From Nitrospira sp. (lineage in GTDB: Bacteria; Nitrospirota; Nitrospiria; Nitrospirales; Nitrospiraceae), in NCBI GenBank assembly GCA_016788465.1, contig JAEURV010000103.1, positions 1-40,216 of the forward strand: DNA of 40,216 nt, given 5' to 3'. Positions 1 through 40,216 of the stretch are shown one piece after another. The notes under the pieces were generated by a model. It saw nothing but the letters and a program-made list of their open reading frames with translations, did no database searches and was not told the DNA's origin. Positions within the stretch are counted from its first letter, which is position 1, and every line of letters begins with the position of its first letter. Position numbers and translations under genes: made by a program.

Positions 1-47
1 AAGGAGTCCGCTCACGACGTCGAGCGCCCTTTTATGGAACCTGTTGT

Positions 48-1109
48 TTAAGCAGTCGGTGGACTGGACGCCGTCGCGCCGGGGAGGGATTTGAGAATGA
101 CCAACATATCGCCGGTCTCCAACTTGCGGCCGTCCTGCAAATCCCAGAACTGTAAGACCGTTCCCTGACGATAGAGCCGTAGAATGATGTCCGGTTTCAA
201 GTCAGATGCCGTGCGTCCCACTTCATCCGGCCTGACGGATCGTTCGACGAGATTGACACGCCCCCCGGCCGTCAAGAGATCCTGCACGTATTCCATGAAG
301 TGCGGATGTCCCACCGCCGCGGCAAGCAGATATCCGCCGAATGTCGACGGGGAAATGATGCCGGTCGCCCCACCCTGCTGGAACACTTTGACATTCTCTT
401 CTTCGACCGCACTCACGAGTATCTCCACCGTCGGATGTAAATGGCGCGCCGTCAGGAGGATGAGGGCGTTGGTGTCGTCCCGTCCCGCAGTCACGATCAC
501 GGCCCTGGCTCGCTCCACGACGGCATGGCGCAGCAGCGCTTCCTGCGTCGCGTCTCCTCGTAACGCGATCAGGCCGAGCTCCAGGGCTGTCCGAATCCGC
601 TCTTCCCGAGGCTCGATGATGACGACCCGTTCGGCGTCCACCCCTTTGGCCAACAGCTCTTTGGCCGTCGACCAGCCGGTGTACCCGAACCCGCACACAA
701 TAATGTGGTCGCGTAGTGCTGCCTGGACCTTCGCCATACGATACCCCTCTCTATACTGGCTCACGACGAGTTGATAGGCGGTGCCGAGAAAGAGAAACCA
801 CATCAACAGCCGAATGGGCGTGATGAACAGCGCGTCTACTAAGCGGGCCTCCTGTGAGACCGGCACGATATCCCCGTATCCGACCGTCGTCATCGTCACC
901 ATCGCGAAATACAGCACATCGATGGCGGTCATCTGTTGATCGACATTGTCTTTCAGCCCGTCGCGCTCAAACCACAAGACCAGAAAGACAAGGGCGAAGA
1001 GGGCCAGCACGAGCCCCATGCGGACGAGCAACGTCCGTCCTGGCCTGAGATCGGCACGGGTAAAGAGCAGCTGCTCAAACCGACGGCCTGACGGGCGAAC
1101 GGGCGGCAT
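48..1109 (-). CDS. Two-TM potassium channel with RCK (TrkA-N) domain
   Basis: Probable K+-selective channel of the inner membrane gated by a cytosolic RCK domain. Visible features are a first hydrophobic helix (about residues 25-45 of the ATG form), a pore loop with the TVGYGD selectivity filter (about residues 75-80), a second helix (about 92-112), then a Rossmann-like RCK/TrkA-N domain starting at HIIVCGFGYTG with acidic IIEP after beta-2. A C-terminal TrkA-C-like part follows. The open frame extends to a TTG at 1130, but ATG at 1109 has AGGA six bases upstream and is preferred (353 aa). It stands alone, about 100 bp downstream of the SDF transporter gene on the same strand. Ligand (NAD, Ca2+ or nucleotide) cannot be told from sequence. 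Confidence 0.9.
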   Translation of the reverse strand: MPPVRPSGRRFEQLLFTRADLRPGRTLLVRMGLVLALFALVFLVLWFERDGLKDNVDQQMTAIDVLYFAMVTMTTVGYGDIVPVSQEARLVDALFITPIRLLMWFLFLGTAYQLVVSQYREGYRMAKVQAALRDHIIVCGFGYTGWSTAKELLAKGVDAERVVIIEPREERIRTALELGLIALRGDATQEALLRHAVVERARAVIVTAGRDDTNALILLTARHLHPTVEILVSAVEEENVKVFQQGGATGIISPSTFGGYLLAAAVGHPHFMEYVQDLLTAGGRVNLVERSVRPDEVGRTASDLKPDIILRLYRQGTVLQFWDLQDGRKLETGDMLVILKSLPGATASSPPTA

Positions 1110-1211
1110 AGATGATCCTACAGAGTTCAACGGTCGCGTTTCCAGTGTCGTGGGCTCCCGCTGTCGAGATAGTGCATCGCTGTCTTGCCCACAGGCTCAC
1201 GGTCTGTCTGA

Positions 1212-2513
1212 TTATAGGCGTGCGTCAGCGCGAGCTTCGGTTGCGGCCGTGGTCCGGCCGGTGTCGAGCAGAATGGCGACGAGCATGTCGCTCATCACGT
1301 TCACGCCGGAGCGGGCACGAGCGATGATCCAGTCCACGGTCATGATGAGCGGAATGGCGGCCAGAATGACCTGGTCCGGCAGACCAGCGGCAGCCAGGAC
1401 GAGCGGCAACACGATCATCCCGGCTTCCGGAATGCCGGCGACACCGGCTCCGGCGATGATGGAAGCCATGACGATCACGATCTGTTTCGACAGGGGCAAA
1501 TCATAACCGAGCGCATGGGCCAGGAAGAGTGCAGCCATCGCTTCATAGAGGGTGATGCCGTCGTTATTGAGATTGGTCCCGACGCAAGCGGCGAGGCGCG
1601 CCGATTGTGCTGAGACCTGCATACGTTCCAGACAGCGGAGCGTGATCGGTACGGTCGCCAAGCTACTGTTACAAGAGAGCGCCGTCATGATGGCATCAGC
1701 CCCTTGCCCGATGTAGATCCTGGGAGATTTCTTCCCCACCACCCACGCCACAAACGGATAGTAAAGCAGCGCATGCACGGCCAGACCAAGGAGCATGGCG
1801 GCAAGAAACATCCACAGTGTCGCGAAGACAGCGATGCCGGATTTCCCGACGACGTTGGCCACGACGCCACAGACGGCGATCGGTACCGCAAGAATGACCC
1901 ACCAGAGCCCCATTACCAGCCAACCATAGAGCCGCTCAATGGCCCAGGCTACATGATCCAGGACTCCGCCGGCCTGGCCGCTCTTTATGCGCGCCCACCG
2001 AAGCGCCAGACCCAGTCCGAGTGCCAGCAGCACGACCCCAATGATGTTGTTGCTGCCGAACGGATCGGCGATCGTGCGAGGAATATAGGCCATCAAGTCT
2101 TCAAGGGGATGCTCCGACGCGGCAAAGGCTGGCTTGAGTGTTGTTCCTGGTACGACTTGGAGCAACTCTTCCACATGGCCCTGCCAGGATTTTCCGGGTT
2201 GCCACAGGTTCATGATGACCAGGCCGATCAGCATGGCTACGGAAACATTGACGAGGCAAATCATGAGGAGCTTCGCTCCCTGGCGAAGCGGTAGGCTGGC
2301 GCGTATCAGAGAATCCATTATCGCAAAGAAGATGAGGGGAACGGCGAGGGTCTTCAGCACCCAGACCACCCAGAGTCCGAGTTTCCCCAATTGTTCGTTG
2401 CGCAGGCCGTTCAGATAAGGCTCCTGGCCGAACACGATGCCGAGCGCCGTTCCGCATACGACGGCAAGGATGACTTGTGTATAGAGAGGAAATGTACGTG
2501 CGTGCGGCATCAT
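1212..2513 (-). CDS. SDF-family dicarboxylate/amino acid:cation symporter
   Basis: Secondary transporter of the sodium:dicarboxylate (DAACS/SDF, GltP/DctA-like) family in the inner membrane. The 433 residues show the usual eight or so hydrophobic segments. The hairpin-1 serine-rich signature appears as SCNSSLATVP (about residues 280-289), and the hairpin-2 region as AGIPEAGMIVLPLVL (about 359-373). The family's NMDGT cation-binding motif reads NNDGI here (about 316-320), and the TM8 Asp/Arg region reads VDWIIARARSGVNV, both divergent from well-studied members. Substrate and coupling ion are therefore uncertain. The start is ATG, with a second ATG directly after it, and no strong Shine-Dalgarno (SD) sequence is visible. 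Family-level assignment is secure. Confidence 0.88.
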   Translation of the reverse strand: MMPHARTFPLYTQVILAVVCGTALGIVFGQEPYLNGLRNEQLGKLGLWVVWVLKTLAVPLIFFAIMDSLIRASLPLRQGAKLLMICLVNVSVAMLIGLVIMNLWQPGKSWQGHVEELLQVVPGTTLKPAFAASEHPLEDLMAYIPRTIADPFGSNNIIGVVLLALGLGLALRWARIKSGQAGGVLDHVAWAIERLYGWLVMGLWWVILAVPIAVCGVVANVVGKSGIAVFATLWMFLAAMLLGLAVHALLYYPFVAWVVGKKSPRIYIGQGADAIMTALSCNSSLATVPITLRCLERMQVSAQSARLAACVGTNLNNDGITLYEAMAALFLAHALGYDLPLSKQIVIVMASIIAGAGVAGIPEAGMIVLPLVLAAAGLPDQVILAAIPLIMTVDWIIARARSGVNVMSDMLVAILLDTGRTTAATEARADARL

Positions 2514-2650
2514 TCGATCTCAAGTCGGGACAGCTGACACAGATCGCGATCCGGAAATCATGTCTCTTCGCAGGTGCCATCCCTCTACTTTGCCGGTGCG
2601 GTGCCGATGGAAGTCGGCATCGTGAATCAGACACCGGTGCAGAGAGCCTG

Positions 2651-2929
2651 TTAGGTCGGAATGTCGCGGTTACCGTCGTAGGAGGCTCTAGATTGATACG
2701 AGATTTTCACAATATCACCATCTCGAACCGAGGAGTCTTCCGACGCGATCTTCTTGTTGATGGTGATGAGCGCTTCTCGGTTCTGAACGAACGGCCGCAG
2801 CCCGCCGAGTTGTGCGGAGTTGGTTTCGATAAGTTGCTTCACGGTGGTCGTTCCTGAAACGGCTACGTCGAGCTCGCTCTCATCAACAGCGGCTCGCAAG
2901 GTCTGACCGAAGATCTGTATGGATACCAT
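2651..2929 (-). CDS. MoaD/ThiS-like beta-grasp protein
   Basis: Small protein with a ubiquitin-like beta-grasp pattern: strand VSIQIFGQTLRAAV, a helix beginning TTVKQLIETNSAQLGG, ALITINKK, and a terminal strand DGDIVKISY. This is the layout of MoaD/ThiS sulfur carriers. Unlike true carriers it does not end in Gly-Gly; about a dozen polar residues follow the last strand. A thiocarboxylate role is therefore unsupported unless the tail is processed. I chose ATG 2929 (92 aa), with GGTGA seven bases upstream; a GTG at 2956 in frame would add nine residues. It lies about 78 bp downstream of the GlcD-GlpC dehydrogenase on the same strand and may be its partner. Confidence 0.62.
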   Translation of the reverse strand: MVSIQIFGQTLRAAVDESELDVAVSGTTTVKQLIETNSAQLGGLRPFVQNREALITINKKIASEDSSVRDGDIVKISYQSRASYDGNRDIPT

Positions 2930-3006
2930 CAGCGGATCACCGGACTCATCATGCACAACATTCCGATCTCTGTGCGCGGCTACTATACAGGATTGGGGAG
3001 AATGAC

Positions 3007-5841
3007 TCAGCGTTTCTCATGTTCCCCTGCCTGATAGGCCTCCTGAAGCAGCTGCGCCACATGTTTGACCTGAACTGAGTCGCCTACGCCGTTTTTCAGC
3101 TGAATCATACAGGCCGGACAACTGGTTGCCACCACATTCGCGCCGGTCTTCGAGATGGCACGAGCTTTTCGCTCAAAAATCTGCTGCGAGGTGTCGTAGT
3201 CTTTGACCACGTACGTCCCGGCACCACCGGCACAACGGTCGGCATCCTGCATATCCACAAAGTCGACGCCGGGTAAGGACGACAGCACCTGCCTCGGTTC
3301 CTTGCTCACACCCGCTGCGCGAAGATGGCATGAGGAATGATAGGTCACCCGTTGTGGGACACCAGGGTTCTTGGCCATGGGTGGATGCTCCGTCGAACGG
3401 GCGACAAACTCTGAAATATGGACCACTTTCTTGGCCAGCGCTTCAGCTTGAAACCGTTCAGGTCCGTCGGCAAAGAGCGCGGGATAGTCTTTCAACATCA
3501 GCGTACAGGAGGCGCAGCCGGTCACGATGGTGTCATAGGAGGCAAACGACCGGAGGTTGAATCGTGCTCCGTCGCGCGCAAGGTCGACATGACCATAGGT
3601 CTGTACCGGTGTCCCTGAGCAACGTTGCGGCGGGAGAGCAGGTTCCACACCATGTCGTTTCAAGACCTCAATCACCGCATCGCCGACCCCATCATCAAAA
3701 TAGTTCGCCGCACAGCCATGGAAATAGGCCACGGGTCGAGCGGGGGAAGAATCCGCTCCATCGGGAATCAAATGGGCGTACCGCTCGCGCAGATGCCGTG
3801 GCGCCAATTTCGGCAACCGGAGCTCATGCGGCAATCGCGCCGTGGGAGCCAGGCGCGTCATGATCGGTGCCGTGATCCGCTCCAATACCCGTCTGACGAA
3901 GGGCCGGTCCCATAGACGCTGCGTGGCGGCCAGCACGCGCAAGAATGCTTCAAACGCAGGGCTCTTCGCCTGTAGCCGAAAGATCCAGCCGGCCAACCGA
4001 TTGGGATGTTCGGCGCGTTTCTTGAGAATCAGATCAGACACGTCCACACCGGCCGGACAGATGGTTCGGCAGGATTTGCAGTTCAAACAGGCTTCCACAA
4101 CCCGTTTCGAATTGAGATAGCTGTAGTCCTGTGACGTCACGATCTCGAACCAGCCGCGCGCGCTCATGTCCTCCGATTGAAACACATCGTACACAGGGCA
4201 GACCGAATTGCACTTTGCACAAGTCGCGCAGGACTTGGACAGTCGCGTGTAGTCGATGTGATCCGTAAACGACGCCTCGCTCAGCTTGATCCCTGGATTG
4301 AGCACATTCCCCGGATCGAATGATCGTTTGACTTGCACAAAGAGATCGTACAGCTCCTCACCGAACATGGTTTTCACGAATTCAGCACGAATCCGGCCGT
4401 CCCCATGTTCACCGCAGACGGACCCCCCGAACCGGTTCAGGACGGTGGAGTGAACCTCGTGATAGGCTTGCACCATTTTTGCGAAATCGCCGTGATCGTT
4501 CACGTCCAAGAGCGGAACAATGTGCGCGTTTCCATTGCCGATATGGCCGAAGATAGCCACCGGCACCTGTTGCCCCTCAAAAAACTCCTCCAAATATCGA
4601 ATCAAATCGCTGATCCGCTGAGCCGGGACCACCACGTCGTCGACGAAGTTGATCGGCTTCTTCTTCGGGTCAAACCGATACAGAGTCGGATAGAGAGCCT
4701 TTCTCGCTTTCCAGAGCTGCTCCCGCCGTTCCGCATCGAAGGCCAGCGTCGGTGCTGATGTCCGTTGATACGGACGGCAGATCACCCGCATGGCCTCGGC
4801 CTGCTCGTGCAGATCAACGTCGCGTGAGTCGGTGTCCAACTCAAGCAACAGCGTCGCCGCTGCATCCTCCGGAATGCCGTGTTTGCCGCGTCCGATCAAA
4901 TTGAGCGTGTTGGCATCCATGATTTCCAAGGCACTTGGCCGTAACGTCAATAATTGCGGTACCGCCTCGCCGACTTCTTCAAGACTGTGAAAATGAATGA
5001 GCGCCGTCAACGTGGCCGTAGGCTTCTTCACCAATGTAATCGTCGCTTCACTCACGACCCCCAGCGTCCCTTCGCTCCCGACAAAGAGCTTCGGAAGATC
5101 GAACATGCCCTCGGTAAGACCATCGGCAATCCCAAACAGGTTGTACCCGCAACTATTTTTACTGACGGTCGGCCGTTTTGCCGCCAAAAGATCTGTGTGG
5201 GTCTGGGTCAACACCAACAGGTCCCGTAGTGCCGGCACCATGGTCAGGAGGCGTTCCAGCGCAGGATCGTCGACTCCATAGGCACGCGCCTCTATCCATG
5301 TTGCCGAGGTCAAGCAGAGCCGGAGACTCTTGACGTTGTCTTTGACCGATCCATACCGAAGGGTATGCGGCCCGGAAGAATTATTGGCGATCATCCCGCC
5401 AAGCTTGCACATGTCGCCGCTGGACGGATCCGGTCCGAACATCAGCCCATGCGAGCTGAGTTGTTTGTTCAACTCCGAGAGCACAATGCCCGGCTGGACC
5501 CTGGCCCACCGCTCCTCGCGATTGACCTCAAGAATTCGATTCAGACGCGAGACGTCAAGAATGATCCCGGAACCGATCGCAGAGCCGGTCAGATTCGTGC
5601 CGGCTGCGCGAGGGGTAAGCGGGATACCTCGAGCGACGGCATAGCCCACGGTCGCCGCCACATCGTCTTCCGACTCCACAAGGACGACGGCCTGCGGAGG
5701 AATTCGATAGATGCTGGCATCCACCGCGTACGCTGTAATGGTCGGCACATCATCCTTGACTTTGGATGAGCCCAGAAGAGCGCGAAGATCGTTGGCGATG
5801 GCGCGGGTTTTGGTCGGCAGAATCAGTGTGGAAGAGGCCAT
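3007..5841 (-). CDS. GlcD-GlpC type FAD/Fe-S 2-hydroxyacid dehydrogenase
   Basis: Large fused oxidoreductase (944 aa) predicted to oxidise a 2-hydroxyacid such as D-lactate, glycolate or D-2-hydroxyglutarate and pass electrons through Fe-S clusters to a membrane acceptor. Domains in order: FAD_binding_4 (about 45-180, with PRAAGTNLTGSAIG at 77-90), FAD-oxidase C-terminal domain (about 215-520, with HIGNGNAH at 433-440 and EHGDGR at 478-483), two CxxCxxCxxxCP ferredoxin motifs (Cys 538/541/544/548 and 585/588/591/595), and two CCG domains (Cys 710, 741, 776, 779 and Cys 838, 870, 908, 911). This joins GlcD-like and GlpC/GlcF-like parts in one chain. ATG 5841 begins at the family N-terminus. 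The substrate is not determinable. It is divergent from the D-2-hydroxyacid dehydrogenase at 5938. Confidence 0.92.
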   Translation of the reverse strand: MASSTLILPTKTRAIANDLRALLGSSKVKDDVPTITAYAVDASIYRIPPQAVVLVESEDDVAATVGYAVARGIPLTPRAAGTNLTGSAIGSGIILDVSRLNRILEVNREERWARVQPGIVLSELNKQLSSHGLMFGPDPSSGDMCKLGGMIANNSSGPHTLRYGSVKDNVKSLRLCLTSATWIEARAYGVDDPALERLLTMVPALRDLLVLTQTHTDLLAAKRPTVSKNSCGYNLFGIADGLTEGMFDLPKLFVGSEGTLGVVSEATITLVKKPTATLTALIHFHSLEEVGEAVPQLLTLRPSALEIMDANTLNLIGRGKHGIPEDAAATLLLELDTDSRDVDLHEQAEAMRVICRPYQRTSAPTLAFDAERREQLWKARKALYPTLYRFDPKKKPINFVDDVVVPAQRISDLIRYLEEFFEGQQVPVAIFGHIGNGNAHIVPLLDVNDHGDFAKMVQAYHEVHSTVLNRFGGSVCGEHGDGRIRAEFVKTMFGEELYDLFVQVKRSFDPGNVLNPGIKLSEASFTDHIDYTRLSKSCATCAKCNSVCPVYDVFQSEDMSARGWFEIVTSQDYSYLNSKRVVEACLNCKSCRTICPAGVDVSDLILKKRAEHPNRLAGWIFRLQAKSPAFEAFLRVLAATQRLWDRPFVRRVLERITAPIMTRLAPTARLPHELRLPKLAPRHLRERYAHLIPDGADSSPARPVAYFHGCAANYFDDGVGDAVIEVLKRHGVEPALPPQRCSGTPVQTYGHVDLARDGARFNLRSFASYDTIVTGCASCTLMLKDYPALFADGPERFQAEALAKKVVHISEFVARSTEHPPMAKNPGVPQRVTYHSSCHLRAAGVSKEPRQVLSSLPGVDFVDMQDADRCAGGAGTYVVKDYDTSQQIFERKARAISKTGANVVATSCPACMIQLKNGVGDSVQVKHVAQLLQEAYQAGEHEKR

Positions 5842-5853
5842 GGGACCGCTCGC

Positions 5854-5882
5854 ATTCTAAACGGCAGATCGTGAAAGGACAA
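5854..5882 (-). promoter_or_regulatory. Putative promoter of the GlcD-GlpC gene
   Basis: On the minus strand, TTGTCC (5877-5882) and TAGAAT (5854-5859) are separated by 17 bp, a fair sigma70-like pair. Transcription would start around 5847, only about six bases before the ATG at 5841, so the message would be almost leaderless. It is a match by eye in a 96-bp divergent spacer. Confidence 0.42.
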
Positions 5883-5887
5883 GGCCG

Positions 5888-5917
5888 TTGTCGATTCAGG
5901 ACCTAATCTCCTACAAT
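5888..5917 (+). promoter_or_regulatory. Putative promoter of the D-2-hydroxyacid dehydrogenase gene
   Basis: TTGTCG (5888-5893) and TACAAT (5912-5917) are separated by 18 bp. The predicted transcript start near 5924 excludes the in-frame GTG at 5920 and favours ATG 5938. It overlaps the -35 side of the opposing promoter, so the two genes could share control. Pattern match only. Confidence 0.4.
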
Positions 5918-5937
5918 GTGTGCGGAGTCCGGAGCAC

Positions 5938-6894
5938 ATGGATCGACCGGTATTATACATCACCCGACGCCTGCCTCCGCCTGTGCTTGAGGCAATCCCG
6001 CAGCAGTACCGTCTGCTCACCACCACCTCAGATGAGCCACCGACTGCCACGGAACTTCGACAAGGTTTTGCGGAGGCCGACGCGGTCATCTGCACACTGA
6101 GCGATTGCATCGATGCCTCCCTCTTGTCTCACACGACCACACTGAAGATCATCGCCAACTATGCGGTAGGGTACAACAACATTGATGTGGCTGCCGCAGC
6201 ACAGCGCGGTATCGTCGTCAGTAATACGCCGGATGTATTGACGGAAGCGACGGCCGACTTGACCTGGGCCTTACTCCTGGCTGCTTCCCGACGGGTCGTT
6301 GAAGGTGATACCTGGGTCCGCGCCGGCACCTGGCCGGGCTGGAGACCGACGCAGATGCTCGGAGCTGCGGTATCAGGCAAGACGCTCGGGATCATCGGGA
6401 TGGGGCGCATCGGACAGGCAGTGGCACGACGCGCCGTCGGATTTGGCATGCCCGTGATCTATGCCGGGCATCGTTCCATTGCTTCGCCGCTCGGCGTCAC
6501 ATGGGTACGACGATCCCTTTCCGAAGTGCTGGCAGGCTCCGACTTTCTCTCTCTCCATGTACCACTCACAGAGGCCACACACCATCTGATCGGTCCGCGT
6601 GAATTGGCCACGATGAAACCCACGGCGTTTCTCATCAATACCTCACGCGGTCCGGTACTCGACGAAGCCGCATTGGTTTCAGCGCTTCACGCCGGAACCA
6701 TCGCGGGTGCGGCATTGGATGTCTACGAACAAGAGCCGGTCGTCTCGGCCGGGTTGCTGTCTCTTCCGAATGTGGTCCTGCTTCCACACCTCGGATCAGC
6801 GACACTCGATACGCGTGTTCGCATGGGACTGGTGTGCCTGACTAATATTGCAGCCGTGTTGAATGGTGAAGCGGCCCCGAATCAAGTGGCGTAA
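5938..6894 (+). CDS. D-2-hydroxyacid dehydrogenase (glyoxylate/hydroxypyruvate reductase-like)
   Basis: NAD(P)-dependent D-isomer 2-hydroxyacid dehydrogenase of the GyaR/GhrB kind, cytosolic, interconverting a 2-oxoacid and a D-2-hydroxyacid. The 318-residue protein has the central nucleotide-binding motif GIIGMGRIG (about 151-159) and the catalytic triad of the family: Arg in NTSRGPVLDE (about 237), Glu in YEQEPV (about 266) and His in PHLGSAT (about 284). An in-frame GTG at 5920 would add six residues; the ATG is preferred, with CGGAG about ten bases upstream. It is divergent from the flavin-linked 2-hydroxyacid dehydrogenase, so the pair could interconvert one oxo/hydroxyacid couple with different electron carriers (inference). 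Exact substrate unknown. Confidence 0.9.
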   Translation: MDRPVLYITRRLPPPVLEAIPQQYRLLTTTSDEPPTATELRQGFAEADAVICTLSDCIDASLLSHTTTLKIIANYAVGYNNIDVAAAAQRGIVVSNTPDVLTEATADLTWALLLAASRRVVEGDTWVRAGTWPGWRPTQMLGAAVSGKTLGIIGMGRIGQAVARRAVGFGMPVIYAGHRSIASPLGVTWVRRSLSEVLAGSDFLSLHVPLTEATHHLIGPRELATMKPTAFLINTSRGPVLDEAALVSALHAGTIAGAALDVYEQEPVVSAGLLSLPNVVLLPHLGSATLDTRVRMGLVCLTNIAAVLNGEAAPNQVA

Positions 6895-6932
6895 GCAAAG
6901 AGAAGACTCACACGAGAGAAGGACATGAGGGC

Positions 6933-8915
6933 TTACGACGCGTACCGAAACACAACCTCCCCTCCCTGTTGTTTTCCCTTGAGCGCCGCCAAGCGCTGTG
7001 GCACATCATGAAACGACGGGATCGCTTGAAATGCGATGGCGGCTTTCTCCCACTGCTCCTCCGCTTCATAAAGGAGTCCCAACTCATACCGAATGGCTTG
7101 CCCCTTCGCTCCTTGACATCGAGGGTCTGCTAGAACGGTTTCAAGTCCCGCCATCGCTTTGGTGAGCTGTTGCTCTTCCTTGAGGCAAATCGCTGTCATC
7201 AACGCGGAATCAAGATAGAAAGAATCGCTCCCCATGGAGACATGGAACGCAGCCTTCGCTTCTTCGTACAACCCCATATTCTTATAGGCCACTCCCAATG
7301 CATAGTAGGTTTCGTAGTCTGGAGGAATCTCAGCTGGTTCCTGCGTGACCCCATGCTCCATCGTCACGGGCATGGCTGAAGTCGGGGTACTGCCATTCGG
7401 CTGATGGCTCGGAAGCGTCGTCGCAGGAGGAATCGACTGCTCGGTTACCGTTGAAACTTCTGCGGAATGGATCATCGGCTCAGAGGGAGTGCACTCCACC
7501 TGGGGCTCTGTATCCGGGGCTGGCGCCACAGTCAATACCGGCGACTCGCGATCCTGTGCAAAGATGTTGGCGGAATTCGAGACCGCATCTGGTTCGGCCC
7601 CTACAATCACAATCTCCTGCGTCTCTTGCTCTGTCGGCGCACTCATGATGACATCATCGTGCTGTGCCGCAGTCGGCTCTTCGACCCGAGCGTGTGCTTG
7701 TTCTCCACCGGTTGCGCCCGTTGCCCCTTTCTTCACTCGTTCGGCTAATCGATTCACCAGGTCGGCATCCGGCGATAGGACTTTCACCTTCTCAAACAGC
7801 TCCTCATGGAGGCTTTCCATGCCCGGCTCTGGATGGGCTAACAGGGCTTCAACCGCCTGAGCATAGTGACGTGCTGCCTCTGCGTAGTTGCCTTTCTCCT
7901 CGTACAGTTCGCCATTCAGTTCCAATAAAGGCACTGAATTTGGCTCCACGACCAACACCTCTTGAATCAGTGACTCCGCAAGCTCCAGATCGTGGGCACG
8001 CAGCGCAGCGCCGGCCAAAAACCGGTACTCCCCGACCGCCACCTGCACATCGCCCCGTTGCAAATGCAGCCGAGCCAGCAGTTGACAGACCTGTGGATTT
8101 CCAGGCTCTCGCGTCAACAGCTGGTTGAGAATGGCCTCTGCGCCGTTGTACTGCTTCTCAGTAATGCGACGAACGGCTTCAGCCAGCAGATCAAGCGGCT
8201 CCGTAGGTTTCTGAGTCGAGGCAGAAGCGTTCGGTTTGACCGCTTTGACCGATCCGGTTCCCCCTTGTTTGAGACTATCAACGAACTGGGCCGCCTCGCT
8301 GTTCTTCGGATCAATCTTCAGAACGGCAAGATAGGCATCCTTCGCCTCATCGTATCGTCCCTGCGCTGATTTCTCTCGACCCAATTGGAGATAGACTTTC
8401 GTCGCTTCATCCTGCTGATTCTCCTGAATGCAGAGTTCGGCGACACGTTGCTGTGCATTGAGATTCGATGGATCGTGCGCAATGATCCTTTTGTAAATTT
8501 CGAGCGCGTCCTTCCCACGACGCTCTTTCAGGTAATACTTCCCTAGCGTGAGATAATCCTGCACGGCGCTGCTGATCAGGCCTCGTTCGATGTTCAAATC
8601 CCCAAGGTGACGATAAACCTCATACCGCGTCGGATCACACTTGAGCACCTTCTTATACGCGGCGATGGCTTTGAGGGTCGCTCCCTCCGCTCGAAAAGCG
8701 GAAGCCGCCTGCAGATACGCTGCAGCCGCTTCGCCGGGGATGCTCCGCTTGAGGTGCAAATCACCGATCGTATTGTGGATACTACCGTCGGTCGGATTGT
8801 CGATGGCCAGCTTTTTCCACTCCGCGATCGCAGCGTCATACTGTCCTCGAGACGCCAGTAGCTGAGCCTGTTGAAGAATACGGCCTCGATCCGGTGGCAC
8901 AAGCATGCCCTCCAT
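6933..8915 (-). CDS. Tetratricopeptide repeat protein
   Basis: Cytosolic-looking TPR protein of about 660 residues; no signal peptide or membrane segment is seen. Repeats cover roughly residues 15-215 (for example units with AIAEWKKLAIDNPTDG, AIAAYKKVLKCDP, ALEIYKRIIAHDPSN and AKDAYLAVLKIDPKN) and 240-375. A low-complexity Glu/Ala/Pro/Thr-rich linker of about 140 residues follows, then a C-terminal TPR block (about 530-640) starting PPDYETYYALGVAYKNMGLYEEA. The layout resembles TPR scaffold or assembly proteins often linked to pili or motility, but no enzyme domain is present and no specific function can be assigned. The start is uncertain: TTG 8930, ATG 8915 and ATG 8906 are in frame, none with a convincing SD; ATG 8915 is used here. 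It converges with the gene ending at 6894. Confidence 0.85.
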   Translation of the reverse strand: MEGMLVPPDRGRILQQAQLLASRGQYDAAIAEWKKLAIDNPTDGSIHNTIGDLHLKRSIPGEAAAAYLQAASAFRAEGATLKAIAAYKKVLKCDPTRYEVYRHLGDLNIERGLISSAVQDYLTLGKYYLKERRGKDALEIYKRIIAHDPSNLNAQQRVAELCIQENQQDEATKVYLQLGREKSAQGRYDEAKDAYLAVLKIDPKNSEAAQFVDSLKQGGTGSVKAVKPNASASTQKPTEPLDLLAEAVRRITEKQYNGAEAILNQLLTREPGNPQVCQLLARLHLQRGDVQVAVGEYRFLAGAALRAHDLELAESLIQEVLVVEPNSVPLLELNGELYEEKGNYAEAARHYAQAVEALLAHPEPGMESLHEELFEKVKVLSPDADLVNRLAERVKKGATGATGGEQAHARVEEPTAAQHDDVIMSAPTEQETQEIVIVGAEPDAVSNSANIFAQDRESPVLTVAPAPDTEPQVECTPSEPMIHSAEVSTVTEQSIPPATTLPSHQPNGSTPTSAMPVTMEHGVTQEPAEIPPDYETYYALGVAYKNMGLYEEAKAAFHVSMGSDSFYLDSALMTAICLKEEQQLTKAMAGLETVLADPRCQGAKGQAIRYELGLLYEAEEQWEKAAIAFQAIPSFHDVPQRLAALKGKQQGGEVVFRYAS

Positions 8916-9066
8916 GGACGGAACAGCCAAACGCTAACAGTCTCAATGGGTTTTGTCTAGAAATTGAGGGAATCAGGCAGGAACCCTGCCGTGGCGGAAG
9001 AAACCATTCCTCCCTCGATAGCTAGGAGAAACAGTCCTTCCGTCCAGCAGGTATACGAAGAAATGA

Positions 9067-9285
9067 TTACGAGGCGGCGATGGCCGCCTTCAGTACGTTG
9101 GCCGCTTGTGGCCCCTTGGCCCCCTGAACGATATCAAACTCAACGTTTTCACCCTCTTTAAGCGTCTTGAATCCGTCTCCTTGCAATGCCGAGTAGTGAA
9201 CGAAGACATCGTCTCCATTATCCAGCCGAATAAACCCGAATCCTTTTCGATCATTGAACCACTTGACCGTACCTTTTGTTTTCAC
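9067..9285 (-). CDS. Cold-shock domain protein (CspA family)
   Basis: 72-residue single cold-shock domain, a five-stranded OB fold binding single-stranded RNA/DNA, acting as an RNA chaperone. It starts [15 protein letters not shown], has RNP1 KGFGFI (about 14-19) and RNP2 VFVHY (about 27-31), and ends with the usual [16 protein letters not shown] segment. Length matches the family. The start codon is GTG at 9285, supported by a strong AAGGAGG five to seven bases upstream. The preceding 310 bp has no gene, leaving room for the long 5' leader typical of cold-regulated csp genes. Confidence 0.97.
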
Positions 9286-9476
9286 GGACCCCTCCTTTTG
9301 TCAACAACGACCAATGATTACGCAGCGCCTCCACCCACGTTTGGCTCGATAAGAAGATGAGAACCGGGGAATAGAACAAACACGCGCTCGGTTGGCAGAT
9401 ATAGGGACGGGCACCTGAAGGAGTGATGAATCGCTCACAGAACCCATCATCTATAGATAGGATGAAATTCGCGCTG

Positions 9477-9505
9477 CATGTAACATAGGGCATACCCTCT
9501 GTCAA
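9477..9505 (-). promoter_or_regulatory. Tentative csp promoter
   Basis: A perfect minus-strand TTGACA lies at 9500-9505. A 17-bp spacer leads to TACATG (9477-9482), which matches the -10 consensus poorly. If used, the csp transcript would have a leader of about 185 nt. The -35 is convincing, the -10 is not. Confidence 0.3.
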
Positions 9506-9537
9506 GGGAATCTTTACGTGCAAGATTTTCTCCTGTG

Positions 9538-9566
9538 TTTACAAGGGAGATCGACTCTCCTATAGT
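9538..9566 (+). promoter_or_regulatory. Putative sigma70 promoter of the lptF operon
   Basis: TTTACA (9538-9543) and TATAGT (9561-9566) are separated by exactly 17 bp; each box differs from consensus at one base. Predicted transcription start is near 9573, about 23 bases before the GTG of lptF. The spacer contains the inverted pair GGAGA/TCTCC (9546-9550 and 9556-9560), which could be an operator or a chance feature. Confidence 0.65.
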
Positions 9567-9595
9567 GTCCTCAACTTCTCCGTCTCTGGAACTCT

Positions 9596-10687
9596 GTGAT
9601 CTTACGCACACTACTCGATCGCTACATCTTCATCGAGCTGCTGTCTCCGTTCGGGCTCAGCCTCGGCGCCCTCTGTTTTGTCATGTTGACCCGAGAACTG
9701 TTGCGTCTCGTCGAGCTCTTGGTCTCCAAGGGAGTCGGAATCTGGGCCGTGCTCAAAGTGATTGCCATGCTGCTTCCCTCCGGGCTTGTCCTCACGCTGC
9801 CCATTGCCGGACTGATCGCCTCGGTCACCGCCTTCGGTCGGCTGTCCTTCGACAAAGAACTGATCGCCATGCGAGCGGCTGGGCTGAGCCTTGTTCGACT
9901 GTCGCAACCCGTGCTGTTGTTTTCCGTCTGTGTCTTTACCTTGACGTTGATCCTATCGCAGTGGGGACAACCATGGAGTTCATTGAATCTGAAGAAGGTG
10001 GCGCTCAACCTCTTGAAGGACCAACTGGCTCTCGCTCTGGAACGCGGCACCTTCAACGAACCGATCCCAAACATGATGATCTATGTTCCGGAAGGTGAAC
10101 AGGGGCACCCGGCTCCCGGCATCTTCATCTCGGATGAACGCCTTCCCAATGAGCCGCGTGTCATCGTTGCGGAACACTATCGGATCTTCATGGATGCCGA
10201 ACATGACCACGTGGCTCTTCAGTTAGAGAACGGCATGATTCATAGCCGTCCGCCTCAGATTGATCAGTCTCAACAGATTGCGTTTGCCAACTATGACATC
10301 AAGATCAATCTGAACCTCAGCAGTTACGCGGCAACTGAAGAACGTCCTTCCTACGACCAAATCATGGCACGCCTCGCCGAAACCGACGGCAAAGATGCCG
10401 GTGCGCTTCGGCGTATGATGGAATACTACCGAGACTTGGCCTTCCCAACTGCTTCTCTGATATTTTGCCTTCTTGGCGTGCCGGTTGGAATCGTATCGAA
10501 ACGGTCCGGTCGAGTCGGCGGCTTCGCTGTTGGCGTCGGCATCATCATCGCGTTCTACATACTGAATGTCGGATGCGATTTTCTGGTGACGGCCTTGATT
10601 CTTCATCCATTCTGGGGTGCCTGGCTGCCCAACGCTATTTTTATGATCATCACCATGGCGCTGTTCTACCGGGTAAGCAGGCAATAG
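9596..10687 (+). CDS. lptF: LPS export permease LptF (YjgP/YjgQ family)
   Basis: Inner-membrane subunit of the LptB2FG ABC transporter that extracts lipopolysaccharide and hands it to the LptC-A-D bridge. The 363 residues show the family layout: two N-terminal TM helices (LLSPFGLSLGALCFVMLTREL; VIAMLLPSGLVLTLPIAGL), the conserved FGRLSFDKELIAMRAAG cytosolic coupling-helix region (about 81-97), a third TM, a periplasmic beta-jellyroll (about 130-260), and three C-terminal TM helices. The start is GTG, giving MILRTLLDRYI; no strong SD is visible. lptG begins one base after its stop. LptF rather than LptG is assigned by order and by the N-terminal sequence. Confidence 0.93.
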   Translation: MILRTLLDRYIFIELLSPFGLSLGALCFVMLTRELLRLVELLVSKGVGIWAVLKVIAMLLPSGLVLTLPIAGLIASVTAFGRLSFDKELIAMRAAGLSLVRLSQPVLLFSVCVFTLTLILSQWGQPWSSLNLKKVALNLLKDQLALALERGTFNEPIPNMMIYVPEGEQGHPAPGIFISDERLPNEPRVIVAEHYRIFMDAEHDHVALQLENGMIHSRPPQIDQSQQIAFANYDIKINLNLSSYAATEERPSYDQIMARLAETDGKDAGALRRMMEYYRDLAFPTASLIFCLLGVPVGIVSKRSGRVGGFAVGVGIIIAFYILNVGCDFLVTALILHPFWGAWLPNAIFMIITMALFYRVSRQ

Positions 10688-10688
10688 G

Positions 10689-11783
10689 ATGATGACGATT
10701 CTGTTCCGGTATATTCTCCGCGAGTATGCAAAAATCTTCGGCATGTGTTTTTCTGGTTTGGTCACGATCTACTTGGTCATTGATTTTTTTGAAAAGGTCC
10801 GCCGATTTCTTCGCTATGAATCCGGTATCGTACCAATCTTGTTGTACTTTGCCCTGAAAATTCCCTCGATTTCCTTTCAGGTTGCTCCCTTTGCCGTTCT
10901 TGTCGCCACGCTGCTGACGCTGGGCCTTCTCTCCCGTAGCAATGAAATCACGGCGATGCGAAGCTGTGGAGTGAGCCTACTGTGGATGTCGTCCCCCTTT
11001 CTGCTCTTCGCCAGCGGCCTGTCGTTGGTGCTGCTCAGTTTCAGTTCGACCATCATCCCTCTCGCCTCCGAAAAGGCTGAAGAGGTCCGCGCCATCCAAA
11101 TCGAGCAGAAACCGACGCCCGTCACCATCAAAGCCGTTCAGCCTTGGGCTCGAATCAGCGCCGACAGTCTCATGAAGGTGGCTGAGATCGATGCCGAAGG
11201 CAAAACCTTGCGGGGGGTCCGTATTTTTTACTTTCGCGCGCCGTTCCAGCTCGACCGGATTACAGAGGCTGAGGAAGCCCGCTATGCGAGCGACGGTTGG
11301 GTCCTTCGAAACGGCTATCATCGCCAATTTCATTCGAGCGAGCACGTCGAGTTGGCTCGGTTTTCGGAACAGACCATCAGTATTCCGTTGATTCCTGACG
11401 ATTTCACGAGTTCACTCGTGGGGAACTCCGAAACAATGACCTTCGGGGAAATCCACAACTATCTTGAACGCTTTCGCCGGGAAGGATTCACCTTTTCTCG
11501 GCTGCTCACGGATTATCACGATCGTATGGCGTTACCCGTGGTCACGATTGTGATGGTCATCGTCGGAATTGCGCTCAGTCTTCGGCGGAGCGGTGTCCGC
11601 GGGGGAAGTATGACCGTAGGAATCGGTCAAGCCTTCATTGTAGGGTTTTGTTATTGGACCACGCATTCCATCGCCATCGCGCTCGGACGAGGAGGCGCGC
11701 TTGCGCCGATTTTGGCCGGTTGGATGGCGAACACCCTATTCTTGAGCTTCGGTCTGTATTTATTGCTAAAAGTTCGCCATTAG
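10689..11783 (+). CDS. lptG: LPS export permease LptG (YjgP/YjgQ family)
   Basis: Second permease of the LPS exporter. The 364-residue protein begins ILFRYILREYAKIF, typical of LptG, with TM segments near the N-terminus, the LLSRSNEITAMRSCGVSLLWM coupling region (about 78-97), a periplasmic domain of about 150 residues and three C-terminal TM helices. It starts one base after the lptF stop, so the pair is surely co-transcribed. An additional ATG directly follows the first. The partner ATPase LptB and LptA/C are not in this window. Confidence 0.93.
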   Translation: MMTILFRYILREYAKIFGMCFSGLVTIYLVIDFFEKVRRFLRYESGIVPILLYFALKIPSISFQVAPFAVLVATLLTLGLLSRSNEITAMRSCGVSLLWMSSPFLLFASGLSLVLLSFSSTIIPLASEKAEEVRAIQIEQKPTPVTIKAVQPWARISADSLMKVAEIDAEGKTLRGVRIFYFRAPFQLDRITEAEEARYASDGWVLRNGYHRQFHSSEHVELARFSEQTISIPLIPDDFTSSLVGNSETMTFGEIHNYLERFRREGFTFSRLLTDYHDRMALPVVTIVMVIVGIALSLRRSGVRGGSMTVGIGQAFIVGFCYWTTHSIAIALGRGGALAPILAGWMANTLFLSFGLYLLLKVRH

Positions 11784-11808
11784 ACACCCGTTTCTTTGTT
11801 GACTGTCT

Positions 11809-11842
11809 ACCGGTCTTCCGGTAAGAAAGGCGCCGTGGCGCC
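11809..11842 (+). promoter_or_regulatory. Tandem small hairpins between lptG and fabF
   Basis: Two adjacent inverted repeats: ACCGG/CCGGT (11809-11813, 11818-11822) and GGCGCC/GGCGCC (11829-11834, 11837-11842). No T-run follows, so they do not look like a strong intrinsic terminator. The first sits inside a weak promoter-like pair, TTGACT at 11799-11804 and TAAGAA at 11822-11827 (17-bp spacer). They might trim or attenuate the message ahead of fabF. Confidence 0.35.
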
Positions 11843-11861
11843 ACTATAAGGAGGGAGAAGC

Positions 11862-13118
11862 ATGGCCTCACGTGTTGTGATCACAGGTCTGGGGGTGATA
11901 TCTCCGATCGGAATCGGTGTGAGCGAATTCTGGAAATCGGCCCTGACCGGTCGTTCGGGAGTAACCGCCATTCCCTCCTTGGGATGGGTCCCCATGTCAG
12001 ACTACCGTTCTCGGGTAGCCGGCCAGGTTCATAATTTCTCACCAGAACAATACCTGACCGCCACCCAAGCCAATCGCGTCGATCGCTATGCGCAGTTTGC
12101 CTTGGTTGCATCGAAAGAAGCGTTGGCTGACGCGGACCTCAACATGACGAAGGAACGCCCTCACCGTGTTGGAGTGATTGTCGGAGCGGGCATGGGAGGA
12201 ATGGTCATGGGTGAGCGTGAAATTACGCAACTCTTCAAAACCCAACGTCCCCATCGGGTCCATCCCAATTTTATTCCGACCATTACACTCAATTCAGCCT
12301 CGGGCATTGTTGCGATGGCGCACGGAGCCAAAGGCCCCAACCTCACCATCTCAACGGCTTGTTCGTCCAGCGCTCATGCCCTTGGCCAGGCATTCCATTG
12401 CATTCGAACCGGGCAGGCCGATGCCGTCATTGCTGTTGGAGCCGATGCCAGCATTACTCCGCTGGTCTTCGCAGGATTCTGTTCCCTGCGCGCCCTATCC
12501 AGTGAGTTTAACGATGCCCCTGAACGCGCGTCGCGCCCCTTCGACCGACGCCGGGACGGTTTCGTCATGGGTGAGGGAGCCGCCGCGTTGATCGTGGAAT
12601 CATTGGCACACGCCAAGAAGCGGAAGGCCCGAGTCTATGCCGAGCTCGCCGGATATGCGGCAACGAGTGAAGCCTACCACATGGTGATTCCTCAGGAGGA
12701 TGGGCAAGAGATTAGCATGACCATGAAGATCGGGCTGGATTCAGCTGGGATCAGCTCCGATCAGGTGGACTACATTAATGCCCATGCAACGTCGACCACG
12801 ATCGGAGATGCCGTCGAGACAAAGGCGATCCGGAATCTCTTCAAGAGCCGGGCAGACAAGATCGCCATCAATGCCACAAAATCTCTCGTCGGTCATACGC
12901 TTGGAGCAGCGGGCGCAATCGGGGCCGTTGCCACCACGTTGGCAATCCATACCGGACAGATTCACCCGACCGCCAACTATGAAGAACCAGACCCGGACTG
13001 CCGGTTGGACGGCATTCGTCGGACGACTCAAGAACGAAAGATTCGGTATGCCCTCTTAAATGCATTCGGATTCGGCAGTAACAATGCCACCGTGGTCTTC
13101 AAGCGGTTTGTGGCGTAA
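11862..13118 (+). CDS. fabF: 3-oxoacyl-ACP synthase, FabF family
   Basis: Condensing enzyme extending acyl-ACP with malonyl-ACP by decarboxylative Claisen condensation, cytosolic. The 418 residues match KAS II length. Catalytic residues are visible: Cys167 in TACSSSAHALG, His308 in NAHATSTTIGD, Lys340 in NATKSLVGH and His345, plus the C-terminal GFGSNNATVVF. The start has AGGAGG seven bases upstream. It sits between lptG and a special acyl carrier protein plus lpxD, suggesting it makes acyl chains for lipid A rather than bulk fatty acid (inference). No fabD/fabG/fabH lies nearby, so it may be a second FabF paralogue in the genome. Confidence 0.93.
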   Translation: MASRVVITGLGVISPIGIGVSEFWKSALTGRSGVTAIPSLGWVPMSDYRSRVAGQVHNFSPEQYLTATQANRVDRYAQFALVASKEALADADLNMTKERPHRVGVIVGAGMGGMVMGEREITQLFKTQRPHRVHPNFIPTITLNSASGIVAMAHGAKGPNLTISTACSSSAHALGQAFHCIRTGQADAVIAVGADASITPLVFAGFCSLRALSSEFNDAPERASRPFDRRRDGFVMGEGAAALIVESLAHAKKRKARVYAELAGYAATSEAYHMVIPQEDGQEISMTMKIGLDSAGISSDQVDYINAHATSTTIGDAVETKAIRNLFKSRADKIAINATKSLVGHTLGAAGAIGAVATTLAIHTGQIHPTANYEEPDPDCRLDGIRRTTQERKIRYALLNAFGFGSNNATVVFKRFVA

Positions 13119-13201
13119 GTAATACATGATTGACCGATGGTGAGGCGCCTCGTCGCGGACGCTACTGCGAAGGACCTCATTCCACTTGTTAAGGAGTATC
13201 C

Positions 13202-13657
13202 ATGATGACTGAACGGATCGACCCCGCGATCACCGAAAAAATCGTCCATGCGTTGGCCACCTACCTAAAGCGAGACCCTGCGTCCATCACGGAGAGCCAC
13301 CACCTCCGAGACGATCTGGGACTGGACTCCGTCGCCGTGATCGAACTCCTGTTTGAGATCGAAGAACGTTTCAAACTTCAAATTCCGGATCAGGACCTTC
13401 CTGGGCTCAGCACCGTCGGATCGGTTGCGGCCTATGTCCAACGACGGTTGGCTGAATCGCCTACCACGGCCCCATCCGAATCCCCAAAGCCGGCGGCTAA
13501 ATCATCCAAAGCCAGTACGCAAAAGTCCGCCGCCAAGAAACCCAGCTCATCAAAATCTACTTCAAAGAAACCGGCATCGCCGAAATCATCCTCGGCCAAA
13601 CCCAAAGCGAGATCATCGGCAACAGCCAAGACCAAGAAGAAGGGTACAACACGATGA
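13202..13657 (+). CDS. Acyl carrier protein with long basic low-complexity tail
   Basis: Residues about 1-84 form a standard ACP: helices with the 4'-phosphopantetheine site DLGLDS (Ser43), followed by [21 protein letters not shown] and [14 protein letters not shown]. From about residue 86 to 151 comes a tail made almost wholly of Lys, Ser, Ala, Pro and Thr, with SKK/AKK/PKS units, like a histone H1 or nucleoid-protein tail. Typical ACPs are 75-95 residues. AAGGAG lies five bases before the ATG; the next codon is also ATG. The stop overlaps the lpxD start (ATGA), so the two are translationally coupled. It probably delivers the acyl chain to LpxD; the role of the tail is unknown. Confidence 0.88.
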
Positions 13658-14748
13658 GCACGCCTCAACTCCCCACACCGCTGACACTCGCCCAAATTCA
13701 TGAAGTCGTCGGAGGGACCGTTCATGGCGACCTCCAGACACAGATCTCTTCCTTGACAAGTCTCGCTCAAGCCAATTCCTGTGCCCTATCCTTCGTCACG
13801 AATGACAAGATGGCCAAGGCTGCAACGAATGTGCAGGTTGCGGCCCTTCTGATCCATCGGTATCAGCCGGATCTCGCCATTCCTCAAATTGTGGTCGATA
13901 ATCCCATGCTTGCATTCGCACGTGTCGCGCAGAAGTTTTTCGTCCAGGCCCCGCCTCCCAGAGGCATTGCCGACCAAGTCATACAAGGGACTGATGTACG
14001 GATAGGTTCCGACCCATCTATTTGGCCGTTTGTGACGCTCGGTGACCATGTCACGATTGGGAACCGCGTGACCCTCTACCCGGGAGTTTTTGTAGGATCA
14101 GGTTCAACGATCGGAGACGATTGTGTTTTGTATCCTAACGTCGTGGTCCGCGAAGCCTGTTCACTTGGCGCTCGCGTGATCGTCCATAGCGGTACGGTGA
14201 TCGGAGCGGATGGGTTCGGCTATGTTCAGCATCAAGGCCGCCACCACAAAATTCCTCAACTCGGTGGCGTCATCATTGAGGACGATGTAGAGCTGGGCGC
14301 CAATGTAACAATCGATCGTGCCACATTCGGCCATACCCTGGTGAAGCAGGGGACCAAAGTTGACAATCTGGTTCAAATTGCCCACAACGTCATTGTTGGG
14401 GAGCACTGCATTCTTGTTGCGCAAGTGGGCATCGCTGGCAGTACGACGATCGGGCGACATGTCATGATCGGGGGACAAGCCGGTCTCGCCGACCACCTTA
14501 CAATCGGGGATCAGGTGATGATCGCGGCAAAATCCGGTGTCAATCGCAGCATTGAGTCGAACCAAGTCGTCGGCGGCATACCGGCCATGCCACGTGAAAA
14601 GGCCTTAAGGATTCAAGGCGGAATCTTTCAGCTCCCGGAGACACGGGATACGGTCCGTAACCTTGAGCAGCGCGTGACGGCGCTGGAACACCAAGCGAAG
14701 TCGACATCACGACGACGAACGCCTGGGCCAAAGAAACGTCGTTCGTGA
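13654..14748 (+). CDS. lpxD: UDP-3-O-acylglucosamine N-acyltransferase LpxD
   Basis: Third enzyme of lipid A synthesis, transferring a 3-hydroxyacyl chain from ACP to UDP-3-O-acyl-glucosamine. The N-terminal uridine-binding domain (about 10-100) contains the [13 protein letters not shown] segment and ends in [15 protein letters not shown] left-handed beta-helix of hexapeptide repeats spans about 110-310, with GADGFGY (184-190), IDRATFG (220-226) and the presumed catalytic His244 in [13 protein letters not shown]-terminal helix (about 335-350) is followed by a basic tail ([13 protein letters not shown]), lengthening it to 364 residues against about 340 in E. coli. Its ATG overlaps the ACP stop. 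It is the last gene of the + strand block. Confidence 0.95.
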
Positions 14749-14765
14749 GGCTTCAAGCTTCACCA

Positions 14766-15296
14766 CTACTTTGCCATAGTGATGACTCTCCTCCAAAGGA
14801 ACATCTTGGCCCAATAGAATCCGGCCCATGGCATAAGGATGGCCGGAATCATATGCACCCGCCCGTATGAAAATGCGGCAATCGCACTTCCCACGAGCAG
14901 CAAGATGCCCAAGCCGTAGGCCAGCGGAATAAATTGGCGCCCTGTATGTTCTATCTCAGGTGCGGATGGCTGTTTCTTAAGTTTCCCCTTCTGTCTGTTC
15001 AAACCGTCCCTCATCCGTGCGGCAAGAACTTCAGGGAACTCCCGAAGAAGATACCGCTGGTACAGGGTTTGTGCCGCGCCTAGACCTATGCCTGAAAGGA
15101 ATAAGCCTGAACTCTGATAAAAAGTATCCCACGTGTAACTATCACTTCCGAGCAACTGGTAGCCCAGCCCGCCAACACTCCCGACTAAGCAAACTAGGCC
15201 GAGAAAGCCTGAGGGAAACAGAATATACGTCTTCACATACTCGAGCGCCTGCTGCATCGTTTGCTGCGGATGGTGAACGGTAATAAGTTTTGGCAC
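14766..15296 (-). CDS. Membrane protein of unknown function
   Basis: A 176-residue protein I cannot assign to a named family. Four hydrophobic stretches are visible: about 28-47 (ILFPSGFLGLVCLVGSVGGLG), 66-80 (LFLSGIGLGAAQTLY), 127-143 (LAYGLGILLLVGSAIAAF) and 150-166 (IPAILMPWAGFYWAKMF). They are separated by a basic cytosolic-like loop with RDGLNRQKGKLKKQ. The start is GTG at 15296, with AGGGG six bases upstream. It converges on lpxD, the two stops being 17 bp apart, and has no obvious operon partner. Coding is supported by the clean frame, the SD and membrane-protein composition. Confidence 0.7.
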   Translation of the reverse strand: MPKLITVHHPQQTMQQALEYVKTYILFPSGFLGLVCLVGSVGGLGYQLLGSDSYTWDTFYQSSGLFLSGIGLGAAQTLYQRYLLREFPEVLAARMRDGLNRQKGKLKKQPSAPEIEHTGRQFIPLAYGLGILLLVGSAIAAFSYGRVHMIPAILMPWAGFYWAKMFLWRRVITMAK

Positions 15297-15652
15297 GCCA
15301 TTCCCCTTCTAGTTCATGAATGAATTCGTCATGGTGTGAGCATTATAACGATCTCGCACTCCGCAGAAAAGTGGCGATCCTCACCTTCACCCCAAGAGCA
15401 TATTTCCCTGCCTCTCCCATTTCCCCGTGTATCACCATGAGATTAAGCTATATCACGAACATTCTTGATCTTTTATCCAGTTCCGCAGCTTGGTCAGGCT
15501 TACCCGTGCACCACTCGTCCGAATACCGATTTGACAGTCTGCCTATGACCTGAGGGGCTTCCGCATTCTCTGTCGTGGGGACGGTCTTTACAGAACAAGG
15601 ACCGGATAGGGAGGGCGCACGCAACGTGGAGGAGGAGCAGATTGCTATTCAG
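15297..15652. other. 356-bp intergenic region
   Basis: No credible gene. A 77-codon plus-strand open frame at 15320-15553 has no SD and no recognisable features. The region should hold the promoter of the membrane-protein gene and the 3' end of the HD-GYP transcript, but I see no convincing promoter boxes or T-rich terminator. Confidence 0.55.
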
Positions 15653-16672
15653 TTACGAATGACGTTTATGGGTGTCAACGGCTTCCTGTAGAGTTGATGC
15701 GATGGCGTCAAGGCTCTCAAGTAAAGCGGTGAAATGATCTGAAACCTTCGTCTTGGCAGGAGCCTGATATGGCTCCGACACGATCGTTCCTAATTGAACC
15801 TTTCCCGTAACGGGCGGCTTGAGCGTTTCAATGATCGTGAGTAACGGAATCAGACTCAAATCCAACTCTCGAGGTTGAACTTCCTCTCCTTGCTCTGTCG
15901 CAATCACGTTCACAACGGGACGAAGGGGATAACGGCTGTTTATCTTTACCACAACTCCTATATCCCCTGTGGTAAGCCGAACCGTGGTTCCAAGCGGATA
16001 CACCGACAACTGTTCGACCAACGCCTTGAGAATTTCCCGTGGAAAGGTAGCCCGTTCAGCCACAAGCAGTTCCTTCATAGCTTCATGCGGGAACAGCCTG
16101 ACGCGATACGGGCGCTCACTCACTAGGGCATCAAACACATCGACCAGCCCACAGATTTGTGCCATCTCATGAATCTGTCTTCCCCTGAGGCGATGAGGAT
16201 ATCCCTGCCCGTTCCATCGCTCATGCGCTTGACGTGTCAGTGGTGCCAGCCAATGAAAGGCAGGATCACATGCGAGAATAATTTCAGCCCCACGCTCCGG
16301 ATGCTGTTCAATGATCGTGCGTTCCTCAGGAGTGAGTCGCTCGCTTTTGTTCAGCAATCCCGCAGGCATAGCAAATAACCCAATATCATGAACAAGCCCG
16401 GCAAGAGCAAGGCGTTGTAGCTCTTCCCCATAGTATCCCAATCCAATCCCGACTCGTGTACCTAAGATGGCGACATTCAGTAAGTTGGTGAGGAGTGGAG
16501 CCCCCGGTGGCCCAGACAGTGCTTCCACCACGAGTTCATCCGCCTTGTGCAGCGACGTCACGACGTCTACCGCAAGCGCTTCAAGTCGTCTGACCGGAAT
16601 AACCTGACGCCCTTGCACAGCTACCGCGGTGTCCTCTAATGTCTGAATTGCTTTGTCATACCAAGTCTTCAC
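15653..16672 (-). CDS. HD-GYP domain protein (probable c-di-GMP phosphodiesterase)
   Basis: Predicted metal-dependent hydrolase of cyclic di-GMP. The 339-residue protein has an N-terminal helical part and an HD-GYP domain from about residue 60 to 215: HDIG metal ligands at about 95-98, an EQHPERGAEII segment, then AHERWNGQGYP with GYP at about 157-159. The QICGLVDVFDALVSERPYR motif follows. A beta-rich C-terminal part (PLGTTVRLTTGDIGVVVKIN) is common in this group. No receiver, PAS or membrane segment is seen. An ATG at 16711 is in frame, but GTG 16672 is preceded by a perfect GGAGGT (16679-16684) six bases upstream and is preferred. It lies after the chemosensory genes, separated by 591 bp, so it may have its own promoter. 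Confidence 0.9.
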   Translation of the reverse strand: MKTWYDKAIQTLEDTAVAVQGRQVIPVRRLEALAVDVVTSLHKADELVVEALSGPPGAPLLTNLLNVAILGTRVGIGLGYYGEELQRLALAGLVHDIGLFAMPAGLLNKSERLTPEERTIIEQHPERGAEIILACDPAFHWLAPLTRQAHERWNGQGYPHRLRGRQIHEMAQICGLVDVFDALVSERPYRVRLFPHEAMKELLVAERATFPREILKALVEQLSVYPLGTTVRLTTGDIGVVVKINSRYPLRPVVNVIATEQGEEVQPRELDLSLIPLLTIIETLKPPVTGKVQLGTIVSEPYQAPAKTKVSDHFTALLESLDAIASTLQEAVDTHKRHS

Positions 16673-17263
16673 GAGGACACCTCCACACCCCGGCTGTCGT
16701 GAAGAGAGCATACACTGCGGACAACCGATTCGACGACCATGTATCTTGTCAATCCGATCCCAGTAGACCCGCCGTCATACCGATTCCGGTGATTATTGTA
16801 CGATTGCGTGACGACTCACATATCTCTGGCCGTTGTGAGTTGGCGAGGCAAACTACATCCGTCTCCTCTAGCAGAATGCTGCAAAAGTCCTCCAGCTGTG
16901 TTCTCTCATCACTCAGAGGCTCGACGTACCGAAACGTACGCCCAGCTCCTCCGCTCGCCGCGGCCTTGCTGGACGGCCTTTTTGAGCATTCTGAGGTGTA
17001 GAGTGCCACAGTCTCTTCTATCATCGTGCAACGATGTGCGAAGCAGAAGCCGCGTTTTTCAACAAACTGCTAGGAGACCGATGCGATGCTCTCTTCTTCC
17101 TCATTGAGGAGACACGGAGTCGAGAGATTGAAAGATCGTTCACTGGCGAAGATCGATATCCACACTGCCCGGTTTTCTGAATCGCTGACTGGCCCTGTAT
17201 GCATTCACAGGACGATATATGATTCAGATACTGTATGGCCGGAATGATCACTGAAGTCCCCGC
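16673..17263. other. 591-bp intergenic region with a large palindromic repeat
   Basis: Several open frames cross this stretch on both strands (for example 91 codons at 16749-17024, minus), but none has a family signature or good SD. The region holds the 122-bp near-palindromic repeat described separately and, at about 17055-17070, a fragment resembling that repeat's terminal sequence (TTTTTCAACAAACTGCTAG against CAGCATTCTGCTAG on the minus strand of the main copy). A small CCTGT/ACAGG hairpin lies near 17195. Confidence 0.6.
16872..16993. repeat. 122-bp near-palindromic repeat element (REP/MITE-like)
   Basis: The ends are perfect 9-bp inverted repeats, CAGAATGCT at 16872-16880 and AGCATTCTG at 16985-16993. 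Inside them, AAAAGTCCTCCAGC pairs with GCTGGACGGCCTTTTT. The centre is a CGTAC/GTACG hairpin (16925-16929, 16936-16940) flanked by GAGGCTC and GCTCCTC. The transcript could fold into one long imperfect hairpin. No transposase is nearby. I recall similar intergenic elements in Nitrospira genomes, but this could not be checked. Confidence 0.72.
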
Positions 17264-18202
17264 TCAGTGGCATACCGCACCTTGGATGGCTAGTCGCTCG
17301 ATGCGCCCACTCTCCACCCATTCCTCAATCGCTTTCACACACTGGGTCAGACGCAATATAACAGCCTCGATGCTCCGCGGTGAGATCACAACACGTTGCT
17401 GCAGCACGATCGTCAGAAAACTATGCAATCCCCTAAAGAACATCATGGCGTGTGAAGCATTGACCTGTTGAGCCGCCGACCATAGCTGCTCCACGCGTTC
17501 CGCAGCCGTGCGCAAGTCGGATGGAGAGACTACAATCTGCGTTGAGCTTGCGGTGAGCGCACGCAAAACTCCTGTCAGATGTCGCTCTTGCTGTTGAACA
17601 AGAGTAAGGAACACTTGATCGCCCTCCGCCGACCGATCAAGAAACTCCTGAATCGACGCGACTTGGTAGTGTCCTGAGCCATGCTGCATGAGTGCTTCCG
17701 CTTGAGCCACCATGGTCTGAATAATGTTCCTGGGCACTGTTCTTGATGAGCTGGTTTTTAGTTGAAGTCCCTGTAGCCGCGTCACCAGCTCTTTCATTGG
17801 AATGGTCGGTGAAAGACTGTGCTGATTCCCCTGTTGAGCCGTTGACTCAAAAGTCACGCCGGTTGCACGAGTCAGAGCTCCATGAATATGTCCCAGCTGC
17901 TTACACACAGTGAGAAAGTCATCGGCCGAAATTGGAGCGGACGGATCCTGCAGGGCTTCGATAAATGGAAGTGCGGAGAAACTTGCACGTTCGACATCGG
18001 TGAGATTGACGGTCGCTGCTGATCCACCAAGGTTGGTAATCCCGACCTTGATCGTCTGAGCTAACATGCGATGCCGGTCAGATTCCGGCGCCTGTTGGAG
18101 TTCATCCAGCGCAACATGAATCTGCTGAAGCCATTCATGGGCCTCTTGGACAAAGAGTTCGACCAGTTCTTTTCGGAAGGCATCTTCAGCTTCAACAGAC
18201 AT
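17264..18202 (-). CDS. Degenerate HPt-like protein in chemosensory locus
   Basis: A 312-residue protein with an N-terminal all-helical domain resembling CheA-type HPt domains: FRKELVELFVQEAHEWLQQI leads in, and NLGGSAATVNL (about 57-67) aligns with the HTLKGSAxTVGL signature. The phosphoacceptor His position appears to be Thr56 and the Lys is Gly59, so phosphotransfer at this site is unlikely. The remaining 200 residues are helical with no family I recognise. ATG 18202 is preferred to the in-frame TTG at 18247, because the domain starts there and AAGG lies about ten bases upstream. It follows the receiver/coiled-coil gene by 55 bp on the same strand. It may be a structural or sequestering partner in the pathway (inference). 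Confidence 0.68.
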   Translation of the reverse strand: MSVEAEDAFRKELVELFVQEAHEWLQQIHVALDELQQAPESDRHRMLAQTIKVGITNLGGSAATVNLTDVERASFSALPFIEALQDPSAPISADDFLTVCKQLGHIHGALTRATGVTFESTAQQGNQHSLSPTIPMKELVTRLQGLQLKTSSSRTVPRNIIQTMVAQAEALMQHGSGHYQVASIQEFLDRSAEGDQVFLTLVQQQERHLTGVLRALTASSTQIVVSPSDLRTAAERVEQLWSAAQQVNASHAMMFFRGLHSFLTIVLQQRVVISPRSIEAVILRLTQCVKAIEEWVESGRIERLAIQGAVCH

Positions 18203-18257
18203 GCGTGTTGGTCCTTCAGCACCCCTCAAGCCACATAAGGGCTCCAATGATCAGGGT

Positions 18258-19451
18258 CTACGATTGCCCCTTTCCACTTCCAAGCTGAGACGCCAACCCT
18301 GCAATCTCACCCAGTTTCCTTACGATTTCCTCAAATCGTTTGGTTGCACTCTCCGCAGATTGCTCTGCGTCCGCCACCCGTTGTGCCAGCACCCCATTAC
18401 GGTCCCGTTCGGAGGCAAGCAACCCCTCCAACTCATGTATTCTGCCTGCGGATTTCTCCAATTCCTGTATTCGTTTGGCTCCTTCAGTCAATTTCTGACG
18501 TTCGGTCATAAGTTCAGCTTGGAGCGACGCACGTATGTGCTGAAGGTCGGAGATCTGCTGCTGTTCATTCGCTAACCTCGCCTCTGCATCTTTCACCTTT
18601 GCCGAAAGACCGTCTAACTCAGCCAGTTGTTGCACAAGTTGTTCAGCAGCCGCGCGCTCAGTGTCCAAGGATGATTCCAACTCCTCCACCCGTCCGGCAA
18701 GAGCCTGAGAATGCACCATAGCCTGTTTCAGTGAAATCACAATATCCTGTTCGGCCTTGACCGCGGCTTCCAACTCCGGGATTCTTGCAAGTTGCTGCTC
18801 CAGCAGCGCCACCTTTTGTTGTAAGGCGCTCACTCGCTGACGCGTTCCTGCCAGTTGAGATTCACTTTCTTTGGCTTGAGTCAGCTGTGCAGTGAACTCC
18901 GCTAACCGCGAGGTGAGTTCTTCAGAACGAGCACGCTCTACCTGCAGTTGGCGTTCCAACTCTTGGAGCTGACTTGTCTCCTGAGACCCACCTTGCGGCG
19001 CATCTCCTAGTGTAGGAGGAGTCCCTTGAGGCGTTGGTGCTTGGGTAGTCTGGGACGAGCTAGAATCAGCAGATGGCACCTCCTGTCTTTTTGCTAGGAG
19101 CTCAAAGACTCGATCTTTTAAAGAGGTGCCTTGAAATGGCTTCTTCAATACACCATCGGCACGACACGCTTCCGCCTGTCGTGTCACCTCATCATTGACA
19201 ATGCCGGAAATGAGAAGAACAGGCGTTGCCGCGAGTGCGGCCTGCCTACGGATAAACGCGCACACCTCATATCCGCTCTTGTCTGGCATGATGACATCTG
19301 ACACCACAACATCAGGTTGTTCTTTCGCAAGATGCGCTAAGGCCTCTTCCCCGTTTGCGGCAAGCATGACGCTGAAGCCAGCTTCCGTTAATAAACGTTC
19401 TGCCACTTTTCTCACTGCAATACTGTCATCAGCGATCAGGATCTTCGGCAT
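18258..19451 (-). CDS. Receiver domain plus coiled-coil protein (FrzS-like layout)
   Basis: Response regulator without a DNA-binding or enzyme output. Residues 1-120 form a receiver with acidic pair Asp8/Asp9, phospho-acceptor Asp52 in VVSDVIMP, and Lys104 in VLKKPF. A Ser/Gln/Thr/Pro-rich linker (about 124-156) leads into a long heptad-rich coiled coil (about 157-390) dense in Leu, Glu, Gln and Arg. The same layout is known from Myxococcus FrzS, a polar motility protein. Homology beyond layout is not shown here. ATG 19451 is chosen, with AAGGTG five bases upstream; the frame extends to a GTG at 19478. It is embedded between CheW-like and HPt-like genes, implying control by the local CheA. 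Confidence 0.85.
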   Translation of the reverse strand: MPKILIADDSIAVRKVAERLLTEAGFSVMLAANGEEALAHLAKEQPDVVVSDVIMPDKSGYEVCAFIRRQAALAATPVLLISGIVNDEVTRQAEACRADGVLKKPFQGTSLKDRVFELLAKRQEVPSADSSSSQTTQAPTPQGTPPTLGDAPQGGSQETSQLQELERQLQVERARSEELTSRLAEFTAQLTQAKESESQLAGTRQRVSALQQKVALLEQQLARIPELEAAVKAEQDIVISLKQAMVHSQALAGRVEELESSLDTERAAAEQLVQQLAELDGLSAKVKDAEARLANEQQQISDLQHIRASLQAELMTERQKLTEGAKRIQELEKSAGRIHELEGLLASERDRNGVLAQRVADAEQSAESATKRFEEIVRKLGEIAGLASQLGSGKGQS

Positions 19452-19490
19452 ACATACACCTTTCCTTCGTCCCGCCACCGACGGGCATAA

Positions 19491-19937
19491 TCACGAGCCC
19501 ATCCCCAACTTGGATACCGACAGAATCGGAATCTCATCGAGACCATCGATGTAACTTCCCTCAGCTGGTAGATCCGTACCTTGATAAGGCTGAATCATTG
19601 AGTCATCAACAGAGTGTAGAACCGGTATCGCTTCATCGATATACATCACCATCTCGCCTAACGGATGTTTTACTCTCAAGCACAATGGGTGACTACCCTG
19701 CACCGCACATTGAAGCGATGCAGCCAGATCAAAAACCGGCAGTACAACATGATCAAGACGAACGACTGCTGTGACAAAAGGGGTCTGTCCGGATACTGGA
19801 ATCGACTTGCTCCATCGGGCAACTTCCGTCACCGCCAGGGTCTTCGCCGCTAAGCGTCTTCCCCCTATCGAAAACACCAGCACAGGCCATGGATGATGTA
19901 TGCCGTGGTGCTGAGAGTTCCCACCCGTTCTCAGCAT
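19491..19937 (-). CDS. CheW-like domain protein, divergent
   Basis: A 148-residue protein with the beta-strand pattern of a CheW domain: WPVLVFSIGGRRLAAKTLAVTEVARW near the N-terminus, FVTAVVRLDHVVLPVFDLAASL (about 54-75, the region where CheW has the RG..IPVIDL motif) and HPLCLRVKHPLGEMVMYIDEAIPVL. The highly conserved NLRG of true CheW reads VVRL here, so it is a degenerate relative. A C-terminal tail after about residue 115 is unassigned. Its ATG lies inside the last codons of the upstream CheW-like gene (7-bp overlap), which suggests coupled translation. Confidence 0.68.
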   Translation of the reverse strand: MLRTGGNSQHHGIHHPWPVLVFSIGGRRLAAKTLAVTEVARWSKSIPVSGQTPFVTAVVRLDHVVLPVFDLAASLQCAVQGSHPLCLRVKHPLGEMVMYIDEAIPVLHSVDDSMIQPYQGTDLPAEGSYIDGLDEIPILSVSKLGMGS

Positions 19938-20467
19938 CTCTGGTTCTTGCTCTCAGCAGCCCCCTGCGCGGCAACAACAGATTCCATGCCATATCGTTCA
20001 GAGCTTGACGTGGGTGTCTGAATCTGGTCCTCAAGTATCCAGGCGATATTCAGTATCAGTGCCACACTGTGATTGAATGGGATCATACCGAGGTACCACC
20101 GTCGTTCAGGTCCACGAAACTGAGCCGGGAAAGGTAAGACCTGAGACTTTTGGACCTTGAGAATGCCATGCACCTGATCGACTCGCACACTCTTTCGAGA
20201 GCTCTCATTTTTGAGAAGCACCAGGCGGGCCCCCTCCACCAATCCCTCGCTCGGCAGATTGAGTCGCAGGGCAAGATCGATGACACCATAGACTGTTCCT
20301 TGTACAACGAGGTCCTGAAAAGGGCTCGCTTCTTCATTGGTCAGTACACCTTGAATAGGTTCGGCATCGAGCGCCAGATATCGCCCACAAATGGTTATGA
20401 TTAGAAAATGTTGCGGAGACGTTGAAATGGACCTTCCGCTCCCCTCCTGTTTCGCCAGCGCACTCAT
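19931..20467 (-). CDS. CheW-like domain protein
   Basis: A 178-residue protein with a CheW-like fold pattern: HFLIITICGRYLALDAEPIQGVL (about 20-42), VVQGTVYGVIDLALRLNLP (about 54-72, matching the CheW 'RG.V.PV.DL' region), RLVLLKNESSRKSVRVDQVHGIL (about 81-103) and RWYLGMIPFNHSVALILNIAWIL near the end. It probably acts as a coupling or scaffold protein for the CheA encoded 70 bp upstream. Sequence is divergent from the canonical CheW at 26209-26718. The C-terminal 30 residues are Ser/Ala/Gln-rich and not part of the domain. Confidence 0.75.
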   Translation of the reverse strand: MSALAKQEGSGRSISTSPQHFLIITICGRYLALDAEPIQGVLTNEEASPFQDLVVQGTVYGVIDLALRLNLPSEGLVEGARLVLLKNESSRKSVRVDQVHGILKVQKSQVLPFPAQFRGPERRWYLGMIPFNHSVALILNIAWILEDQIQTPTSSSERYGMESVVAAQGAAESKNQRC

Positions 20468-20537
20468 GACAAGGCCTTACTGCTCATTCTCTGAAAGAAA
20501 CCGCATTTCGTCAATCAATACAAAGCTTTCCGCGATG

Positions 20538-23500
20538 CTACTTGTGAGTGACAGGAGCTCGCCCAACCCACCGTTCAATTTCTTGGAGCAAGATTCGCTC
20601 TTCTACGGGCTTCGTAATGTAGGCCGTTGCCCCGATATTCATAGCCATTTGGTGGTGCTTCTCACCGGCCCTGGTCGTCATGACCAATACCGGCGTATCC
20701 TTGGTATCGGGTCGACTTCTGAGCCCTTGAACGACCTCAAATCCATTGAGCTTCGGCATCTCAAGATCGGTGATAATGAGCGAGTATTGCGCGGTGGCAG
20801 CTTTTCGGAAGCCATCTTCTCCGTCGACGGCTGTGTCAACTTGATAACCGGCCGACTCCAACATCTTTCCCACAAACTTGCGGATGCTCAACGAGTCATC
20901 TATCAATAACAGACGGACATCATCTGTGCCTTTCAGTGGAGCATCAGCGGGCGAGCCATCCGGAACATCACGGTCTCTGCGTGAGGATGCGGCCACCGAA
21001 ACTGAGATCTGAGGCTCTCGCGAGAACAAGCGTGATGGGTCAATCACGAGAATGACGCGTCCTTCGCTATCGATCGTCGCGCCTCCAAAACATGACTGTT
21101 CAAACGGTTTCAGCCCTCCCAGCGCTTTGATCACGATTTCTTGACGACCCAACAGTTCATCGACCGCTAACCCAATAGAGCCTGTGGCCAGCCTGACAAT
21201 GACGACAGGCATCGTCCCATCTAGAGGAACGTATTCGCGATACAATAAATGACGCAAAGAATGAATAGGGATGGCTTGGCCGCCGAAATCTAAGAACGTC
21301 TGATCATTCTGCTGTCGCAGGGAGGACACGGTTGGAACGGTCACTTCTACGATACCTGCCAATGGAATCGCGTATCGTTCTCTCCCGGCACGCACCAATA
21401 ACGCCGTCGCAATAAGCAAGGTGAGCGGAATGTGGAGGATGAATGTTGTCCCAGCCCCTGATGCTGATTCAACGTCGATATGTCCATTCATGCTTGCGAT
21501 GGCTTGTTTGACAACGTCAAGTCCCACTCCTCGACCAGCTTGATCTCCGGCCTTCTCAACAGTCGAGAACCCCGGAAGAAAAATAAGCTGTAGAACTTGT
21601 GCATCCGACATCTGAGCTATTTGTTCGGATCGAACCAATCCCATTTTGACGGCTTTTGCTCGTATCTTGTCTAAATCCATACCAGCTCCGTCATCCTCAA
21701 CCTCAATAATGACGGAGTTACCACGATGAGTCGCACGCAAATAGATGGACCCGACGGCCGGCTTCCCCTTCGCAACTCGTTCGGCGGACGGCTCAATCCC
21801 GTGATAAACGGCATTCCGGACGAGGTGCACAAGCGGGTCGACCAAGCGTTCTACGACTCCCGTGTCGACTTCCGTCTGCTCACCTGAGGTCACGAGGGAG
21901 ACATCCTTGCCCAAAGCGAGTGCCGTCTCACGAATCGTTCGTCGAAACCGCGTAAAGGGCGTACCGATCGGAACCATCCGGGCTCGTGCAATTTCGTCTC
22001 TCATGAGAAGCGTCAGCTGTTGTAACTGACTCATGTCGTCATGCGCAGTTCGGATGGATTCATCAAGCTGCATCATCGACTCGCTGATATCGGCGGTAAT
22101 CTCTCCGATACGACGAGCCAGGATGTTGAAGTCGTCATATTTATCAAGCTCAAGATTTCCGAAATCACCGAACCCGCTCATTCCTTGCATGGAAAGTTCG
22201 GAGTGCTGACTCGGCACCTCCTGATAGGTAAACATGTGCTTATCGCCAAATGTCTGAATCGAATCTCCCAACCGATTTTTGAATACCAAGACCTGGCGCG
22301 AAAGCTGTTCCAAAACCCGCAACCGTTGCTCAAGACGCCCTCGGCCGATCACCAGTTCACCAACGAGATTCATAAGCCGTTCCAATCGAGCATGGCTGAC
22401 ACGGATCACCTCACGACTCTCGCCTATTCCGCTGGCTTCACGATCCTGCCCCTGCGACGTTCTTGTGACGGTGTGTAGGCTATCCCGATCTCTCACCTCC
22501 TCCTCTGATGGTGATGGAGCGAGGATATCCGTGCTGAACCCCTGTGTGAGTTGTTTCAATTCGGATTGGAGTGCTTCAAATCGTTGCTTCGTGAGAACTG
22601 TAGAACCAATATTCCCTTGTATGAGCGACCGAACGACATCAATGGAACGCAGCATCACATCCATATGCCCAGGCAACACATTGAGCCGACCGTCACGAAC
22701 GGCTCCCATGAAGTCTTCAACATGATGAATGAGATCACCAATCGCCCGAAACCCCACGGTATAGGCTGAGCCCTTGAGAGTATGTGCCGTTCGAAATAAC
22801 TGATTGATGAGCTCTCGGCTGTGAGGGTCTTTCTCCAACCGCAGGAGGTCGGATTCCAGCGTTTCGAGATACTCGTGTGCCTCAGGCACAAAATACGACT
22901 GAACTTCGGCTTCCAGGTTTGGAGACAAATACCTATCAGGCTGATCAGGCTGTGAAAGCGATCCAGGATCCGATGCCCCGTCTTGAACGAGCCGTGAATC
23001 TTCGCATGTGGGCAGAGGCTGGTTGGTCGTGGCAGCTGTATCTTGCCCCTGCCCCCCACACAGGTGCCTCAGGACATGCATGAGGTGAGGAACGCTGGAT
23101 TGCAGTTGCTCAATATGTGCAAAATCACGCTGCAGAATACGGCGCATGATTTCGGAAGCTTTGGACATCGCGTCGAGCAAATCGCCGTGTATTGACAGCC
23201 GTTGTTCGCGAATAGCCACCAGACACTCTTCCATCGGATGCGCGATATCGCCGATAATCTGAAACTCTACCGTGTAGGCTGACCCTTTGAGCGTATGCGT
23301 GGTGCGAAAGAGCCGATCAATCATCTCGCAGTCATTTCTATTTTGCCGAAGAGCCCGGATGAGATTATCAATGGTATCAAGATACTCGCTGGCTTCCGGC
23401 TGAAAATACGCCAAGACTTCAGTATCAAGTACAGGAACGATATACTCCCGACTGATCGGAGTTCCCTCCTCATGGGTATCAGCAGACTGAGGCAATGAGG

Positions 23501-23867
23501 CAAGACATCGTTCGACTAGATTCTCATCCTCACTCCCGCCTTGACCGATGGATCGAACAAGGACCTGAATAGTGCGAACGAGCGTTCGCATGTAGCCCAC
23601 AGTCTGTGGCCATTGACTAGAAATCGTACTGGGGATTTGCTCAAGAAAGGTTTCTAAACGTTCGGCCAGCCGTGCGACCCCGCTATAACCATACAGCGCC
23701 GCCGCTCCACGGATACGATGGGCAACAATAAACTGCTCAGCTAACAGCCGTGGCTCGGGGATTTTGTCAGGGGATGAACCTAATGCCTCAGTTAAGATGG
23801 CCATCCCATCCATTGCTTCCAAGACAAAGATGTCGATGAGATTTTTACGGTCAAACTCAGAGCTCAT
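20538..23867 (-). CDS. Hybrid CheA-type histidine kinase with three HPt domains and receiver (ChpA-like)
   Basis: Cytosolic chemosensory kinase of 1109 residues. Domains in order: HPt1 (about 1-125, His50 in HRIRGAAALYG), HPt2 (about 145-260, His191 in HTLKGSAYTV), HPt3 (about 318-440, His362 in HTLKGSAYTV), CheA dimerisation helices (about 485-640), HATPase (about 660-815: N-box HLVRNAVYHG, DDGAGMD at 725-731, GRGVGLDVV at 778), CheW/P5 domain (about 815-950), and a C-terminal receiver (about 984-1105: Asp990/991, Asp1034, Lys1086). No separate P2 domain is obvious. Multiple HPts plus a terminal receiver match ChpA/PilL of type IV pilus chemosensory systems. It likely takes input from the MCP through CheW and signals to the receiver at 26747-27109 and the one at 18258-19451. 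Confidence 0.96.
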   Translation of the reverse strand: MSSEFDRKNLIDIFVLEAMDGMAILTEALGSSPDKIPEPRLLAEQFIVAHRIRGAAALYGYSGVARLAERLETFLEQIPSTISSQWPQTVGYMRTLVRTIQVLVRSIGQGGSEDENLVERCLASLPQSADTHEEGTPISREYIVPVLDTEVLAYFQPEASEYLDTIDNLIRALRQNRNDCEMIDRLFRTTHTLKGSAYTVEFQIIGDIAHPMEECLVAIREQRLSIHGDLLDAMSKASEIMRRILQRDFAHIEQLQSSVPHLMHVLRHLCGGQGQDTAATTNQPLPTCEDSRLVQDGASDPGSLSQPDQPDRYLSPNLEAEVQSYFVPEAHEYLETLESDLLRLEKDPHSRELINQLFRTAHTLKGSAYTVGFRAIGDLIHHVEDFMGAVRDGRLNVLPGHMDVMLRSIDVVRSLIQGNIGSTVLTKQRFEALQSELKQLTQGFSTDILAPSPSEEEVRDRDSLHTVTRTSQGQDREASGIGESREVIRVSHARLERLMNLVGELVIGRGRLEQRLRVLEQLSRQVLVFKNRLGDSIQTFGDKHMFTYQEVPSQHSELSMQGMSGFGDFGNLELDKYDDFNILARRIGEITADISESMMQLDESIRTAHDDMSQLQQLTLLMRDEIARARMVPIGTPFTRFRRTIRETALALGKDVSLVTSGEQTEVDTGVVERLVDPLVHLVRNAVYHGIEPSAERVAKGKPAVGSIYLRATHRGNSVIIEVEDDGAGMDLDKIRAKAVKMGLVRSEQIAQMSDAQVLQLIFLPGFSTVEKAGDQAGRGVGLDVVKQAIASMNGHIDVESASGAGTTFILHIPLTLLIATALLVRAGRERYAIPLAGIVEVTVPTVSSLRQQNDQTFLDFGGQAIPIHSLRHLLYREYVPLDGTMPVVIVRLATGSIGLAVDELLGRQEIVIKALGGLKPFEQSCFGGATIDSEGRVILVIDPSRLFSREPQISVSVAASSRRDRDVPDGSPADAPLKGTDDVRLLLIDDSLSIRKFVGKMLESAGYQVDTAVDGEDGFRKAATAQYSLIITDLEMPKLNGFEVVQGLRSRPDTKDTPVLVMTTRAGEKHHQMAMNIGATAYITKPVEERILLQEIERWVGRAPVTHK

Positions 23868-24243
23868 TCATACCTTCATCATTGCAGTCGTCGTTACACG
23901 CAGTAGAGCTAACATACTTAACCTCATGTATTTCTTCCTGATGATAGTCTCTCCTCTCTCCAGCACTACCCCTGCCAAAGATCCGATGCTCCGAATACCG
24001 GCGAGAGACAAGACCACCAAGGAACGCCGCCGGATGGTTAGGCGAACAATTAAAGAGGCGACGCATCCGTAATATTCACTGAATGGTTTGAACACCAGGC
24101 CTGTCCGCCAAGGCAAAGATGCTCCTACCGCCGCATTTCGATCATATTGCAGCAACGATCTACTCCCCGAGAACACAATATGATCAGGCTTGTCTACTCG
24201 ACCTATCGGTCCTTGCAGGGGAAGCACTCATGAATCTCGTGAA
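23868..24243. other. 376-bp gap between MCP and cheA genes
   Basis: No coding frame with family features on either strand. It carries a perfect 10-bp inverted repeat, described separately. Since the flanking chemosensory genes point the same way, this is likely an internal promoter or processing region, but no clear -35/-10 pair was found. Confidence 0.55.
24140..24185. repeat. 10-bp perfect inverted repeat, 26-bp spacer
   Basis: GATCATATTG at 24140-24149 and CAATATGATC at 24176-24185 are exact reverse complements. It lies just downstream of the MCP stop and upstream of cheA. The stem is AT-rich and no T-run follows on the minus strand. It could be a dyad operator, an mRNA stability stem or a weak terminator. 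Confidence 0.5.
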
Positions 24244-26133
24244 TCAGGCCAGTTTAAACTGAGAGACGGATGTCGTGAGACCTTCAGCTAACTTGGCCAA
24301 CTCTTCAACCGTGACTCGCGCTGAATCTGTGGCTTTCTGTGTAGCGACCGCCCCTCCTGTAAAGTCTTTAATAGAACGTCCAACCTGATCGGTTGAGGAG
24401 GTTTGATTAGCCGCCGCCGCTGCAATGCTCTGCGCGAGCTCTGAAGAGCGTTGGGCAATCGCAGAAATTTCATTAAATACGTCACCGGTTTTGAGAGCTG
24501 AGGCCGACCCAGCTTCCACCGCTTGCGTTTCGTGTTCCATGGCCACCACAGCGTGCTGCGTCTCACCCTGAATCACTTTCACCAGATCGGCAATTTCTCG
24601 CGTAGCATGCGTCGAGCTTTCAGCAAGCTTCCGAACCTGATCTGCGACAACACCAAATCGAGCGCCGGCTTCACCAGCACCGGCCGCTTCAATTGCCGCA
24701 TTCAACGCGAGAAGGTTCGTCTGGTTTGCAATATCACGGATGGTTGAAACGATTTGCGAAATTTCCAAGGAGCGATCACCCAGAGCTTTTACCTGTTTGG
24801 ACATTCGTTGGACTGCGGATCGAATGCGTTGCATGTCCTGCACGGTCTCCTGCACCGCGACTCGACCATCTTCAGTCGCTTTCAACACTTGACGGGCTGA
24901 ATCAGAGGAGGCTCCGGCGGCTTCGGCAACCTGCCTCATCGACAGAGCCAGCTGTTCCACCGCGCCGAGGGTCTTCATTGATTCGTCAGCTTGATGCCTG
25001 GCGGTGCTGGCCATCTGGCCGGCATTATCGCGCAACGCACCGGCAGATCGATTGACTCGTTCTGCTGACTCTCGTACTTGTTTCATCAATTGGGCAAATC
25101 GTTGGATCATAAGATTGAAACCATCGGCCAGGTTCCCGAACATATCGGCGGTCACCTCACCTCGTTTCGTTAAGTCTCCCTTCCCCACATCAGATACCAG
25201 CACCAAAAACTGCACCAGACGTTTCTGCATGGCATCTCGCTCTTCCTCGGTCGACACTAAGACGGTGATTCGATCCAACATGGTATTGAAGGCCTTCGCC
25301 ATATGCCCGACCTCGTCCTCGCTCTGCAGTCTGGCTCGTGCATGCAGATTCCCTGCAGCGGCCTGCGTCGCAACATCCGCGACGTGAATGATATTGTTTA
25401 CGATGCTACGAGCAAGGAAGTATCCGATCATCAAGGCCAACGCCAATGCCAGCGCAGCTCCGCCCAACATAATTTGAGTCAGAGAGTCGGCTTCTTGCTG
25501 TCCGCTTCTATTCATCTCTTTCGCAAAGTCTTGAATAAGCTGCGCCAACCATTGAAATCGCCAGATTGCTCGACCATGCCAAATAGCAGTCTCCTCCGAC
25601 AAGAGGGTGTGGCCGAGCGCACGCATCGATTCCCGTTGTTCCGCGGAAAGCGATGGGTCGAAACTGTCATTGAAGGCGCCGACTGCGCTTTCCGCTGATC
25701 TGAAATATTCTTTGAGATTGAACAGCAGCACATCGAGATCTTGGCCGTCTCGACGACCATCATCTGTTTCATGTGTCGCAAACGGTCGATACGCTTCCAG
25801 CGGTGTCAGAACCTTATGCTTCAATTCAGCGAGTGGAATAATAGCCTCATCAAACCCATCCTTCTGAGTTTGACTTGCCACGCTCAAGAGCGCGCTGTGA
25901 TAAAGACTGAGGTTGCTGCTACTGACAGCCGTGTTGGAAATACCGACGGTCGATTCATTGTAGATGGACTGCAGTTGAGCCTTAAGCTGATTGAGCCCCA
26001 TCAATCCGATAAACCCGATCGCTAACATGGCGGTGATAATGATTGCAAAAGCGACCAGTAGTTTGGTCCTCGTTCTTAAATTTCTAAACCAACCTTGGAC
26101 GGACAAATTCGAGACTTGGCTAAGCTTCCCCAT
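24244..26133 (-). CDS. Methyl-accepting chemotaxis protein with two HAMP domains (PilJ-like)
   Basis: Inner-membrane chemoreceptor, 629 aa from ATG 26133. TM1 (about 24-46) is followed by a helical periplasmic sensor domain of about 170 residues, TM2 (about 222-242), a HAMP domain (about 243-295) and a second HAMP-like segment (about 305-360). The signalling domain follows with the canonical hairpin tip ([18 protein letters not shown], about 467-484). No CheR/CheB-binding pentapeptide is present at the C-terminus, which ends SQFKLA. The chosen ATG has AAGGAGG six bases upstream; a start at 26160 is less likely. Lying between cheW and cheA, it is the dedicated input of this pathway. The ligand or stimulus is unknown. 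Confidence 0.95.
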
Positions 26134-26208
26134 GACGATCCTCCTTACCGTCCGAAACAAGGCATGTGATGACCTACCTCATCGAGCGTTTCCACTTGCC
26201 TTCCACCT

Positions 26209-26718
26209 TCACCATGTTCCGCTTTCCGCTTTCCCTTCAACCATAGTCAATAACCGAGAGACCTCGAATAGTCCGATCGGCTTGGTGTCAGTCTTGAAAT
26301 AAGAGGAGATGAATGAAGCGCCCTGAGTTCTATGCTGCGACGAGGGAGCCACCAGATCATCCGCATGAATGGTACGAATTTCCGGCACACCGTCGATCAA
26401 TACACCGATCTGTTGAAGACTGTGCGATACAACCAGGGCATACTGAGGCGTACTAGCACGCGATACCCTAAGGAATGGTCGCACATCAGCGAGCGGGACG
26501 ATGACGCCACGGAGGTTGGCAACGCCCACCAAGTGGTCCGGCATACCAGGCACCGGTGTGACTGAGCCAAGCTTAAACACTTCGTGGACTTGCCGAAGAT
26601 CAATGGCAAACAGCTCATCACCCAATGTGATCACGCAAACTTTCCAATAACTGGAAGTTTTGCGCTGCTCAGGCTCTCCATCTGAAAGGAGCACGGGGAG
26701 CTCCTGAAGTGAGCTCAT
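26209..26718 (-). CDS. CheW coupling protein (PilI-like)
   Basis: Scaffold protein linking receptor and CheA kinase, 169 aa. The CheW domain runs from about residue 25: VCVITLGDELFAIDLRQVHEVFKL, then PDHLVGVANLRGVIVPLADVRPFL containing the conserved NLRG motif, then YALVVSHSLQQIGVLIDGVPEIRTI, ending before a C-terminal SRLLTMVEG strand. This is the most canonical of the three CheW-like proteins in the locus. ATG 26718 is preferred, with GGGTGA six bases upstream; an ATG at 26724 is also in frame. It lies between the receiver gene (28-bp gap) and the MCP gene. Confidence 0.92.
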   Translation of the reverse strand: MSSLQELPVLLSDGEPEQRKTSSYWKVCVITLGDELFAIDLRQVHEVFKLGSVTPVPGMPDHLVGVANLRGVIVPLADVRPFLRVSRASTPQYALVVSHSLQQIGVLIDGVPEIRTIHADDLVAPSSQHRTQGASFISSYFKTDTKPIGLFEVSRLLTMVEGKAESGTW

Positions 26719-26746
26719 CGGCATTCACCCATCGGAATTGCTGTAT

Positions 26747-27109
26747 TCATCCCAGTGCAACTTTGACTGCCTGGAGAAGATCTTCCGACTTAAAGGGTTT
26801 CACCACATGCCCATTGGCTCCCTGTTGTTGCCCCCAAAATTTATCGCTTTCCTGTCCCTTTGACGTGCACAGAACGATGGGAACGTCCTTGAATCGTGCA
26901 TCGCTTTTCAAGTCCCGGCATACCTGGAATCCATTCCGACCCGGCATGACCACATCCAAGACAATGAGATCGGGTTTCTCAGGAGCAATTTTTTCTTCCA
27001 GCCCGTCTGCAGTTGAAAATGACAAGACCGTATGGTGAGCCGTCTTGAGATACGACTCGATGAGCTGTAACTCTGCATATGAGTCATCAACGACCACAAT
27101 TTTACTCAT
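26747..27109 (-). CDS. CheY/PilH-like single-domain response regulator
   Basis: A 120-residue stand-alone receiver. Key residues are Asp8/Asp9 (VVVDDS), Asp52 in VLDVVMP, Thr82 in LCTSKGQ and Lys104 in VVKPF. The segment SKGQESDKFWGQQQGANGHVVKPF closely follows the pattern of PilH of type IV pilus twitching systems, in which a Trp-Gly...Gln-Gly-Ala motif precedes the Lys-Pro. The start is the ATG at 27109, nine bases after GGAGG; the ATG at 27118 abuts that SD and is unlikely. It is the first gene of the chemosensory block and a probable target of the CheA kinase at 20538-23867. Confidence 0.93.
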   Translation of the reverse strand: MSKIVVVDDSYAELQLIESYLKTAHHTVLSFSTADGLEEKIAPEKPDLIVLDVVMPGRNGFQVCRDLKSDARFKDVPIVLCTSKGQESDKFWGQQQGANGHVVKPFKSEDLLQAVKVALG

Positions 27110-27573
27110 GGGCACCATCCTCCCATTTCTTCAATCATCTCCACTCTGTAATGAACCGGTATGATGACGCACTTCTCACTGATGTCTGTTGATGGGAGTC
27201 ATCCTCCGGTTCGTGCTCCTCATCCGAAATCACACGATGTCTATACGTCCACGTACCCACGTCACATGCGATGCAACGACACGACCGCTCGACCGTTTCA
27301 CACCGTCAGGTCGCTCCGACCTCCCATTCCAGAGGGAGGATCCCCGAGCACGCACAACCTCATAGACCCGTACTGGATGAGACCACTGTCACATTGAGAG
27401 GACAGATTTCTGGGCTCACACGAACCGATTCGTGCTGCTCCCATGGAGTGTATCGCCTTACAGGTGATTGGCAAGAAAACGGTGAATATCCGCAGAGTTC
27501 GTCTAGTGTGGGCGGTCTCTGACAAACCGACCGAGTTACGAAACAGGGAAGGAGAAGGCGTCAGGAACGCAGA
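27110..27573. other. 464-bp gap between the cobalamin and chemosensory blocks
   Basis: No convincing gene. Several small hairpins are visible: CACGAA/TTCGTG (27419-27434), AGGTCG/CGACCT (27308-27322), CCTCCC/GGGAGG (27320-27339), and the larger inverted repeat at 27153-27212. This gap should contain the terminator of the cobalamin operon and the promoter of the chemosensory operon; no hairpin is followed by a clear T-run, so termination may be Rho-dependent. Confidence 0.55.
27153..27212. repeat. Imperfect inverted repeat upstream of the chemosensory operon
   Basis: GAACCGG plus GATGAC (27153-27159 and about 27162-27167) face GTCATC plus CCGGTTC (about 27198-27203 and 27206-27212). That is 13 paired bases with a small internal bulge and a 30-bp loop. 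It sits about 45-100 bp upstream of the first chemosensory start codon, where a regulator or leader structure might act. Confidence 0.4.
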
Positions 27574-29133
27574 TTACAGACCCACCTTGCGTCGATGGTC
27601 AAGCCTAGTCAATAAGCAGGACAGATCAATGAATCGCGACAGATGGTCTGCCCATCGATCCAGTTCGCCCTGCAGCCGAGCGGTGACCGATGTCGAAATA
27701 TGACGATCAAGCGGTGGAAGTCCTTTTCTGGCACGGGCTCGATTGAGCCAAGCTCGACGAAAATGGGGCTCATCAAATACTCCATGAATGTAGGTGCCCC
27801 AAACCAGGCCATCGCCTCGAATGGCCCCATCACAGGTATCCTGCGTTACGGTCTTCAACGGATGGTCGCCTCCCCCCAATCTGACGTGATGCTGAAACCT
27901 AAAGCATGGGTGCTCGTTTCTACGCACAGTCACTCCCATATGCACGTGATAGCCTCGTACGACGCCGGGATCAGGCGTCAGTATATGAGTTGGAGTGGCT
28001 TCTACCTGTGTGGTGCACTTTCTTGTACGAAGCTCGGTCTCGATCTCTAAGTAGCCTAGACCAGCATATATCCCGCCTTGCTCTACAGCATAGGGATCCG
28101 AGATCGTTCGGCCAAGCATTTGATAACCACCACAGATTCCAATCAACTCCCGACGGCGATCGACATGCTGTTTGAGTGCCGGGGCATAACCCTGTGCCAA
28201 GACAAAGGAGAGATCAGCTTGGGTGGTCTTGCTTCCCGGAATAATCACGATGTCAGCCCCATCCAGGGCTGTAGGAACGGAAACATATTTTATGGCGACA
28301 TCATCCTCAGCCGCCAAGACGTTAAAATCCGTAAAGTTGCTCATGTGGGGCAATAGAACAACGGCAATATTGATCCGTTCGGAGGAAAACTCCGCCTGTC
28401 GATACCGGTCTTGATCCAGACTATCTTCCTGATCCAACATGAGATCTCGAAGGAACGGCAGAACACCCAACACTGGAATTCCGCTCCGAGCTTCCAAGAT
28501 GGTCACTCCATCTGCAAACAGCTTGGCATCCCCGCGAAACTTATTGATGACAACCCCACAGACCATGGCCCGTTCGTCCGGCTCCAACAGGGCCAACGTT
28601 CCAAGCACCTGCGCGAAGACACCGCCTCGATCAATGTCCGCGACCAACAGCACGGGAGCCTGAGCCAGTTTGACGACCGGCCAATTGACCAGATCCCGCT
28701 CTCGAAGATTCACCTCGGCCGCACTCCCGGCCCCTTCAATCACAACGACCTCATACTGGCTCGCCAATCGAGTGTAGCTTTCCTGCACGATCGACCACAG
28801 CTGCTGTCTCTGCTCAAAATAGGTCGACGCCTCTTGCGTCGACCACAGGGATCCGCACACAACGACTTGTGAGCGGTTGTCAGACTCCGGTTTGAGCAAA
28901 ATTGGATTCATATCGACATGCGGAGAAATTCCGCAGGCTTCAGCCTGAAGTGCCTGCGCTCGACCAATCTCCCCGCCCTCAGGAGTCACGAAGGAATTCA
29001 GGGACATATTCTGCGCTTTGAACGGAGCCACGCGCAGACCGGCACGATGAAGGACTCGACAGATGCCGGCCGTGATGAGACTCTTCCCAACATCCGATCC
29101 CGTACCCAGAACAGCAAGCGGCCGTGCTGTCAT
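27574..29133 (-). CDS. cobQ: Cobyric acid synthase CobQ/CbiP
   Basis: Glutamine-dependent amidotransferase that amidates the b, d, e and g carboxylates of adenosylcobyrinate a,c-diamide to give adenosylcobyrate. The N-terminal ATPase domain has GTGSDVGKS (P-loop, about 10-18), FKAQNMSLNSFVT and EGAGSAAEVNLRERD. The C-terminal GATase domain has the nucleophile Cys at about 334 in GICGGYQMLG and the His at about 450 in YIHGVFDEP. Length (519 aa) is slightly above the usual 480-500. ATG 29133 overlaps the cbiZ stop as ATGA and is preferred to ATG 29151. It is the last gene of the cobalamin operon. Confidence 0.96.
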   Translation of the reverse strand: MTARPLAVLGTGSDVGKSLITAGICRVLHRAGLRVAPFKAQNMSLNSFVTPEGGEIGRAQALQAEACGISPHVDMNPILLKPESDNRSQVVVCGSLWSTQEASTYFEQRQQLWSIVQESYTRLASQYEVVVIEGAGSAAEVNLRERDLVNWPVVKLAQAPVLLVADIDRGGVFAQVLGTLALLEPDERAMVCGVVINKFRGDAKLFADGVTILEARSGIPVLGVLPFLRDLMLDQEDSLDQDRYRQAEFSSERINIAVVLLPHMSNFTDFNVLAAEDDVAIKYVSVPTALDGADIVIIPGSKTTQADLSFVLAQGYAPALKQHVDRRRELIGICGGYQMLGRTISDPYAVEQGGIYAGLGYLEIETELRTRKCTTQVEATPTHILTPDPGVVRGYHVHMGVTVRRNEHPCFRFQHHVRLGGGDHPLKTVTQDTCDGAIRGDGLVWGTYIHGVFDEPHFRRAWLNRARARKGLPPLDRHISTSVTARLQGELDRWADHLSRFIDLSCLLTRLDHRRKVGL

Positions 29134-29858
29134 CGCTGCGAATCCTGCCATGCTTTCGCCTTGGCCAAACCACGTGTGACACTGTCGATGACGACCTGTC
29201 CGATCAACGCTCCAAGCATGGTATGTGTCCCACTATAGACATGCGATGGCCCCTGTCCCCGCAGCGCACAGGCAACCACGACCACATCCGTCCCTGTTCC
29301 GGTGGCCACGGCGCCGCTTTGGCAACTTGGCACGTTATGATCACACAGGACACAACTCTTGGCCTCCGTGGCAACTTGGATCGCACCGACCATTGCGGGC
29401 TGAGACAGGCTACCGTTCGTGATGAGAATGAGGTTAATGGTTCCAGGTTTGACTGCTCTGTTGCCGACGGCACCTACCGGTGGCCATTCTCCAGCTCGAA
29501 CGGCATTCGTCACACCGACCGTGGCAAAACACTCCACCCACAGCCCATCCGATGCAGCTCGTGCTGTCACCACTTGTGTCATCGGAACTGCAGTCATCAG
29601 TCCCACGGTCGGGCCACGGATTCCAATGCCAGACGCCAACTGCCGCAAACTACGTCCCGGATCACGAACGGGCATCGACTGGTTCCCCGTCACTACTGAA
29701 TGAGGATCCACTTGGTGATTGAGGATGTAGGAAGCCACCGTGAGCCCTCCCCCCTGTGGAGCCGATGAAAGTACGCGCCTTTTTCCTTTAAGGTCGATCA
29801 CCAGCGTTTGTCTGATGACACGAGACGGGGTATGAGCCCGTATGGACGGCTGCTTCAT
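29130..29858 (-). CDS. cbiZ: Adenosylcobinamide amidohydrolase CbiZ
   Basis: Corrinoid-salvage enzyme cleaving the aminopropanol side chain of (adenosyl)cobinamide or pseudocobalamin to adenosylcobyrate, which CbiB can reuse. The 242-residue protein shows the family pattern: LSSAPQGGGLTVASYILNHQV (about 31-51), VGLMTAVPMTQVVTARA, VECFATVGVTNAVRAGEWP, PGTINLILITNGSLSQPAMVGA, TGTGTDVVVVAC and SGTHTMLGALIGQVV near the C-terminus. Its start overlaps the cobD stop (ATGA) and its stop overlaps the cobQ start, so it is firmly inside the operon. CbiZ was first known from archaea and some bacteria and here suggests corrinoid remodelling ability. Confidence 0.93.
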   Translation of the reverse strand: MKQPSIRAHTPSRVIRQTLVIDLKGKRRVLSSAPQGGGLTVASYILNHQVDPHSVVTGNQSMPVRDPGRSLRQLASGIGIRGPTVGLMTAVPMTQVVTARAASDGLWVECFATVGVTNAVRAGEWPPVGAVGNRAVKPGTINLILITNGSLSQPAMVGAIQVATEAKSCVLCDHNVPSCQSGAVATGTGTDVVVVACALRGQGPSHVYSGTHTMLGALIGQVVIDSVTRGLAKAKAWQDSQR

Positions 29859-30970
29859 CGTGAATCCTTATTGAGAAGTAATTGAGAAAGCTCACGAAGA
29901 AGCCGGTCATTCTCCATCCTGGTTCGAACGGCAAGCCGAACAGATCGTGAGGTAGCGCCAGGCACAGACGAACAATCTCGAATCAATACCCCCCTCGTTC
30001 GCAAACGTTCAGTGATGTCGCGTGCAGACTGACCACGAGGTAGCTCGACAAAGCAATAGTTCGCATGGGTCGGAATTACCCTACAGCCGGCTAGCGCCGT
30101 GAGCCTCGCTTGGAATCGCTCTCGCTCCTGTTTCATGAATACCAGACTTTTTCGTGCATGGGCCTCATCATTGATGGCCGCCAATGCCGCAACTTGTCCC
30201 ATGACACTGACCGACCAGGGAGGCAACTGTCGCTGGAGTCGTCCGGCAGTGGGATATGCCGACACGGCATATCCCACACGCAGCCCAGGCAACGCATAGA
30301 ACTTGGTCATGCTCCGTAGAACAACGACATACGGCCAAGATACCGCTCGCTGGAGGACGGATCGGTCTGAGCAATAGTCGGCAAACGATTCATCAATGAT
30401 CAGCCAGACCCCTTGCCGATGAGCGACCTTTGCCAGTCGAACAAGATCGCCGACCATGCAAGCCTGCCCTGTCGGGCTATTGGGATTGCACAGGATGACA
30501 CCATCAAAGGAGCGGCCTTCGTTGCGCCCCCTCTCCATAGCCCGACAGAGACGATCTACCGGAATGGCATAGTGGCTGGTTCGATCCGCGTAGAGCGCCG
30601 TGACCTGCCTCCCTGCTCGCCCCATCGCGGCAGCATATTCGGAAAAGGTAGGCTGGACGACAAGGAGCCGATGAATCTCTAACGCACGAGGCAATGCATC
30701 AATCAACTCCGTGGAACCATTTCCGATCACAATCTGGTCTGGATCAATCCGCCAGAATGCCGCCAACGCTCGGCGAAGGATCCAACAATCAGGGTCTGGA
30801 TAATGGCTCAAAAGATGCCTGGAAGAAGCGATGGCTTTCCATACATGAGGAGAAGGGCCCAAGGGATTGATGCTTGCGCTGAAATCAACGATATCGCATG
30901 GATCACATGCGAGCGATCGTGCCACACGATAAATATTCCCACCATGTAAGGGCTTGCTCACACGAGCCAT
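29855..30970 (-). CDS. cobD: L-threonine-O-3-phosphate decarboxylase CobD
   Basis: PLP-dependent class I/II aminotransferase-fold enzyme making (R)-1-aminopropan-2-ol phosphate, the linker of the cobalamin nucleotide loop. The 371 residues start with HGGNIYRVA, followed by DFSASINPLGPSP (about 29-41), GNGSTELI (83-90), CNPNSPTG (161-168), DESFADY (193-199) and the PLP Lys223 in SMTKFYALPGLRVGYA. Histidinol-phosphate aminotransferase is the main look-alike, but the N-terminal HGGN/DFSASINP signature and operon context favour CobD. It overlaps cbiB by 13 bp and cbiZ by 4 bp. Naming follows Salmonella (cobC in the Pseudomonas scheme). Confidence 0.92.
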   Translation of the reverse strand: MARVSKPLHGGNIYRVARSLACDPCDIVDFSASINPLGPSPHVWKAIASSRHLLSHYPDPDCWILRRALAAFWRIDPDQIVIGNGSTELIDALPRALEIHRLLVVQPTFSEYAAAMGRAGRQVTALYADRTSHYAIPVDRLCRAMERGRNEGRSFDGVILCNPNSPTGQACMVGDLVRLAKVAHRQGVWLIIDESFADYCSDRSVLQRAVSWPYVVVLRSMTKFYALPGLRVGYAVSAYPTAGRLQRQLPPWSVSVMGQVAALAAINDEAHARKSLVFMKQERERFQARLTALAGCRVIPTHANYCFVELPRGQSARDITERLRTRGVLIRDCSSVPGATSRSVRLAVRTRMENDRLLRELSQLLLNKDSR

Positions 30971-31914
30971 CTCAGTCCTATGGCTAGAAGACCAACCAGC
31001 ACACTGGCTATCGCCATCAGCTTCGCTGCCGGCACGATATCGTCCGGCTCAACACGACGCCCTTCAAAGCCCAGTATTGGACGGTCCTGTGGAATGCCGT
31101 CATAGAAATTGGTGCCACCGAGTCTCACGCCCAACACACCGGCCATCGCTGCCTCAGGCCTCCCGCTGTTCGGACTCGGGTGCTTCCCTCCATCCCGTAT
31201 GAACACACGCCATCCCCGGCGGATCGGTTCCCGTTGTCCGGTCATCAAGCCGGCACCAAGCATCACCGCTATCGCTGCAAGCCGAGCCGGTACCCAGTTG
31301 GCCAGATCATCGAATCGAGCCGATGCCCATCCCAGATCGGCATAACGGGGATTGCGATGGCCAATCATGGAATCCAATGTATTGATCGCCTTGTAAGCCA
31401 AGGCCAGCGGGACACCACCGATCGCCAAATACATGAGAGGTGCAATCACACCATCTGCCAAACTTTCTGCCACCGTTTCGACCGTCGCACGAGCCACCTC
31501 CGATTGTGACAGGCCGACGGTGTCCCTTCCAACAATCATCGCCACTGCTCGACGCGCAGACGGAAGATCTCCTGCCTGGAGCGGGACCTTCACGGCACGA
31601 ACATGATCCCAGAGGTCACGCGCGGCAAGAGTCATCGACGCTAAGATAATCGAGAGAGCAGACCCAAGCCATCCCGCAAACTGTTCGGCCTCTTCGATGA
31701 TCATCGCGGCAAGCACGAAGGTCACCGTCGGCAATCCCATGGCAAGACAAATTCCTGCAAGGCGAAGGCCGATCGCACTCCGGCAGAGTGTCCGAATTTC
31801 ATGATCCAACCATGCAATACATCGTCCCATCATACGAACGGGATGCGGCAACCAGTGCGGATCGCCGACCAATGCATCTACCACTGCAGCCATGAACAGT
31901 TCTCCGCCGGTCAT
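30958..31914 (-). CDS. cbiB: Adenosylcobinamide-phosphate synthase CbiB
   Basis: Integral membrane enzyme joining adenosylcobyrate with aminopropanol phosphate. The 318-residue protein contains the family's hallmark segments: DALVGDPHWLPHPVRMMG (about 13-30), SLADGVIAPLMYLAIGG, NTLDSMIGHRNPRYADLGWASARFDDLANWVPARL (about 209-240) and GRPEAAMAGVLGVRLGGTNFYDG (about 251-273). Several hydrophobic helices are present, including the C-terminal one. It overlaps cobS (4 bp) and cobD (13 bp). Called CobD in the Pseudomonas nomenclature. Confidence 0.95.
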   Translation of the reverse strand: MTGGELFMAAVVDALVGDPHWLPHPVRMMGRCIAWLDHEIRTLCRSAIGLRLAGICLAMGLPTVTFVLAAMIIEEAEQFAGWLGSALSIILASMTLAARDLWDHVRAVKVPLQAGDLPSARRAVAMIVGRDTVGLSQSEVARATVETVAESLADGVIAPLMYLAIGGVPLALAYKAINTLDSMIGHRNPRYADLGWASARFDDLANWVPARLAAIAVMLGAGLMTGQREPIRRGWRVFIRDGGKHPSPNSGRPEAAMAGVLGVRLGGTNFYDGIPQDRPILGFEGRRVEPDDIVPAAKLMAIASVLVGLLAIGLRWLV

Positions 31915-32684
31915 GGCAAACGAAACAAGAAAGGGATAGACAGCAAGAAGAGGATTTCAATCACCTCGTTGATGGCTCCGAGCGTGTCCCCAGTGATCCC
32001 ACCGAAGCACCTGCGGCATCCCCACCAGCCGATCAGCACAATACCTGCTGCAGCCATCAGGATAAGGATCGCGCTGACCATACCAAACCCCACGCCCAGA
32101 CCAGCGGTCACAACGACTGTCGCCACAACAACGTGCCGCCAGGACAGATGAGAAAGAAACGGTGAGGCCAAGCCTCCTTCCGCCCTGGCGTAGGGAGAAA
32201 TCCATGCTGAAGTCACCATGGCCCAACGACCGACGGCCGGCATACAGCACAGCCCAGGCAACCGCAATTCCTGAGGCAACGCCATCAATCCGGCATACCG
32301 GAGAATCAGGGAGAGAAACAGCCCGGTCGCACCGAGTGCACCGATCCGAGGGTCGCGCATAATCGCCAATCGTTCGACCGATGTGCGACCTCCGGCCAAC
32401 CCATCTACGGTATCGGCGAGTCCATCCTGATGGAGTCCGCGTGTCACCAGCACCAAGAACACGAGCAACAGAACATTCACGACGATACCGTCAAAGACCA
32501 CGTGCAATGCCGCATCGGCAGCGACCAAGCCCCCGCCTATCAGCAAGCCGACGGCGGGATACCATGCCATCGAGGCCGCGAGCTCAGACGCCGTCGGCTC
32601 ATGATGAACTCTGCTCAGTGGAATGATCGTGAGGAAATGCCACGCGAAGATGAAAGGACGGGCGATGGCCACCATACATGTCAC
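31911..32684 (-). CDS. cobS: Adenosylcobinamide-GDP ribazoletransferase CobS
   Basis: Membrane-embedded final synthase joining adenosylcobinamide-GDP with alpha-ribazole (phosphate). The 257 residues show the family core LHQDGLADTVDGLAGG (about 84-99) and IMRDPRIGALGATGL (about 108-122), plus multiple hydrophobic helices through the C-terminal half. The start is a GTG overlapping the cobT stop (GTGA); ATG 32675 three codons in is an alternative. Its stop overlaps the cbiB start (ATGA). Called CobV in the Pseudomonas scheme. Confidence 0.94.
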   Translation of the reverse strand: MTCMVAIARPFIFAWHFLTIIPLSRVHHEPTASELAASMAWYPAVGLLIGGGLVAADAALHVVFDGIVVNVLLLVFLVLVTRGLHQDGLADTVDGLAGGRTSVERLAIMRDPRIGALGATGLFLSLILRYAGLMALPQELRLPGLCCMPAVGRWAMVTSAWISPYARAEGGLASPFLSHLSWRHVVVATVVVTAGLGVGFGMVSAILILMAAAGIVLIGWWGCRRCFGGITGDTLGAINEVIEILFLLSIPFLFRLP

Positions 32685-33733
32685 AACTTATTCGCGACAC
32701 CGGCCTCTTCAAAGGTCGCCATCTCCGTATAGACTTTGACCGCCGCACAGACGAGATCCATTCCTAAACAAGCTCCGGTTCCTTCACCGAGTCGAAAATC
32801 GAGATCAAACAGCGGAGTCAATCCCAAATGGTTTAGAATCGCACGATGCCCCTTCTCAACTGATCGATGCGCGGCGATGAGATACTCGCGACAGAGTGGC
32901 TGAAGTCCTACGGCAATCAACGCCGCGGCCCCGGCGATGAAGCCGTCCAGCACCACAGGCACGCGGGAGGCCGCAGCACCGAGCATAAGCCCAGCCAGCC
33001 CGGCGATTTCCAATCCCCCGATCTTTGCCAAGACACCGATCGGATCTGACTGCTTCGGACGATGAAGATCGAGAGCCCGTTGAATCACGCACACTTTGTG
33101 TTCACGATCGGACTCCAGAATACCCGTCCCGTGCCCGGTCACCTCCTCCACAGGCCGACCGGTCATCACCGCGGTAATGGCCGCGCTTGGAGTCGTATTC
33201 CCGATCCCCATCTCTCCGGTTCCGATCAGGCCGATGCCTTCCCGCACAGCCTCCGTCGCCAACTCGATCCCGACCATGACAGCTTGCTCCGCTTGTTCTC
33301 GCGTCATCGCCGGCTCACGCATCACGTTGCCCGTCCCATTCATGATTTTCCGGTGAATCAACCCAGAGGCGGTCTTAAAGTCATAGTCAACACCGATATC
33401 AACCACACGGACAACCACGCCTGCATGGCGAGCGAGCACGTTCACACCGGCTCCGCCCCGAAGAAAGTTCAGCACCATTTGAGGGGTGACCTCACGGGGA
33501 TAGGCACTTACACCTTCCGCAGTGACACCATGATCCGCGGCAAAGGTAAAGACCATTCCTCGGGGAATAGTGGGCTTCAGTTCACCGGTCATGGTGATGA
33601 AGGCTGTGGCCAACTCCTCGAGCTTGCCGAGGCTGCCCAGCGGCTTGGTGAGTCGACCCAAATGAGTCTGTGCTTTCGTTTGCAACGCTGGGTCCAGAGG
33701 CTGAATTTGACTACAGACATCCTGAATAGACAT
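32681..33733 (-). CDS. cobT: Nicotinate-nucleotide:dimethylbenzimidazole phosphoribosyltransferase CobT
   Basis: Activates the lower ligand by forming alpha-ribazole-5'-phosphate from 5,6-dimethylbenzimidazole and nicotinate mononucleotide. The 350-residue protein has FTFAADHGVTAEGVSAYP (about 62-79), RGGAGVNVLA, IGTGEMGIGNTTPSAAI (about 170-186) and the catalytic Glu at about 317 in RLGEGTGACLG. ATG 33733 is used, with AAAGGAG upstream; an in-frame GTG lies one codon earlier. bluB, which makes its base substrate, is in the same operon. Some CobT enzymes accept other bases; specificity cannot be read here. Confidence 0.96.
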   Translation of the reverse strand: MSIQDVCSQIQPLDPALQTKAQTHLGRLTKPLGSLGKLEELATAFITMTGELKPTIPRGMVFTFAADHGVTAEGVSAYPREVTPQMVLNFLRGGAGVNVLARHAGVVVRVVDIGVDYDFKTASGLIHRKIMNGTGNVMREPAMTREQAEQAVMVGIELATEAVREGIGLIGTGEMGIGNTTPSAAITAVMTGRPVEEVTGHGTGILESDREHKVCVIQRALDLHRPKQSDPIGVLAKIGGLEIAGLAGLMLGAAASRVPVVLDGFIAGAAALIAVGLQPLCREYLIAAHRSVEKGHRAILNHLGLTPLFDLDFRLGEGTGACLGMDLVCAAVKVYTEMATFEEAGVANKL

Positions 33734-33746
33734 CACGCTCCTTTCC

Positions 33747-34307
33747 TCACTTCAAGCGAAGCGGTAGGCCACTGACCGCTAGATAGGCTTCATCCGCTCC
33801 TGCCGCAAGGCATTGGTTCACTCGTCCGGAAAGATCGCGGAAAGCTCGCACTGATGGTTCAGCTGGAACAAGGCCGGAGCCTAACTCATTGCTGACGATG
33901 ATGACGTTGGCTCCCGTGTGCCGCATCGCGTCAAGAAGAGTTTCTACTCGCGCAAGAATAACTGATTCCGTGAGGCCGATTCCGACCAGATTACTCAACC
34001 AGAGTGTCACACAATCAAACACGATGCTCCGGAATTCTGCCCCCTGTTTCAAAAACCAGGCCTCCACATCAATCGGTTCTTCAAAAGTCTGCCATTCTGC
34101 TGAACGGGTCGCTTGATGCCGCGCAATGCGTTCCACCATTTCCTCATCAAGCCCTTGCCCGGTCGCCACAAATGCACGCGGCCCGCGCGAGCCACCCAAC
34201 TGAAGCGCAATCTCGCTTTTCCCGGACGAGGCCCCGCCCAACACGACAATAATACGGCCTTTGGCTCTTCCGGCAGACCGACGGTTACGTTGAGTTTTTG
34301 GCGACAT
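33747..34307 (-). CDS. cobU: Adenosylcobinamide kinase/guanylyltransferase CobU
   Basis: Bifunctional enzyme that phosphorylates adenosylcobinamide and transfers GMP to give adenosylcobinamide-GDP. The 186-residue protein has the P-loop GGASSGKS (about 24-31) and the guanylylation His in RIARHQATRSAEW (His about 59). VFDCVTLWLSNLVG, VSNELGSGLVPAEPSVRAFRD and GRVNQCLAAGADEAYLAVSGLPLRL follow. ATG 34307 has GGGA five bases upstream and overlaps the pduO end by 23 bp; an in-frame start at 34334 would lengthen the overlap. A basic 20-residue N-terminal extension precedes the usual start. CobP in the Pseudomonas scheme. Confidence 0.95.
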   Translation of the reverse strand: MSPKTQRNRRSAGRAKGRIIVVLGGASSGKSEIALQLGGSRGPRAFVATGQGLDEEMVERIARHQATRSAEWQTFEEPIDVEAWFLKQGAEFRSIVFDCVTLWLSNLVGIGLTESVILARVETLLDAMRHTGANVIIVSNELGSGLVPAEPSVRAFRDLSGRVNQCLAAGADEAYLAVSGLPLRLK

Positions 34308-34881
34308 CTCGTTCCCACAAGAATTCCGGCTCACCCTGTGTCTTGGCTACCCATCGAGCTAAAACAAATAACGCATCGCTCAAGCGATTGAGAAACTTGA
34401 TAATCAGCGGGTCAACCGGCTCGGTTTTTGATAGGGCGACACACAAACGTTCAGCTCGGCGACAAATCGTCCTGGCCTGGTGGAGAAACCCCGATACTTT
34501 TCCTCCTCCGGGAAGGATGAACTCTTTGAGCGGTTCCAAAATCTTCTGGCATCGATCAATCATCTTTTCAAGCCGTGTGACATCGCTTGCTACTACCTGT
34601 GGCATATTCCTGAATGTCTGCCCTGGTGCTGTCGCGAGAATGCTCCCGACATCAAAGAGCTTGTTCTGCACCCATCGAAGCTCATCCTCCAACTGGCCGG
34701 CCCGTTTGTTGTGCTGGACGGCTTCTTGATTGAAAACCCGAACAATTCCGATTGAAGAATTCAACTCATCAACGGTCCCGTATGCCTCGACTCGAAGACT
34801 GTCCTTCCACACCGATTGCCCGCCGGCGAGTCTTGTCTTTCCCGCGTCTCCCGTTCTGGTATAGACTTTGGTGATCCGCAT
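34285..34881 (-). CDS. PduO-type cob(I)alamin adenosyltransferase
   Basis: Transfers the adenosyl group of ATP to Co(I) corrinoid, giving the 5'-deoxyadenosyl form needed by the later enzymes. The 198 residues match MMAB/PduO/CobO-II proteins: the N-terminal KVYTRTGDAGKTRLAGGQSVWKDSLRV ATP-binding loop (about 5-31), EAYGTVDELNSSIG (about 32-45), LFDVGSILATAP, FILPGGGKVSGFLHQARTICRRAER (about 121-145) and LNRLSDALFVLARWV (about 164-178). The Arg of CRRAER and the Asn/Asp pair of NRLSD match the nucleotide-binding residues of the family. ATG 34881 has GGAG eight bases upstream. Its first 113 bp overlap the 3' end of bluB in another frame. Confidence 0.95.
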   Translation of the reverse strand: MRITKVYTRTGDAGKTRLAGGQSVWKDSLRVEAYGTVDELNSSIGIVRVFNQEAVQHNKRAGQLEDELRWVQNKLFDVGSILATAPGQTFRNMPQVVASDVTRLEKMIDRCQKILEPLKEFILPGGGKVSGFLHQARTICRRAERLCVALSKTEPVDPLIIKFLNRLSDALFVLARWVAKTQGEPEFLWERDVAKNST

Positions 34882-35566
34882 TTCCGTTGCTCCCCTTATC
34901 CGAACGTTGATTCCCCCATGCGTCATAGTGAATGAGCTGATCAACTGGAATCCGTTTTCGCCACCCCGCCGTCTCTAAATCAGGAGCTTGTTCAAATTTC
35001 GAGACATACCCTAAACACAAGTAGGCCAGAATCGTCACCGATTTAGGAACGCCAACCACTTGCTTCAGCGCCTGATGATCGAGAATGCTGACCCAACCGA
35101 CCCCGATTCCTTCCGCCCTGGCGGCCAGCCAGAGATTTTGAACCGCGCAACATGTACTATACAAGTCCGTTGCACGCACCGTGGAACGCCCAAGGACTTG
35201 TGGCCCGCCGCGTCGTCGGCTACATGTGATACACAGATTGATCGGTGCTTCCTCAATGCCTTCCAACTTCAACCGCCGGTACAGTTCTCCCTTGGCACCT
35301 GCATATCGGGCAGCAGCTTTGGTGTTGGCATCGATGAACAGGTTCTTCACCGCACGTTTCGTTGCGCCATTGCGGATGACCACAAAATCCCACGGCTGCA
35401 TGAAGCCGACTGATCCGGCATGATGAGCCGCCGTTAACAATCGCATCATCACCGGATCAGGGATTGGCTTCGGCAGAAAGTTCCGGCGCACGTCACGGCG
35501 TTCAAAAATTACCCGATACACCGCCTCACGCGCTGACTCGGAAAATCGTCCCTGTGGTCGGCTCAT
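34769..35566 (-). CDS. bluB: 5,6-dimethylbenzimidazole synthase BluB, C-terminally extended
   Basis: Nitroreductase-fold flavoenzyme that uses oxygen to convert reduced FMN into 5,6-dimethylbenzimidazole, the lower ligand of B12. Recognisable parts are FSESAREAVYRVIFERRDVRRNF (about 8-30), HHAGSVGFMQPWDFVVI (about 48-64), GRSTVRATDLYSTCCAVQNLWLAARAEGIGVGWVSIL (about 126-162) and GWRKRIPVDQLIHYDAWG (about 201-218). The family normally ends near here. This frame continues for 47 more polar, basic residues and overlaps the adenosyltransferase gene by 113 bp. The tail is probably a by-product of stop-codon loss. It implies oxygen-dependent DMB synthesis. Confidence 0.94.
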   Translation of the reverse strand: MSRPQGRFSESAREAVYRVIFERRDVRRNFLPKPIPDPVMMRLLTAAHHAGSVGFMQPWDFVVIRNGATKRAVKNLFIDANTKAAARYAGAKGELYRRLKLEGIEEAPINLCITCSRRRGGPQVLGRSTVRATDLYSTCCAVQNLWLAARAEGIGVGWVSILDHQALKQVVGVPKSVTILAYLCLGYVSKFEQAPDLETAGWRKRIPVDQLIHYDAWGNQRSDKGSNGNADHQSLYQNGRRGKDKTRRRAIGVEGQSSSRGIRDR

Positions 35567-35590
35567 TCCAATCTCGACTCGGCCTGTCCG

Positions 35591-35794
35591 TCAAATGATC
35601 GACGGCGATTGCGGTCTCAGCTCACCGGCTACAACTTTTCCTAAACAGATCTGACAGAGACAGTCGTCATACCGTGCGGCGATCCAGTCCATCTGCTGCT
35701 CTGTAATCCCCACAGTGCCACACCAACATTGGTACCCGACACATTGAAATGGCTGTCTGCACTCTTCACAGACCTTTTCAACAGGACCCCTCAT
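35591..35794 (-). CDS. Small cysteine-rich CWC-family protein
   Basis: A 67-residue protein with eight cysteines (9, 12, 18, 23, 25, 45, 47, 50) in the order CxxC, C, CWC, CLCxxC. This matches the 'cysteine-rich CWC' family of uncharacterised small bacterial proteins, probably binding zinc or an Fe-S cluster. Signatures are CEECRQPFQC, the central CWC and the terminal CLCQICL. It sits within the cobalamin operon, 37 bp after cbiA and 24 bp before bluB. A role in metal or cobalt handling, or as a helper of a neighbouring enzyme, is guesswork. No signal peptide. Confidence 0.8.
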   Translation of the reverse strand: MRGPVEKVCEECRQPFQCVGYQCWCGTVGITEQQMDWIAARYDDCLCQICLGKVVAGELRPQSPSII

Positions 35795-35831
35795 TCCTTA
35801 CCTTCGCTTAATCAGCACATCATCCTGACGC

Positions 35832-37205
35832 TTACTGGAAAGTACTAGAGGCTGAGTCGACCAGCGCTGTGGCACATGTAGGTTGGCTCCCAAAATGCAG
35901 ATGCGTATAGAGCCCCAACGTATTCAAGATACACATTCCATCACGCCCCTTCGACTTGCCTTCTGCATCGGTCAACTTGCACGCATAAGCCAGTGTGGCT
36001 TTAGGCGAAATCGTCGAATAATGGAATTCATGTCCACGCGCAGTCAATCCAGCAGGCCCGATGACACTGGACTGAGCCACCTCAAGCGAGCGATATCCCA
36101 CGGTCATCCTCGAACGCTGCATGGTCGCTTCAGCCGCAAATAGGCCCACCATTTCATGCAAACGGCCGTCAAAATCTCTCAGGCCCTGCGTGAGATACAT
36201 CATGCCCCCGCATTCCGCATAGATCGTCCCACCTTGCTCGCCGAATTGTTTAATCGCCGACTTCATGAGCCTGTTGGCCGCTAAGGCTGGACCGTGCAAT
36301 TCAGGATACCCTCCGCCCAGATACAGCATGCCGAGATCATCGGGAAGCTTAGCATCATGCAGTGGAGAAAATACAACTAGTTCGCCTCCCTCTGCTGCGA
36401 GCAATTCCAAATTGTCCGCATAGTAAAAACAAAAGGCCTGGTCCTGTGCCACGCCAATACGAACGGTCTTGAGCCGACGGTGCGCGATAGGACCGACAGC
36501 ATGCACCAAGGGACCATGTGAGGATGCAAGAGCTTCGATCCGATCAAGATCGACAGTATCCAACGCAGCCTTTGCCAACCGATGATAGAGCCTCCGATCC
36601 CGTTGCTCATGAGCCATGGTGAGGCCAAGATGCCGACCGGTGATGATCAACTCTGGATCAGGACACAGATACCCAAGCGCCATGACATTCGTCGCATTCT
36701 CCACCGCTGTTTTGAGCAACTTGTAATGGCTTTCACTGCTGACTCTGTTAAACAACACTCCTGCCACATGTACGGCAGAATCAAAGCGCGTATACCCTGC
36801 GACCATCGCTGCGGCAGAACGGGCCACGGCACTGCCATCGATGACCAGAATCACCGGTGCGTCCAATTGTTTCGCCAGTTCGGCTGTACTCCCACGATCA
36901 CTGACTGGAGAACTGCTGTCGAAGAGGCCCATCATCCCCTCAATCACAGAGATGTCAGCATCCTCCGCAGCACGCGCAAAGATCTCCCGGTTTCTCTGTG
37001 CACCTAACATCCATCCATCAAGATTCCTCGACTGCCTTCCTGTCGCCGCCCGATGATGACTGGGATCGATAAAGTCCGGCCCCGCCTTGAACGGCTGGAC
37101 CTGGCGGCCCCGTTCCCGTAAGGCCGCCAGAATGGCCAGCGTGGCGGTCGTTTTCCCGACACCACTGTGCGTGCCGGCTATCACCACTCGTGGATACTGT
37201 TTCAT
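35832..37205 (-). CDS. cbiA: Cobyrinate a,c-diamide synthase CbiA/CobB
   Basis: Glutamine-dependent amidation of the a and c side chains of cobyrinate (or hydrogenobyrinate in the aerobic route). The 457-residue protein has the P-loop GTHSGVGKTT (about 11-20), FKAGPDFIDPSHH (39-51), EGMMGLFDS (89-97), then a GATase domain with GGGYPELH (297-304), Cys332 in AECGGMMYLTQGL, GHEFHYS (391-397) and the His in GLYTHLHFGS (about 431-440). It starts six bases after the TonB receptor stop, clearly in one operon. Whether the substrate is the cobalt or metal-free form depends on ring-synthesis genes not seen here. Its presence argues that the cell makes or finishes the ring itself. Confidence 0.95.
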   Translation of the reverse strand: MKQYPRVVIAGTHSGVGKTTATLAILAALRERGRQVQPFKAGPDFIDPSHHRAATGRQSRNLDGWMLGAQRNREIFARAAEDADISVIEGMMGLFDSSSPVSDRGSTAELAKQLDAPVILVIDGSAVARSAAAMVAGYTRFDSAVHVAGVLFNRVSSESHYKLLKTAVENATNVMALGYLCPDPELIITGRHLGLTMAHEQRDRRLYHRLAKAALDTVDLDRIEALASSHGPLVHAVGPIAHRRLKTVRIGVAQDQAFCFYYADNLELLAAEGGELVVFSPLHDAKLPDDLGMLYLGGGYPELHGPALAANRLMKSAIKQFGEQGGTIYAECGGMMYLTQGLRDFDGRLHEMVGLFAAEATMQRSRMTVGYRSLEVAQSSVIGPAGLTARGHEFHYSTISPKATLAYACKLTDAEGKSKGRDGMCILNTLGLYTHLHFGSQPTCATALVDSASSTFQ

Positions 37206-37211
37206 GCAACC

Positions 37212-39245
37212 CTAGAGGGGGAGATCGTAATTGATCCGCACGCCACCGAAGATGGAACGAATCGGCGTCCCGAAGAATAGCGTCTCTTCGTATTTCTCGT
37301 TGAAGATGTTATCCAATCGGAGATAGGCCTGCATGGACTTCGTCACGTCATAGCTCGCCGACAGATTCCAGACAACAAACGACGGAGTTGGATTTCCATT
37401 CCCAGTATTGCCGAACCGCTCGCCGACATAGCGCCCCTCCAGACTAGCCTGCAACCGTTCTATGGGCTGATAGCCGAGAATGGTCGAAACCTGATGGAGT
37501 GGCCATTTCGGAAGACGCGTGTCCGAGCCGCCACTGATATCCCGGGTCGCTGCGTACGTATACTGGATCTGCAAATCTAGATTCTTCACCCATGGCCCGT
37601 CACGATAGAGTTTCAGCTTTGTGCTGACCTCCACACCTTCCGTTCGAGCCAAACCGACATTCTGTGCACAGAATCCGAATGACCCAGGCTCCGTACAGAC
37701 AGCAGGATCGAAGGTTGACACAATCAAATTACGGTAGCGGGTCCAAAAATACCCGACGCTGATGCTGCCTCGATCATTCGGCAATGTCTGTTCGAGGGCC
37801 ACATCAAACGCTTGGCTCTTTTCAGGTTTCAAATTGGAGTTGCCAAAACCAGGGAAAAACAGCTGATTGATCGTGGGGGCCCGAAAACCGGTCGAATAGC
37901 TGCCCCTGAACTTTGTGCCGGTCTCCTTGACCAGATATCCTCCGGTCACTCGATAGGTGGTCGCGCTTCCGAATACGTTATACTCATCCTGTCGGATACC
38001 CGCCGTACCAAACACACGATCCCAGAGATTCACCTGCGCCTCTCCAAAACCTGCATGACTACTGACGGATTTATTCTCGAAGACGGTGGTGCTGGTCAAG
38101 AGATCACGATTGTCACCCCTCTGTTCGCGAAACTGATATCCCGCCGTCAATCGAAGCGGTTTACCGACTTGGATATTGTGCTGCCATTCAATCCGATTGC
38201 TGGTGGTTCCAATTTGAGACCGAAACGGGAATCCAATGGACCCCGTGGCTCCCGTCACAAGACTCCGTTCGACTGCGCCAGCGTCACTCACCAGATTTTC
38301 AGTGGCTCGTGACAAGGTCAGTTGTTGCGACCACCAGGCGGTGATCGGCTGCATGTAATTTCCTGCAAACACATATTGGAGACTCTTGGATCTGGCACCA
38401 AACACATCAGCCGGCTCGGACGCAAAGGTCGTCGAATTAAACGCAAAGCCGTCAAAATTCACACTGCCGTCAAGCCAACGAAAACTAAACTCCAGCCGTC
38501 CGTCCTTCGGCAGGTCCGCACCCAGTCGAACCGATCCCTGCCAGTTGTGGTAGCCGTCACGCTCAGCTGCGCCACGTCGGTAGTTGATCGCCGAGAACCC
38601 GGCCGTATCCAAACGGGCGATCGAGCCTGAAAAATCAATCGCTCCTTTTTTGCCGGCCAGACTGCCTCCTTCTCGAATCGTATTGAATGATCCATACTCG
38701 ACAAAACCTGAGACGTTGGGTTTCTCCCGCCCTCGCTTGGTCGTAATGTTGATCACACCGCCCATGGCATCCGACCCCCAGAGCATGCTCTGGCTCCCAC
38801 GTAAAATTTCGATTCGTTCGATGTTGTCGGACGTGAGATCTGCGAAATTGTAACTGCCCAGGGTGGCACTGTTGACGATCGCCCCATCAATCAACACGAG
38901 TGTCTGCTCCGGCGTTCCCCCGCGCATCCGCACATCAACCGTTGTGCCGAGTCCTCCACTTTGAAAGACCGCAAGGCCCGATGACCATCGAAGCGCTTCG
39001 GCGACTGTTCTGATTTTCCGTTGTTGCATCTCCTCGCCGGTGATGACCTCAACGGCACTGGTGACTTGTTTGGCCGGAATTGGCGTCTTCGTCGCACTCA
39101 CCACGACATCAGGAGCCTCGACGGTCTCCTGTTGATCAGCCATGGCGATGTCTTGAGCGAATGCAGTGGGGTGTTGGAAATACAGAAAAGCAAGAAGGAA
39201 ACACCAAGCGACAACAAACCGGGAACACCGATACACACGATGCAT
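37212..39245 (-). CDS. btuB: TonB-dependent outer-membrane receptor, probable cobalamin receptor BtuB
   Basis: Outer-membrane active transporter, 677 aa from ATG 39245. A signal peptide (about 1-31: basic start, hydrophobic core with CFLLAFLYF, AFA-QD cleavage) is followed by a TonB-box-like EAPDVVVSATKT, a plug domain with RIEILRGSQSMLWGSDAMGGVINITTKRG, and a 22-strand barrel ending YDLPL rather than in Phe. BtuB is inferred from the upstream cobalamin riboswitch, the plug sequence and its place as first gene of the B12 operon. The frame runs open to 39335, but that part overlaps the riboswitch; ATG 39245 has AGGGAGG five bases upstream. No BtuCDF transporter is in this window. Confidence 0.9.
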   Translation of the reverse strand: MHRVYRCSRFVVAWCFLLAFLYFQHPTAFAQDIAMADQQETVEAPDVVVSATKTPIPAKQVTSAVEVITGEEMQQRKIRTVAEALRWSSGLAVFQSGGLGTTVDVRMRGGTPEQTLVLIDGAIVNSATLGSYNFADLTSDNIERIEILRGSQSMLWGSDAMGGVINITTKRGREKPNVSGFVEYGSFNTIREGGSLAGKKGAIDFSGSIARLDTAGFSAINYRRGAAERDGYHNWQGSVRLGADLPKDGRLEFSFRWLDGSVNFDGFAFNSTTFASEPADVFGARSKSLQYVFAGNYMQPITAWWSQQLTLSRATENLVSDAGAVERSLVTGATGSIGFPFRSQIGTTSNRIEWQHNIQVGKPLRLTAGYQFREQRGDNRDLLTSTTVFENKSVSSHAGFGEAQVNLWDRVFGTAGIRQDEYNVFGSATTYRVTGGYLVKETGTKFRGSYSTGFRAPTINQLFFPGFGNSNLKPEKSQAFDVALEQTLPNDRGSISVGYFWTRYRNLIVSTFDPAVCTEPGSFGFCAQNVGLARTEGVEVSTKLKLYRDGPWVKNLDLQIQYTYAATRDISGGSDTRLPKWPLHQVSTILGYQPIERLQASLEGRYVGERFGNTGNGNPTPSFVVWNLSASYDVTKSMQAYLRLDNIFNEKYEETLFFGTPIRSIFGGVRINYDLPL

Positions 39246-39250
39246 GAAAA

Positions 39251-39270
39251 CCTCCCTTTGACTCGAAGGG
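39251..39270 (-). promoter_or_regulatory. SD-sequestering hairpin, putative riboswitch expression platform
   Basis: On the minus strand CCCTT (39266-39270) can pair with AAGGG (39254-39258), which is part of the AAAGGGAGG Shine-Dalgarno (39251-39259) of btuB. The loop is seven bases. It lies just after the B12 box, consistent with translational repression when B12 binds. No terminator-type T-run is present. Confidence 0.5.
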
Positions 39271-39289
39271 TGTGAATGTTTCCCGTCCG

Positions 39290-39505
39290 TTGGGTCTCCT
39301 GACTTGCGGCTCATCGTTTCCCTGCGCCTTCCCATCTTCGAAGCAATTGCCTCACAGCGTTCAGCAATCAGGTTCGGACTGAATGCTGATGGCTAGCAGC
39401 TAACAGCTTCCCTAGACAGTGGCATCTGGCAGAGTCACTCCCCGCTTACAGTGGCGGCACCGTGATGGAGTTGCACCATCTTCCCCGGCACTGACGGTCT
39501 ATCTC
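39290..39505 (-). ncRNA. Cobalamin riboswitch
   Basis: The minus-strand leader of btuB contains the cobalamin aptamer landmarks in order. These are GGGGAAGATGGTGCAACTCC (about 39467-39486), GCCGCCACTGTAAGCGGGGAG (about 39440-39460), GCCACTGTC (about 39416-39424), GGGAAGGCGCAGGGAAACGATGAGCC (about 39310-39335) and the B12 box GCAAGTCAGGAGACC (about 39292-39306). Between the GCCACTG element and GGGAAGG is an unusually long variable insert (about 80 nt) containing a CAGCATTCAG/CTGATTGCTG hairpin. It should repress the B12 uptake and assembly operon when adenosylcobalamin is plentiful. Confidence 0.93.
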
Positions 39506-39609
39506 CTTTTTGAGTTCTTTCCTCCTTCCGATCGGCATCCACCAGGATTGAACAGAAAAAGGGATGCGTCTTTCCTGTCCAGTACGAGTACTCACGTACG
39601 ACATCATCG

Positions 39610-39633
39610 ATATTCGAAGCTAGCTTCGAATAT
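39610..39633. repeat. Perfect 24-bp palindrome at the 3' end of the nitrilase gene
   Basis: Positions 39610-39621 and 39622-39633 are exact reverse complements; each arm carries TTCGAA. The palindrome contains the TAG stop (39620-39622) of the nitrilase-like gene. There is no loop in the DNA and no T-run afterwards, so a standard terminator is unlikely. It could bind a dimeric protein or form a short mRNA end structure. Confidence 0.6.
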
Positions 39634-40216
39634 AGTCTGCCCGAAATTGAGCTGTGCTTGGTACCATATTGGAGAAGTCCCAGTCAAACGTGAGGACGGC
39701 CGATCGGTCCGACGTATGAGAGAGCAGCCGGTCACCGTTCTTCGCAACTACGCTCGGCGCCTTCCAAAAGTCGAGTGTCTGCTCCGCACCCGTTCGGTTG
39801 CAGACGATCACGGGAAGTCCCGTTTCATGGCTCCGCTGCTCCCATTCTCCATTTGGGCCATGAATACCTGGCCCCCAGGATGCCGGCGACACCAACATCT
39901 CCGCCCCTTCGAACCTCAGCGCTCGAGCAATATTCGACGTATAGGCATCGCTGCAAATCAGCACACCGACCTTGATCCCGTCACACTCGATCGGAGCGAC
40001 ACGATCGCCTGGGTTCGACCACGACAGCGAGTCACTCACCACATTGAGCTTGCGGTGTTGCCCCACAATCTCGCCTGTCGGGCCGATGACAAACACGGAG
40101 TTGTAGAACCGCCTGCCCTCTCGCTCGGGGCAACCAAGAAAAACTGTTCGTTTCAACGTCTTGACCAGCCGGCAGACCTGTTGCATCCAAGAGTCGGGCT
40201 GCGGCTGGATCCATTC
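39620..40216 (-). CDS. Carbon-nitrogen hydrolase (nitrilase superfamily), 5' end off window
   Basis: Partial gene: the frame is open to the window edge, giving about 198 visible C-terminal residues of a protein usually 250-300 long. Visible parts are FLGCPEREGRRFYNSVFVIGPTGEIVGQHRKLN with the catalytic Lys of HRKLN, GVLICSDAY with the nucleophile Cys, and VSPASWGPG. A later segment reads ETGLPVIVCNRTGAEQTLDFW. The N-terminal catalytic Glu lies outside the window. Substrate class (amide, nitrile or N-carbamoyl compound) cannot be assigned. It lies upstream of the cobalamin riboswitch on the same strand, with about 115 bp between, and is probably a separate unit. Confidence 0.88.
   Translation of the reverse strand, partial: EWIQPQPDSWMQQVCRLVKTLKRTVFLGCPEREGRRFYNSVFVIGPTGEIVGQHRKLNVVSDSLSWSNPGDRVAPIECDGIKVGVLICSDAYTSNIARALRFEGAEMLVSPASWGPGIHGPNGEWEQRSHETGLPVIVCNRTGAEQTLDFWKAPSVVAKNGDRLLSHTSDRSAVLTFDWDFSNMVPSTAQFRADYIRS

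Follow-up and report, generated by a model that had tools for sequence, protein, structure and literature searches.

An additional acyl carrier protein with a conserved basic tail in the lpxD operon of Nitrospira

What would a long basic tail do on an acyl carrier protein (ACP)? ACPs are textbook freely diffusing, strongly acidic carriers. A 40,216-nucleotide stretch of Nitrospira sp. DNA (contig JAEURV010000103.1; the whole stretch is called the window here) holds, at 13202-13657 of the forward strand, an open reading frame of 151 amino acids that encodes a complete ACP domain and then a 68-residue basic tail. A preliminary description had read this protein as a dedicated lipid A carrier, perhaps tethered to the membrane surface or to acidic partners; the FabF-like synthase directly upstream was absent from its account of 13202-13657. 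Our search of the literature on Nitrospira lipid A or basic-tailed ACPs found no relevant paper.

Results

The ACP core (residues 1-83; 13202..13450) is otherwise normal, as first described. PF00550 matches residues 12-79 with 53 bits (gathering score 20.8; 4e-14), and Ser43 in DLGLDS, the predicted phosphopantetheine site (codon 13328-13330), is invariant in 97 of 97 aligned relatives. The AF2 model has four helices (8-22, 43-57, 63-68 and 72-85) with a block-mean pLDDT of about 82-88 over the core, and Foldseek run with this model gave ACP chains as its top matches (TMt about 0.85-0.91 to many ACPs). Profile score, invariant serine and four-helix bundle thus place the protein among the ACPs of the PF00550 fold.

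In NCBIfam, however, even the 25 best models all score it below their cut-offs. It shares the four-helix fold, the DS motif and the invariant acidic E48/E54 with canonical AcpP, yet reaches only 52.5 bits against the TIGR00517 cut-off of 70.45; its relatives mostly have Ala for the Asp two residues after the serine, and its core carries a net charge of -5, whereas AcpP of the same genome has -16. The best PDB sequence match is the mycobacterial meromycolate carrier AcpM (1klp, 7bvc), also a longer-than-usual ACP; the score against the AcpM model NF040636 is 51 bits, below the cut-off of 146. AcpM serves mycolate synthesis, and its C-terminal extension is not known to be lysine-rich. Since AcpM has 115 amino acids, and ACPs of more than 95 are thus known, length, which had been counted as part of the oddity, is not unusual; the basic charge is. 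Other acp genes had been asked after: an ordinary, untailed AcpP is encoded next to canonical fabF and a FabG-like reductase gene. Judged by its sequence, 13202-13657 encodes a predicted carrier, a second type II ACP beside ordinary AcpP. One further untailed ACP-like reading frame, of ~85 residues and 45% identical to the core, was seen outside the operon in another genome (L114:2450-2680, G249).

The tail (residues 84-151; 13451..13654), previously given as about 65 residues of Lys/Ser/Ala/Pro repeats, is of low complexity, with a net charge of +16. It consists of 24% K, 26% S, 18% A, 12% P and 12% T, with zero V, L, I, M, F, W, Y or C, and is predicted to be disordered; AF2 renders it non-helical at low confidence (pLDDT about 43-60). 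A scan of one genome per species gave 53 related loci, with titles nearly all Nitrospira or Nitrospiraceae, and the reading frame runs on into a basic tail everywhere except at contig ends, at an N-gap (L050) and in two broken copies (L036, L039). A search with the core only, in 296 genomes of the phylum, found relatives in 86, nearly all of the same order, and added 36 operonic loci with an intact ACP, all with a basic tail (19 to 102 residues, +5 to +24). Among the intact orthologues examined across the order (about 84, some species being represented twice, from two collections), every tail is positive (19-102 residues, +5 to +27), and we found no intact operonic orthologue with a neutral, acidic or absent tail. 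In L130, the sole relative from outside the order, the tail carries -4. At 30 of 30 loci read from the same family as the window, canonical AcpP is untailed and stops at residue 77.

Two trivial explanations, which the preliminary description had named itself, fail on these data. Origin of the tail by a frameshift or read-through was rejected because of the basic tail in every intact orthologue, the tail dN/dS and the retention of charge, and relatives ending near residue 85 number zero among intact operonic orthologues. It is also conceivable that the tail is low-complexity sequence that expanded without selection, as its range of lengths and its dN/dS would allow (genus median about 0.24, against about 0.05 for the core). 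Genus tails, however, hold a net charge of at least +14 at 22-68% tail identity, with the exception of two short tails (L042, L055), and mostly have <10% bulky or hydrophobic residues, whereas a neutral simulation started from the window's tail, which is simple and serves as a guide rather than a formal test, gave, at 30-60% identity, mean charges between +6 and +10 and a share of such residues of 14-27%. The tail sequence turns over quickly while the charge stays. Charge and scarcity of hydrophobic residues thus seem to be kept, order-wide, beyond the neutral simulation, suggesting selection on charge. Together with the fact that AcpP is never tailed while the adjoining LpxD is tailed too, this makes neutral expansion highly improbable.

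We also considered whether basic tails are a general habit of Nitrospira proteins. This was rejected for the 800 kb sampled from a complete Nitrospira genome (G147): when 783 mechanically called open reading frames were ranked by charge among low-hydrophobicity C-termini, the ACP came first and LpxD second.

The ACP gene lies in a conserved cluster on the forward strand. Its first gene is lptF (9596..10687), an LPS export permease gene assigned by synteny and a TIGR04407 match just under the cut-off (3.5e-66), followed by lptG for a second permease (10689..11783; TIGR04408, 4.8e-80, over the cut-off) and by a gene for a FabF-type beta-ketoacyl-ACP synthase (KAS; 11862..13118). The KAS scores 514.9 bits against the TIGR03150 cut-off of 493.75 and has the Cys-His-Lys-His tetrad of the FabF family (C167/H308/K340/H345), which is invariant in 92-93 relatives. 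Exactly two proteins of the genome match FabF, both over the cut-off, namely this KAS and canonical FabF, and they are 42% identical. The ACP stop codon overlaps the lpxD start in an ATGA (13654..13657), from which translational coupling of the two genes is likely; many relatives have a short gap instead. The usual arrangement lptF-lptG-KAS-ACP-lpxD is present at essentially all genus loci and across two families of the order, and at three loci where lptFG are no longer adjacent (L127-L129), KAS, ACP and lpxD are still together. The preliminary description had proposed looking for tailed ACPs beside lpxD in other genomes, and the order-wide orthologues supply them. Downstream of lpxD, a conserved 176-residue protein without a Pfam match is encoded on the opposite strand (14766-15296) at nearly all Nitrospira loci.

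The lpxD gene (13654..14748), the sole one in the genome, encodes a UDP-3-O-acylglucosamine N-acyltransferase with 366 bits against the TIGR01853 cut-off of 242.5. Its catalytic His, H244, aligns with H239 of E. coli LpxD (4IHF/4IHG/4IHH), and R298 with E. coli R293. E. coli LpxD uses an ordinary ACP and has no basic extension, whereas the Nitrospira protein continues for about 19 residues past the end of the alignment (residues 346-364; 14689..14745), bearing out the basic C-terminus reported for it. The extension follows the C-terminal helix (328-353), the only part for which we used the AF2 model, which was made from a shallow alignment and is poor (mean pLDDT 57). LpxD usually ends in a basic stretch after this helix in genomes with the KAS-ACP pair (the cassette); over the last 25 residues the mean charge is +6.3 where the ACP is present (n=84) and +2.5 where it is lacking (n=36), a comparison confounded by shared ancestry. 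Two LpxD proteins without a neighbouring ACP (L212, L195) have strongly basic tails, of +9 and +10 over these final 25 residues; possession of an LpxD tail is therefore not tied to the ACP. The residue corresponding to M290, the pocket floor of E. coli LpxD, is Gly295 (G298 in Chlamydia); this was rejected as a longer-chain signature of the cassette, since Gly is common in the class, and equally so without the cassette. At 23 loci from other families of the class lpxD adjoins skp, fabZ and lpxA. Within this order it lies outside that cluster (L221; window 13654-14748; L181-L205), having been relocated from the usual skp-lpxD-fabZ-lpxA arrangement; the window's genome has skp-skp-fabZ-lpxA followed by an lpxI-like reading frame.

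A comparable arrangement exists in rhizobia and Agrobacterium, where AcpXL is encoded with fabF2XL-fabF1XL in a cluster with the lipid A acyltransferase LpxXL (PMC11901934). In both systems an additional, dedicated ACP and one or more FabF-type synthases of its own are encoded in a cluster with a lipid A acyltransferase. The AcpXL system, however, serves a late acyltransferase and has its own FabZ and dehydrogenase, whereas the Nitrospira neighbours are lptF, lptG, a single KAS and lpxD, with FabZ encoded elsewhere in the skp-fabZ-lpxA cluster; the Nitrospira ACP also has the basic tail, and it reaches the cut-off of none of the NCBIfam ACP models listed. As acyltransferase, gene content and ACP subfamily differ, we do not class the tailed ACP as AcpXL.

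We compared genomes in which the cassette is missing or decayed. Within one sister genus (g13, family f2), two genomes (G179, G229) keep lptG-KAS-ACP-lpxD, and in seven others, as in G133 of another genus, the cassette is absent and lptG is joined directly to lpxD. Four more genomes (G206, G243, G137, G285) have lpxD with neither lptFG nor ACP adjoining. LpxD is therefore not strictly dependent on the cassette. LpxA was searched for in five genomes, and both of those with the cassette were positive. The other three have no detectable LpxA: the 1.8-Mb genome G161, where no KAS orthologue, ACP or LpxD was found either; G108, which keeps the KAS and where neither ACP nor LpxD was found; and the 1.7-Mb genome G165, where a deletion has fused the start of the KAS to an ACP that is truncated and frameshifted, and the LpxD reading frame is intact. 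In all three the ACP is thus lost or broken, and all three retain AcpP. An assembly gap was rejected for G108, as the contig is unbroken past the KAS into unrelated genes; the locus (L268:6998-8700) runs straight on into genes that include CheW-like and response-regulator-like reading frames. The G165 locus (L131:5909-6222) is a case of natural decay, with the tail codons out of frame. In a further g13 genome, G245, the KAS gene is reduced to a remnant, its start fused to its end (L121:5900-6530, minus strand), and the ACP that follows is intact, with the weakest tail seen (+5).

These patterns bear on whether the KAS-ACP pair feeds some other envelope lipid, with adjacency to lpxD reflecting co-regulation only. 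The cassette can be missing while LpxD stays, and the contig of L130, which belongs to a different family, has KAS and ACP as a pair but lacks lpxD, both as this alternative would predict. Against it stand the order-wide adjacency, including the three loci where KAS-ACP-lpxD has stayed together apart from lptFG, and the loss of the ACP in the three genomes found without LpxA, and we regard it as distinctly unlikely. Two points also count against a dedicated supply to LpxD: the LpxD reading frame outlives KAS-ACP in G165, and the ACP outlives an intact KAS in G245. On balance, the operon with lpxD throughout the order, the KAS partner and the joint loss with the lipid A pathway make the proposal of a dedicated lipid A carrier well supported.

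Discussion

We propose that the KAS-ACP pair builds a 3-hydroxyacyl chain and hands it to LpxD, while the basic tails hold ACP and LpxD on an anionic surface, a proposal to which we give an even chance. The adjacent KAS would elongate the acyl chain on the tailed ACP, reduction by a general FabG would give the (R)-3-hydroxyacyl group, and LpxD of the same operon would attach this group to the nitrogen of glucosamine in the lipid A precursor. The disordered tail would act through its charge, not its sequence, and together with the LpxD extension would keep acyl donor and acyltransferase on one anionic surface, for which the cytoplasmic side of the inner membrane is the likeliest candidate. Such co-location would raise the local concentration and separate this acyl pool from that of AcpP. 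We infer the acyl species, its hand-over to LpxD and the binding of the tails to a membrane from the computed features of the locus.

To what might the tail bind? All orthologues of the operon KAS are neutral or carry a net positive charge, and most of those of LpxD are positive, which makes bulk attraction of the ACP tail to the enzymes of its operon unlikely. We therefore disfavour a role for the tail as a strap that docks onto KAS or LpxD, and this part of the earlier suggestion of acidic partners falls away. An acidic surface elsewhere is the more likely target: membrane lipid, nucleic acid or the acidic face of the ACP itself. The simplest reading would be a third anionic partner common to both tails. 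Later lipid A steps occur at the inner membrane surface, which makes this surface the natural candidate; the tether itself stays at the level of our proposal, and the tail lacks membrane-inserting hydrophobic residues, a point against it.

The closest rival to a tether is a specificity gate, in which the basic tail folds over the acidic face that helices II/III present on the same ACP domain, and only the operon KAS and LpxD displace it. Genus orthologues have cores of -4 to -8 beneath positive tails, and the charge of the operon KAS, in contrast to -6 for canonical FabF, makes a charge-based choice of partner plausible. Docking of E. coli ACP on the LpxD C-terminal domain depends mainly on charge (PMC6286764), and this also fits such a gate. 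Self-masking, however, leaves unexplained the similar basic C-terminus of LpxD, which has no acidic carrier domain; tails of up to 102 residues exceed what it needs, and AF2 shows the tail only as low-confidence disorder. We consider a gate of this kind unlikely.

It is also possible that both tails bind nucleic acid, for instance their own mRNA or polysomes, which would lead to co-translational assembly or to association with the nucleoid. The tail, rich in lysine, alanine, proline and serine, resembles histone H1-like tails in composition, and coupled translation with lpxD is likely in this lineage from the ATGA overlap. Yet no nucleic-acid-binding domain is present, such tails are confined to the two lipid A proteins in the sampled part of G147, and the tail is also present where the ACP and lpxD genes are spaced apart. 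Binding to nucleic acid therefore appears improbable.

Returning to the anionic-surface proposal, it may be taken further, to an LpxD step that works as a membrane-surface unit in which KAS-ACP and LpxD, with their charge-conserved basic tails, supply lipid A from an acyl pool of their own; this we advance tentatively, as a possibility that we rather doubt. If true, the tailed ACP would be a type II acyl carrier confined in space by a charge-based tether, a mechanism that the literature we found does not describe for ACPs. The order-wide presence of a basic-tailed ACP beside a basic-tailed acyltransferase suggests a simple way of partitioning acyl pools within one cytoplasm. Nitrite-oxidising Nitrospira are environmentally important and hard to grow, and the locus predicts an as yet unstudied choice of acyl chain in their lipid A.
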